From positions 1 through 50,990 of the forward strand of contig JAJYYI010000024.1 in the NCBI GenBank assembly GCA_021801125.1: a stretch of 50,990 nucleotides of DNA, read 5' to 3'. The notes beneath the pieces are model-generated. The model made no database searches. It saw only the letters and a program-made list of their open reading frames with translations, and was not told the DNA's origin. Each line of letters begins with the position of its first letter. Positions within the stretch are counted from its first letter, which is position 1. A program made the position numbers and the translations under genes. This DNA comes from Deltaproteobacteria bacterium (GTDB lineage Bacteria; Desulfobacterota; Binatia; Binatales; Binataceae). Below, piece by piece: positions 1-50,990 of this stretch.

Positions 1-1
1 G

Positions 2-562
2 GCGACCGCAAAGCTGGCGCCAGGGCTACTGCTCAAGCTCACGCCTCATTTTGCTCCCACCGACGCCGGCTATGCCGGACTCTTTTTCAACTTGGCCGCA
101 CGTTCAACCCCTGGGATAACCCTATATGTCGCTGCGAGCGCGATCGGCGCGGCGATCGTGGTCATCGGCCTATGGCGTGGAAGGTCCGCTCTATCCAGCT
201 TTGGCATCGCGGCCTTGGCGCTAAGCGGCGTTTGCTTGTGGCTCGGGGTGCTCAAACCCGAGCACGCGAAGATATACACGCTCAAGAGCTTTCTCGCCAA
301 CGCTCAAAGGGCAACCGGTGCGGCGCCGGTCTATGTGCTCGACAACGAGGATTATCAAGCGTCCTTTTACTACAAGAAGACCCTGCCGATATGGCGTCGC
401 CAAGAAGGTGTCGCAAAAAGCGGGCAGGGAAACGTGTATTTCCTCGGTTGGACAGAGGACCTGCTCCGTGCTCAGCCACCCGCAGGACGCCGACTGAAGA
501 TAGATTTTTGTAATAGCGTGGGTCGTCCGCACGGCCGAATGTGCCTGGCACATCTGGATTGA
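2..562 (+). CDS. C-terminal part of a probable membrane glycosyltransferase (5' end outside window)
   Basis: The reading frame is open from the first bases of the window, so the first usable start codon (TTG at 92) is probably not the real start and this is a C-terminal fragment of about 186 residues. The visible part has hydrophobic, membrane-spanning stretches (around positions 110-240) followed by a soluble domain of about 100 residues containing VYVLDNEDYQASFYY and VYFLGWTEDLL. A multi-span membrane region with a short soluble C-terminal domain is the layout of ArnT/PMT-type glycosyltransferases that use polyprenyl-phosphate sugars. The family call is inference; no catalytic motif lies within the window. 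Confidence 0.5.
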   Translation, partial: ATAKLAPGLLLKLTPHFAPTDAGYAGLFFNLAARSTPGITLYVAASAIGAAIVVIGLWRGRSALSSFGIAALALSGVCLWLGVLKPEHAKIYTLKSFLANAQRATGAAPVYVLDNEDYQASFYYKKTLPIWRRQEGVAKSGQGNVYFLGWTEDLLRAQPPAGRRLKIDFCNSVGRPHGRMCLAHLD

Positions 563-643
563 TCGCGGCTCTTTGATCCGGCTTGCTGATACAGAAACGC
601 CGGCCTGGCGACCGACGGAATTTAATAAGGCGGAGTGTTTTTC

Positions 644-826
644 ATGACTGATTGGCTAAACTTTATCGCGTCTCTGGCACTTCCTCTGTGGGGTATCGGC
701 GCTGGCTATCTCGGGATGCGCTTTCAGGCCCTAAGCTGGTTGACATGCGGCGTCGGCACCTTCCTGGTCGGCATGGTACTGTTGGCCGGCAATCCTCTGG
801 TGGCCCGCAGGTTTTACCGGCTTTAA
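644..826 (+). CDS. small two-helix membrane protein
   Basis: A 60-residue protein with two hydrophobic helices, roughly residues 5-25 and 33-52, and a basic C-terminus (ARRFYRL). The ATG at 644 is preferred over the GTG at 635 because GGAG at 632-635 lies 8 bases upstream of it. It follows the partial glycosyltransferase by about 80 bases on the same strand and may be its operon partner. I do not recognise the family. The topology suggests an inner-membrane protein, and nothing in it indicates an enzymatic role. Confidence 0.55.
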   Translation: MTDWLNFIASLALPLWGIGAGYLGMRFQALSWLTCGVGTFLVGMVLLAGNPLVARRFYRL

Positions 827-1111
827 TGTAGTACTTGAATTCCTCCCGTGGGGCCCGCTTCGGCGCGCACTCCCGCACGGTCCTGGCTGGCCATCGAGAA
901 AAGGAGTCTACCGTCCTTAACCACTCTCAAGGTCGGCAAAAACAACGGTGTGAGGTCACGCGGAGCTGAATCGCGGATTTACACCGCATCGCGCGAAGCC
1001 CTGTGCGCCAGGGGAAAGATTACACACTCCTACCCTACCCGGCACCCCGACGGGCAAGGCGCCAGTTGGTCAATTGCCCGAACGCAGTGGTGGTGTTAGC
1101 ATTCTTTTGGG

Positions 1112-1447
1112 ATGCCTATATACGAGTATCAGTGCGCTAAATGCTCGGCTGTGAGCGCCGTGGTAGTGCTCGGCCGGGACTCTGATGAAAAGCCGACCTG
1201 TCGGCGATGTGGGTCTAGGCGGCTCAAGCGCGTTTTGTCTACATTTGCCGTGGTAGCGAGCGAGGAATCTCGCCTTGAGAGCTTCGACCCCTCCGCGGCG
1301 CGCGGCGAGTCGTTTTATAAGGACTCGCGCAACGTGGGTTTGTGGGCGAAAAAGCGGGCCCGCCAGATGGGCGTCGATCTGGGCTCGGGTTTTGAAGAGA
1401 CGGTCGAGAAGGCGCGCAGCGGGGAGTTAGTAAAGGACATGCTTTGA
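1112..1447 (+). CDS. FmdB-type zinc-ribbon protein
   Basis: A 111-residue protein that begins MPIYEYQC, the signature of FmdB/CxxC_CXXC_SSSS family regulators. A zinc ribbon is formed by Cys8-x2-Cys11 and Cys30-x2-Cys33. The rest is polar and probably helical. Members of this family are small cytoplasmic zinc-binding proteins, and some have been linked to regulation of amidase or formamidase genes; the function of most is unknown. The protein is longer than the minimal family domain of about 50-70 residues. It lies about 110 bases before another zinc-ribbon protein on the same strand. Confidence 0.85.
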   Translation: MPIYEYQCAKCSAVSAVVVLGRDSDEKPTCRRCGSRRLKRVLSTFAVVASEESRLESFDPSAARGESFYKDSRNVGLWAKKRARQMGVDLGSGFEETVEKARSGELVKDML

Positions 1448-1554
1448 GAGGCGCGCGTCGAGATAGCTGCCCCAATGAAACTGCCAGAGGAAGAAATCGT
1501 TAAAGTTTATGAGAAGGAGGACGGGAGTAGCACCCGTCCGACAAGGCGTACGCC

Positions 1555-1836
1555 ATGAGCCCTCCGGACGAAAAAGACCGGCTTGGTCAGAAGCTGCGGG
1601 ACGTGGAAAAGGCGCGCGAGGACCAATGGGCAGCGCAGCAAGACCGCGAGCTTATCGAGAAACTGCGACGCAAAGGTGGCGCGCAGAAACGGCAGATGAA
1701 ATGCCCCGAGTGTGGGCAGCCACTGGAGACGACCACTAGAAATAAGGTTTCGATGGCCCTATGCTCCGCACATGGAGCTTGGCTTGAAAAAGCAGCGCTG
1801 GATGCGCTGCTCGGCGAGACCCGGGATACTCAATAA
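1555..1836 (+). CDS. TFIIB-type zinc-finger protein
   Basis: A 93-residue protein with a charged helical N-terminal half (residues 1-45, likely coiled coil) and a C-terminal zinc finger with Cys50-x2-Cys53 and Cys70-x2-His73, followed by GAWLE. This is the pattern of the bacterial zf-TFIIB (transcription factor zinc-finger) family, whose role is undefined. The ATG at 1555 follows an AAGGCG-like site at about 1543. It is downstream of the FmdB-type gene and converges on the receiver-domain gene, with 9 bases between the stop codons. Confidence 0.8.
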   Translation: MSPPDEKDRLGQKLRDVEKAREDQWAAQQDRELIEKLRRKGGAQKRQMKCPECGQPLETTTRNKVSMALCSAHGAWLEKAALDALLGETRDTQ

Positions 1837-1845
1837 CCCAACGGT

Positions 1846-2397
1846 TTATCCGCCCTGCAAAGAGCCGCGCGCGCGTTGAACTCGGGCTCTAGGCCGTCCG
1901 CGTTCCTTTACCAAAGGTGAAACCTGCGGAGCGGCCGTCAGCCGGTCAATCGCCGCTTGGGTGCGATTCATTGTCTCGAGCAGTTCGATTTGCGCTCGGA
2001 CACGGTTCAGCAAGCGCTCTTTCGAGACAGGCTTTACCAAGAAATCGCTCACGCCCAGGCGCGCTGCGCGCATCCGCGACAGACTGTCGTCTCTGGCCGT
2101 GACCACGATTATCGGGATTTCCGCCGTCGTCGGGTCGCGTTTGAGCGCCTGACAGACCTCAAAGCCGTCCATCTCCGGCATCATGAGGTCCAACAAAATC
2201 ACCGCCGGGCGGGTGCTCGCCAAGAGCTTGAGGCAGTGCGCGCCGCTGCTTGCTTCTATCGCGTTGAGTCCGCTGCTTTTCAACAACAGCGCCAAGACCT
2301 TGCGCACGTCCGGGTCGTCGTCGACCACCATAACGCGCCGGACTGCGGGCCTGGTCAAGGGTTTGCGCCTGGCAGCCGCGAGAGTCTTCACCGTCAC
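1846..2397 (-). CDS. stand-alone response-regulator receiver protein
   Basis: A CheY-like receiver domain. The acidic pocket is VVDDDPD (Asp26-28 from the GTG start), the phosphoacceptor is Asp70 in ILLDLMMPEMDG, and the conserved Thr (VVTARDD) and Lys (FLVKPVS) are present. About 45 C-terminal residues form a helical, Arg-rich tail with no recognisable output domain. The GTG at 2397 overlaps the stop of the sigma-54 activator as GTGA. An ATG at 2427 in the same frame is the alternative and would overlap by 34 bases. The overlap indicates co-translation with the upstream activator, which lacks its own receiver domain. No histidine kinase is nearby. Confidence 0.85.
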   Translation of the reverse strand: MTVKTLAAARRKPLTRPAVRRVMVVDDDPDVRKVLALLLKSSGLNAIEASSGAHCLKLLASTRPAVILLDLMMPEMDGFEVCQALKRDPTTAEIPIIVVTARDDSLSRMRAARLGVSDFLVKPVSKERLLNRVRAQIELLETMNRTQAAIDRLTAAPQVSPLVKERGRPRARVQRARGSLQGG

Positions 2398-3422
2398 GCC
2401 CGCCCGTCCATCGCTATTACGCCGCATCGGCGCAGCTTGGCTGAAAATGTCGTGCGTTTAAGGCCAAGCAACCGGGCCGCGGCCTGCTTATTGCCGCCCG
2501 TGCGCTTGAGAGCCTCGTTGATATAGCGGCCTTCCAGGTTGCGTATAACGGCACTCAAATCGACCCCGCGCTCGTCCAGCGCGACGCTTGGTCTAGAGTC
2601 GCCAGCCGGATGGATTCCGGCCCGGATCACCTCGGGCAATTGCTCGACGTCGATCTCATCCCGGTCGCTCAGGACGGTCAACCTTTCGAGGAGATTCTCA
2701 AGCTCGCGCACGTTGCCCGGCCAGTCGTAGGCCCACAGCGAAGCCATCGCCTCCTCGGTGACTGACCAATTGCGACGCCCCTGGCGCGTTCGCAAGCGCT
2801 CAAGGAAATACTCAACCAACATCGGAATGTCGCTGCGCCTCTCGCGCAGCGACGGCACCGTAATAGGCACTACCTGGAGCCGATAAAAGAGGTCCTCGCG
2901 AAAAGTTTTCTCACGCACCGCTCGGGCCAAGTCACGATTGCTGGCGGCCGTGACGCGCACGTCAACTCGCACCCCGCGGTTGGCTCCCAACGGTCTCACC
3001 TCGCGATCTTCAAGCACACGCAGCAGCTTGGCCTGCAGGGCGAGCGGCATCTCGCCGACCTCATCCAGAAAGATCGTTCCGCCGTGAGCGGCTCCGAATA
3101 GACCCTGACGCGGCGCCACCGCACCGGTGAAGGCGCCGCGCTCGTGGCCGAACATCTCGGATTCCAGCATCTCGTGCGGGATCGCCGCGCAATTGACCGG
3201 AACAAACGGCTTGGAAGCACGTGGCGATCCCGCATGAATCGCACGCGCCACCACTTCTTTGCCCACGCCGCTTTCGCCGCCGATCAAAACGGTCGAGTCG
3301 GTTGCCGCGACTCGGCCGATAAGCTCGCGCAGCCGAACGATCGATGGATGATTACCGATAAGTCCGATCGGCGCTCCAGGCAAACCCGCGCCTTCAGCAC
3401 TCTCTATCGAGGCGGCCGTCAT
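2394..3422 (-). CDS. sigma-54-dependent transcriptional activator without a receiver domain
   Basis: A 342-residue AAA+ activator with a Fis-type helix-turn-helix. Visible motifs from the ATG are Walker A GESGVGKE (about 49-56), the sigma-54 contact loop GAFTGA (about 96-101), Walker B TIFLDE (about 116-121), an arginine-finger region (FREDLFYRL) and the C-terminal Fis HTH ([16 protein letters not shown]). The AAA+ domain starts within about 20 residues of the N-terminus, so there is no sensory or receiver domain in front of it. The ATG at 3422 is chosen over the GTG at 3434 because AGGTGG lies 8 bases upstream. It overlaps the receiver gene downstream, so the two may act together as a split NtrC-type regulator. 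Confidence 0.93.
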
Positions 3423-3541
3423 TCCGTGTACCACCTGCTATCGCCTACAACCGAGCCCCCGTCATCCGGTCCGCTGCGCGAAGGGGCGCGTCGGACCGTC
3501 CGGCGTCACATCCGACGAAAATAGGAGTTGCGACGCCGGGG

Positions 3542-4051
3542 TCAGCTTGCCGCGTCAGTCAGCATTTCCCTGTACACCGCCGCCTGCCCGGGTGCCTCCG
3601 CCACGGAAATCTCGAGCACGGCGAGACCCTCGAGCGCGGAACGTTGGGCAAGTCTTCGGCGCAGTTCACCGCAGATGAACCGTGCCAGCTCCTCGGCCGA
3701 ACTGTGAACTATAGGCAACAACCGCACGTCGCTAGCCGGAAAGATAAACTCGTCCTCCCCAAAACGGACGGCCACGCGCTGGTCGCCCCAGCGCTCGATC
3801 TCCAGGCAATCGCTCTCGGCCGGCAGAAGCGTACGTTCGTCGAGAGAGCCGACGATCTCTCGCACTATTTCCTTGACCAGCCCGAAATCCAGCACGTAGC
3901 CGGTGGGCGCCAAGCGGCCTTCTATTCGCACCCCGACCTGGTAGTTGTGTCCGTGCAGGGCTTCGCGAAAGCCCGGATAGGCCATGAAGTGGGCGGCGGA
4001 GAACTTGAGGTTCTCCTTGGCGACCACGACCGAGAACTTAGAGTTCGCCAT
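3542..4051 (-). CDS. 6-pyruvoyl-tetrahydropterin synthase / QueD-like protein (COG0720), atypical active site
   Basis: A 169-residue T-fold protein of the PTPS/6-carboxytetrahydropterin synthase family. Zinc ligands are His21 (FSAAHF), His33 and His35 (LHGHNY). QueD normally has CxxxHGH; here the Cys position is Arg29, and Glu30 gives ExxHGH, the pattern described for PTPS-III enzymes that replace FolB in folate synthesis. The usual catalytic Asp-His pair reads LDERTLL, so the His is also absent. The late Glu (ISVAEAPG) is kept. The ATG at 4051 has GGGTGG 8 bases upstream and overlaps the preceding gene by 14 bases. A longer start at 4120 is possible. The reaction is uncertain. Confidence 0.8.
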   Translation of the reverse strand: MANSKFSVVVAKENLKFSAAHFMAYPGFREALHGHNYQVGVRIEGRLAPTGYVLDFGLVKEIVREIVGSLDERTLLPAESDCLEIERWGDQRVAVRFGEDEFIFPASDVRLLPIVHSSAEELARFICGELRRRLAQRSALEGLAVLEISVAEAPGQAAVYREMLTDAAS

Positions 4052-4988
4052 CGCGCTTGCCACCCGCTTCGCCATCTGCATGGTTGAACAGCGGCGAAAG
4101 TAACTGCGGGTCACCGCCACGAAACCGTTCCCGATAGCGATAATCGCTCAGCGAGGTAGCGGCCAAGAAATATCCCGGTTCATCACGGCTTGCGCTCTTG
4201 AGCGCTCGAACCAAATCGCGCGCCCACGCGCCGTCTAACTCAACTTGCTCAAGCAAATCACCTAAATCAAGCCCATGCCAAGCGCCCAGCAGGCATTCCA
4301 CAAAATAGCCAATCTGGGCTGGCCGGTCGACGGCGAGCGGGTGACGCCCTTCCAGCACCTCGGGCAGTCTAATGAAGCGGTCGATGCCGCACTCGCGGCG
4401 GCGGGAAATTACCTCTGCAGCGCCGCTGCCTTCGAAACCGGAACCGATCGCGATAATCCCAGTGAACCCCTCGTCGAACTCCAAAGGATGAAAAATGTAG
4501 CCCGGCGAAGTATAACCCAGAAGCTCATAAAGCGCGCGGCGATATTCAGGAAAGCGCCCATGAGCGCGCTCGGAAAGTTCCAGCAAAAACTCACCGAGCG
4601 AAAACCCGGCGTGATCGGCCAGCCCAATCAACTCGACGAACTTGTCGGGGCGATATTCCTCGCGACGGGCGATCGCCGGCGCACTGGCGCGGCCGAAGAC
4701 CAAGCCGAGCGCGCCGATTTCACCTGCTGTCGGCACCAGACCGATTCGCGCCTTGGGCGGTTCGTCGACGTTAAGCGGCTCAAGATCCATGGCGAGATAA
4801 TCACCGTGGCTCGAGGGTTTGGCCAGGCCGCGTCGCGCTCCACGAATCAAAACCGGGAAAGCGTCCTTGGCCCTAAGCTCGCTCCTGCCGCCCCGGCGCA
4901 CCGTGAGCAAGCCCGACCCGCTCATCAGCGAGCCATGACCAACCACCACCAAATCCTGCTTGGTCAGAGCCAGGCCGCCTACACCCAT
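4038..4988 (-). CDS. conserved protein with gamma-glutamylcyclotransferase-like N-terminal motif
   Basis: A 316-residue cytoplasmic protein with no signal peptide. Near its N-terminus it has VVVGHGSLMSGSGL, which resembles the substrate-binding YGSL loop of gamma-glutamylcyclotransferase (GGCT) folds, but the family assignment is weak and the protein is longer than typical GGCTs (about 150-190 residues). The ATG at 4988 is chosen over the ATG at 4997 because AGGA lies 8 bases upstream of it. Its stop overlaps the start of the PTPS-like gene by 14 bases, so the two are probably translated together, which suggests a shared pathway. The substrate is not known. Confidence 0.6.
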   Translation of the reverse strand: MGVGGLALTKQDLVVVGHGSLMSGSGLLTVRRGGRSELRAKDAFPVLIRGARRGLAKPSSHGDYLAMDLEPLNVDEPPKARIGLVPTAGEIGALGLVFGRASAPAIARREEYRPDKFVELIGLADHAGFSLGEFLLELSERAHGRFPEYRRALYELLGYTSPGYIFHPLEFDEGFTGIIAIGSGFEGSGAAEVISRRRECGIDRFIRLPEVLEGRHPLAVDRPAQIGYFVECLLGAWHGLDLGDLLEQVELDGAWARDLVRALKSASRDEPGYFLAATSLSDYRYRERFRGGDPQLLSPLFNHADGEAGGKRDGEL

Positions 4989-5137
4989 CCCGCCCATCCT
5001 AAAGGTTCATCGCCCGCGCCGTGGTCCGATCCACCGGCTCACGATACGAAGAAAGTGACCCATCCCAAACGTGCTGAGACCCAGCGTCGGCCCCCGCGCT
5101 TGCGCAAAACATCAAGGACTGACGGAAGTGCGTGGGG

Positions 5138-5944
5138 CTAAAAGCCCAAGACATCTCGCATGGAATAAAGGCCCGGCTTCTGCACCGCCAGCCAGCGCGC
5201 GGCGCGCAGGGCGCCCTGCGCGAACGACTCGCGGCTTTGCGACCGGTGAATCAGCTCCAGGCGCTCGCCGCGCCCGCCGAACAAGACCGTGTGATCGCCG
5301 ACGGCGTCGCCGGCGCGAAGCGCCAGGATTGCGATCTTGTCGTGAGGCCGCTCGCCGGTTAACCCCTCGCGGCCGAAAATCACGTTGCCGCCGAGTTCGC
5401 GCCCACGCGCCTGCACCACCGCTCGTCCCAGTGCCAAGGCCGTCCCGCTCGGAGCATCCGCCTTGAACCGATGATGCAGCTCCGTTATCTCGACATCGAA
5501 GTCGGGGACCGCCGCCGCGACCTCCGCCACGATCTTCATCAAAACGTTGACGCCCACGCTCATGTTCGGCGATACCAGAGTCCGCGTTTTCGGGCCAAGG
5601 GAGCGCAGCCGCTTGTCCATTTCGGGCGTGAAACCGGTGGCTCCGATGACAATAGCGGCGCCACGCTCTGACGCAATCTCCAGATGCTGCATCGCCGCTT
5701 GGGCACTGCTGAAATCGAGCGTCACCGTGTCGCACCCCGCCAACTTAGCGTAATCGTCATCCACCACCACGGAAAGCTTGCCACATCCCGCAAGCTCACC
5801 CGCGTCCGAGCCCAATGCAGGATGACCCGTCGCCTCGACCGCTCCGACCAGAGCCAGAGAAGGCTCCTGTGCGATCAAGGTGACCAAGGTGCGGCCCATA
5901 CGGCCGGCCGCGCCGGCCACAATCAGCTCAAGTTTCTCTGCCAC
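5138..5944 (-). CDS. dapB: 4-hydroxy-tetrahydrodipicolinate reductase
   Basis: DapB reduces 4-hydroxy-tetrahydrodipicolinate with NAD(P)H in the lysine and diaminopimelate pathway. The 268-residue protein has the N-terminal Rossmann motif AGAAGRMGR, the ATGF loop and the signature ITELHHRFKADAPSGTA with the catalytic His pair and Lys. Its length matches the family (about 270). The open frame runs upstream to 6103, but GTG 5944 is taken as the start: it gives the usual N-terminus (AEKLELIVAGAAG) and has GAGG 8 bases upstream. The gene stands about 90 bases after a small zinc-finger gene. dapA is not in the window. Confidence 0.95.
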   Translation of the reverse strand: MAEKLELIVAGAAGRMGRTLVTLIAQEPSLALVGAVEATGHPALGSDAGELAGCGKLSVVVDDDYAKLAGCDTVTLDFSSAQAAMQHLEIASERGAAIVIGATGFTPEMDKRLRSLGPKTRTLVSPNMSVGVNVLMKIVAEVAAAVPDFDVEITELHHRFKADAPSGTALALGRAVVQARGRELGGNVIFGREGLTGERPHDKIAILALRAGDAVGDHTVLFGGRGERLELIHRSQSRESFAQGALRAARWLAVQKPGLYSMRDVLGF

Positions 5945-6030
5945 ATCCCCGACCTCTTCCGCCAACGCGCGTTGTTTGCGCCTGACTTCTCTCGCCGGCG
6001 CGTCGTCGGACACTCTATGCGCGGGGCGCG

Positions 6031-6270
6031 TTACGCCGCCGCGGGAGCTGGAGCGGCAGGCGCGGCCGCCTTGCCGTGAGCGGCGTTCCAATGCTGTTCG
6101 CAAAGCGCGCCCTTAAAACGCGGTTTGCGGCAGTTCTCCGCCGAACAAATCTTGTAGCGCGGCTTTGGCATCTCGCCGCGTCTCCAAAGACGATAATGCT
6201 TGCGGCAGTAACGCTTCGAGACCGCCGCTCGTCCGCATCCTTCCGCCCTACAGGGACCTTTCTCAGCCAT
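6031..6270 (-). CDS. small protein with duplicated C-x4-C-x9-C-x2-H zinc finger
   Basis: A 79-residue basic protein built from two copies of the same zinc-finger motif, 35 residues apart: Cys7, Cys12, Cys22, His25 and Cys42, Cys47, Cys57, His60. Both copies read C-x4-C-x9-C-x2-H, and the first is followed by YRLWRRG. This arrangement is common in short putative nucleic-acid-binding proteins and beside HNH domains. An Ala/Pro-rich tail (KAAAPAAPAPAAA) ends the protein. The ATG at 6270 has GAGG 5 bases upstream. It precedes dapB on the same strand. The function is unknown; DNA or RNA binding is an inference. Confidence 0.75.
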   Translation of the reverse strand: MAEKGPCRAEGCGRAAVSKRYCRKHYRLWRRGEMPKPRYKICSAENCRKPRFKGALCEQHWNAAHGKAAAPAAPAPAAA

Positions 6271-6458
6271 ACATTCCTCACTGTCGGACCGAAATTCGCA
6301 ACCTGGCCCGGCTAACGTCTTTGAAGATCTTTAGCAGACTCACCCTCTAGAAACCGCACCCCTACGCCACAATTATCCGCCGATACCAACAGGAAATGGC
6401 GCGAGCGCTGAAACGTTCCTGAGGCTTGGCCGAGAGACCGCCCGCAGCCTTACCCCTT

Positions 6459-9400
6459 CTACGGCTTGAAGCTCGACGGCGGGGCGAGAAAGGACAGCGG
6501 AATGGTTACGGCATTGTACAGCGCTAATCGCGGACCGTACGCGGCCTCAAAAAAACCAATACCGGTGGCAGGCCGAACCAAATTGGTTCGATTGAAGATA
6601 TTAATCAGAGTCAACTGGTCCCAGGCTTGGCCAATGCCGGGAATGTAGAAACTGCGCCCCGCGCCGAGGTTGAGCCACCACCATATCGGTAACTGCTCGG
6701 TGTTGGCAAAACCGCCACGATATCCGCTGCCGAAAAGCCCGTCAATGCTAAGCAGGTACTTACCCCAACGGTAGACTATACCGCCGTTGGCGCCGAAAAG
6801 TGGCTCGTGGTCGAGAATGAAATAATGGTCGGCCATGTACGCGAGCTCGGCAGCGGTGAAGTTGTACTGCCCGCTCGCAACCCCCATCTCTTCGTCCCGC
6901 GCCGCTGTGAAGTTAATTCTGACCGTTAGATCCTCGCGATTATAGGCCAGCGTCTCCTCGAAACCCCATCCGTAGCCGTGGTCATAGTTAAACGGAATAT
7001 AAATCGGAACGAAGCCAAACTGCCCTTCGTCCAGGTAATGTTTCGACAGGCGGAAGTAGCTATCCTGACCAAGAGTGAGGTTAGGCGTCAAATGATCCAC
7101 CACCCCCGCGTCCCAGTACCAGTCGCGCTCCGGATAGGGAAAGGGATTGCCGCTTTGGCTGAGCGCCCCAGTCGTGCCGGCGAATTTCTGGAAACTTAAC
7201 GGCGAGACGCCCGAAAAAGGGGGAGGCTGAAAATAACGCGCGAAGCCGGCGTGGACGGCCGTGGTTTTTGTGGCTTGGTAGAGCAGATTGATATCGGGAC
7301 TGATCTGGTTGCCCTTAACAAAGCCCAAAGCCTCGTCAAACCGCGCGCCGTATGTGGCACGCAACTTCTCCGTAACCTGCCATGTGTCCTGCAGGTAGAC
7401 GCCAAGGAGCGTGTCAGTACCGTGAAACTCGTCTGCGATCGCCTCTGGCACATCGCTCGTCTGCTGACCCTGGCTGTTGACCGGAAAGACCAACGAATAG
7501 TTGTTAAACGCGATATTGTAACGGCCTGCGTAAAACCCGAAGCCAAGCAGATGGTTGTGAGTCAACTGGTAGGTTGCGTCACCTTCAAGCGTGTTGGCGA
7601 GGTCGGTGTGGGTGACATCGGAAGCCACGCCCTGGTAAATCATGTCGCCGATCGGGTCGGGGTTAAAAAGCTGAGTGTTATAATGTCCACCGTAGGCGAG
7701 CTGATACGAGAACGACGGACCGACTGTACCACTGAGCGCAAGCAGGCCGAAGTAGTCGTCCTGTTCAAGCCCCGAGTCAATGATCGTAGAAGGATAATTG
7801 GCTGGGTTAACGCCTGCTAAGTTGTAAAGGACGGGTTGGTTCGGGACGTTGGGGAACTGATTGTTCATCACCGTGATTCCCGTAATCAGGCTCAAGCGAG
7901 CGCTCGAGCTTAGGTCGTAGGTGAAGTATCCGAACCCCTGCCCCTGGTTAGTGTAATCATGAATCGGCATCGGCCCCGGCGTGGCAGAATCCAAGCCAAG
8001 CGCTGAGTACTCGTAAAAGCCGGTCACATAATAACTGAGCTTGCCCTTGCATCCAGCCCACTCAAAGCTGGGTTCAGCGGTTTGGCGCATTCCCCCGTAC
8101 GCTGTGAAGACGCCGATAGGTTGCTCGCATCCGTCTTTTGTCCGTATATCGATCACGGCGGAATTGCGATATCCGTATTGCGCGGGCAAGATCCCGTCCA
8201 ACAGGCTTACACTGCGAATGAGCCGTGAGTTGAGGAACTGCCCGAAACCAGGCTCAGTGGTCACGTCGAGCGGCAGCATCAGGCCATTGATTCGCCACTG
8301 AAAGTCGGCATGCTCACCGCGGACGTGAAACTGGCCGTCAAGATCACGCGCAACGCCGGGCATCTGCGTCAACACCCCGGTCATCGTGGTGTTGTTGCCC
8401 GCTGGAAGCTCGTTGATATCATTCTGCGTCAGTGTGTATTGGTTCGCCCCGGTTGATGACAGTCGCACTTGAGACGGCAAGCGCGAAGTCTGGAGCGGGA
8501 CGCTTAACGCATGCTCCGACTCCAGAGCAAGCGTGATCGACTTCGGTGGTCTGGAGCCGTCAACTTGCACGATGACGATCGCGGGCTTAAAGCCCTTCTT
8601 ACTTCCGATAGCGGCAAATACTCCGGGTGGTACGCGTCTCAAGACAAAATCACCGTGTTCGTCGCTCTGCGCCCGCGACACCACGGTTTGATCGGCGCGC
8701 TTAAGCTCAATTTGAACGTCAGGCAGCGGCCGTTTGAGAGCGTCAGTGGCGTGACCGCGAACTGTTACGACGGCGCGTCCGTTGCCTTCAGCTAGAGCGG
8801 GCTGACGCGAAAGGAGCGTGACCAAAGCCGTCGAGACGCCGAGGACCACGCGGCGTGTGAGCGCGCGTCCCTGCTGGAACAGCCTCGAATAACGCCGGCG
8901 GCTTAGCAGCCATGCGACGACAATGATCCCAGTGGCCAAAATTCCAACTCGCGCGGTGCTCGAAAGACTAAGCATCCGGTAGAGCAGACCGTCAAAGTGA
9001 AGCCACCCTCCGAACAGCCTGAGCCATTCCCCAGCGGCAACAAACAGCGCGAGCCCCGCCGAAAGACCGGTCAACACCAAGTTGAAGCGAAGCTTGCGCG
9101 CAGCGTCCGTGAAGGTCCAATCGTAAATGGTCATAACCAAGATGCCGTCGAGGGTATCGACCAAACTCATCCCGGCGGCAAACAACAGTGGAAATACCGT
9201 CACACCCCAAAGCGGAAGCCCACTGTGGAGAGCAGCGGCCGTTGAGAGACCGAGGATCGCTATCTCGCTGGCGGTGTCGAAGCTGAGCCCGAACAAGAGC
9301 CCGATCGGGTACATGTTCCAGCTCGCTTGGACGCGCCTGTAGAGGAAGCCAAACAGACGTGTCGTGATGCCGCGGTCGGCAAGAAGCTGGTCGATAGCTT

Positions 9401-9947
9401 CCACCGACCCCCCAATGGACGGATCGCGGCGGATCGCATCGGCCGCCCGGCGTAAACATCGAAAGATCCCTACATTGATGACGCCGATAAACGTCAGAAA
9501 GCCCGCGGAACAGAGTGCACCGACCACACTGTGAAGGCTAAGCTGCAGCCACTGTCCGGCGCCCGGGCTAAGACGCGCCGCAATCACCACAATCAATGAG
9601 AGCAAGGCCACAACCGTTGAGTGGCCGAGCGCAAAAAAGAGACCCGTCGAGGCCGTTCGCTGACCGTCTTGGCGAAGCTTACGCGTTACGTTGTCAATCG
9701 CGGCGATGTGGTCGGCGTCGAAGCCATGGCGCAGTCCTAGGCAATAAGCCAAAACGCCAGCACCTAGCAGCGTTCCGCTTCCAACGAACGACAGAGCGGC
9801 AAGCGAAATACACGCCACAATATTCACGCCGCACATGGTAACCAGCGGCGCACAGATGATTTGATTTCCTCCAGGCGCAGTAACTGGGACAGTGGAAAGA
9901 ACGGAAAGAGATGACGGGGTTTGCGGTTTAAGCGAGTTCACGCGCAT
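6459..9947 (-). CDS. fusion of a NiCoT nickel/cobalt permease and a TonB-dependent outer-membrane receptor
   Basis: A single uninterrupted 1162-codon frame. Residues about 40-350 form a NiCoT (HoxN/NixA) permease: RHGFDADHIAAIDN at 73-86, FFALGHSTVV, LSFDTASE and SLVDTLDG, with multiple membrane helices. Residues 361-386 look like an internal signal peptide: basic LTRR, then a hydrophobic stretch, ending ALA before Glu387 (8787-8867). After it come a carboxypeptidase-regulatory-like beta domain (about 390-475), a plug domain (INELPAGNNTT, MPGVARDLDGQFHVRG) and a 22-strand-type barrel to the C-terminus. The receptor part is full length for an Oar-like receptor. The ATG at 9947 has no clear Shine-Dalgarno sequence. 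It lies 497 bases downstream of a stand-alone NiCoT gene under a cobalamin riboswitch. Cleavage at 386 would release two working proteins. Confidence 0.9.
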   Translation of the reverse strand: MRVNSLKPQTPSSLSVLSTVPVTAPGGNQIICAPLVTMCGVNIVACISLAALSFVGSGTLLGAGVLAYCLGLRHGFDADHIAAIDNVTRKLRQDGQRTASTGLFFALGHSTVVALLSLIVVIAARLSPGAGQWLQLSLHSVVGALCSAGFLTFIGVINVGIFRCLRRAADAIRRDPSIGGSVEAIDQLLADRGITTRLFGFLYRRVQASWNMYPIGLLFGLSFDTASEIAILGLSTAAALHSGLPLWGVTVFPLLFAAGMSLVDTLDGILVMTIYDWTFTDAARKLRFNLVLTGLSAGLALFVAAGEWLRLFGGWLHFDGLLYRMLSLSSTARVGILATGIIVVAWLLSRRRYSRLFQQGRALTRRVVLGVSTALVTLLSRQPALAEGNGRAVVTVRGHATDALKRPLPDVQIELKRADQTVVSRAQSDEHGDFVLRRVPPGVFAAIGSKKGFKPAIVIVQVDGSRPPKSITLALESEHALSVPLQTSRLPSQVRLSSTGANQYTLTQNDINELPAGNNTTMTGVLTQMPGVARDLDGQFHVRGEHADFQWRINGLMLPLDVTTEPGFGQFLNSRLIRSVSLLDGILPAQYGYRNSAVIDIRTKDGCEQPIGVFTAYGGMRQTAEPSFEWAGCKGKLSYYVTGFYEYSALGLDSATPGPMPIHDYTNQGQGFGYFTYDLSSSARLSLITGITVMNNQFPNVPNQPVLYNLAGVNPANYPSTIIDSGLEQDDYFGLLALSGTVGPSFSYQLAYGGHYNTQLFNPDPIGDMIYQGVASDVTHTDLANTLEGDATYQLTHNHLLGFGFYAGRYNIAFNNYSLVFPVNSQGQQTSDVPEAIADEFHGTDTLLGVYLQDTWQVTEKLRATYGARFDEALGFVKGNQISPDINLLYQATKTTAVHAGFARYFQPPPFSGVSPLSFQKFAGTTGALSQSGNPFPYPERDWYWDAGVVDHLTPNLTLGQDSYFRLSKHYLDEGQFGFVPIYIPFNYDHGYGWGFEETLAYNREDLTVRINFTAARDEEMGVASGQYNFTAAELAYMADHYFILDHEPLFGANGGIVYRWGKYLLSIDGLFGSGYRGGFANTEQLPIWWWLNLGAGRSFYIPGIGQAWDQLTLINIFNRTNLVRPATGIGFFEAAYGPRLALYNAVTIPLSFLAPPSSFKP

Positions 9948-10444
9948 GTCAGTCTGCTAGTCGGACGCCTGGGCGCAGGCGTTACACCTTCTCATCGTAG
10001 GAAGAAGCAATGCTCGACGGTCCGCTGGGTTGGGGGGTTCGCGCAACGAGTTGCGGCACTCGTCGGTAGGCGTTCCGCTAACAACATCAGACCATTAGCC
10101 CTCCCCAGACAGCGAAGAACCCTGGTGTTGTGCACGTGTCCTCGGGTTCAGCGCAGGCAAGACCAGTATCATCGAACATCCTGCCCGTCAAGAAAATTTG
10201 ATCCCCTCCCAAGTCATGGAAGAGATTGAGGCTCGCTTTCGATTCGGAGAGCTGGCTATTTCCGTATCTAAATCGTGCCTGTGCAGCGTCGCACTCAGAC
10301 ATGCAACGCTGTTGTCAGACCGTACGGCCTTAGGTGGCCAGCATACGGCGTCAGGGGAGCCGGGGCGGGCTTTCTTGGATTGCCGAGTGAGGCAACCTCG
10401 AGCTCCGACCCGTTCGCCCTCGACGTGGCAGAAAGCGTCGCACT
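9948..10444 (-). other. non-coding gap between the two NiCoT genes
   Basis: This 497-base stretch holds no convincing gene. It was read for a second cobalamin riboswitch and shows none of the B12-box segments seen at 11.6-11.8 kb. A short perfect hairpin, ACGCCTG-GGCG-CAGGCGT at 9965-9982, lies 17 bases before the fusion gene's ATG and could affect translation. Another small inverted repeat (CGCAAC/GTTGCG) is at 10042-10055. Neither is followed by a T tract. Confidence 0.5.
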
Positions 10445-11485
10445 TTACCGGCGCCTGTACAGCAGCCACGCCACACACCAAGCCGCCAGTAGAACAAGCG
10501 TAACGATCAAACCCATGGAGAAAGAGTCAAGCTTTTCGGCCAAACTGCGTAGCCCACCTCGGCTGGAGGCCGCGAATTTAATCCACCCCACGAGCGCTAC
10601 ACCCAGGGCGACTCCCGCCGACACACCGGTGACCGTCAAATTGAATGATAGCTTTCTCGCGGGGTCGGAGAAGGTCCAATCGTACATCCCCATCATGAAG
10701 GCGCCATCCATGCCGTCGATCAGCACCATTCCCGCCGTAAGCATCACTGGAAAGATCATGATGGTCCACAGTGGCAGCGTGCCGTGGGAAGCCGCCTCGC
10801 CGGAAAAGCCGAGCACCGCGACCTCGGTTGCGGTGTCGAAACCTAAGCCGAAAAGAAACCCGATCACCAGCATCTGCCAACTCGCGCTTATTCGCCGGTA
10901 TATAGTCGAAAAGATTCTCCCGATGAGGCCGCGCTGGCTTAGCAGCGACTCAAATTCACGGCTCCAACCGTCTGCCTTCACATCAGTTGTGCTGGCGACC
11001 CGACGCAACTGAAAGAAGATCGCGATATTGATCGCGCCCATTACCGTTAGGAACGAGGCCGGGGCAAGCCTGCTCAAACTACCGCCCGACAAGCGGGTAA
11101 GAAGCTCGTGGCCTACGTGCGAATGTCCGGCTGCGATCATAAGCACGCACAGGAGCATTACGGTCGCCGAATGTCCGAGCGCGAAGAACACTCCGATAGT
11201 GAGGTTACGCTTTCCGTCGTGCCGCAGTTTTCGCGTTACATTGTCGATGGCCGCAATATGGTCAGCGTCGAAACCGTGGCGCATTCCGAAAAGAAAGCAC
11301 AACGCACCTAAGCTCAGCACCGACCGGTCTATGGCGGCCGCGAAGCTCGCCAGGGCTAGCCACGCGCTCAACGCCAATACGAACAGAGCGCAGAAGAGCA
11401 CGGCAGCTTGGCGCCGCATTGACCGGTTGACCAGCACACCTGTTGAGCGCAGGGCGAGGCACGAAGAGCTACTGCCCGAGGACAT
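10445..11485 (-). CDS. NiCoT-family nickel/cobalt permease, probably a cobalt importer
   Basis: A 346-residue inner-membrane permease. The NiCoT signature RHGFDADHIAAIDN is at 69-82 (HX4DH in helix 2), followed by FFALGHSATV, GLGFDTATE and GMVLIDGMDG, with about eight membrane helices in all, and the length is normal. NiCoTs import Ni2+ or Co2+. The cobalamin riboswitch immediately upstream argues for cobalt as the physiological substrate. The ATG at 11485 sits 7 bases after an ACGAGG that is itself the 3' arm of the riboswitch terminator, so translation and transcription are controlled together. It shares clear similarity with the permease half of the downstream fusion, consistent with duplication. 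Confidence 0.95.
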   Translation of the reverse strand: MSSGSSSSCLALRSTGVLVNRSMRRQAAVLFCALFVLALSAWLALASFAAAIDRSVLSLGALCFLFGMRHGFDADHIAAIDNVTRKLRHDGKRNLTIGVFFALGHSATVMLLCVLMIAAGHSHVGHELLTRLSGGSLSRLAPASFLTVMGAINIAIFFQLRRVASTTDVKADGWSREFESLLSQRGLIGRIFSTIYRRISASWQMLVIGFLFGLGFDTATEVAVLGFSGEAASHGTLPLWTIMIFPVMLTAGMVLIDGMDGAFMMGMYDWTFSDPARKLSFNLTVTGVSAGVALGVALVGWIKFAASSRGGLRSLAEKLDSFSMGLIVTLVLLAAWCVAWLLYRRR

Positions 11486-11515
11486 GAAAAAACCTCGTTT
11501 CCTGAGGAAACGAGG
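11486..11515 (-). terminator. intrinsic terminator of the cobalamin riboswitch, embedding the ribosome-binding site
   Basis: On the minus strand, CCTCGTTTCC (11515-11506), loop TCA and GGAAACGAGG (11502-11493) form a perfect 10-bp hairpin followed by TTTTTT (11492-11487). The start codon follows one base later. The 3' arm contains the Shine-Dalgarno-like ACGAGG, so folding would both terminate transcription and hide the ribosome site. Upstream GGAAACG (11558-11552) can pair with CGTTTCC (11512-11506) of the 5' arm and is a candidate antiterminator. Confidence 0.9.
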
Positions 11516-11584
11516 CTCACGTAGCCGGCAAGGCCAAGCTCACGGACGCTCCGTTTCCACGCGGAGAATTTCTGTCCGATCCGT

Positions 11585-11776
11585 CTCGGGTAGGTCTCCT
11601 GGCTCGTGGCTTTCAAGGGTCTTCCCGACCCTTACCGCCGCCTTTCAGCCTTCCCCAGGCTTGGCCTGAGTGGCTCAAACGAAAGACGGCTTGCCACATA
11701 CAGTGGCGGGACCGCGCCGGCCTTTCACCGGCTTCCCTGTTATGCCCTCGCGGGCACCCGACACGCCAAACTTACG
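11585..11776 (-). ncRNA. cobalamin (B12) riboswitch
   Basis: The minus strand carries the conserved segments of the cobalamin riboswitch in order: GGTGCCCGCGAGGG near the 5' end (about 11759-11746), GGAAGCCGGTGAAAGGC, then CCCGCCACTGT (11710-11700), and the B12 box GCCAGGAGACC (11604-11594). The element starts a few bases after a good promoter and ends about 70 bases before a terminator hairpin that overlaps the NiCoT start. In this class, adenosylcobalamin or a related corrinoid bound to the RNA turns off the downstream gene. The boundaries are approximate to about 10 bases. Confidence 0.95.
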
Positions 11777-11783
11777 GTAGCAG

Positions 11784-11812
11784 TGAATATCGAACTGCGA
11801 ACTTCATGTCAA
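11784..11812 (-). promoter_or_regulatory. sigma-70-type promoter of the riboswitch-NiCoT transcript
   Basis: On the minus strand, a perfect -35 TTGACA (11812-11807), a 17-base spacer and TATTCA as the -10 (11789-11784). The predicted start at about 11777 coincides with the 5' edge of the riboswitch, which supports the call although the -10 is weak. Confidence 0.65.
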
Positions 11813-11831
11813 GCAAGCCAACTAGGCTAGC

Positions 11832-12327
11832 GTCAGCCGGAGCGGAAGGCAGGCATCAAGCGATCGTGGTTTAGCGAGGAACAAATCATCGGGGTGCTGA
11901 AGGTTGCCGAGGCAGGGCAAAAACGGCGCAGGCGCGCCGCAAGCACCCACCCTCGACACGGACCCCTGCGGATGCTGAATTGAGCGCGCGGATCATCGGA
12001 ATCCACCGCTGCTCGCGCCAGGCCAGCGGCGCCCCGAGCATCTACGCCGAACTCAAGCAACCGGGCATCCAGGTGGGATGCAAGCCGAGGTTAAGAGGTC
12101 GATGGGCTCGGTGGGCGACTGTTTCGACAATGCGATGAGCGAGAGTTTCTTTGCCACGGTCGAATGCGAGCCGCTCGAGCGCCGGCGCTTCAAGACCCAT
12201 GTCGACGCCCGCATCGCCGTCTTCGACTTCATCGAGAACTGGGACAATCCTCATCATCACCATTCCGCCCCGGGCTACCTATCGCTGCTTGCCTAAGGAC
12301 GCCTTCATCGAGGTCAGACGGAGCGGA
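11832..12327 (+). repeat. 14/15-base direct repeat flanking the IS3 remnant
   Basis: GTCAGCCGGAGCGGA (11832-11846) and GTCAGACGGAGCGGA (12313-12327) differ at one position and bracket the transposase fragments in direct orientation. IS3 ends are normally inverted repeats with 3-4-base target duplications, so this is not a standard IS3 boundary. It could be a recombination scar. Confidence 0.5.
11855..12296 (+). pseudogene. degraded IS3-family transposase (OrfA and OrfB fragments)
   Basis: Three pieces of an IS3-type transposase lie in order, with the rest deleted. 11855-11935 encodes IKRSWFSEEQIIGVLKVAEA, the start of OrfA (helix-turn-helix). About 11967-12089 encodes ARIIGIHRCSRQASGAPSIY and the following helix of OrfB, in another frame. 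12099-12296 encodes MGSVGDCFDNAMSESFFATV through FIENWDNPHHHHSAPGYLSL, the C-terminal end of the OrfB DDE domain with the catalytic Glu. The central part of OrfB with the two catalytic Asp residues is missing, so the element cannot transpose itself. Confidence 0.9.
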
Positions 12328-12663
12328 ACATGAGAACCTGGCACGCTCTGCGCACCCCTTGGCCGCCAGAAGATTTGAGCGCCAAATGGTGCTGGAAACC
12401 GCGGCCTCGGATCCAGAACCCGTATGCTTTTGGTCTTCAGCCTCAAACCGCGTGAAGGCAGGGCCGAAATGCTGGTGCCAGACCAATGCCAAGAGGACAC
12501 TTTCAACGACCCTAAACCAATCAACGAACCAAGCCCAACACGGTCAACCAAAACGAGGCAGGTCCACGCCATCCATCAAATTTCACGAATTAGATACCGG
12601 TTTTTAATTGAAATTTAATCGAAGCCGCACTGAGTCTTCAACGTCTAGCCTCAAAGACCAAAC
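12328..12663. other. non-coding stretch after the IS3 remnant
   Basis: 336 bases with no credible gene. The composition becomes AT-richer towards 12540-12620. It may be residual transposon or neighbouring accessory DNA, but no terminal repeat or recognisable protein fragment could be identified. Confidence 0.4.
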
Positions 12664-12693
12664 TTGGGCAGAGCCTCGTTAAGCAGTACAACG

Positions 12694-14010
12694 GTGAAAG
12701 TGGATTCCCCAGCGTGGCGTAACGCACTCGATAAAATCCGTCTATGGAACGCCGACGTGCCCCACACGCTGATCGCCAGCCGGGCGATTCGCGGTGTCGG
12801 ACAGGGAATGATGCTCGCCGACTTCGCCTTATACCTAAGGGCGCTAGGATGGAACGCCGCCGGAATTGGCGCGCTGCTGAGTTTGGGAGCATTGGGCGAG
12901 ATCATCGCTTGTATCTTTGTCGGATGGGCGGGCGGCCGCGGAAGCAAAAAGCTGATGCTCATTGTTGGAGAGAGTCTGACGCTCGCCGCCTGCCTTATCG
13001 CGACTTACTCCAAAGCCGCTCCGATGCTCGCGGCGGCGTCGTTATTGGGCGGCCTTGGCCAGCGCTCCAACGGTTCTCCGGGACCGTTTTCGCCGGCGGA
13101 ACAAGCGTTGTTCGCAGACTTTTCATCGCTTTCCAGTTTAGGGGCGATATTGAGTATCAATTCGGCCACCGGCTTCGCCGGTCTCGGAACGGGAGCTTTA
13201 ACGGGCGCTTGGCTCGTCGCCTGGGGAGGACGATTTTCAGATGGGGAAATCTTTCGTCCCCTGTTCATCTTCTCGGCAACTGCCGCGTTTGCAAACATGC
13301 TCTTGCTCGCGTCGATCTCCGAACCTCCGAATCAGCAGCGCGACGAAGCCGCTTCGGCCGTCGAAGACGGGGCCGTCAGGCGGTCGGACGGGCGGTCTTT
13401 GAGCTGGTTGGTTTTGACCAACCTTCTCAACGGCGCCGCTATTGGCATGGCTGATCTTTTGGTGCCGTTCTGGTTTGCGAAGCAATTTCACGCGAGACCG
13501 TCGTCAATAAGCCTGCTGATGGCGCTGACGTTTTTTCTGACCGCGTTGCTGGCCTGCACGGCAGCGTTCCTGGTTTATCGAGTAGGACATCTGAAGTTGC
13601 TCCTGCGAACCCAGTTCATATCGGCTGGGCTGCTGGTCGTGTTGCCCCTAATCCCGCTTTATTGGCTAGCCTGCGCGATACTCGCAGCGCGCTACGCCCT
13701 GACACGCTCGCCGGCCGGCGTGAGGCAGACTCTCACGAACGCCTCGGTGCAGCGGAAAAGGATCGGGCTCGCCACCGGCCTCAACGTTTCCTCGCTGCAG
13801 GCCGGCCAGCTTTTCGCCCCGTTGCTCGCGGGTCTGCTGATGGACCACGGACGAAACGCTGTTCCCTTTTTTCTGGCCGCAGCTTGCCAAGCGTTCGCGG
13901 TGCGCTTCTACAAGCGTTCGTTTCGCGAGCTGGCGCTGGATGCGCGAACCGAGCCTACGCTCCAGGGATCGGAGCCCAGCCGCTCGCGTGCGCCGAGCCT
14001 CTCAAGCTGA
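12694..14010 (+). CDS. MFS transporter
   Basis: A protein of about 438 residues with roughly 12 hydrophobic helices in two halves, joined by a charged loop around residues 230-250 (NQQRDEAASAVEDGAVRR). An MFS-like A motif occurs after helix 2 (GWAGGRGSKKLM). The frame extends to a TTG at 12664; the GTG at 12694 is a reasonable start, but no strong Shine-Dalgarno sequence precedes either. It is the first of three plus-strand genes with a glycosyltransferase and a PAP2 phosphatase, so a substrate linked to envelope building is possible. Substrate and direction are not deducible from sequence. Confidence 0.82.
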   Translation: MKVDSPAWRNALDKIRLWNADVPHTLIASRAIRGVGQGMMLADFALYLRALGWNAAGIGALLSLGALGEIIACIFVGWAGGRGSKKLMLIVGESLTLAACLIATYSKAAPMLAAASLLGGLGQRSNGSPGPFSPAEQALFADFSSLSSLGAILSINSATGFAGLGTGALTGAWLVAWGGRFSDGEIFRPLFIFSATAAFANMLLLASISEPPNQQRDEAASAVEDGAVRRSDGRSLSWLVLTNLLNGAAIGMADLLVPFWFAKQFHARPSSISLLMALTFFLTALLACTAAFLVYRVGHLKLLLRTQFISAGLLVVLPLIPLYWLACAILAARYALTRSPAGVRQTLTNASVQRKRIGLATGLNVSSLQAGQLFAPLLAGLLMDHGRNAVPFFLAAACQAFAVRFYKRSFRELALDARTEPTLQGSEPSRSRAPSLSS

Positions 14011-14078
14011 AACGTCTCGACAAGTGCGCAGCGATGGAAGTACTCGCTACGGTAAAGGCGGAGGAAAGAAAGAATACG

Positions 14079-15389
14079 ATGACAACCAGATTGGTGGGGT
14101 TTATCGACCGTTGGCTTGCCGTACCCTTGAGCTTGACTTTGCGATGGCTCGCATGCGGCGTCACGGCCGTGCGCGGCCGGCGCAGCATACCCGCACGGGG
14201 ACAGACGATTTGCCTCGCGAAATTCGCCCGCCTCGGCAGCATCATCAATACCATACCGACGCTGCAAGCGGTGCGTGAGCGCTACCCCTCAGCGCATATC
14301 GTCTATGTGACATTCGCGCGACACCGAGAACTCGTCCGGCGTCTTTCGTACATCGACGAAGGCTTGTTTATCGACGAACATTCCGCGCTTACGTTAGTTT
14401 ATTCTTTTTACGTCGCGACGCGGCGCCTAAGACAACTATCTCCTAGCTTTTACTTGGATCTACAGTGCTACACGCTCACCTATTTTTCAGCGCTGGTCGC
14501 AACACTGAGCGGTGCTTCGCGAACCATTGGCTTTTTCCGTCAGTCGAGCCTCGCGAAGAAGCGCTTGCTCGATAACGCCATATACTTCAACGCGTTTCAG
14601 CCACTGCAAACCGGGTTCGAGCAGGTTGCCGCCGTGATCGGGTGCGAATTACGCGCTTCGTCGAAAACTGATAATTACTGCTTGACTACTCTTGCGAGGG
14701 ACAGAGAGGAGCTGGAGCGTTATCTAGACCCTGAAGACACAATGGCCACGCCGCTACTGGTGATCAACCCGAACGCTTCCGCCGCCTGTCTTGAACGCCG
14801 ATGGCCCAGGGAGCGTTTCGCCGAAACGGCTTACGCGCTGCTCAGGCGAATCCCCGATTTGCGTATCATGCTGATCGGGACGGCCGAAGAGCGCGGCTAC
14901 GTCGAGGGGCTGCGTTTCGCCATCGACTCCAACCATGAACGGGTGTTGAACCTTGCCGGAATGCTCTCGGTGGGAGGTCTGCTGGCGCTGCTCAAGCGAG
15001 CGAGCTGCCTGCTCACCAATGACAGCGGTCCGATGCACTTGGCCTTCGCGCTGGGAATCCCGACAGTTGCCCTGTTTGGTCCAGTTAATCCGCAAGACCA
15101 TGTCTCTCAGGCTAACCAGCAAAAAACGGTCATTTTCTATCAGCCGGTCTCTTGCAGTCCATGCATGCAGCGGATCCCCGTGGCCTCGGTCCGAGACGCA
15201 TGTCTGGCACTACTCACCGCAACTCCACTGCGCGGCGGTCTCGCCGCGCAGTGGAAACCGGCCCCGCGCACGACACCCATGCCCGACCGGGATAGGATTG
15301 CCACTCGATTCCCGCCTGGTAGTTATGCTGCAATAGGCCGCTCAGGAAGGCTAAGCGACAAAGAGACAACGACGTATTTCTTACAATAA
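14079..15389 (+). CDS. glycosyltransferase family 9 (heptosyltransferase-like)
   Basis: A 436-residue GT-B enzyme. The N-terminal domain has CLAKFARLGSIINTIPTLQA, close to the heptosyltransferase start pattern. The C-terminal domain has VINPNASAACLERRWPRERF and LTNDSGPMHLAFALGIPTVA with ALFGPVNP, the nucleotide-sugar signature of GT9. Such enzymes add heptose or related sugars to LPS core at the inner membrane. The open frame reaches back into the MFS gene; the ATG at 14079 is taken, with GGAGG 14 bases upstream (rather far), and the ATG at 14034 is the alternative. The last about 55 residues (after LLTATPLRG) look non-homologous and contain a perfect 14-bp DNA inverted repeat. Confidence 0.88.
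   Translation: MTTRLVGFIDRWLAVPLSLTLRWLACGVTAVRGRRSIPARGQTICLAKFARLGSIINTIPTLQAVRERYPSAHIVYVTFARHRELVRRLSYIDEGLFIDEHSALTLVYSFYVATRRLRQLSPSFYLDLQCYTLTYFSALVATLSGASRTIGFFRQSSLAKKRLLDNAIYFNAFQPLQTGFEQVAAVIGCELRASSKTDNYCLTTLARDREELERYLDPEDTMATPLLVINPNASAACLERRWPRERFAETAYALLRRIPDLRIMLIGTAEERGYVEGLRFAIDSNHERVLNLAGMLSVGGLLALLKRASCLLTNDSGPMHLAFALGIPTVALFGPVNPQDHVSQANQQKTVIFYQPVSCSPCMQRIPVASVRDACLALLTATPLRGGLAAQWKPAPRTTPMPDRDRIATRFPPGSYAAIGRSGRLSDKETTTYFLQ
15224..15255 (+). repeat. perfect 14-bp inverted repeat inside the GT9 gene
   Basis: TCCACTGCGCGGCG (15224-15237), loop GTCT and its exact complement (15242-15255). There is no T tract on either side. It lies where the conserved GT9 domain ends and an unusual C-terminal tail begins. 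Confidence 0.7.
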
Positions 15390-15474
15390 AGGCTGTCACT
15401 GGCAATACGAAATGACGCCTCACACGGCGACCGCAAATCTAGGCCAGAGGCGAATGCGAGAACGGAGACCAGTT

Positions 15475-16440
15475 ATGAAACCTCGTGTAGGGTTCAGCGT
15501 GTACTTGGCGGCTGCGATCGCCTTACACAGCTCAGTGGCTTTTGCCCTCAACTTTCCCATTGGCCACGCGCCTACGCAAGCAATCATAGCCGGTTCAGCC
15601 GCCGCTGCTATCCTGCCGACGGTGCCTCTGATGTTACAGGGCCAGAGCGGGTTCTCACTGCTCGGGTCGGAGCTTACCGCCGACGGCGAGTATCTCGGCA
15701 ACAACTTGGTTTGGGACGCCGAGGATGTGGTCACTTCACCACTTTATATAGCCGACGAAAACAGCCCCTTCCGCTCCGGGGAGTTTTACCTAATTGTGTT
15801 TGGGTTGGGAGCCGTGTGGAGCGGCTCGTTCGGGCTCGACAAAATAATGAAAAACAACCTCGTGTCGATGAGCGGGACGGATGCGGGCTTGCTCGAGCAT
15901 GTCAGCTATGGCCTCGTCAGTTCAGCGACCGCCGGACTTTACGGCTACGGACTATATTCGGGCGATACCCGGGCGCGTGACATGGCGATAACCGCGGGTG
16001 AAGGCGCCGGCATCGCGACGCTCTTGGACGCCGCTATCATAAAGCCCGCATTCGGTCGGCTGAGACCGCGCCAGACCAACAATCACGGGGCTTTCTTTTC
16101 CGGAGGCGCGTCGTTCGTCTCGGGCGACGTGACACCGATGTTCGGCTTGGCGGCCGGCGTGAGTGAGTATTTCAATAACGCCTGGTACGTTGCGGCGCCC
16201 ATCTATGCCGCTGCGTTTACCGACGGGTTTGGCCGGATGGGGTACAACGCGCACTGGTTCTCGGACGTAGTCGGCGCCGCGCTGCTCGGTACACTCACGA
16301 CCGAGTTGTTGATTCACCTGCACGCCGAGCACGCCTTGGACAGCGGCAGCCGATGGCATCTGTTTGCCGAAACTCCGCCACCGACTCCGATGGACCCGAA
16401 CGGCTTCGGGTTCGGGGTCGGACTGGCGTACAACTGGTAG
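15475..16440 (+). CDS. exported PAP2-superfamily phosphatase
   Basis: A 321-residue protein with a signal peptide (MKPRVGFSVYLAAAIALHSS, cleavage near VAFA-L). The PAP2 acid-phosphatase motifs are KX6RP at Lys190-Pro198 and RX5HX3D at Arg254, His260 and Asp264. The middle motif is SGD (216-218) where most enzymes have SGH, so the usual acid/base His is Asp. Family members dephosphorylate lipid phosphates such as undecaprenyl pyrophosphate or phosphatidic acid in or outside the inner membrane. The ATG at 15475 has GGAG 7 bases upstream. It follows the GT9 gene by 85 bases on the same strand. Confidence 0.85.
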   Translation: MKPRVGFSVYLAAAIALHSSVAFALNFPIGHAPTQAIIAGSAAAAILPTVPLMLQGQSGFSLLGSELTADGEYLGNNLVWDAEDVVTSPLYIADENSPFRSGEFYLIVFGLGAVWSGSFGLDKIMKNNLVSMSGTDAGLLEHVSYGLVSSATAGLYGYGLYSGDTRARDMAITAGEGAGIATLLDAAIIKPAFGRLRPRQTNNHGAFFSGGASFVSGDVTPMFGLAAGVSEYFNNAWYVAAPIYAAAFTDGFGRMGYNAHWFSDVVGAALLGTLTTELLIHLHAEHALDSGSRWHLFAETPPPTPMDPNGFGFGVGLAYNW

Positions 16441-16524
16441 ACGAGGGTGTCGGGACACTGCCGGAACCGTTGCGAGCTTCACGCGCAGGGGCGATCCCCG
16501 CTATAGACCACTGGAAAATTTCAC

Positions 16525-16545
16525 CACCGGCTTCTCGCGCCGGTG
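16525..16545. terminator. possible terminator hairpin between convergent genes
   Basis: CACCGGC and GCCGGTG form a 7-bp stem with a 7-base loop in the gap between the PAP2 gene and the oppositely oriented Met-rich gene. On the minus strand it is followed by GTGAAATTTTCC, a weak T-rich tract. Confidence 0.3.
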
Positions 16546-16730
16546 CAGGAGATCCACATCACGACAAAATGTAACGGGCCGCCCCTTACAGCTTCACGCT
16601 TGTTCATGCCTATGCCGCTTCGCGGCCAGGAACAAACGCGTGTCGCTCGCCTCAAGGAGCCATAAAACAGCCCACAGCGATACTCGCTTCGGAACTAAAC
16701 GCGGGCTGAGGCTAGCCGTTGGAAACCCGG

Positions 16731-16961
16731 TCAAAAGACACCGAACGGCGCACCCATGAATCCACCGCCCATGAATGGCCCTCCCATCATAGGCATCCCC
16801 ATCCCCGGCTCCATCATGAACGGCCCTCCGCCAAAGCCCATGCCCCCGAACGGTCCGCCCATCATCATCGGACCACCCATCATGCCCGGCCCGCACCCGA
16901 ATATCCCGCCGATTAGCGCTAGCAAGCAAACCGCGACAGTCAGCCTGACCAAAATCTTCAT
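16731..16961 (-). CDS. Met/Gly/Pro/Phe-rich small lipoprotein
   Basis: A 76-residue protein. MKILVRLTVAVCLLALIGG is a lipoprotein signal leading to the lipobox IFGC, so the mature protein should start at the Cys and be lipid-anchored. The mature part is almost entirely Met, Gly, Pro and Phe (GPGMMGGPMMMGGPFGG and similar runs), with about 14 Met and no charged residues except one Glu. Met-rich sequences of this kind bind Cu(I) or Ag(I) in known metal-handling proteins; that role is inference here. The ATG at 16961 is chosen over the upstream frame start at 16982 because it directly gives the signal peptide; AGGA lies 12 bases upstream. Confidence 0.65.
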   Translation of the reverse strand: MKILVRLTVAVCLLALIGGIFGCGPGMMGGPMMMGGPFGGMGFGGGPFMMEPGMGMPMMGGPFMGGGFMGAPFGVF

Positions 16962-17034
16962 AGCGTTTTGAGATCCTCGCAATCGTTGCCCAGAGAACTA
17001 GCTTTTCTTCGCTGTGGGCCCTTACGCAAATCGA

Positions 17035-17715
17035 TCACCGGCCCTGCGGAAGGCCCGCGATCAGTTTGCCATCCTGATTGTAAACCGCGATCCCCGGCTT
17101 CGACTGTTGCGTACCCAGGGCAAGCAACGTCTCGCCGGACCCGCCATGAAAACTCAACATGGCGTCACCGCTGCGCGCGACTCTAAGTTCGGTGCGGTCT
17201 TTGCCTTCCTGGTCGTATACCGCTATCCCCGCCAGCCCCAAGGACGTTATGCCGAGCAGGATACGGGTCTTCCCCTGAGCGTCGCGCAGTGCCAGGGCGG
17301 GCGCGCCGTTGCCGTCAATGTGAAACTCACCCCGGTTAAGACCATTGGCGTCATACAGAGAAAGAAGCGGATCTCCGGTGGCGGTAAGAGCAGTTACAAC
17401 GCGTGGCTTTCCACTTTTATCGAAAAGGGTAAATCCGGAGCTTTGGCCTTCGATGCCGAAGATCGCTCGCCGCCGGCCATTTTCATCATAAAAGACCAGC
17501 CCGGCGCGTCCCACTTCGCTTTGGAGCGCGGCTAACGGCTTGCCATTGGCATCCACCATTACAAAGCGCTGGGCCACCACACGTTGCGGGTAGGCTTGTC
17601 CGGCAAACACCGGCCGGACCAGCGATATGCACTGCGCGGCGAAGCCACCCGCGAAACTGGCTGCTAAGACCAGCAACGTGTACAAAACGGCTTTAGTCAA
17701 TTTTATTTTGGCCAT
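17035..17715 (-). CDS. secreted or membrane-anchored repeat protein
   Basis: A 226-residue protein with an N-terminal signal or anchor helix (LYTLLVLAASFAGGFAA) and then a run of about six imperfect repeats of 25-30 residues. Each has the form hydrophobic strand, Y/F/L-x-D-x-x-G-K/R, hydrophobic strand (LVFYDENGRRRAIFG, FTLFDKSGKPR, LSLYDANG, IAVYDQEGKDRTELR, IAVYNQDGK). This predicts a repetitive beta structure in the periplasm. I do not recognise a named family or function. It lies alone on the minus strand, upstream of the Met-rich lipoprotein gene. Confidence 0.72.
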   Translation of the reverse strand: MAKIKLTKAVLYTLLVLAASFAGGFAAQCISLVRPVFAGQAYPQRVVAQRFVMVDANGKPLAALQSEVGRAGLVFYDENGRRRAIFGIEGQSSGFTLFDKSGKPRVVTALTATGDPLLSLYDANGLNRGEFHIDGNGAPALALRDAQGKTRILLGITSLGLAGIAVYDQEGKDRTELRVARSGDAMLSFHGGSGETLLALGTQQSKPGIAVYNQDGKLIAGLPQGR

Positions 17716-18049
17716 GCCAAAAATGTCCTTTATTATTTCAATCTCCCGTGAAGAACCTGCGCGACGTGGCTATACTGCAGCGGTTGCGTCGGGGGCGCCA
17801 CGCCGGCGGCATAGGTCACGTTTTTATGCTGAGCAAGAAGTCCGGCAACCCGTGCTGACTTAGCCGCCATCGCGGCCGTCCTCGCAGTACGCTCTGCCGG
17901 AGTCCGCGCACACCGACATGCATCAGCGTCCGTCCCGCAGCTAATGACGGAGCGTTGTAACGGCTATTGTGCCACGTCGAGCTCTGTCAACATGACGCCG
18001 GCCGCTTTTGTTAGCAGGTTCAGTTGGCCTTTGCGCCGCAAACGCCCGT
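17716..18049. other. non-coding gap
   Basis: 334 bases between the repeat-protein gene and the HpnI-like gene. It presumably holds the promoter of the repeat-protein gene on the minus strand (an AT-rich patch at 17716-17745 with AAAGGA). No gene, repeat or RNA was recognised. Confidence 0.4.
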
Positions 18050-19210
18050 TCAAATGCTGACCTCTTGCATTTTGCCATCAGCAGTAAGACGCCGCTGCCG
18101 GCCGCCCCATTCGACGGTGTTGCCAAACAAGCTGGCGCCCCATATACCCGCCAAAAGCACATCCTTAAACGGCACCAGGAGCAGATCGGCCAACTTAAGA
18201 GGCAGTTTGAACACTATCGTCGTCATCACGGCCGCCATGGCCAATCTCGCAGCCAAGGTCCCCGCGACCAATTCAAGCGTCGCAACGCCCATACCGGCGG
18301 TCAACAAAAGCGCTACGGCCCAGAAGCTGCCGTTAATGAGAATCCTTCCCAGGCTTGCCGGCCGTATTCTGCGGTCAACGCGCCAGCCTCTCAGTTGATG
18401 GCGCCAGAAATCAATGACGGTTTTTTCTTCGGTTATCATGGTAACCAGCGCGCTCGAAACCTTGATGCGGTAGCCGGCGTCCGCCACGTTGCGTCCCAGC
18501 ACCAAGTCGTCGCCGAAGCAGTCTTTGACCGCATCGAGGCCGCTGATCGAGTCCAGGACGCTTTTTCTGATCGCGATGCATGATGCGTACGCGTGACGAG
18601 CCTTTTCCAGATATTTTGACAGGATGGCTATCGGGGCGAAGTCGGTATTGATGAAGAGCGCCTCGAGCCGCGCTCCAATCTCCCGCGTTGCCGGCCTGCC
18701 GCAATAAACGCATGTGACCAAGCCAACATTCGGCTCGCCAAGTTCCTCCACTAACCGGCGCACGTGATCTCGTTCGACGCGGCCGTCGGCATCGCTCATC
18801 ACCAAAATCTCAGCGTCCGGAGCATGATGGAGCATCCACATCAGCTTGCCGACCTTGGGATTTCCCGCGCGGCTCTGCCCTATGGTGACGACGACGTTAG
18901 GAGAGGCGTAATCACGCTCGATCTCACGCGCGATCCGCACCGACCCGTCCTGTTCACTGGTCGCTCCGAAGACGAACTTCGCGTTCGGATAATCAACGTC
19001 GAGCAAATTGCGTGCGTTTTGCGCCATTTGCTCACTGAACCCATGCAGCGGCCGAAGCATCAGCACGCTGGGCGGGTTGTCGAGCTGCCGTTTGGGTCTC
19101 GCTGCCGCGGACTGCAAAGCGAAAACCAAGCCGGCTATGCACGCGGCCGCGTAATAACCTAAGGAACCGTAGATACAGAACAGGATAAAGTAGTGCAAAA
19201 GATTCATCAC
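18050..19210 (-). CDS. GT2/GT21 glycosyltransferase, HpnI / ceramide glucosyltransferase-like
   Basis: A 386-residue inner-membrane enzyme with one N-terminal helix and about three C-terminal helices around a GT-A catalytic domain. Visible features are VLMLRPLHG, the metal-binding VMSDADGRV, the catalytic CFGDDLVLG and a QLRGWR segment in the (Q/R)xxRW position. This is the layout of ceramide glucosyltransferases and of HpnI, which transfers GlcNAc to bacteriohopanetetrol in hopanoid synthesis. The hopanoid role is the likeliest in bacteria, but no other hpn gene is in the window. It starts ATGATG at 19210; the second ATG may be used. Confidence 0.82.
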   Translation of the reverse strand: MMNLLHYFILFCIYGSLGYYAAACIAGLVFALQSAAARPKRQLDNPPSVLMLRPLHGFSEQMAQNARNLLDVDYPNAKFVFGATSEQDGSVRIAREIERDYASPNVVVTIGQSRAGNPKVGKLMWMLHHAPDAEILVMSDADGRVERDHVRRLVEELGEPNVGLVTCVYCGRPATREIGARLEALFINTDFAPIAILSKYLEKARHAYASCIAIRKSVLDSISGLDAVKDCFGDDLVLGRNVADAGYRIKVSSALVTMITEEKTVIDFWRHQLRGWRVDRRIRPASLGRILINGSFWAVALLLTAGMGVATLELVAGTLAARLAMAAVMTTIVFKLPLKLADLLLVPFKDVLLAGIWGASLFGNTVEWGGRQRRLTADGKMQEVSI

Positions 19211-19670
19211 CGTTGTGTAAGACTACAGGTTAGCCGGGCGACCACCTGCCTTTCGCAATACCGGCCGCCAAGTAGGTCTGTAAAACTGGCTTCCTGCCGC
19301 CCTCCCACGTGCGCCGTGAAAATGGTTTCTTAATCTCTCCGGCGGCCGCTTCGTATGGGTCAAATAGGCACTCGCCCAGCCATTGCAAAGAAGCGACGCC
19401 CGCGCAGACGGATGACATTCGTCACGTGGACGGCCCTTGGGTGCGGCGTTGCGAGTGAGCCGTTTCACGCTAGCAGAAAGTCCGCTCGCTATGAGACCAC
19501 GCAAGAAGGCAAGTTCGTTTACCAGGCGATTTCTCGAGCGGGTCCTCCGTGTGAGCCCGACCCGGGTACCCTCTTGCCTCATCGCCGCCGCTTTGGTCGA
19601 GCGGAATCTGCACTGCTCTGAGCGCTATAGCTTTCAAAGCACGCGAAAGAGCCCAAAAGGAGAATTGTGT
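19211..19670. other. non-coding gap
   Basis: 460 bases between the HpnI-like and Spy-like genes. Frames of about 120 residues exist on both strands, but their composition (Arg-rich, no motifs) marks them as chance openings in high-GC DNA. No RNA element was recognised. Confidence 0.4.
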
Positions 19671-20069
19671 CTAGGGTCCGCCGACGAGTTTCTTGCGCTG
19701 CTCCGGGGTGAGGATTTTAGACACCCTTTCCATCGACTCGATGTGAAGGTCTATCATCTGGCTGGTCAATCGCTTCAATTGCTCGGACTTTGCGTGCACT
19801 ACATCTTTGTCGGCGCCGTTGAGAACGGCGGCGTTTAGCTCTCGATGAGCGGCGACTATCCTGCGCTGCAGGTCGGCACCATGTTGTTGATCGGCAACGG
19901 CCAAGCCGCGCAGCTCGTTTGTTTGCTGCTCGGTCAAACCCAGCTGCTGTTTCAAGCGCGTTATTTGGTCGGCGGCCGGGACATTCTGCTGACTTTGCCC
20001 GAACGCGACAAAGGTTGGTGCCGTCAAGAACAGAAATGTCGCGAATAAAGCGGCAATCCGATACCTCAC
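19671..20069 (-). CDS. Spy/CpxP-like periplasmic protein
   Basis: A 132-residue exported protein. The GTG at 20069 gives an ideal signal peptide (RYRIAALFATFLFLTAPTFV, cleavage near AFG-Q) and has GGAGG 8 bases upstream; the frame also opens further upstream to 20126. The mature part is all-helical with two LTxxQ-type motifs (LTEQQTNEL, LTPEQRKKL), the hallmark of Spy/CpxP/CnrX-type periplasmic chaperones and metal sensors. Such proteins respond to envelope or metal stress, which fits the neighbouring Met-rich lipoprotein and efflux genes. No Cys is present in the mature part. Confidence 0.8.
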   Translation of the reverse strand: MRYRIAALFATFLFLTAPTFVAFGQSQQNVPAADQITRLKQQLGLTEQQTNELRGLAVADQQHGADLQRRIVAAHRELNAAVLNGADKDVVHAKSEQLKRLTSQMIDLHIESMERVSKILTPEQRKKLVGGP

Positions 20070-20423
20070 CCTAGGGTCCTCCATATTTCGTGTGTAACTC
20101 AAACCGAGCGGTTCCCGCCAGCGCAAGCGAGCCTAGCCCCAAACCCCGAGCAGGACGGCTCTTGTCCATCGGCCCGCTTCCACTTTTTAACACTATGCTT
20201 CCTAATCGTTTCGTACAAACAGCCTCAAACGGGGCAGCGCCGTCCGACTCATCACCACCCTTGCTCAGGCCGGTCGTTCACCTAATGTGCACAAGCTAAG
20301 GCTGAACGTGACCAACCGTCTGCCGTACCGCAGGATGAGCCAGCGCTTGACCTGCCGAGAGACCTGGCACGCGATTAAAACGCCGGTGATAAGCAGGCTT
20401 CAAGCCGTCGAGTTGTACACACC
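20070..20423. other. non-coding gap
   Basis: 354 bases between the Spy-like gene start and the TetR gene stop. It must hold the Spy-like promoter on the minus strand, but no confident -35/-10 pair was found. No gene was recognised. Confidence 0.4.
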
Positions 20424-21230
20424 CTACTTCGAAACCAACGATGGCCTGTGCGCGCCGCCGCCTGTACCACTGGCCTCCGGCTGCTCATCCTCGTCTTGTG
20501 TTACGCGGCGGATTTGCATCGGGCGACGCCTATGAGAGCGCGAGCCCTTCGCCTCGCGCGCGCAGCCGTCCATACCACCGAAAAAAAGCGCGACCACCGT
20601 GTGAGCGGCGGTCGCGGGCGTGTCCGTGCTCTTGCGAAACCGGATGAGCCCTCGAACCATACCCAACAGCGCCTCGGCGCATAGCCGCGGGTCGAGGTCA
20701 TCGCGCAACTCGCCGGCTGCAATCCCCTCCGCCAGAGCTGAGCGAATCATATCGGACAGCCTGGCGCGCTGGGCGTAGAAGCCGCGCAGCAACGGGCCTG
20801 AAGGAGGCTCGGTAGTTTGAAGGAGGACAAAAAAGAGGCGACGATCCCAGAAGTAATCCGCCGTGTGACGCGCGATGAGCGCAACCTTGTCCTTGGGTGA
20901 GCGCGCATTCGTCAACGCCTTCTCCAGTCTGCGCTGAAGCTCTACAAAGCCTTCGATTATCGCGGTCAGATAGAGTTCGCGCTTCGAGCCGAAGCAGCGA
21001 TAAAGCGTGCCCTTGCCGACCCCGGCCCGAGCGGCTAGCTCTTGTGCGCGCACACGATGGAATTCGCGCATCCCGAAGAGTTCAGAGGCCGACTTGATAA
21101 TGCGGCACCTTAACTGCGGATCGGGCCTGCGGCCGGGTCGTTTTCTATTGCTGAGATGCTGTCTCCCGCCCGAGTGGATGGCATCAGCCCCCCGTTCGAA
21201 ATCGCCGCGATTCACGCCTCCATCGTGCAT
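20424..21230 (-). CDS. TetR-family transcriptional regulator
   Basis: A 268-residue protein whose N-terminal helix-turn-helix (IIKSASELFGMREFHRVRAQELAARAGVGKGTLYRCFGSKRELY) is typical of TetR/AcrR. The C-terminal ligand domain is followed by a low-complexity polar tail of about 40 residues. The frame extends to a TTG at 21383, but the ATG at 21230 places the HTH at a normal distance, about 30 residues from the start. It lies downstream of the RND pump genes on the same strand, as in many self-regulating efflux operons, and is the likely repressor of that operon (inference). Confidence 0.88.
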   Translation of the reverse strand: MHDGGVNRGDFERGADAIHSGGRQHLSNRKRPGRRPDPQLRCRIIKSASELFGMREFHRVRAQELAARAGVGKGTLYRCFGSKRELYLTAIIEGFVELQRRLEKALTNARSPKDKVALIARHTADYFWDRRLFFVLLQTTEPPSGPLLRGFYAQRARLSDMIRSALAEGIAAGELRDDLDPRLCAEALLGMVRGLIRFRKSTDTPATAAHTVVALFFGGMDGCAREAKGSRSHRRRPMQIRRVTQDEDEQPEASGTGGGAHRPSLVSK

Positions 21231-21413
21231 GTCCCAGCGCGGCCCCTTTTCGTGAAGTTCAATTGATTTGAGTGCATGGCCTAAACTCAGGTCAAACGAG
21301 ACGTTTGAGGCGAATAGCCCAAGCAAAGCCCCCGATAACTCGATGTTCTCCAACCTTACCGGGTAAGCGCAACCCTTTGCCAAGCGGGAGCTTCACGTCC
21401 GTGGACTAACCAC

Positions 21414-21449
21414 GCCTAAGCGGCCGAACCTGGCCGCGGCTGCTTAGGC
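21414..21449 (-). terminator. long hairpin at the end of the second RND pump gene
   Basis: GCCTAAGC (21414-21421) pairs with GCTTAGGC (21442-21449), enclosing a second stem CGGCC/GGCCG (21421-21425 and 21432-21436). It starts at the stop codon of the RND gene. There is no T tract, so it may be a processing or stability element between the pump and TetR genes and not a true terminator. Confidence 0.5.
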
Positions 21450-24400
21450 TAGACTTTCCGCGACGCAAGCCGCACGCGTCGCCCCGCCGCGAGCGCCTCT
21501 ATCGTGATGTATAGCGCAGGAATGAAAAACAACGTGAGAAGCGTTGACAGCGAAAGGCCACCTATCAGCGAGCGCGCCAACGGAGCGTTGGTCTCGCTGC
21601 CGACTCCGAGCCCTAACGCCATGGGAAGCAATCCGGCCAGCGTGGCCACTGTAGTCATCAAGATCGGCCGCAGGCGCACGCGAGCGGCCTCAACCACGGC
21701 CTCGTGCAGCTCATGCCCGCTTTCGCGTAATACGTTCGTGTAATGGACCATCAGGACTCCGTTTGACACGACGATCCCGACCATCATAATAACGCCCATG
21801 AACGAAGAAACCGAGAACGCCGTGCGCGTAAGAAAAAGCGCCCAGACCACGCCGGCCATCCCAAGCGGCACCGAGAACATGATGATGAACGGATCCACCA
21901 ACGAACGAAATTGCGAAGCCAGAACCATATAGACCAGGACGATCGCTAGGGCGACCGCCATCTCAAGCGTGTGAAAGGCGCCGCGCTGCTGCTCAACCTG
22001 GCCGGTTAGCTTGAGACTAAAACCGGCAGGCAAGGGAATCTTGGCGAGCCGCTCTTCGAGGTCGCTGGCAACCGCACCCAGATCGCGACCGACCGGATTA
22101 GCGGTGATGTCAATCGCCCTTTGCAGGTACTTGCGATCGATTTCTATCGGCCCAGCCCCCGGTTTGACCGATGCCAGCGTTCGCAGCCTCACCACTCCCA
22201 TATTGCGGGACGGATCGCCGGAGGAGGCAGGATTGACGAGAAACGTGTCACCAAGGTCGCGCACGTGGCTTCGAAAGTCGTCTTGGTAACGGACCACGAT
22301 GTTGTATTCGTTGCCGGTGCGCGGATCGATATATATCGAGGGCGAATTGGTCGAGCCGTTGGTAGAGTCCAAAATCACGTGAGTGGCGTCATATTGATAG
22401 ATGCCCGCCAAGGCGGCTTTCTCACGGTCGACGTCGATGTCGAACTCGGGAAAGTTTTCTTCACGGCTTATTTGCACGTCAGCCAGACCAGGCATGCTTC
22501 TCATGGTCCGCGTTATCTGGCGCGCGAGCGCGGCGCCAGCATTTAGATCGTACCCCAGCTCAAGGACGTCGATGGGCGCGGACGCGCCGAAGTAGAGCAC
22601 GCGCGCGATGAGTCCGCCCGGGTCCATGTACTGCTTCACGGCGGGGAACTTGCGCGCCAGGATTGGGCGTAGATAGTCCACAACCTCCTTGGTGGACATT
22701 GAGCGTCGGCTCGGGTCGACCAGATGAACGCTGATCTGCGCCGCGTGCGGGCCGGTATTCGAGGAATAGGTGGCTTGACGGGCCGAAGCGCGCCCAGCGG
22801 TGGTCAACAGGCCGATAGCCGATTGGATAATCGTGATCCATCCGGGCGGAAGATCGCGTTTGATCTCGTCCTCCATCTGACCAACAATCTTCTCGGTCAA
22901 TTCGATTCGCGAACCGACCGGCAGGCGAATGCTCAGATGAAACTGGCTTTCATCGGAAACCGGCATAAATTCAACGCCGATGCCGCGCACCAGCAGTACG
23001 GACGCCGCGGCGAAGCCAACCACGGCGAACATCACCAAGCCGCGATGCTTAAGGGCTTTCACCAACGCCCGCCGGTAGACTACTTCCAACCAATCCACCG
23101 CCGCCTTGCAAGCATCCGACGCGCGAGCCAACAGACCGCGCGCTTGCCGATGCCCCTTTTCGTCGAGATAGCGCAGGCACAACAGCGGCGTCACCGTGCG
23201 CGAAACCAGAAAAGAGGCAACGAGTGAGCAGGTGACGGCAATCGCCAGCGGCGTAAATAGAATCTGCCCGACGCCTTGGGCAAACAGACCCGGCAAGAAA
23301 ACGATCACCGTGGTGATGGTCGATGCCAAAATCGGCATCGCCACCTCGTTCGCCGCGTCGAGCACCGCCTTGCGTCTGGAACTCGTGGTCGCGAAATGGC
23401 GAGCGATATTCTCCAGCTCGACGATCGAGTCGTCCACCATTCGGCCTACCGCCAGGGCAAGGCCACCTAGCGAGAATATATTGAGCGACTGATGGTCGAG
23501 ATAAAGCAGCAGGAACGTGGCCAAAATCGACAGCGGGATGGCAAGAGAGATGATCGCCGTCGCGCGCAGACTTTGCAGGAAAAATAGAATCACGCCGAAA
23601 GCCAAGAGCGCGCCCTGCAACGCTTCCTGACGCAGCGAAGTGATCGACTTGCGAATATAGGTCGACTCGTCGAAGAATATCGCCAGCTTGATCCCCGGCG
23701 GGATGCCGACCAGGCGATCCAGCGAGTTGCGCACCGCGTTGACCACCTCCACGGTGTTCTGGCCCGGCTGCTTGTAAATCGCCATGTAGACACCGCGCTG
23801 ACCGTTGATACGGACGATATAGCTTTGATCCTCCGAACTATCCGCGGCCTGGCCGAGCATCCCAATCGTGATCGGCACGCCGGCGCGATTTGCGACGACC
23901 ACGTCATTGATACGGTCGATCACTTTGAGCTGGACATTCGTGGTGACCCCGTACTGACGGTCGCCGACTTTGATCCAGCCGGCCGGCTCAAGCAAATTGG
24001 CCCCGTTTATCGCCTTAGAAAGATCGAGCAGCGACAGCCCCACGGCGGCCATCCGCTCGCGGTCCACGCCGACCGAAATTTGGCGGATCTTGCCGCCTGA
24101 CACCACGGCTGACGCCACGCCCGGAAGCTGCTCGAACTGCGGCTCGATAACGTTGTAGGCCAGATCGTATAGCTGACGCTCATCCATCCCCGCGCCCGAC
24201 ACGTCGACCGCGCAGACCGGGATGTTGGCGAGGTCGTATTTGATGATAAACGGCGATTGCACGCCGGTCGGCAACAGGTTGAGTATTTGCTGAATCCGGT
24301 TGTTCGCCTCGACCATCGCGGCGCTCAGATCCGCGTTCCAATCCAGCCATACGCTGACCAGCGAGACGCCTTCCTTCGATACCGATTCTATATGGTCGAC

Positions 24401-24628
24401 GTTGGAAAGTCCGGAAACCGCCTTTTCCACCGGGTAGGTAACGGTGTGCTCGATGTCTTGCGGACCCGCTCCAGGGTAAAGCGTGGCGACTCGTAGCACG
24501 GGCAGGTTGATGTTTGGGAACAGGTCGATCGGCAGGCGATTTAACGAGACGATGCCAAGAATCGCGATCGCCAACGTGGCCATCGCGATCAACACCGGAT
24601 TCTTGAGCGCAAGCCGAGTGAGCCACAT
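21449..24628 (-). CDS. RND efflux pump inner-membrane subunit (second of a tandem pair)
   Basis: A 1059-residue AcrB/MdtB-type transporter with 12 membrane helices and two large periplasmic loops, exporting substrates with proton import. The start MWLTRLALKNPVLIAMATLA is typical. The proton-relay Asp pair is in GRMVDDSIVELEN (TM4). Other family segments are FPNINLPV, PLSILATFLLL and MVLASQFRSLVDP. Length is normal. It follows a paralogue by 130 bases; tandem RND genes after one MFP resemble MdtBC, which form a heterotrimer. The substrate is not predictable. Confidence 0.95.
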   Translation of the reverse strand: MWLTRLALKNPVLIAMATLAIAILGIVSLNRLPIDLFPNINLPVLRVATLYPGAGPQDIEHTVTYPVEKAVSGLSNVDHIESVSKEGVSLVSVWLDWNADLSAAMVEANNRIQQILNLLPTGVQSPFIIKYDLANIPVCAVDVSGAGMDERQLYDLAYNVIEPQFEQLPGVASAVVSGGKIRQISVGVDRERMAAVGLSLLDLSKAINGANLLEPAGWIKVGDRQYGVTTNVQLKVIDRINDVVVANRAGVPITIGMLGQAADSSEDQSYIVRINGQRGVYMAIYKQPGQNTVEVVNAVRNSLDRLVGIPPGIKLAIFFDESTYIRKSITSLRQEALQGALLAFGVILFFLQSLRATAIISLAIPLSILATFLLLYLDHQSLNIFSLGGLALAVGRMVDDSIVELENIARHFATTSSRRKAVLDAANEVAMPILASTITTVIVFLPGLFAQGVGQILFTPLAIAVTCSLVASFLVSRTVTPLLCLRYLDEKGHRQARGLLARASDACKAAVDWLEVVYRRALVKALKHRGLVMFAVVGFAAASVLLVRGIGVEFMPVSDESQFHLSIRLPVGSRIELTEKIVGQMEDEIKRDLPPGWITIIQSAIGLLTTAGRASARQATYSSNTGPHAAQISVHLVDPSRRSMSTKEVVDYLRPILARKFPAVKQYMDPGGLIARVLYFGASAPIDVLELGYDLNAGAALARQITRTMRSMPGLADVQISREENFPEFDIDVDREKAALAGIYQYDATHVILDSTNGSTNSPSIYIDPRTGNEYNIVVRYQDDFRSHVRDLGDTFLVNPASSGDPSRNMGVVRLRTLASVKPGAGPIEIDRKYLQRAIDITANPVGRDLGAVASDLEERLAKIPLPAGFSLKLTGQVEQQRGAFHTLEMAVALAIVLVYMVLASQFRSLVDPFIIMFSVPLGMAGVVWALFLTRTAFSVSSFMGVIMMVGIVVSNGVLMVHYTNVLRESGHELHEAVVEAARVRLRPILMTTVATLAGLLPMALGLGVGSETNAPLARSLIGGLSLSTLLTLFFIPALYITIEALAAGRRVRLASRKV

Positions 24629-24758
24629 AAAAGCTACTTACCCGCGCGCGTCGGCACCCGCTTAGCGCCAACCGCTCGCCGCGTATCCTACACACGCGCC
24701 ATCGCGCACCGCTCGACCCTCGTGAGTTCCGCGCTTGCCGAAACGGGGAACCCGAACC

Positions 24759-27700
24759 TTATCGGTCGAGTGCGCCAGCCGCATCATCGTCATCCTCGTC
24801 AAGCGGGCGCAGCGTGCGCGGGAACGCGCCCTCCAACAGCTCATAGAGCGCGGGCACGAAGAACAGCGTAAGAGCGGTGGAGACCGAGAGGCCCCCGATT
24901 ACCGCGCGCGCCAGCGGCGCGTTGGATTCACTGCCGATACCAAACCCAAGCGCCATGGGCAGCAAGCCCACCAGCGTCGCGACCGTGGTCATCATGATTG
25001 GGCGCAGCCGCGTCCGTCCGGCCTTTGTCACCGCCTCCCGTACGGCGAACCCGCGCCGGCGCAACAGGTTTGCGTAATCGACCAGCAGGACACCGTTGGA
25101 CACGACGATCCCGGCCATCATAATCACGCCCATAAAGGAGCTGGTCGAGAAGCTCGTACCCGTTAAGTACAAAATCCAGATGACGCCGGTCATCCCGAAA
25201 GGCACGGTAAACATGATGATGAACGGGTCCACCAGCGACTGGAACTGCGAGGCCATCACCATGTACACCAGCAGAAGCGCCAGCGCCGTGGCGAAGTAAA
25301 GGCTGCCGAAAGCGCTTTGCTGCTGGGCTATCTGGCCCGCCAATCGCAAGCTGAAACCAGGCGGCAACGGAATCTGGTCGAGCCGTTGGCGCAACTCGGA
25401 GGCAAGCGACCCGAGGTCACGCCCCATGGGCGAAGCGGTAACGTCGATCACGCGCTGGAGGTATTTGCGATCGATCTCAAGCGGACCGGCGCCGGGCGAG
25501 ATGCGCGCGATGTTGCGCACTTGAACGATTTGGTTGGCGCTTGGACTACCGGTGGCTCCAGCCATTCCGGTGACCGGAGCGAGCGGTGACGGCGGCGGCT
25601 GCTCGCCCCCGCCAGGAAGCTCGCCGCCTCCGCCTTGCCCCGCTCCCGGCACACCGGACGTAATCAGGTTGAGCGCCGCGGGCAGTCCGCTCACCGAGGT
25701 CGACGGCGCTAGACCGCGGTTGAGCAGAAAAATGTCGCCCAAGTCCGATACGTGAGAGCGGTCTTCAGGCTGCAGCTGAACCACGATGTTGTATTCATTG
25801 CCGGTAACAGGATCGGTAAAGACCGGGGGATTGAGCGTATTGCCGTTTAGCGAATAAAGAATCGCGTTGGCGGCGTCGCGTTCGTTGATGCCAAGCAGCG
25901 AAGCTTTGATTCGATCGATCGCGATGTTGAACTTGGGAAAATCACGCTCGCGGGCGATGCGCACGCCGGCAAGACCTGGGGTGGCTCGCATCGCCGCCGC
26001 CACGCGCGCCGCGACCTCTCGCGCTTGCGTCAAGTCGTAGCCCAGTACTTCGACCTCGACCGGCGCCTCGGCGCCAAAGTTGAGCACGCTCTCTACGGTT
26101 CCGGTGGGACGAACATAGATTTGCGCTTCGGGGAAGGCGGCGGTCAGTCCCGTCCGCAAGCGCGCGACGATCTCCGTCGTGGAAACGTTGCGCCGGTCCG
26201 GGCGCACCAACTCAACGTCTATGAAAGCCGCGTGCGGCCCGGTGTTGGTCGAATAGACTGCAGCTTGGGCGTTGACCTTGCCCGCCGTCGTGAGCAGCCC
26301 GATATTCGAGAGCATCATCCTGAGCGTTCCCGGCGGAAGCTCGTGCCGAATCTCCGTTTCGATCCGCCCCACAAGCTGCTCCGTGTATTCGATCCGCGAC
26401 CCGACAGGAGCGCGAACCGCAACTTCGAGATGGCTCTCGTCGGAAGCCGGGAAGAACTCTGTGCCGATAAACGGCACGACGCCCAGCGACAAAACGAATA
26501 GCAGCGCCACAGCGCTGACCGTAAGGCCGGGGCTTCCAAGCGCGCGAATCAGCGTCCGTTCGTAGAGCGTCTCGAATCCCCGCAAAAACGCCTGCACCAA
26601 CGCCGCGACGCGCTCGAGCGGGTTAGAACTGTGGGAGTCGCGTGCGCGCTCAGGGCCCAGATACTTAAGGCACAAAAGAGGCGTAACCGTCCGTGAGACC
26701 AGAAAGCTCGCCGAGAGCGAGTAACTGATCGCAAGTGCCATCGGGATAAAGAGGAGCTGCGCCACGCCGGTGATAAATATGATGGGGAGAAAGACCACGA
26801 TGGTCGTGACTGTCGAGGCAAGAATCGGCATCGCCACCTCGCGCGCCGCCGCGAGCACTCCGGGCTCACCCGTGTTGCCGGCGGTGAAATGGCGCGAGAT
26901 GTTCTCCAGTTCCACGATTGCGTCGTCGACCAGCCGCCCCACACCGAGCGCGAGGCCGCCAAGGGTGAACACGTTGATCGCCTGACCGGAGAAGTACAGC
27001 AGCAGAAAAGTCGCCACGATCGAAAGCGGAATCGCCACCGACACGATTAGCGTACCCGCCAGGCTTTGCATGAAGAGCAGAATCACCACGAAAGCGAGCA
27101 CCGCGCCCTCGAGCGCCTCGTGTTCTAGATTGCGTATCGCGTCCTTGATGTACACCGACTGGTCGAAGGTCAGCCGCAGTTTAATCGCGTCGGGAACGCC
27201 CACCAGATGCTTGAGGCGCTCGCGAACCGCGTTCACCACGTCCACCGTGTTGGCGCCCGGCTGCTTATTGATGGCCAAATAAACCGCGCGCTTGCCGTCA
27301 GTGCGCACGATGTTGGTCTGCTCTTCCGCCGAGTCACTCACGGTGCCCAGATCACCGACGCGCACCGGTACTCCTCCCACCGTCGTGACCACCACCTGCG
27401 CGATCGCCGGCACCACCCGGAACTGCGCGTTGGAAAAAATGTTGTATTGGCGCTCGCCGATGCGAATCCATCCGGATGGCTGAATCAGGTTGGAATTGCC
27501 GACCGCGTTGACCACGTCCAGGATCGAGATTCCGCGCGCCTGCATCTTGTCGCGGCTCACGGAGATCGTGATCTGACGGACTTTGCCACCATTCACCGTC
27601 GCCGTGGCGACGCCGGGCAGTTGCTCGAGCTGCGGAGCGATCAGGTTGTACGACAAATCGTATAATCGACGCTCATCGATCCCCGTCCCCGTCACGGTTA

Positions 27701-28121
27701 CGTTGCACACGGGCAGGTTGGAGACGTCAAACTTGACCACGAACGGCTGCTGCACGCCGGCAGGAAGGATGTTGAGAATCTGCTGGATGTGCTGCGTTAC
27801 CTCCACCATGGCGCTTTCGATGTTCGCGCCCCATCGCAGCCATACCTGAACGATCGACAGACCCTCTTTGGAATACGATTGGACGTGATCGACGTTGGAG
27901 ACCGACGTAACCGCTTTTTCAACCTGATAGGTGACCGTTTTTTCAACGTCTTCCGGACTGGCTCCTTGATAGATCGTGCCGACGATCAGCACCGGCAGAG
28001 ATATGTTGGGGAAAAGATCGACCGGCATCCGCGTCAACGACGTGGCGCCAAGGATCACGATGGCGAGCGACACCATCAGAATGAAGATCGGGTTTCGAAG
28101 CGCTAACCGGGTAAGCCACAT
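24759..28121 (-). CDS. RND efflux pump inner-membrane subunit (first of a tandem pair), with Pro/Gly-rich insertion
   Basis: A 1120-residue RND pump, paralogous to the following gene and starting MWLTRLALRNPIFILMVSLA. The TM4 proton-relay Asp pair is in GRLVDDAIVELEN. It is longer than its partner mainly because of a low-complexity Gly/Pro insertion of about 45-50 residues around 812-860 (DNA about 25540-25690: GAGQGGGGELPGGGEQPPP), just before SPGAGPLEIDRKYLQRVID in the second periplasmic domain. The partner has only a short loop there. It lies 309 bases downstream of the membrane-fusion protein gene. Confidence 0.95.
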   Translation of the reverse strand: MWLTRLALRNPIFILMVSLAIVILGATSLTRMPVDLFPNISLPVLIVGTIYQGASPEDVEKTVTYQVEKAVTSVSNVDHVQSYSKEGLSIVQVWLRWGANIESAMVEVTQHIQQILNILPAGVQQPFVVKFDVSNLPVCNVTVTGTGIDERRLYDLSYNLIAPQLEQLPGVATATVNGGKVRQITISVSRDKMQARGISILDVVNAVGNSNLIQPSGWIRIGERQYNIFSNAQFRVVPAIAQVVVTTVGGVPVRVGDLGTVSDSAEEQTNIVRTDGKRAVYLAINKQPGANTVDVVNAVRERLKHLVGVPDAIKLRLTFDQSVYIKDAIRNLEHEALEGAVLAFVVILLFMQSLAGTLIVSVAIPLSIVATFLLLYFSGQAINVFTLGGLALGVGRLVDDAIVELENISRHFTAGNTGEPGVLAAAREVAMPILASTVTTIVVFLPIIFITGVAQLLFIPMALAISYSLSASFLVSRTVTPLLCLKYLGPERARDSHSSNPLERVAALVQAFLRGFETLYERTLIRALGSPGLTVSAVALLFVLSLGVVPFIGTEFFPASDESHLEVAVRAPVGSRIEYTEQLVGRIETEIRHELPPGTLRMMLSNIGLLTTAGKVNAQAAVYSTNTGPHAAFIDVELVRPDRRNVSTTEIVARLRTGLTAAFPEAQIYVRPTGTVESVLNFGAEAPVEVEVLGYDLTQAREVAARVAAAMRATPGLAGVRIARERDFPKFNIAIDRIKASLLGINERDAANAILYSLNGNTLNPPVFTDPVTGNEYNIVVQLQPEDRSHVSDLGDIFLLNRGLAPSTSVSGLPAALNLITSGVPGAGQGGGGELPGGGEQPPPSPLAPVTGMAGATGSPSANQIVQVRNIARISPGAGPLEIDRKYLQRVIDVTASPMGRDLGSLASELRQRLDQIPLPPGFSLRLAGQIAQQQSAFGSLYFATALALLLVYMVMASQFQSLVDPFIIMFTVPFGMTGVIWILYLTGTSFSTSSFMGVIMMAGIVVSNGVLLVDYANLLRRRGFAVREAVTKAGRTRLRPIMMTTVATLVGLLPMALGFGIGSESNAPLARAVIGGLSVSTALTLFFVPALYELLEGAFPRTLRPLDEDDDDAAGALDR

Positions 28122-28430
28122 AGCCCTACCCTATCGGCCGAACACGCCGCTTCAAGCTGAATGCGCGTGACCTCATCATTGCGAAGCGCGCAAAGCCTAA
28201 TCGCATGGCGCCTGAGGAACGCGCACGCGCGTCCTTCGGCCGGTCTCCACCACGGAGCTTTGCTTCCTCGTCGTGTCGCCGCGGCGAGCGCCTCTCGGCA
28301 CGTCCCCTGATGACGTCTGAACGAACGCGCCGTCGGCCTATCGGCCACTTACCGCCAGCAATGCGAATCATGGGCGACATGGTTGTGGAAAACGGTCCAG
28401 TCGCGTTTGAAAACGGACCCCAATTTTGTT
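28122..28430. other. gap between MFP and RND genes, with possible IS21-like terminal repeats
   Basis: 309 bases inside an otherwise compact efflux operon. It holds two near-identical 11-mers, GAAAACGGTCC (28388-28398) and GAAAACGGACC (28409-28419), 21 bases apart. Spaced short terminal repeats of this kind are seen at IS21-family ends, so a decayed insertion is possible. No protein fragment was recognised. Confidence 0.35.
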
Positions 28431-29789
28431 CTAGCTATTGGGCGACCGATGTGCGTTTCCCGCGGGCGCTGTCGAATCGACACCAGAGTCCCAGTTTTGA
28501 CCTGGCGAGAGCGTTCCATCCGCGGCGGCACGAACCTTTCCGCCGTGCCGATGCGTATCAGCGCCGAACGCGTTGCGGTCCGCGCCGTTGACGTGAGCGC
28601 GGTCGCGAACGGGATGGGCCGCAGTCGCAGTTCCTCTGCGGTCCGTTACAGGCGGTCGCGAACCTTGAAGCAGCCCCGAAGCTGCCGGAACCTGCTCAAA
28701 GGCCTGGGCGCTCTGCGGATGCGCTTCATTCACCACCGCCGCCACCCTGAGCGGCGAACCATCGTCGAGCAGCTCGGCGCCGGAGACGACTACATCCTCA
28801 TCGCCTTTGAGGCCGCTCACAATCTGCACCGCATCGGCTTCCTGCAGACCGATCTGCACCGGAGTCTTATGCGCATGGTTGTTACGCACGGTGTACACGA
28901 AACTGCCCTGGTCGCCATGAATCACCGCTCCCGGCACCAGCGTCAATACGTCATGCTCGCTGAACAAGTTCAATATGACCCTGGCAAACATACCAGGTTT
29001 CAGCAGATTTTCCGGGTTGACCAAATCGATCTCGGTCTGCATCGTGCGCGTTGTCGGATCGAGCCCCTGAGCAATCCGTGTCACTTCGCCGGTAAACGTC
29101 TTCTCGGGGTATGCGTCCGTTTTGACCTCGGCCCGGCTGCCGAGCTTCAGCCGACCGACATCCTCCTCAGGCACGTAGATAAAGATGCGCACCTTGCTCG
29201 AGTCGGCAAGAACGAACAGAGGCGACTGAGTCGCGCCAGGATAGACCAAATGTCCTGGGTCGTAGTTGCGCTGGATGATGTACCCGGAAAACGGCGCGCG
29301 GATGAAGCGATAGTTGTAAAGCTCTTCCTGTTCTCTGTAGGTCTCTCTAGTCGACTTGAAGTTTGCCAGCGCCGTGTCGTAATCCTGCTGGGAGATAACG
29401 TGCTCGGCGAGAAGTCGGCGGTACCGGTCGTAGTTCGCCTGGGCAAGCTCAAAATTAGCCTTGGCCTGCCGGTAGGCCTTTTCTTGCTCAGGATAGGTCA
29501 AGATCGCGAGCATTTGGTCGCGCTTTACGTAGTCTCCGCGATCGACGTAGATCTCCTTGATGAAGCCCGGCACTTTGGCTGTAAGGTCGACTTGCCGGAT
29601 TCCCAGGAGGTCGCCGGTAAGGGTAATCCGCCGCGCTAGATCGCGCCGCTGCGGTCGCACCACCGTAACGACCGGGATCCCGCGATGCGGATGGCCGACC
29701 GTCTGCTCGGCGGCCCGTCGCTGGCCTGCGTTGTAAGCAAACACTCCCAACGCCGCAAGCACCACCGCCACGGCAAGCCATTTCTTCAC
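28431..29789 (-). CDS. RND efflux membrane-fusion (periplasmic adaptor) protein
   Basis: A 452-residue adaptor that links the RND pump to an outer-membrane channel. It has an N-terminal signal or anchor (WLAVAVVLAALGVFA), a lipoyl-like half motif (VPGFIKEIYVDRGDYVKRDQ), an alpha-hairpin (YRQAKANFELAQANYDRYRR onward), the second lipoyl half (IRAPFSGYI) and beta-barrel and membrane-proximal domains to about residue 365. The GTG at 29789 has GGAGG about 10 bases upstream. The last about 85 residues are a His/Arg/Ala-rich tail with no homology to the family, next to the possible IS remnant, so the true C-terminus may have been altered. It is the first gene of the MFP-RND-RND-TetR cluster. Confidence 0.92.
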   Translation of the reverse strand: MKKWLAVAVVLAALGVFAYNAGQRRAAEQTVGHPHRGIPVVTVVRPQRRDLARRITLTGDLLGIRQVDLTAKVPGFIKEIYVDRGDYVKRDQMLAILTYPEQEKAYRQAKANFELAQANYDRYRRLLAEHVISQQDYDTALANFKSTRETYREQEELYNYRFIRAPFSGYIIQRNYDPGHLVYPGATQSPLFVLADSSKVRIFIYVPEEDVGRLKLGSRAEVKTDAYPEKTFTGEVTRIAQGLDPTTRTMQTEIDLVNPENLLKPGMFARVILNLFSEHDVLTLVPGAVIHGDQGSFVYTVRNNHAHKTPVQIGLQEADAVQIVSGLKGDEDVVVSGAELLDDGSPLRVAAVVNEAHPQSAQAFEQVPAASGLLQGSRPPVTDRRGTATAAHPVRDRAHVNGADRNAFGADTHRHGGKVRAAADGTLSPGQNWDSGVDSTAPAGNAHRSPNS

Positions 29790-30571
29790 TGGTCGCCACC
29801 CTCCGGGGGACCACCGACCGTCGCTCGCACCAACAATCTCGAAAAGTCATTCACTGTATTAGTTCTATCACAAACCGCGTGCCCAACGGGCCTAATCATC
29901 AGGGCCTCACATTCTTTGGACGACGGCAGGCTTAAATCGGATGACTCAAACCGAAGCTACGCTAGCCGCGGTGGCCAGATGAACGCCACCACGCGGCGGC
30001 GGTCCAACCATAGCCCTCATACGCGGAGCGCCGTTAGACGCTCTCACCTTCCAAAACTCACAGATGCTCAGCGTTCCACTCAACGGCAAAAGGAACGTCG
30101 AGCTTGCAGCCTCTCCGACCGCTAGAGCGGCATTTGTCGACCGACCGTTGTTATTCCGCCCGCTCCCGGCGCGACGGCGGCCACGCCGGTCTCATTTCAA
30201 CTTCGACGTGGTCAACCTGTCCTGTTGCGTGTCGTCGATTTTGAATGACTGGGCGAGCCTTCGAGGGAAGTGGCCGACGCGCCACTTTGATTTTTCTATG
30301 CTTGCTTGATTTACTGTTATCAGGCAAGCGAATTTTCCAGGCGCAGGGGTCCTAAAACAGGTCTCCCGGCTTCGACAGGACCGAAGCGTACGTCGCGCGA
30401 ATCATAAGCCTAGCTTTTGACTCAACTCCCCAGCGGCAGTTAAGCGAAGAACGGCTCACTAGCCAAGTGGTTGCATTTTCCGCTCTAAAAACGCTACTTC
30501 AAGTACGTAAGGTCGTCGTGTCCTTCAAGATTGCGGCGCAAGATCGCGATTGGTGCACCAAAGGCAAATTA
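29790..30571. other. divergent regulatory region between efflux operon and GNA1162-type lipoprotein
   Basis: 782 bases without a gene, between two divergently transcribed units. It must contain both promoters; no confident -35/-10 pair could be assigned. The part around 29860-29880 next to the MFP gene is AT-rich. An inverted repeat at 30300-30329 is listed separately. Confidence 0.5.
30300..30329. repeat. 11-bp inverted repeat in the divergent region
   Basis: GCTTGCTTGAT (30300-30310) and ATCAGGCAAGC (30319-30329) form an 11-bp stem with one G-T pair and an 8-base loop. It lies about 240 bases before the lipoprotein start. It could be a regulator operator or an RNA hairpin; no T tract follows directly. 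Confidence 0.45.
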
Positions 30572-32767
30572 ATGATCGCCCGTCTATGGCTGGTCGGATT
30601 AGCCGTACTGGCATTCGGCTGCGGCCTTCTGTCCTCGCAGCCTCCCGATCAACCGCAGCATCTCTTCCTAGGTGAATACGCCCGGACAACCCACGGGCAG
30701 ATGACTTGGTTTGACCACCTGGTGGAATTTGACCCAGGGACCTTCGACGTGCGCGCCACGAAGGCGTACCTTGTCAGGCCTCCGCGAAGAATCGCCGTTT
30801 TACCTTTCACTGATACGGGTAGCGGGAATTATGTGCTCGACGGAGCGCCTGTCACGGTGCGCAAAAGCAACGAGTTGGCCGATTGGCGTTGGACCGATTC
30901 AAATCGGCTGCGAAAGATCGTGGAAGGCTACCTGGCGGAGCGCGAGTTCGAGACCGTCAACCTCGTGTTGATCGATGCGGTTCTCGCCGCACACGGTATC
31001 GACAACGACGCCAAGCTGAGCCGCTTGAGCCCCCAAGAGCTTGGCCGCTGGCTCGGCGCGGACGCGGTGGTTTACGGCGAGGTTACGCATTACGAGGTCT
31101 ACTACTTTTACCTGGTCGCAGGGTGGCGGGTGAAGCTCAAGCTCAAAATAGTCTCGACCGAAACTGGATGTCCCGTGGTTACGGCCTCCGGCACCCGCTT
31201 CAAAATGGAAGTCAAACCAGCAGTGGCTTTGCGAGATATCGCCTTTAACTCCGCGCTTGATCTGACAGATTTGCGCGACGTCGACCTGCGCCGCGCCGAA
31301 GAAGAAGCAGCGCGCGAGATCGTTTGGCGAATTCCCTACAACAACGAAGAGCAACCTCCTGGCCGTTCGTCAGCTTCGCCCACCATTGCCAAGCTTCAGT
31401 CTAGGGAATCGCCCGAATACGAGGCTAAGGTTCAGCCCGCGCAGCTCTCCGAACCGACACGGTCCGGCACGTGGCAAGCGCTTGCGCCGAGCCTCACGCA
31501 ACCTCTGCCCGCATCCCATTCGGCGACGGTCGCCGCCGCGGACTCCTCGCTCACGGGCCGAAGCTCAGAGCTCGCCGCGAACGAAACGCCCGCTGTTGAC
31601 GCTTCCTGGCTATCGGCATCCGTAGGTGAGTCGGCGGATTCGGCAATTGCTTCGGCGCGCAGCGCCACGGAAAACTCGGCCGCACAAAGAAATTCCTCAT
31701 CGGAAGTCGAGCGCCTCAACGATTCCGATCCTGTCCCCGCCTTTGATCCGCCGGCGGCGTCGCGGCCGACCTTCCATAGAGAAGACCGCGCGGGGGGAAC
31801 CAACGCTGCCGAGCCTTTGGACTTGGCGCTGCAGACCACCCCAATCGCACCCGCGCTGGCCTGCCCTGTCGAAGCGACGTGGGACGGCGATGAGGAGCAT
31901 TCGGCGATCGCCTCTCGACCTGAGCGTTTCTTTCTTCCCGAGCAGCGCAATTTAAGCCATGGCCGGAAAACCATTTTAGATAGACTGATCGAGACCGACC
32001 CAGAAACGTTCCCGATTCATGTTTCGGCGGAGTATTACGCGAATCCTCCCAACAAGATCGCCGTGTTGCCGTTCAAGTACGCAGGAAGCGGCAATCTTCA
32101 GGTCGACAAGGTAATTCCGGTCACCTTTCACCTGGCACAGGACCGCGAGAAGTGGCGCTGGACTGTCGGTAATCGCGTTAGGCGCACCTTCACCGCCTAC
32201 CTTGCTCAGCGGGAATTCGAAATGATGCCGTTGCCGGAAATCAACGCGGTTCTCAAGCAGCATGGCGTCGATACGTATGATCAGCTAATGCACGTTTCTC
32301 CCCAAGAACTTGGCCGCTGGCTTAACGTGGACGCGGTGGTGTACGGAGACGTCACCAGATACGAGGGCTATTACGGATTTCTTGTTGGTGGATGGACCGT
32401 AGGCTTACGGATACGGTTGGTTTCGACTGCCGACGGCCACGAGCTGATCAGCGCCGAAGGCGGACGGTGGGCCATGGTCATACAGCCGGCCCTCACGCTG
32501 GTCGATATTCTGATTGACTCAGGCCTAAACCTGCTCGAGTCGCTGAGAGATATACGCGTCATTCGAGCCGAAGAAGAGACCTGCCGCGAAATAGCTCTGC
32601 GAATCCCGGAGGTGCCTGAACATATCCGTTCGCTGAAGTCGACCGCCGTGCGCCGTGGCGCGAGGAGAGAGGGCCTCGGCTCGGCGCTGGCCACCGGAGA
32701 CGGCGCGATCAATCCCGCCGCTAGCCCTTCTTTCCAGAACGGCGCCGCCGGGCCATCGAGCAACTGA
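30572..32767 (+). CDS. lipoprotein with two GNA1162/DUF799-like domains
   Basis: A 731-residue lipoprotein. The ATG at 30572 gives a signal peptide ending in lipobox LAFGC and has AAGG upstream; the frame opens earlier at 30467. Two homologous domains of about 230 residues each are separated by a Ser/Ala/Pro-rich linker of about 180 residues. Each repeats the order PP(R/N)(R/K)IAVLPF, WRWT..NR.R, L..REFE, SPQELGRWL..DAVVYG(E/D)VT.YE, and a final RAEEE..REI.(L/W)RIP. This pattern resembles the GNA1162 (NMB1162, DUF799) outer-membrane lipoprotein family, which usually has one domain. Its role is unknown; the position beside RND and TolC genes suggests an envelope-transport function. Confidence 0.72.
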   Translation: MIARLWLVGLAVLAFGCGLLSSQPPDQPQHLFLGEYARTTHGQMTWFDHLVEFDPGTFDVRATKAYLVRPPRRIAVLPFTDTGSGNYVLDGAPVTVRKSNELADWRWTDSNRLRKIVEGYLAEREFETVNLVLIDAVLAAHGIDNDAKLSRLSPQELGRWLGADAVVYGEVTHYEVYYFYLVAGWRVKLKLKIVSTETGCPVVTASGTRFKMEVKPAVALRDIAFNSALDLTDLRDVDLRRAEEEAAREIVWRIPYNNEEQPPGRSSASPTIAKLQSRESPEYEAKVQPAQLSEPTRSGTWQALAPSLTQPLPASHSATVAAADSSLTGRSSELAANETPAVDASWLSASVGESADSAIASARSATENSAAQRNSSSEVERLNDSDPVPAFDPPAASRPTFHREDRAGGTNAAEPLDLALQTTPIAPALACPVEATWDGDEEHSAIASRPERFFLPEQRNLSHGRKTILDRLIETDPETFPIHVSAEYYANPPNKIAVLPFKYAGSGNLQVDKVIPVTFHLAQDREKWRWTVGNRVRRTFTAYLAQREFEMMPLPEINAVLKQHGVDTYDQLMHVSPQELGRWLNVDAVVYGDVTRYEGYYGFLVGGWTVGLRIRLVSTADGHELISAEGGRWAMVIQPALTLVDILIDSGLNLLESLRDIRVIRAEEETCREIALRIPEVPEHIRSLKSTAVRRGARREGLGSALATGDGAINPAASPSFQNGAAGPSSN

Positions 32768-32924
32768 CCGGACGTTTTTGAAGAGGCCTCTCAGAGGGCA
32801 CCAGCGCCTTCGCCCGCTCACTGGCGGCTACCCGCATGGGATAGCGCCGGCCGCAAGACGTCCGGCGGGCAACCCGCTTTGACCACCGACTAAAGCTTGA
32901 GCGCGAGGGCGTATTCCGCTGGGG

Positions 32925-33578
32925 TCAGTTGCACGCGCATTGCGCACAACGTGGAATGAAGACTTGTCCGCGCCGACTCTGAAGCAGCGCAAACCCGCTC
33001 ACGCCACCCGGCGCGGTCTCCAGGCTGGGCAATCCCGGCACGCCCTGTATCGACCCGATCGGCGGTACGGGTGTGGGGAAGAACTCGAAGACCGGCGTGG
33101 GAATGTTAACCGTAGAGGGCGTCCGGCTGAACTGGAACGTGAGACAGGCGTTTTCTGCCGCGGCGCGCGCCGCGTAGTAACCGGTGGCGGAGACATTGCC
33201 GCTCCAAAACGGTCGCGACGCAAACCCGTAGCAGGTGCAGGCAAAGGTTCGTGGAGTAGGCGTCGCACTTGGTGTTGCGCGCGCGAGCGGGGGAACCAGC
33301 GTCGGCGTGGCAGCCAGGCTCGCTGTCGCAAGCGGCACCAGCGGCGCTAACGTCGCGGGAGCACCCGGGCGAACCGGAGGCGCCGGGACCCCGGGTAGCA
33401 CCGGCGCAGGCAAAACCACCGGCGGCGGCGGGATTCCAATCCCGACCTGGGCGGCAGCCTGGTCCCGCAGTCGATTGGACAGCGCCAAGAGAGACAGGAC
33501 GAGTTCCACCATCACCGCCATAGCCACGGCTTTAAGCGCTCGCCCAGAAACAGTGGTGCTAAATTTGCGTCTCAACAA
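32925..33578 (-). CDS. secreted Pro-rich protein with Cys-containing C-terminal domain
   Basis: A protein of up to 217 residues with an N-terminal hydrophobic segment (AMAVMVELVLSLLAL) followed by a Pro/Val/Thr/Ala-rich stretch of about 70 residues (PPPPVVLPAPVLPGVPAPP). A globular part then contains CTCYG and a C-terminal CAQCAC. The Pro/Thr-rich section looks like an exported spacer. The start is uncertain: TTG at 33578, or an ATG around 33521. It lies between the convergent lipoprotein gene and the divergent TolC genes. No family was recognised; at least four Cys residues suggest disulfides. Confidence 0.6.
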   Translation of the reverse strand: MLRRKFSTTVSGRALKAVAMAVMVELVLSLLALSNRLRDQAAAQVGIGIPPPPVVLPAPVLPGVPAPPVRPGAPATLAPLVPLATASLAATPTLVPPLARATPSATPTPRTFACTCYGFASRPFWSGNVSATGYYAARAAAENACLTFQFSRTPSTVNIPTPVFEFFPTPVPPIGSIQGVPGLPSLETAPGGVSGFALLQSRRGQVFIPRCAQCACN

Positions 33579-33726
33579 TTTTGGAACCAGCGGGTCCGTT
33601 TTGGATTGACCGCACGCGGTGTATATTCGCTATCATTGACGTTGTCGGCGCGGCGCGCAAGCCTGCCGTGCTGACGTGCCGCTGAGCGGCCTGAGATGAC
33701 AATTACGGTTGTGCACCGCACCTAGC

Positions 33727-33755
33727 TTGACACGCTAGAAGACCCCGGTAAGAAA
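33727..33755 (+). promoter_or_regulatory. possible promoter upstream of the TolC pair
   Basis: A perfect -35 TTGACA at 33727-33732, about 55 bases before the first TolC start, but the -10 region at normal spacing (TAAGAA at 33749) is poor. It is included as a candidate only. Confidence 0.35.
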
Positions 33756-33786
33756 GAAAGCAACGTTCAAGGGCGCACATAGGGCA

Positions 33787-35715
33787 ATGCACAGGTCGCT
33801 TTGCGGATTGTCGATGGCCATTCTGGCGCTTCTGGCGGCGCAATGGCTTTCAGCGACGCGCGCGCTCGCCCAGAGCTCGCCGAGCCGCTCGGCCGCACCA
33901 TCCGCCAGCATCAAGAGCACGTCATCTTCCTCCGCTGCGGCCACTGGTGGCAACCCGTTGTTGCCGGTGCCGGGAGCGCAGACCCCGCCGAACATCAACA
34001 TCCCAATCAAAGACACCGCACCATTCGAAGAGAACGAGGACGTTCTTTCTCTGCCGTCGGTTTTCTCCCGGCAATGGTCGCTGGTGGAACAGGTTCCGGC
34101 AGAAAGCATGATCAACCGCGGCTACATCCGCACGCGCTCGCGCGTGCGCCGTCTGCTGAGCCTCAAGCAAGCGGTCTACGTGGCGCTGCTGAATAACCCG
34201 GCCGTGAGGGCCGCACGCCTCGACCCGGTGGCTGCACAGGAAGCGGTCAACATGGCGTGGGCTGAATTCGATCCCGATACCCAGGCCTCCATAGGCCTGA
34301 CCAACAATATCATCCCCGCCGCCACGCCGTTCGAGACTTTTGCCGCCAACCCGGCTTTCAGCACCACGGAGTACGAGTGGAACGCCGGCATATTGAAGGT
34401 TCTGAGCAGCACCAACGGCTTGGCGGAGCTTCAGTTCACAAACGTTTACGAGAGCAGCAACAGCTTCATCCAGACCGTCAACCCGTACTATCAACCGATG
34501 CTTCTGTTCACGCTCTCCCAGCCGCTTCTGCGCAACTTCGGCTGGAAGTTCGCGACGATCGGCGTACAGATCGCCGAGTCACAGCAAAAACGCGCGCAAT
34601 GGTTTTACAAGCAGGCGATCGACGACTTTGTTATGAAGGTGGGTTTCGACTACTGGGAACTTGTCCGCGCGATAGAGAATTTGCGCGTAGCGCAGGAAGC
34701 TCTCAAGTTTTACGACGACTTGGTGCGCCAAAACATGATTAGTCTCAAGGTCGGGACAATGGCGCCGATTGACGTCGAGGAAGCCCAAGCCGCGGCTGAG
34801 ACCGCGCGCGCCAATGTCTATACCGCCGAGGCCAACCTGGAAGGCGCGCGTGTGACGCTGCGGCAGGACGCCATGATTAACCCTTCGCACGACTTCATTC
34901 CGGACAATGTCGAGCCAACTGATCGCCCCAACCCTCAGGAAAAGATCCCGGCTGACGACGAAGAGGCGATCGAACACGCCGTGCTTTATCGTCCGGTGCT
35001 TCATCAGCTGCGCCAATCGATCGAGACCTCGCAGCTTCAGTCGAAATTCATGGAAAACCAGCTCCTGCCCCAACTTAACCTCACGGGGCTAATCGGAATC
35101 ACGAGCGAACAAGGCAACGTGATCTGCGTACCCAGTTTTGGATTCGCGGCACCAAACTGCGTTCAAGGAGCCCCGTTTGTCACGGCCGGGCAACCGGGCT
35201 ACCAGCTCCCCTTCAAGGGAGGCTACAACACCGCGCTGGCGAACATGTTCAACTTTGGCTTCTACCAGTATTCCGTGTTCTTCACTTGGAGCATGCAACT
35301 TGACAACGCCACCGCCAAGGCCGCGCTTTCTGAGTCGCGGGTCAATTATGAACAGCGGCGCTTGCAGTACCGCGACATGCTCTCGCAGGTGGTAGCCGAG
35401 GTGCAAAGCTCCATCGTGAACGTGCGCGCCGACCTCAAGCGGGTGTCCGCCACCCAAGCGGCGACCGAGTACGCGCGGCGCGCGCTGCACGACGAGCAAG
35501 AGCGCTTCAGGGTCGGGATGGCAACCACGCACGATCTCTTGCAGTACGAGGAGCAGTTGGCCAGCGCTGAAGGTAACGAGGTCCAGGCCGAGGTCGATTT
35601 CGAGGAAGCCAAGATACAACTCCTGCACGCACAGGGCCGTCTGCTTGCTTACTTCAACATTGAGTTCGAGATCGAGGACCCGCATCAGAACGTCCCGTGG
35701 TATGCGCGCTTCTGA
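33787..35715 (+). CDS. TolC-family outer-membrane channel, paralogue 1
   Basis: A 642-residue exported protein (signal peptide with cleavage near TRALA-Q). The TolC fold is shown by two long alpha-hairpin repeats, the first around LKQAVYVALLNNPAVRAARL and the second around AKAALSESRVNYEQRR, plus the closing DLLQYEEQLASAEG region. It has an N-terminal extension of about 100 residues before the first repeat and an insert with a C-x10-C pair (ICVPSFG...PNC). TolC proteins form the outer-membrane exit duct for RND and ABC pumps. A close paralogue follows 78 bases later. The RND operon on the other strand is the probable client. Confidence 0.92.
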   Translation: MHRSLCGLSMAILALLAAQWLSATRALAQSSPSRSAAPSASIKSTSSSSAAATGGNPLLPVPGAQTPPNINIPIKDTAPFEENEDVLSLPSVFSRQWSLVEQVPAESMINRGYIRTRSRVRRLLSLKQAVYVALLNNPAVRAARLDPVAAQEAVNMAWAEFDPDTQASIGLTNNIIPAATPFETFAANPAFSTTEYEWNAGILKVLSSTNGLAELQFTNVYESSNSFIQTVNPYYQPMLLFTLSQPLLRNFGWKFATIGVQIAESQQKRAQWFYKQAIDDFVMKVGFDYWELVRAIENLRVAQEALKFYDDLVRQNMISLKVGTMAPIDVEEAQAAAETARANVYTAEANLEGARVTLRQDAMINPSHDFIPDNVEPTDRPNPQEKIPADDEEAIEHAVLYRPVLHQLRQSIETSQLQSKFMENQLLPQLNLTGLIGITSEQGNVICVPSFGFAAPNCVQGAPFVTAGQPGYQLPFKGGYNTALANMFNFGFYQYSVFFTWSMQLDNATAKAALSESRVNYEQRRLQYRDMLSQVVAEVQSSIVNVRADLKRVSATQAATEYARRALHDEQERFRVGMATTHDLLQYEEQLASAEGNEVQAEVDFEEAKIQLLHAQGRLLAYFNIEFEIEDPHQNVPWYARF

Positions 35716-35793
35716 GGAGCTTACGAGTAAACGGCGGCGCTTTCGCCGAGAGAATTGAGCAAGCCGTGGAAAAAACGAAAGAGGAACAGGGCG

Positions 35794-37689
35794 ATGAAGA
35801 ATCTAACTGTCCGATTGCTGCTTGCCGCGCTCACTGTTGTTACAGCACAAACGTTCACAGCGCGAACGGCGACCGCCCAGACATCGGGTGCTCGTGCGGG
35901 TGGGACCTCGGGTTCATCCGCGGCCGATCCGGCAGTTCCTCTGGTCGGCTCGCAAACCACGCCCCAGGTCAGCGTACCCATATCGGAGAATAACAGATTC
36001 GAGCAGAACCAGGGTTTCATGGATCTGCCGTCGGTTTTCTCTCATCAATGGTCGGTGGCTCGCGAGATCCCGCCGGAGAGTATCATCAACCGCGACTATA
36101 TTCGGACGCGTTCGCGGGTGCGCCGGCTTATGACCTTGAAGCAGGCCGTGTATATAGCGTTGATAAACAACCCTGCAATCAAAGCCGCTCGACTCGATCC
36201 CGTCGCCGCCCAAGAGGCGGTCAATATGGCGTGGGCCGAGTTTGATCCCGATTCGCTGGCGAACATGGGCACGATCTACAGCGCGCTCCCGATATCGACT
36301 CCGATCGAGACCTTCGCGGCGTCTCCAGCGCTAGAGACGCAACAGTACGAGTGGAATTTCACGCTCAACAAGATCCTCGCCAGCACCAACGGCACCTTGA
36401 GCCTGCAGTTCAACAACTTGTACGAGAACACGAACAACCTTACACAAACCGTAAATCCCTATTATAACCCGCTGCTTCAAATCTCTCTTTCGCAACCGCT
36501 TTTGCGCAATTTCGGCTGGAAGTTTGCCACGCTCAGCGTCCAGATCGCCGAGTCCCAGCAGAAGCAGTCGCAATGGCTATACGAACAGGCGGCGGAGGAC
36601 TTCGTGCTGCGCGTCGCCTCCGACTATTGGAATCTGGTACGGGCGCAAGAAAATCTGCGCGTCGCTTTGGAAGCGCTCAAGTTCAACGAAGATTTGGTGC
36701 GCCAAAACAAGATAAGCCTGCGGGTCGGCACGATGGCGCCAATCGACGTGCAGGAGGCCGAATCCGCGGCAGAGACTGCGCGCGCCAATGTCTATACAGC
36801 CGAAGCAAATCTGCAGACCGCTCGCGTCACCCTACGCCAGGACGTAATGCTTAATCCGGCGCACGCCTTCATCCCCGAGGACATCGAGCCCGCCGACGCA
36901 CCCAATCCGCGCCAGGAACTGCGCCTAGACACCGAGAACTCGCTCGAAAAGGCCGTGCTTTACCGACCCGAACTGCACGAGATGCGTCAGGCGATTATCA
37001 CTGATCTGCTGCAGACAAAATTCCAAGAAAACCAACTCCTGCCCCAGGTCAACTTGCAGACCCAGTTTGGCGTCAGCAACGAACAAGGTAACGCGATTTG
37101 CGGCCCTTCCTTCGGATTAGTGAGCCCAAATTGTACTCAAACCACGCCAGGTGAGACCTTTGGCCAGCCAGGCTACTCGGTGCCGTTCCAGGGGGGGTAT
37201 GGCAGTGCGTTGAGCAAGATGTTCGATTTCAGCTTTTACAACTATGCCGCTTTCTTCAGTTGGGAGATGCAGCTTGACAACGCCACCGCCAAGGCAGCGT
37301 TGTCCCAGGCTCGCGTCGTGTACGAGCAACAGCGCATGCAATATCGCGACATGCTCTCGCAGGTCATAACCGACGTCGAGAGTTCACTTGCCAACGCCCG
37401 CGCCGATCTAAAGCGTGTCGTGGCAACCGCCGCGGCGACCGAATATGCGCGCCAGGCGCTGCACAATGAGCAGCAGCGCTTTAGAGTCGGAATGGCCACG
37501 ACACACGACCTTTTGCAATTCGAAAACGAGTTGGTCAGCGCCGAGGGAAATGAGGTGCAGACCGAAGTTGACCTCGAACAGGCAAGGCTTCAACTTCTAC
37601 ATGCGGAAGGTCGTTTGCTCTCCCATTTCGGCGTAAACTTCGAACTGCAGGATCCGCACACGAACATTCCGTGGTTCGGCCGGTTCTAA
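35794..37689 (+). CDS. TolC-family outer-membrane channel, paralogue 2
   Basis: A 631-residue exported TolC-like channel. The ATG at 35794 gives the signal peptide (LTVRLLLAALTVVTAQTFTA) and has GAGG 9 bases upstream; the frame opens earlier at 35755. It aligns along its whole length with the preceding gene: YIRTRSRVRRL, DPVAAQEAVNMAWAEFDPD, VGTMAPIDV and RVGMATTHDLLQ are nearly identical. The N-terminal extension and the C-x10-C insert are also shared. The pair is a tandem duplication, and the extension, more conserved than expected for a signal tail, suggests a specific partner. Both end in PWYARF or PWFGRF with a terminal Phe. Confidence 0.92.
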   Translation: MKNLTVRLLLAALTVVTAQTFTARTATAQTSGARAGGTSGSSAADPAVPLVGSQTTPQVSVPISENNRFEQNQGFMDLPSVFSHQWSVAREIPPESIINRDYIRTRSRVRRLMTLKQAVYIALINNPAIKAARLDPVAAQEAVNMAWAEFDPDSLANMGTIYSALPISTPIETFAASPALETQQYEWNFTLNKILASTNGTLSLQFNNLYENTNNLTQTVNPYYNPLLQISLSQPLLRNFGWKFATLSVQIAESQQKQSQWLYEQAAEDFVLRVASDYWNLVRAQENLRVALEALKFNEDLVRQNKISLRVGTMAPIDVQEAESAAETARANVYTAEANLQTARVTLRQDVMLNPAHAFIPEDIEPADAPNPRQELRLDTENSLEKAVLYRPELHEMRQAIITDLLQTKFQENQLLPQVNLQTQFGVSNEQGNAICGPSFGLVSPNCTQTTPGETFGQPGYSVPFQGGYGSALSKMFDFSFYNYAAFFSWEMQLDNATAKAALSQARVVYEQQRMQYRDMLSQVITDVESSLANARADLKRVVATAAATEYARQALHNEQQRFRVGMATTHDLLQFENELVSAEGNEVQTEVDLEQARLQLLHAEGRLLSHFGVNFELQDPHTNIPWFGRF

Positions 37690-37732
37690 TTACCGCGGAG
37701 AACAGGCACGCGAAAGCTAAAAGCGACATGCT

Positions 37733-37760
37733 TGCCGACGTTTAACCCTAGGCGTCGGCA
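37733..37760. repeat. 8-bp inverted repeat between convergent genes
   Basis: TGCCGACG (37733-37740) and CGTCGGCA (37753-37760) with a 12-base loop, after the second TolC stop. There is no T tract in either direction, so it is at best a weak bidirectional terminator. Confidence 0.35.
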
Positions 37761-37833
37761 CTCGTGTCGCCAGGCTGCAACCTACGGCTAAGGCGCGTGG
37801 CGCGCCCGTTGTCTGCTTACCAAGAAATTACTG

Positions 37834-38946
37834 TTACGCTGCCGCGGGCTGATAATCGCACCAGGGATCGGTCGCGAGATAGTTGCCGGTCAGCGCATAG
37901 GCGCGCGAGCGCGAGCCGCCGCAGATAACGCGATACTTGCATCGGCCGCATCGACCCAGCAACGCATCAGGATTACGCAGCTCACGCAAGAGTTCAGATT
38001 CGCGATAAATGACATCCAAGCTCTGCGACCGCACGTTGCCCGCGGAGAGCGGCAGGAAGCCGCTGGGATACACTTCGCCGACATGGGAGACAAACACGAA
38101 GCCCTTGCCCGCGTTGACGCCGCGCGGCGCAAGGCCGATGGTGTGGCCCGGACCTTCAGACCGCCGCAGCATATCGGGCATCGACACTACGTCGTGGGAC
38201 GCCCCGCCCGCGCGGCCGCTCCCTTGCTCTTCACGTTGCGCTACGTAGCGCCGATAGTGCGGCGCTTCGGTAACCTTAAGGATGAATCGCGCCTTCTTTT
38301 GCGCCTCGTAAAGCACGGCGAACAATTCCTCGCACCGGCGCCCGTCGATACCGTCTAATTTTGTTCCGCGTCCGAGCGGGACCAAAAAGAAAACTTCCCA
38401 AAAAACCGCTCCGAGACGCTCGACGAGGTCCGTCATCTGGGCGAGATAGTCTGCAGAACCGCTCCACAGCGTGGTGTTAATCTGCAGTGGCAGGCGAGAT
38501 TCACGCGCCCAGGCGGCCGCTTCGATCGTCCTCTGGAAAGCCCCTGGCACGCCGCGAAACCCGTCATGCAGATCAGCCCGCGGGTAGTCGAGGCTCAGCG
38601 CCATCTGGTCGAGACCGGCTTCCTTGAGGCTGTGAACCATGGCGGCATCCAGCACCGGCGTTGCCGCCGGAATGGTGCCCATACGCAGACCAAGCCGCTT
38701 GCCTTCGCGCACTAAGTCCAACAAGTCCGGACGCTGAAGCGGATCGCCACCACTCAAGATAAAGACCGGCGTTCCCATCCGGGCCGCATCAGCGAGCAAT
38801 CTAAAGCCTTCCGCAGTGGTCAATTCGTCGGGATGGCGCGACGGTTGTGCGCAGGCGCGGCAATGGACACAGGCAAGGTTGCACGCTTGAGTCGTCTCCC
38901 AAATAACCAGAAAGGGAGCGAGCGAGAAATCAATCGAACGCATCAT
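37834..38946 (-). CDS. radical SAM / SPASM-domain protein
   Basis: A 370-residue enzyme. The radical SAM cluster motif CxxxCxxC is at Cys22, Cys26 and Cys29 (ACNLACVHC), followed by the SAM-binding GGDPL. The C-terminal extension has C-x2-C-x5-C (CGRCKYRVIC) and a later Cys (PWC), so at least one auxiliary Fe-S cluster of the SPASM type is expected. The start LAPFLVIWETTQACNLAC and the end resemble the TIGR04053 group and the heme-synthesis enzymes NirJ/AhbD, but no heme or peptide substrate gene is adjacent. It is alone on the minus strand, starting ATGATG at 38946. The substrate is unknown. Confidence 0.88.
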   Translation of the reverse strand: MMRSIDFSLAPFLVIWETTQACNLACVHCRACAQPSRHPDELTTAEGFRLLADAARMGTPVFILSGGDPLQRPDLLDLVREGKRLGLRMGTIPAATPVLDAAMVHSLKEAGLDQMALSLDYPRADLHDGFRGVPGAFQRTIEAAAWARESRLPLQINTTLWSGSADYLAQMTDLVERLGAVFWEVFFLVPLGRGTKLDGIDGRRCEELFAVLYEAQKKARFILKVTEAPHYRRYVAQREEQGSGRAGGASHDVVSMPDMLRRSEGPGHTIGLAPRGVNAGKGFVFVSHVGEVYPSGFLPLSAGNVRSQSLDVIYRESELLRELRNPDALLGRCGRCKYRVICGGSRSRAYALTGNYLATDPWCDYQPAAA

Positions 38947-39287
38947 GACATATAGGCTACTAGCAATGAACCGGTCGCGGAAGGATTAGCACACCGCTAT
39001 CGGCCGGTGTCGCCCGGTGCCTCCCACTGTCTCGCAGGCCTGCCAGCACCTTTGATCGCGCCTAAGACTTGTTGAATACGGGAGTCAACCAGCTTTAGAT
39101 GGCCAGACCTGCGGCACCCGACGCGCTCGGAGTAAGCTTCTCGACATAACGGCTCCGGACCCTGAAGAAAACCTCGCCAGGGAGCAATATCCGCCGGTCG
39201 TACTGAATCGAAAACCGAAGGCGCCGCACGAACCTCAGGGATTGATTTAGAGCACCGCCACGTTAAACGACGCCCAGAGGAGGCGGG
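38947..39287. other. non-coding gap
   Basis: 341 bases between the cyclase gene stop and the radical SAM gene start. No gene, repeat or RNA was recognised. A promoter for the radical SAM gene is expected here but was not resolved. Confidence 0.4.
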
Positions 39288-39905
39288 CTACGCTGCGTAG
39301 AGGTCTACAGGCTCGACAAGCCGCTTGAGAACGTGCGGCCGACTCTCGGAGGCGGTTATCGCCTGTCCGGAACGGTCAGGAACCGCCCGTGTCACTAGGA
39401 GCTGGCCGGCTTGCGCAGCCATTTGGGCGCGCGCCGCGGTATTGGTGACAGTGGCGATCGCAGTGATATCTCGATGCGAGTGACCGAACTCGCCGAAGCT
39501 AACTTCGCCGCTATCGATCCCGATACCGATACCGAGCGCCTCTCGATCGCATTCAGACGATCCACCCAAGCTGTGATGATGAGCGCGGCAGCGTCGCTGA
39601 ATCTCGCGCGCCGCCTCGACCGCTTGGGCCGCGTGGTCCGCCTGACGGATCGGGAAGTTGAAGACCGCCATAATCGCGTCGCCGATCGTCTTGTTGAGCA
39701 GCCCGTCAAAATCCCATACGGCTGTCGCGCACTCGTCATAAAAGAGGTCGAGAAGGCCCGCAATCTGATCCTGAGGCAAAGATTGAGACAGCGCCGTATA
39801 GCCGCGCAAATCCGCGAACAGTACGGTGACGTCGACCGTGGCTTTGCGAGCTCGCGTAACCTTCGTGAACATCATCTCGAATACGGTGCACGTGTTAGGG
39901 TTCAT
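39288..39905 (-). CDS. class III adenylate/guanylate cyclase
   Basis: A cyclase homology domain of about 160 residues. Metal-binding Asp residues are in VLFADLRGYT and KTIGDAIMAVFN, and the GIGIDSGEVSFGEFG loop matches class III catalytic domains, which make cAMP or cGMP from ATP or GTP. The ATG at 39905 is used; the frame continues upstream to 39977 and beyond (RAIAALPFRPFGIRPSG) without a good start, so the gene may be N-terminally truncated or frameshifted. The short N-terminal segment has one Cys (NPNTC) where related proteins have a Cys cluster. It is probably soluble, with no sensor domain visible. Confidence 0.82.
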   Translation of the reverse strand: MNPNTCTVFEMMFTKVTRARKATVDVTVLFADLRGYTALSQSLPQDQIAGLLDLFYDECATAVWDFDGLLNKTIGDAIMAVFNFPIRQADHAAQAVEAAREIQRRCRAHHHSLGGSSECDREALGIGIGIDSGEVSFGEFGHSHRDITAIATVTNTAARAQMAAQAGQLLVTRAVPDRSGQAITASESRPHVLKRLVEPVDLYAA

Positions 39906-40505
39906 TCCGCTCGGCCGAATGCCGAAGGGGCGAAATGGAAGCGCGGCGATCGCGCGCAACGGTACCGGCAGCCGCAACTGTTGCCAGCAGCCCTTGCAGA
40001 TCCTCGATCTCGCTATCGACGCTGGGAAGCCTCCTTGATGCGGCAGAGCGCGGAGCTTTTGGGGCGCCGTGAGTTTCCCCCGGTCGACGCGCCTTCAATC
40101 GCGTCGAGGTTATGACGTTAACCGCGGTACAGGAGAGTCGATGCGACTATAGCCCAGTAGTCATCGCTTAGGATTGACCGGACAAGAGAATCTTTTCAGA
40201 AACGGGTCTGACGTAAAACCTCAGGCGGAGCAGGCTCGGTTGCAACCGAAGGCGACCGAAAAGTACCTCGGACGATTTTGTGCCTGCGGACTTCGCGCGC
40301 CGGTGAAAGAAATCGCGCTTGTTCTCATTGCATGCCGGCCAGCTCGCAAAATAAGGGCGGGTCAGCGCCACAGTTCGCCCGGATGTCGTTGGCCCCAAAC
40401 TGTTACAGCTTTTCCGCCTGCCTCGGACGTCAGGAGCGAACTGAAAACGCGACCCGGCGACGAGATAAAACGGGCATCAGGAACGTATGCATGAGAATCG
40501 GTGGG
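39906..40505. other. gap upstream of the cyclase; possible lost N-terminus
   Basis: 600 bases without a confident gene. On the minus strand a strong AGGAGG (40035-40030) is followed by in-frame coding-like sequence (SEIEDLQGLLATVAAAG) in a different frame from the cyclase, which suggests a frameshift or decay in an older N-terminal part. The rest, up to the tRNA, shows nothing recognisable. Confidence 0.35.
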
Positions 40506-40579
40506 TTGCGGGGGAAGGATTTGAACCTTCGACCTCCGGGTTATGAGCCCGGCGAGCTACCAGCCTGCTCCACCCCGCG
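40506..40579 (-). tRNA. initiator tRNA-Met (anticodon CAT)
   Basis: A full cloverleaf on the minus strand starting CGCGGGGTGGAGCAG, anticodon loop CTCATAA on the stem CCGGG/CCCGG (with the three G-C pairs of initiators), TPsiC arm GGTTCAAATCC and 3' side CCCCGCA. The C1-A72 mismatch at the end of the acceptor stem is diagnostic of initiator tRNA. The genome reads A-CCC after the acceptor, so CCA is not exactly encoded and would be added by the CCA enzyme. Confidence 0.97.
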
Positions 40580-40801
40580 TTTTCATACTAACGGCAACTC
40601 GCCTGGCGACGCAACCGGCGCGTTTTCTTGCGACTGCGGACGGCGCTCCTGAATTGCGCTCGCTATCCTAAGCGAGGGTTGATAATGTTATCGGCATAGC
40701 CGCCCGCGCCTGCGTCAGAGGGGTTGGCGGCGCGCAACCGGGCGCGGCAGCGCCTGCTTCATTCAAGGCATTACCAACCGAGCGGAAGGAAAGGGCTTGC
40801 G

Positions 40802-41959
40802 ATGAGCCTTAAGAGCAAGGCGGCGATAATCGGAATTGGCGAGCTCAAACCGAGTAAAGAGCCCGGCGAGTCCACGGCCTTGGAATTGATGGCCGCGGCA
40901 AGCGCGCAGGCGATTGCCGACGCCGGACTTGAAAAGGCGGATATCGATGGCTTTCTCGTGGGGATGCCTTTCAACGACCCCGGCATCCTTTACCCCTCCG
41001 CCGCGGCCGAAGCGTTGGGATTGCGCCCGCGGATGCTTAATCAGGTAGATATCGGCGGGGCGTCGGGCGCCGGCATGGTGTGGCGCGCAGCGGCGGCGAT
41101 CGACGGCAGCATGTGCCGTGCGGTGCTATGCGTGACGGCCGACCTCAACCGGCTTGGTGATCAGCGCCCGCCCATGATTTCAACCGCGCGCGAGTTCGAA
41201 TGGCCATACGGCAACATCGGCGCAAACTGTGGGTATGCGATGATCGCGCAGCGTCACATGTACGAATACGGAACGCGGCCCGAGCAGATGGCCAAGGTAG
41301 CGGTCGATCAACGTAAGAGCGCGCTCAAAAACCCGCTGGCAACGTTCAATGACAAGCCGCTGACTATCGATGAAGTGCTGAGTTCGCGAATGATCGTCGA
41401 TCCGCTTCACTTGTACGAGATCGTAAGCCCTGTATGTGGCGGGGCGGCCGTCGTGGTCGTCGGGCCCGAGCTTGCGCGGCGCTCGCCCCATCCCGCGGTC
41501 TGGCTGCTCGGCGCGGGCGAGAGCTGCGGCCACGCCAGCATCACCTACGCTCCTTCCCTCACCGAATCCGCGGTCAAGCAATCCGCCGCGACGGCGTTCG
41601 CGATGGCCGGGCTCGGGCCCCGGGATATGAGCCTGGTGTGCCCGTACGATTGCTACACGATCACGGTGCTGGTTACGCTAGAGGACGCCGGCTTCTGCAA
41701 GAAAGGACATGGCGGACCGTTCGTGATGGAACATGACCTTTCCTACGCAGGCGATTTGCCGTGCAATACGCACGGCGGCCAGCTTTCCTTCGGCCAGCCA
41801 GGATTGGCCGGCGGGATGAGCCACGTCACCGAGGCTGCGCGGCAATTGATGGGGCGCGCGGGCGAGCGCCAGGTGAGAGACGCCCGTCTCGCTTTCGTTA
41901 ACGGCAACGGCGGAATAATGAGCGAACAAACAAGTCTTATCCTGGAGCGGCGAGCGTGA
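40802..41959 (+). CDS. thiolase-family protein (SCP2-type acetyl-CoA acetyltransferase)
   Basis: A 385-residue thiolase. Motifs include the N-terminal AAIIGIGELKPSK, the INQVDIGGASGAGM-like region around 80-95, and the C-terminal FVNGNGGIMSEQTSLIL where thiolases carry the GxG segment. The usual nucleophile position near residue 85-90 is Gly/Ser-rich rather than clearly Cys, as in many SCP2-thiolase homologues that act with a DUF35 partner. The stop overlaps the start of the DUF35 gene as GTGA. Such pairs form complexes acting on acyl-CoA, for example in sterol side-chain or fatty-acid degradation. The substrate is not predictable here. Confidence 0.85.
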   Translation: MSLKSKAAIIGIGELKPSKEPGESTALELMAAASAQAIADAGLEKADIDGFLVGMPFNDPGILYPSAAAEALGLRPRMLNQVDIGGASGAGMVWRAAAAIDGSMCRAVLCVTADLNRLGDQRPPMISTAREFEWPYGNIGANCGYAMIAQRHMYEYGTRPEQMAKVAVDQRKSALKNPLATFNDKPLTIDEVLSSRMIVDPLHLYEIVSPVCGGAAVVVVGPELARRSPHPAVWLLGAGESCGHASITYAPSLTESAVKQSAATAFAMAGLGPRDMSLVCPYDCYTITVLVTLEDAGFCKKGHGGPFVMEHDLSYAGDLPCNTHGGQLSFGQPGLAGGMSHVTEAARQLMGRAGERQVRDARLAFVNGNGGIMSEQTSLILERRA

Positions 41960-42363
41960 ACGCTTATCTGAAGCCGGTACCCACACCGTCGAAAATCAGC
42001 GCGCCCTTCTGGGCGGCGGCGCGCCGCCATAAGCTGGTGCTGCAGCGATGCGAGCGATGCCGCGCTTTCATCTATTACCCCCGGCCGCGATGTCCTGAAT
42101 GCCTTGACGATCGGCTCACCTGGGAAGAAGCGACCGGACGCGGCACCGTTTACAGCTTCACGGTCGTGCGTCGAGCGGCGAGTCGAGCCTTCAGCGATGC
42201 GCCTTACATCCTGGCCATCGTGGAACTAGAAGAAGGCCCGCACATCACCACGAATATCCTCGCCGCGCCCGAAGCGGTGCGAATCGGGATGAAGGTGACG
42301 GCGTACTTCGACGACGTCACGCCCGAGTGCACCCTGGTAAAGTTCAAACCCGCTGACGCTTAG
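41956..42363 (+). CDS. DUF35 OB-fold / zinc-ribbon acyl-CoA-binding protein
   Basis: A 135-residue partner of the thiolase. A rubredoxin-like zinc ribbon is formed by Cys32-x2-Cys35 and Cys46-x2-Cys49 (CERC...CPEC), followed by an OB-fold domain with GRGTVYSFTVVRR and a DAPYILAIVELEEGP core typical of DUF35. The GTG at 41956 overlaps the thiolase stop by 4 bases, so the two are co-translated. DUF35 proteins bind and position CoA substrates for their thiolase or hydratase partners. Confidence 0.93.
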   Translation: MNAYLKPVPTPSKISAPFWAAARRHKLVLQRCERCRAFIYYPRPRCPECLDDRLTWEEATGRGTVYSFTVVRRAASRAFSDAPYILAIVELEEGPHITTNILAAPEAVRIGMKVTAYFDDVTPECTLVKFKPADA

Positions 42364-42491
42364 AACCGCCCGCCCTCTCGCCTACTCGACCCGCGTGTAT
42401 CACGCGCGATCCTGCGGCGAGGCGCTATCGAGGGGACTGCCGAATGCCGCGACAGCCTGGAATCCCGGTCGCCGCTGCGTACCGTTTCGGC

Positions 42492-43940
42492 CTAAAGGTA
42501 GGGACTGGAGGGCAAGCGCGTCTCGCCCATCAGGTAACGGTCGATCGCGCGCGCGGCTTCGCGGCCCTCCCAGATAGCCCAGACAACAAGCGACTGGCCG
42601 CGGCGCATGTCACCGGCGACGAACACGCCCGGAACGTTGGTCATGTAGGAATCATCGCCAACCACGTTACCGTGGCCGTCCAGCTTAAGTTTCAATTGAG
42701 AGACGATGGTATCGGTCTCCGGCCCAGCGAAACCTGCCGCGATAAGGACCAGATCACAATCGAGTGAAAAACTGGTTCCTTCGAGTTCTTCCATCACGCG
42801 CCGCCCATGCTCCTGGCGCCATCTGACCCTCACGCCGTTAAGGCGCTTGACCCATCCGTTCTCGCCGGAGAACCCGACCGTGTAGATACCCCAGTCGCGA
42901 ATAACGCCCTCCTCGTGCGAAAAGGACGTGCGCAGTATCTTGGGCCATTCGGGCCACGGCATTTCGGGCGTACGCCTTTCCGGCGGCCGCGGCAGGTATT
43001 GAAATTGGTAGATTACCTTCGCTCCCTGCCGATTGGCGGTTCCGACGCAATCCGAGCCCGTGTCGCCTCCACCGACCACGACCACGCGCTTGCCGGCGGC
43101 GGAAATAATTTTCTCGGGGGCAAACTGGTCGCCGAAGTTGCGCTTGTTCTGCTGCACGAGATAATCCATGGCGAAGTGGATACCTTTGAGGTCACGACCG
43201 GGCAGCTTGAGGTCGCGCGGCTTGGTGGCCCCGCCCGTCAGGCATATCGCGTCGAAGTCGCGCCGCAGCTCGTCTGCTCGCACATCAACCCCAACGTCGC
43301 AGTTCGTGCGAAACTCCACGCCCTCTGCGATCATCTGCTCAACACGCCGCAAAACAATCCACTTCTCCAGCTTGAAGTCAGGAATGCCGTAGGTGAGCAG
43401 TCCCCCGGGACGGTCGTCCCGCTCGAACACGGTTACTTGGTGGCCGGCTCGAGCCAGTTGCTGGGCGCAGGCCATTCCTGCGCACCCTGAACCGACAACT
43501 GCCACGCGCTTGCCGGTGCGCCGCGAGGGCGTAATCGGCGCGATCCAGTCTTCGGCAAAGGCGCGGTCGGCGATGCTCTTTTCGATGACCTTGATGGTGA
43601 CCGGGTCATCGTTGATGTTCAGCACGCAGGCTTCCTCACAGGGAGCCGGACAAATGCGGCCGGTGATTTCCGGGAAATTGTTGGTCGAATGAAGCGCGTC
43701 GATCGCCTCTCGCCAGCGCCCGCGATAAACGAGGTCGTTCCAATCGGGAATTAGATTGCCCAGCGGGCATCCTCGATGGCAGAACGGAATACCGCAATCC
43801 ATGCAGCGGGCGCCCTGGATACGCAGGTCCTCTTCGGGCAACTGCGCCTCGAACTCGCGCCAGTCTGCGGTGCGCTCCTCAACCGGCCGATGAGCCGGTT
43901 CTTGGCGTTTGAACTCTAGGAACCCTGTTGTTTTGCCCAT
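42492..43940 (-). CDS. gltD: glutamate synthase small subunit
   Basis: The 482-residue NADPH-oxidising subunit of GOGAT. It passes electrons from NADPH via FAD and Fe-S clusters to the large subunit. The N-terminal Cys-rich ferredoxin-like domain ([26 protein letters not shown]) is followed by the FAD-binding [19 protein letters not shown] and the NADPH-binding [14 protein letters not shown]; the C-terminal [16 protein letters not shown] contacts FAD. Length is normal. The ATG at 43940 follows gltB by 160 bases on the same strand. Confidence 0.97.
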
Positions 43941-44101
43941 TATGCGAAAGCCCCCATATCCGGCCGCCCGCCACGGCTTGGCCTCTCGACAACGCTATGC
44001 TGGCTGTCCCCGCAAACCGCCGCGCCCGTCGCGGCTGCGTTCATCCCCGCCGCTCAAGACCCGGCTAACGTGACGAAGCAGGTTACTGCTCGCAGCGGCG
44101 C

Positions 44102-47100
44102 TCAGATCGCCGCTACGCGCGCGAGGTCAGAGTCCAGGCGCTGGCGCTGCAGCACTTTGCGATACTCGACCGGGACGACCTTGACGAAACGCGCTGCATA
44201 TACCTGCCACTTAGCGAGCACGTGGCGCGCCAGTTCGCTGCCGGTGTAACGGAAGTGGCGCTGGACAAGCGAACGAACGAGATTGCGTTCCTGGGTCTCG
44301 CTCAGCGTGTCCAGCTCGACCATGCTCAAATTGCAGCGGCTGCTGAAGTCACCTTTCTGGTCCAGCACGTAGGCCACGCCTCCGCTCATTCCCGCAGCGA
44401 AGTTGCGTCCAGTGCCTCCGAGTACAACCACAGTGCCGCGCGTCATGTACTCGCAGGCGTGATCGCCCACGCCTTCGACCACCGCGTTGGCGCCGCTGTT
44501 GCGCACCGCAAAACGCTCTCCGGCAACACCGCGGAAGTAAGCCTCGCCGGCGGTGGCCCCGTACAACGCAACGTTGCCGATGAGAATGTTCTCCTCGGCC
44601 TTGAAGGCCACCCCACGCGGCGGCCTCACCGTGATTAGGCCGCCGGACAAACCTTTGCCGATATAGTCGTTGGCGTCTCCCTCCAGATGGAGCGCGACGC
44701 CGCGCGCGAGAAACGCGCCGAAGCTTTGCCCGGCCGAGCCCTGAACGTGAACCTTGATCATGCCGGCCGCAAGCCCCTTATCGCCGTAGCGGCGCGATAT
44801 CTCCGCAGATAGCATCGTGCCGAAGGCGCGATCAACGTTGCGAATGGGCATGTGGATCTTCACCGGACGCTTGTGTTCGAGCGCGTCCTTGCAAAGATCG
44901 ATCAGGCGGCGGTCGGCGACCTTCTCGAGTTCGTGGTCCTGCGTCTCGACGCACCGTATCGAGACCTCGCCGCTGACCTGCGGGCGATGCAGAATCTGCC
45001 CAAGGTCAACGTGTCTGGCCTTCCAGTGCTCGGTCGCGTAGTTAGGCTCCAGATACTCGACTCGCCCAACCATTTCATCGAGCGTGCGGAAACCCAACTG
45101 CGCCATGTATTCCCGCACCTCTTCGGCGATAAACATCATCAGGGTTTCGACATGCTCGGGCTTGCCCGCAAAGCGCTGGCGTAAAATCGGGTCATGCGTA
45201 GCTATGCCCACCGGGCAGGTGTTGAGGTGGCACACGCGCATCATCACACAGCCCATCGCCACCAGCGCCACAGTCGCGAAGCCGAATTCCTCGGCGCCAA
45301 GCAGCGCGGCAATCACAACATCTCGTCCGGTCTTGAGCTGGCCGTCGGTCTCCAGGCGAACTCTGCCCCGCAGGTCGTTGAGCACCAAAACTTGCTGAGT
45401 TTCGGCGAGACCCAATTCCCACGGAATACCGGCGTGCTTGATCGAACTCAGCGGCGAAGCGCCGGTTCCGCCGTCAAAGCCGCTGATCAGGATCAAATCG
45501 GCTTTGGCTTTCGCCACACCCGCCGCGATCGTTCCGACCCCCACCGCAGCGACAAGCTTGACGCTCACTTGGGCGTGCTCGTTAGCCGCTTTAAGGTCGT
45601 GGATGAGCTGCGCAAGGTCTTCGATTGAGTAGATATCGTGATGGGGCGGCGGCGAAATCAGGCCCACCCCAGGCGTGGAGTAGCGGATACTGGCGATGTA
45701 CTCGTCAACCTTATGGCCCGGCAACTGACCGCCCTCGCCGGGCTTCGCGCCCTGCGCGATCTTTATTTGCAACTCGTCGGCATTAACCAGGTAATTGCTC
45801 GTAACGCCGAAACGCCCGGAGGCAACCTGCTTGATCGCGCTGCGCCGCCAATCGCCGTTCGGATCCGGCTTGAAGCGTCCGGGATCCTCGCCGCCCTCGC
45901 CGGTGTTGCTCTTGCCACCGATTCTGTTCATCGCGATAGCCAGGGCTTCGTGCGCTTCCTTGCTGATCGCGCCGAACGACATCGCGCCGGTCTTGAACCG
46001 TTTGACAATCTCGCTTGCCGGTTCGACCTCAGTGATCGGGATCGGCGGTTGGTTGGCCTTGAATTTCAGCAAACCGCGCAACGTGGCTTGAGCGGCGGCT
46101 TCCTCGTCGACGATGCGTGTGTATTGCTTGAAGAGCTTGTAACTGCGAGTCGCGACCGCGTGCTGCAATTTGGCGATCGTGAGCGGGTTGTACATATGCA
46201 GCTCGCCGCGCCGTCGCCATTGATATTCGCCGCCGGGCGCAAGACCCGCGCTTTCTCCAGGCTCCGTGCGGAAAGCCCGTTCATGGCGGGCGGCGGTCTC
46301 GCGTTCGATCACCTCCAGCCCCACCCCGCCAATCCGCGACGCGGTTCCGGTAAAGTACCGCTCAACGAATTCCTGGTTAAGCCCCACTGCCTCGAAGATC
46401 TGCGCCCCGCGGTAGCTCTGCAGCGTCGAAATCCCCATCTTCGAGGCGACCTTGAGCAGTCCCTTGCCGATCGCCTTGATGTAATTTTTTATCGCGGTCT
46501 CGTGATCGAGGCCCACCACCATGCGCTCATCAATCATCCAGGCCAGCGTGCTGTACGCGAGATAGGGATTCACCGCACCGGCGCCGTAACCGATTAGCAG
46601 CGCAAAGTGCATCACTTCGCGGGGCTCGCCGGATTCGACAACCAAGCCAACCTTGGTCCGCGACCCCTCGCGCACCAGATGATGATGGACCGCCCCGGTA
46701 GCCAGGAGGCTGGGAATCGGCCCGTGCGCCGCATCCATCTCGCGGTCGCTGAGCACGATTATGGTAAAGCCGGCCGCGATGGCTTCGGAGGCTCGCCGGC
46801 AAAGCTCGGCGAGCGCCATTCGCAAACCGTGCTCGCCGTCAGCCACCCGGTAAACGATCGGCAGCGTGACGCTTTTTAAGCCCGGGAGGGAGAGTTGCTT
46901 GATTTTTTCCAGTTCGTCGTTGGTCAGAATCGGACTGACCAAACGCAGTTGGCGGCAATGGAGCGGCGTCTCTTCGAACAGATTCTGTTCGGCGCCGATC
47001 GTGCTCTCCAGCGACATCACCAATTCCTCGCGGATCGGGTCGATCGGCGGATTGGTGACCTGGGCGAAAACCTGCTTGAAGTAATTGAACAGCGGCGGGT

Positions 47101-48652
47101 TCTGGTTCGACAGCACCGCGAGCGGCGTGTCCGTGCCCATCGAACCCACCGGCTCCTGCGCGTTGGCCGCCATCGGCGCCAGCAAAATCCTGAGTTCCTC
47201 TAGCGTGTAGCCGAACGTTACCTGACACGCCATCAGGTCGGAGTGAGGATGTCCATCGAGGGAAGACGGCTTTGGAGGGTCGGGCAAGTCATCCAGATTC
47301 ACCAGGTTTTCGCGCAGCCATTGTCGGTATGGCTTGCGCGCAGCGATCGATTCCTTGATTTCCTCGTCTTCGATAATCCGGCGCTGCTCGGTATCGATCA
47401 AAAGCATCCTTCCGGGTTGCAGCCGGCCGTTAACGGCGACCAGCTCCGGCTCGATGTCGAGCACGCCGGTTTCCGACGCCATCACCAGAAGGCCGTCTCT
47501 GGTGAGCACGTAACGGGACGGGCGCAAGCCGTTGCGGTCGAGCACCGCGCCGATCTGCCGGCCGTCGGTAAAGGCGATCGCCGCCGGACCGTCCCACGGC
47601 TCCATCACGCACGAATGGTACTGATAAAAGGCGCGCTTAGAATCGCTCATCGCGGAATGGTTTTGCCACGCCTCGGGAATCATCATCATCACGGCGTGAG
47701 CCAGCGACCGGCCCGTATGTAGCAGAAATTCGAGCACGTTGTCGAAGATTGCCGAATCGCTGCCATTGGCCTGAACGATAGGTATGAGCTTTTGCAGGTC
47801 AGCGCCGAAAAGCGGCGAACTCGACATCTTCTCGCGCGCGTGCATCCAATTGACGTTCCCGCGAAGCGTATTGATCTCGCCGTTATGGCATAAAAAGCGA
47901 TATGGATGAGCGCGCTCCCAGCTCGGAAAGGTGTTAGTGGAAAAACGTTGATGAATTAGAGCGAGTGCCGAGGTTACGTCCGGGTCGTTCAAGTCGGCGT
48001 AAAATCGTACGAGCTGGTCGGGCATTAGCTGACCCTTGTAAACCACGGTCGACGTCGAAAGGCTGCAAACATAAAATGAGCCGTTAGCGGCCGCGAGCAG
48101 CGCTGCCGTTTCCTTTTCCAGGCGGCGACGAATGACGTAAAGGGCTCGTTCGAAAGCGGCCCGCCCCTCCGTATTTGGGCCGCGCTTGATAAACACCTGG
48201 CTCACGAAGGGCATTGCACGTCGCGCAACCGCTCCGGTCGCGCTCTCGTCGACCGGCACCGCACGCCATCCGAGCAGCTCCTGACCTTCCTCGCGCACCA
48301 CACGCTCGACCACTCGCACGCACCGCTGGCGCGGCGCGGGATTGCGCGGCATGAAAAACATCCCCAGACCGTAATCGTCCGGACCGGGAAGCTCGAAGCC
48401 AAGCGCCTGCGCCTGTCGGCGCAAAAATTCATGCGGCAGTTGCAGCAAGACACCCGAGCCGTCACCGGTCAACGGATCGCAACCACAGGCGCCGCGATGC
48501 GTCAGGTTTTGCAGCGCCGTCAACGCCTTGCGCACAAGCTCATGCGTCCGTCGTCCGTTGACGTCGACCAGAAAACCCATCCCGCAGGCCTCATGCTCGA
48601 AAGCCGGGTCATAGAGGCCCTGCCGTTGCGGAATCCCAGCTAGGCTATGCAT
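44102..48652 (-). CDS. gltB: glutamate synthase large subunit
   Basis: The 1516-residue GOGAT large subunit. The class II glutamine amidotransferase domain begins after a 22-residue propeptide with the nucleophile Cys23 (EHEACGMGF). The FMN/synthase domain and the 3Fe-4S site ([15 protein letters not shown]) are present, and the GXGXG beta-helix closes the protein. It makes two glutamates from glutamine and 2-oxoglutarate using electrons from GltD. The ATG at 48652 is chosen over the frame start at 48721: it gives the short propeptide and overlaps the Lrp-type gene stop by 8 bases (ATGCATAG), implying translational coupling. Confidence 0.97.
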
Positions 48653-49217
48653 GTTTGGGTCCGTTCCCTTCGCTAAATTCACTCCTTGGAAGCTCCACCC
48701 GAGACCGTCCCTTATGGGCATGCGTCGTTTCAGGCACCACCGACGTCATAAGGGAAAGCGATGTGCTCTCGAGTCTGGTGGAAAGCACCACCATTGTCTC
48801 AGTGCGCGCCACGCCCTCGAGCGATCGAATCGCGGTGATCAGCTTTTCCAGCGTGGCCGTTGTATCCGTCTTCACCTTCAGCAGCATCGAATGCTGCCCG
48901 GTAACGTGATGGCATTCCAACACGTCATCGAGCAGCACGACATCGCGGGCGAACTTCTCGACCAACGTCGGATGGCTAATCGAAACGCCGATAAAAGCGG
49001 TGACATCCTTGCCTAGCAGGCGAGCCGCCAAATGGGCGTGGTAACCGGTAATAACACCGCCTTCTTCAAGCTTCTTAACACGTTCTAAAACCGAAGGCGC
49101 TGAAAGCCCCACCTGTTCGCCCAATTTAGCCAGAGAGATCCGGCAATACTGCTGCAGTTGGGCTAGTATTTGGAGGTCAATAGCGTCAAGCTGGCATTGC
49201 CGCTCGCCTAATTTCAT
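48645..49217 (-). CDS. Lrp/AsnC-family transcriptional regulator
   Basis: A 190-residue regulator with an N-terminal winged helix-turn-helix ([30 protein letters not shown]) and a RAM ligand-binding domain ([20 protein letters not shown]); a C-terminal tail of about 40 residues is extra. Lrp proteins bind amino acids such as leucine and control amino-acid and nitrogen genes; E. coli Lrp regulates gltBD. Here the gene is immediately upstream of gltB and overlaps it, so it is probably a dedicated local regulator. The ATG at 49217 has GAGGA 8 bases upstream. Confidence 0.93.
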
Positions 49218-49243
49218 AAGCTAATTCCTCGGTTTGACTAAGA

Positions 49244-49273
49244 AAAATAGTAAAAGCGCGCGGCCGATGTCAA
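49244..49273 (-). promoter_or_regulatory. sigma-70-type promoter of the lrp-gltB(-gltD) operon
   Basis: On the minus strand, -35 TTGACA (49273-49268), an 18-base spacer and -10 TATTTT (49249-49244), about 27 bases before the regulator ATG. The predicted start at about 49237 leaves a 20-base leader containing GAGGA. Confidence 0.65.
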
Positions 49274-49365
49274 CAGCGTTAGGGAAAGGCAGCCTCGTCA
49301 ACGCATTTCCTATAAGCGCCAGCTTGACCGGGACGCGAAAGGGCGCCCGCTGACGGCATGGCGGT

Positions 49366-49393
49366 CCCAAAACGCTCCAGGCGCGCCTGGAGC
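49366..49393 (-). terminator. possible terminator of the RNase HI gene
   Basis: A perfect 20-base palindrome GCTCCAGGCGCGCCTGGAGC (49374-49393) is followed on the minus strand by GTTTT. It lies about 200 bases after the RNase HI stop and about 100 bases before the lrp-gltB promoter. It could instead be a regulator site for that promoter. The rest of the 49274-49590 gap shows nothing. Confidence 0.5.
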
Positions 49394-49590
49394 TGCCGCG
49401 AAATCGTAAAGGGTGCTAAGGGCGACGGATATAGTTTAGCTCGCGCAATCGTATGCTCAAGAGCGGAGCATCTCGCCTCATACAATCACGCGATCTAACG
49501 GTGGCAACCAACCGCGCTCTACACGTCCCGTGGGGGCGATTTGAGCGTAGCTTTGCGGCCAAGCGCGCCGTCGGCGTCGTTTCTTTTGCT

Positions 49591-50298
49591 TTACCGACGG
49601 GCCGCTAATTGGCAAGTCACCAGCGAACACACATCCTCGGGCCGCTCCAAGCGCTGACGTACGAACTCGCGTCCGCATTGCGCGCAACGCGCGATCTCTT
49701 CCCCCTCGCGCAGTAACGGACCAATGGCTTTGACCGCTTCCGACTCAGAGGCCACGCTGGTTAGCCTCGGCGGATTGCGCGGCTCGAGCCCCCGCCGCGG
49801 CAACCCTGCAACGGTCTCAAGTTTGGTTGCGGAGGAGCGTGGCGGCTCCGGCTGGACGCCACGAGAAACGCCTGGTCTCGACGCGAGTTTCGCCGCGCGT
49901 GTCGCCAGTTCGTCAGCTCTCGTGTTATAGGGGTCCTGGTCGTGGCCTTTCACCCATTCGAACGACACGTCACGCACCAAGCGCTCCCGGTCCAGCGCGT
50001 CCCACAGGTCCTTGTTCGCGTTTCGCTTCCAGCCCAGATTGATGGTTTTAACGACCAACTGGCTGTCACTGCGCAACAGGACGCGGGCGGAGGGTGGAGT
50101 CGCCTTCAAACCCTCGATGGCGGCGGTCAGTTCCATGCGATTGTTCGTCGTTTGAGGACACCCGCCGCTTCTCTCGACCACGACCCGTTCATGCTGGAGC
50201 ACAACCGCGCTCCAGCCCCCCGGTCCGGGATTTCCGACGCAAGCCCCGTCGGTATAAACGAGAAAGTGCCGGTTCTCCTCAGCGCCGGTTCTGGTCAT
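49591..50298 (-). CDS. rnhA: ribonuclease HI with C-terminal zinc-finger-like extension
   Basis: A 235-residue protein. The RNase HI domain (residues 10-140) degrades the RNA of RNA-DNA hybrids. Its four acidic catalytic residues are visible: Asp17 (YTDGA), Glu56 (NRMEL), Asp78 (RSDSQ) and Asp129 (TRADE), plus His119 (VKGHDQD). Typical RNase HI is about 155 residues. The extra about 80 residues end in Cys205-x2-Cys208 and Cys224-x4-Cys229, which looks like a treble-clef or zinc-ribbon element. The gene follows lon by 160 bases on the same strand. Confidence 0.93.
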   Translation of the reverse strand: MTRTGAEENRHFLVYTDGACVGNPGPGGWSAVVLQHERVVVERSGGCPQTTNNRMELTAAIEGLKATPPSARVLLRSDSQLVVKTINLGWKRNANKDLWDALDRERLVRDVSFEWVKGHDQDPYNTRADELATRAAKLASRPGVSRGVQPEPPRSSATKLETVAGLPRRGLEPRNPPRLTSVASESEAVKAIGPLLREGEEIARCAQCGREFVRQRLERPEDVCSLVTCQLAARR

Positions 50299-50458
50299 CC
50301 CTGCATCTGTGACGCTGAAATCACCACGCGCTCAGGTCGCGCAGGCGTTGCAATGGGTGTTGCCACGCCTATGGAGCTTCGGCGTGGGAAGTAAAAATGT
50401 GAATGCCGTGGACCGCAACTTTGCAGCGCCACGATCTCCGGCATCGTCGAATACGAGC

Positions 50459-50990
50459 TTAGTTCAGTACGCTTGGTTGCTTTGGTTCATCCGCCGCCGC
50501 GGCCGCACCACGTTTGGCGCTCGCCTTGCGCAACACCACGTCGAGAACGTCATCGACCGCGTCAACGAAGACGAACTCCATCTCCTTGCGCACATCCGCC
50601 GGAATATCCTCGAGGTCCCGCTCGTTGCGCCGTGGAAGAACGACGGCCGCGATTCCTGCACGGCGCGCCGCGAGAATTTTTTCCTTAATCCCGCCGACCG
50701 GCAGAACCTTTCCGCGCAGCGTGATCTCGCCGGTCATCGCCACATCCGAGCGCACCGGCCGTCCGGTTAGAAGTGACGCCAATGAGGCGACCAGCGCCAC
50801 GCCGGCTGACGGCCCGTCTTTCGGGATAGCGCCCGCTGGGACATGGATGTGCAAATCGGACTTCTGGAAAAAGTCTTCCGGGATTCCCAGACGGCTTGCC
50901 CGCGCGCGAAGGTAAGAAAGGGCCGCTTGCGCCGATTCCTTCATCACGTCGCCCAAGCTGCCGGTCAGCGTAATTCCCTTTAGATCGGAA
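50459..50990 (-). CDS. lon: ATP-dependent Lon protease, C-terminal part (5' end outside window)
   Basis: The reading frame is open to the window edge and encodes the proteolytic domain of Lon. The catalytic Ser is in PKDGPSAG and the catalytic Lys is in [22 protein letters not shown] precedes them. Lon degrades misfolded and regulatory proteins in the cytoplasm. An Ala/Lys-rich tail ([20 protein letters not shown]) ends the protein after the conserved [14 protein letters not shown]. Only about 176 residues are in the window. Confidence 0.97.

Follow-up and report, generated by a model that had tools for sequence, protein, structure and literature searches.

The cytochrome b/c1 precursor FbcH of Bradyrhizobium japonicum joins an inner-membrane protein in frame to an exported one and is cut at the signal peptide of the latter. 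In Novosphingobium aromaticivorans, the part of the review PMC7689651 covered here gives a gene row of cobalamin riboswitch, TonB-dependent receptor, NiCoT permease and CobW, and according to the same part there is as yet no confirmed outer-membrane receptor specific for cobalt. No NiCoT–TonB-receptor fusion is described among the retrieved titles and abstracts of open-licence papers, and neither "fusion" nor "TonB" occurs in the covered part of PMC2667541. This agrees, within the open-licence papers considered, with a preliminary description of the present locus, which called such a fusion undescribed. Here, a stretch of 50,990 nucleotides of contig JAJYYI010000024.1 of a Deltaproteobacteria bacterium (the window) was analysed. 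It contains one reading frame encoding a NiCoT permease followed by a TonB-dependent receptor. The product is probably a single precursor that signal peptidase cuts into two partners for the uptake of cobalt and possibly nickel.

Domains of the fused reading frame

The frame starts with ATG and contains no internal stop (Table 1). Its N-terminal half matches the Pfam NicO domain with E = 2.6e-64 and 217.7 bits, compared to a gathering score of 27.7. In the C-terminal half, the carboxypeptidase regulatory-like domain has E = 1.1e-9, above its gathering score, and the TonB_dep_Rec beta-barrel has E = 4.4e-13 and 50.3 bits (gathering score 27). Pfam does not identify a plug in the fused frame. 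A weak match of the NCBIfam model TonB-siderophor (21.1 bits, cut-off 223.5) lies between these two domains, and this sub-threshold match, its position and the conservation of the region indicate a putative plug.

Four NiCoT signature motifs were scored from the list in section 20 of PMC7689651. Those of TM3 and TM6 are exact, whereas those of TM2, RHGFDADHI (G for A), and TM5, LSFDTASE (S for G), are one residue off. The TM2 motif begins at residue 73, and residues 73–86 read RHGFDADHIAAIDN. The permease half also has the hydropathy pattern of NiCoTs. It scores below the cut-offs of the NCBIfam models TIGR00802 (276 vs 333.05 bits) and NF052500 (262.9 vs 450 bits) and is a NicO-family member outside these curated models. 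A sequence search at E ≤ 0.01 found no relative of it with a solved structure, and among PDB sequences the receptor half matches only the colicin I receptor, and that weakly. The cobalamin riboswitches at these loci suggest nickel or cobalt as the permease substrate.

Table 1. Features of the fusion locus in the window; residue numbers refer to the fused protein.
Feature	Position	Strand	Basis or remark
Fused ORF, NiCoT permease and TonB-dependent receptor	6459..9947	(-)	1162 aa
NicO (NiCoT) domain, residues 61–349	8901..9767	(-)	Pfam match
Charged tail, residues 350–366, 7 K/R, 0 D/E	8850..8900	(-)	NiCoT C-terminus, putative n-region
h- and c-region of signal-peptide-like segment, residues 367–386	8790..8849	(-)	likely cut after 386
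Carboxypeptidase regulatory-like domain (CarboxypepD_reg), residues 395–467	8547..8765	(-)	Pfam match
Putative plug region, residues 505–628	8064..8435	(-)	weak sub-threshold match
TonB-dependent receptor beta-barrel, residues 664–1119	6591..7958	(-)	Pfam match
Sequence 3' of second NiCoT stop, alike to coding linker of G003 fusion	10340..10445	(-)	sequence comparison
Second, unfused NiCoT, 346 aa	10445..11485	(-)	ORF and Pfam
Terminator-like hairpin, 13 pairs and T run, between riboswitch and second NiCoT	11490..11518	(-)	pattern match
Cobalamin riboswitch RF00174	11572..11776	(-)	104.6 bits

Embedded signal-peptide-like segment

The junction between the two halves (residues 350–389) reads RRRYSRLFQQGRALTRR VVLGVSTALVTLLSRQPALA/EGN, where the slash marks the predicted cleavage site ALA/E at 386/387. 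The n-, h- and c-regions were assigned by composition. The segment is retained in all three NiCoT–receptor fusions described below (ALTRRVVLGVSTALVTLLSRQPALA/E, AITRRAIIGVSTALLTLLARHPALA/D and ALTRRVIIGLTTAIVTLITRQPAFG/D), in each of which a short h-region is directly followed by a small-x-small site. The receptor half has no start and N-terminal signal peptide of its own; the segment is internal. The genome carries two Peptidase_S26 (PF10502) matches for signal peptidase I (177.4 and 62.1 bits) and one TonB_C match for TonB, at 26.1 bits barely above the cut-off of 24.6.

Occurrence and conservation of the fusion

A congener (G001) encodes the fusion as one frame of 1166 aa, which matches at 81% over residues 32–1162. 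In a genome of another genus (G015), the fusion is spread over two contigs covering residues 21–683 and 649–1162, which have 105 identical bases in common inside the fusion gene. The divergence among the copies is large, with NiCoT identities of 60–73% and dS above 1. Values of dN/dS are 0.10–0.14 for the NiCoT and 0.03–0.06 for the plug and barrel, and these domains are under purifying selection. In the comparison of G001 and G015, dN/dS reaches 0.51 in the linker (40 codons) and 0.91 in the signal segment (21 codons); these high values, from short stretches, do not support the cut-precursor reading. In G009, which has the nearest unfused relative, the NiCoT stands by itself and the next gene is TolC-like.

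A separate fusion, in G003, joins a NiCoT to an OprB-family porin. It has the same layout, with a signal-peptide-like segment preceding the barrel, and Pfam finds in it no spacer comparable to the carboxypeptidase-like domain. The NiCoT of this fusion is orthologous to the unfused second NiCoT of the window. A tblastn search for an OprB remnant 3' of the latter gave no match at E ≤ 0.01, and past the linker-like stretch there is no clear likeness (three shuffled sequences in 100 scored as high).

The NiCoT fusion is rare. Four of the 14 full-length NiCoTs in 41 genomes of the family are fused, and none of the 80 NiCoT relatives kept from named genomes, the closest of which is 48% identical, has a C-terminal fusion. 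A search with the whole fused protein in 23 of the 80 named genomes gave no fused frame, and no NiCoT frame there exceeded 525 aa. Among 124 TonB-barrel matches in the family genomes, the only frames above 1,100 aa are the two complete fusions (1165 and 1166; next 1019), the G015 fusion being cut by contig ends and thus outside this count; among 21 OprB matches, the G003 frame alone exceeds 700 aa. Together with the presence of the join in two further genomes, this points to more than chance. The idea that barrels of this family are fused as a general rule was rejected, since the long frames are NiCoT fusions only. Inspection by eye of the first 420 residues of six more frames (TonB-barrel, 1019, 953 and 928 aa; OprB, 687, 654 and 626 aa) detected no NiCoT at the beginning of any of them. 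In a draw of 297 genomes of the phylum, of which the other fusion carriers were not part, NicO matches above 200 bits occur in the window's own genome only, and 27 genomes have any match at E ≤ 0.001. NiCoTs at E ≤ 1e-20 are present in eight of 148 genomes of the class, all from the same family.

Riboswitches and neighbouring genes

All four fusions are located at cobalamin-riboswitch loci. The riboswitch is just upstream of the fusion in G001, G015 and G003, whereas in the window it precedes the unfused second NiCoT, and none was found directly before the fusion (9930–10470). Fused copies make up four of the six NiCoTs at riboswitch loci in the family and none of the eight others, the copies being related and not independent. 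A cobalamin riboswitch also directly precedes an unfused NiCoT at two loci of named genomes (L037 and L044) and in G009. No cobalamin riboswitch accompanies stand-alone TonB-receptor loci (0/17 within flanks of about 1.5 kb, and 0/7). The preliminary description is supported in part. Of its statements, these stand: one frame with a NiCoT and then a TonB-dependent receptor (frame, Pfam domains and further genomes), a signal-peptide-like segment ending ALA-E at 386/387 (conserved in three fusions), and an adjoining B12 riboswitch and second NiCoT that provide a cobalt context (RF00174 and NicO matches).

Four terminator-like hairpins were found in the window region compared to 2.4 expected. The hairpin behind the riboswitch has ten pairs in G003, only five in G001, and is absent from G015. 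These patterns carry little weight because their counts are within about 1–2 standard deviations of those of shuffles. A sigma-70-like site is present at the riboswitch start in G001 and in G015 (one each, 0.0 and 0.1 expected).

Proposed processing and origin of the fusion product

Translation from the NiCoT start would place the eight helices of the permease in the inner membrane and leave its C-terminus in the cytoplasm, as expected from knowledge of the family and from the charges. The positively charged tail of the permease may at once serve as n-region for the signal peptide of the receptor, and this peptide would be inserted into the Sec channel as a cleavable ninth segment. After a cut by signal peptidase I behind residue 386, the permease would remain in the inner membrane, and the TonB-dependent receptor, now mature, would proceed to the outer membrane. 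A single start codon would yield both parts in equal number from loci under cobalamin-riboswitch control. We infer the topology, cleavage, locations and substrate; the computed results are the fused frame and its domains, their conservation, purifying selection, the conserved signal-like segment, the absence of an internal start common to the fusions, the riboswitches and the NiCoT–OprB fusion.

The preliminary description had left a cut polyprotein and a bridging importer as alternatives. The evidence favours the former, with a predicted cut, and makes the latter the less likely of the two. In an uncut importer, the ninth segment would anchor the chain in the inner membrane, with the outer-membrane receptor tethered to the permease via the carboxypeptidase-like domain and linker, so that metal is passed across the periplasm. 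The fusion is conserved in G001 and G015, a predicted structure (31 sequences, mean pLDDT 75.7) contains one long helix at residues 331–380, and residues 387–500 could, by estimate, span about 18 nm when fully stretched. However, this reach is barely sufficient for a chain that must pass the cell wall, the small-x-small site lies right behind the short h-region in all three fusions, and the OprB fusion lacking a Pfam spacer domain better fits a general cut-precursor design. Such an importer is very unlikely, and it is just as improbable that cobalt moves from receptor to permease without release in the periplasm. There is also little chance that the locus consists of two genes overlapping in one frame, in which case translation of the receptor would begin at an internal codon and the fused frame would mean no more than a missing stop. 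Candidate starts exist within the signal segment (GTG367 and TTG375 in the window's genome, G000; TTG379 in G001). TTG codons at −12 and −50 relative to the cleavage site are common to these two genomes, where weak starts are possible, and rare starts (ATT, ATA, CTG) do occur. Nevertheless, no ATG, GTG or TTG upstream of the site is common to the three NiCoT–receptor fusions, and G015 has none in the preceding 74 codons. The GTG at −20 in G000 would omit the charged n-region, and the nearest Shine–Dalgarno-like word is about 18–20 bases upstream of it. G003 offers only a TTG inside the h-region and another at −72. Among stand-alone paralogues, 14 of the 15 loci that include the N-terminus have a Met no more than about 50 residues upstream of the receptor match, and their own start precedes a hydrophobic segment at the corresponding place.

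It is possible, albeit rather doubtful, that neighbouring genes lost a stop codon and that the product works while the fusion itself brings no advantage. Such neutral joining is compatible with the cut-precursor mechanism, and the two probabilities overlap. The fusions found come from a single family and four genomes, the G003 linker resembles what follows the stop codon of the unfused orthologue in the window, and riboswitch-led NiCoTs elsewhere (L037, L044 and G009) are unfused. On the other hand, NiCoTs have been joined to two unrelated barrels, each time at a riboswitch locus and in the proportions given above for related copies, and the joining has been kept over the large divergence. An assembly artefact at the junction, a worry raised earlier, has a negligible probability. 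These are draft genomes in numerous contigs, and in G015 the gene itself is divided between two, but frame and joining point are identical in three divergent genomes, and the domains are under purifying selection. The copies in G001 and G015, the latter with its 105 bases identical across contigs, rule the artefact out. None of the relatives examined has separate genes for the two halves, each with its own start, at this position.

If the cut-precursor reading is correct, the fusion is a natural precursor with halves bound for two different membranes, and the number of outer-membrane receptors is fixed to that of the inner-membrane partner. The joining of NiCoTs to both a TonB receptor and an OprB porin at riboswitch loci would tie the receptor to cobalt uptake. 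The fusion provides a testable candidate for a cobalt-specific outer-membrane receptor.

Comparison with known systems

The fusion resembles FbcH in that an inner-membrane and an exported protein are joined through a signal peptide, the peptide and the cut being predicted ones in the fusion. However, both products of FbcH belong to one inner-membrane complex, whereas the fusion has an outer-membrane barrel as its second half, and its two parts would act in metal uptake. The permease half shares the NicO domain, the hydropathy pattern and, in exact form, two of the four signature motifs with the HoxN/NixA/NhlF permeases, and differs from the 80 relatives kept from named genomes in carrying a fused C-terminal domain. 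Like other CarboxypepD_reg TonB-dependent receptors, including the stand-alone paralogues of the family, which are 39–52% identical, the receptor half has the regulatory domain followed by the barrel, but it lacks its own start and forms the C-terminal part of a permease precursor. The Novosphingobium aromaticivorans row, as given in the covered part of its source, also brings together a cobalamin riboswitch, a TonB-dependent receptor and a NiCoT for predicted cobalt uptake. There, the genes are separate and the receptor comes first, whereas the fusion is one ORF with the permease first and an embedded signal-peptide-like segment.

Organization of the fused gene and its locus

The NiCoT permease and the TonB-dependent receptor are encoded in one frame, with a signal-peptide-like segment between them that ends in a putative ALA|E cleavage site at residues 386/387. 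The NiCoT part scores below the cut-off of two NCBIfam models and is one residue off in two of the four published motifs. A pattern scan identified a 13-pair hairpin followed by a T run between the riboswitch and the second, unfused NiCoT; its function as a terminator is only suggestive because four terminator-like patterns were found in the 2 kb scanned versus 2.4 expected. The stretch between the second NiCoT and the fusion contains no riboswitch match and has a weaker terminator-like site at 10201-10226. Transcription of the fusion may continue from the second NiCoT.

Coordinates of the fused genes, their domains, and neighboring features
Feature	Position	Strand	Description
Fused ORF	6459-9947	-	uninterrupted over 1162 codons
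NicO domain of fused ORF	residues 61-349		Pfam, above gathering score
CarboxypepD_reg domain of fused ORF	residues 395-467		Pfam, above gathering score
TonB-dependent barrel of fused ORF	residues 664-1119		Pfam, above gathering score
Second NiCoT	10445-11485	-	upstream of fused ORF, same strand
Cobalamin riboswitch	11572-11776	-	upstream of fused ORF, same strand
NiCoT-OprB fusion	L024:5112-7745 (G003:C55)	+	878-codon frame
Cobalamin riboswitch before NiCoT-OprB fusion	L024:4944-5150		

Two other regions of the window contain paired frames. At 33787-37686(+), two adjoining frames encode 642 and 644 aa; both start with a signal-peptide-like stretch, and their Ser/Pro-rich beginnings are similar. 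A tandem pair of 1059 and 1120 aa at 21452-28121(-) has very similar beginnings and by eye resembles RND-pump subunits.

Conservation and selection

A whole-protein search of 38 genomes, the source genome (G000) and 37 relatives, identified one other complete copy of the fusion, in G001 from the same genus. It is a single frame of 1166 aa with 81% identity across residues 32-1162. In G015, from another genus, residues 21-683 are on one contig and residues 649-1162 on a second. The same 105 bases of the gene form the end of both contigs, and therefore the gene very probably continues from one to the other.

Every stretch of the fusion is under purifying selection in the comparison of G000 with G001: dN/dS is lowest in the plug region (0.03) and the barrel (0.06), and reaches 0.14 in the NiCoT and 0.16 both in the linker and signal segment taken together and in the regulatory domain. 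Between G001 and G015, the values are 0.51 for the linker (40 codons) and 0.91 for the signal segment (21 codons). Both stretches are short, and several dS values are above 2. The latter comparison nevertheless speaks against strict conservation of the precise sequence of the signal segment.

Junction between the permease and the receptor

The junctions of the three fusions read RRRYSRLFQQGRALTRRVVLGVSTALVTLLSRQPALA|EGN, RQRYLKLLRRGRAITRRAIIGVSTALLTLLARHPALA|DGE, and RQRYLKALRHGRALTRRVIIGLTTAIVTLITRQPAFG|DGE, each with a charged n-region, a hydrophobic h-region, and a small-x-small site. By its make-up, the segment is a putative signal peptide. The tail before the h-region contains seven K/R and no D/E residues, as should be the case in a cytoplasmic stretch. 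Excerpts from two publications give eight (PMC2667541) and six to eight (PMC7689651) membrane segments in NiCoTs; an even number would leave the tail inside the cell, as an in-frame signal peptide requires. A structure model of residues 1-401, built from 31 sequences, has a mean pLDDT of 75.7, with values below 50 at both ends. One predicted helix, 331-380, connects the last NiCoT segment with the signal segment; the model neither proves nor excludes a membrane anchor.

Stand-alone receptor paralogues, 39-52% identical, have their own start codon at the place equivalent to the junction: of 17 loci read, two without an N-terminus were set aside, and 14 of the remaining 15 have a Met upstream of the receptor match, at a distance of no more than about 50 residues. 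Counting codons back from the cleavage site, G000 has candidate starts TTG -50, GTG -20, and TTG -12, and G001 has TTG -12, TTG -2, and four TTG between -44 and -53. TTG -50 and TTG -12 are common to these two genomes, and G015 lacks any ATG, GTG, or TTG over the 74 codons that precede it. No ATG, GTG, or TTG is common to all three fusions, and therefore translation of the receptor most likely begins at the start codon of the NiCoT.

One stand-alone receptor, from Paraburkholderia (L116:5208-8231(+), 38% identical), is directly followed by an ExbB-like frame (by eye). Some kilobases from another paralogue, at L118:11839-12136(-) (G001:C27), is an Rfam 5' ureB sRNA match of 90.6 bits, which may reflect nothing more than a urease gene in that region.

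A second fusion and the history of the NiCoTs

A NiCoT is fused to a different barrel in one genome, G003, where NicO (2.4e-69) precedes an OprB-family porin (1.2e-37). Between the two domains a signal-peptide-like segment, QAFGPLLLLCSALLGASTGNCLA|S, was recognized by eye. The only possible internal starts in the 90 codons before the site are a TTG in the h-region and TTG -72. The window's second NiCoT is 84% identical to that of G003. Window positions 10340-10445, after its stop codon, resemble the linker-coding part of the G003 fusion (local score 69 versus a maximum of 57 among 1000 single-base shuffles); either G003 has lost a stop codon or the window copy has lost its barrel. The stretch is a trace of how NiCoT fusions arise or decay.

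In a tree of 34 NiCoT sequences, the three fusions to TonB-dependent receptors form one clade (100/99), the sister of which is the unfused NiCoT of G009 (100/98), whereas G003 groups with the window's second NiCoT (100/100). The well-supported branches require two changes between fused and unfused states. The two barrels are unrelated, which makes two separate gains the simplest reading.

The tree pairs G001 with G015 (98/83), although G000 and G001 belong to the same genus. In blocks of 100 residues, G000 is 84-95% identical to G015 and 84-93% to G001 in the receptor from residue 501, compared with 45-76% and 61-88%, respectively, in blocks 1-300. The receptor half of G000 is at least as close to that of G015 as to that of its congener G001, and the NiCoT half is not (window 6459-9947, L021, L022, L023). 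The halves differ in history, through recombination, transfer, or uneven rates.

Occurrence and riboswitch association

The 41 family genomes contain 14 full-length NiCoTs, four of them fused, and one fragment (G044); the 14 copies are confined to eight of the 148 class genomes searched. Five loci with cobalamin riboswitches hold six NiCoTs, including all four fusions, whereas the other eight NiCoT loci have neither riboswitch nor fusion. The association is suggestive only, because the NiCoT copies are related, and G009 is a counter-example, with a riboswitch and an unfused NiCoT. Among 11 loci checked in named genomes, four have a cobalamin riboswitch, which at L037 and L044 directly precedes an unfused NiCoT, making these two further counter-examples. 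None of the best 80 of at least 573 named-genome relatives, among which the window's phylum may be absent, has a fused C-terminal domain; the longest tail in these 80 is 75 aa (L084), where the match ended early.

The NiCoT of G009 ends at the point beyond which the fusions carry the signal segment. Within about 10 bases begins a TolC-like gene, followed by frames that by eye resemble the remaining parts of an RND pump, all in a row on one strand behind the riboswitch (L025:2891-6879(-), G009:C45). Import and export genes are perhaps under one riboswitch there.

Proposed mechanism and comparison with known systems

Fusion of a NiCoT to a TonB-dependent receptor is mentioned in none of the titles and abstracts listed from the open-licence literature, which makes this a weak negative. 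The words "fusion" and "TonB" are absent from the excerpted text of a comparative study of nickel and cobalt transport (PMC2667541). The barrels fused here are of both kinds named in one passage quoted from the literature.

Most likely, one precursor would give rise to both proteins: the permease would reside in the inner membrane, and the receptor would be freed by signal peptidase I and then inserted into the outer membrane. The two would be produced in equal number, and their joint function would probably be cobalt uptake. The analysis establishes the frame, its domains, its conservation, the lack of a common start, and the riboswitches; the topology, the cleavage, the locations, the substrate, and the equal numbers are predictions. 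The source genome has two Peptidase_S26 matches, five TonB-barrel matches, and one TonB_C match barely above the cut-off. The principle of cutting a precursor at an internal signal peptide is already known from FbcH.
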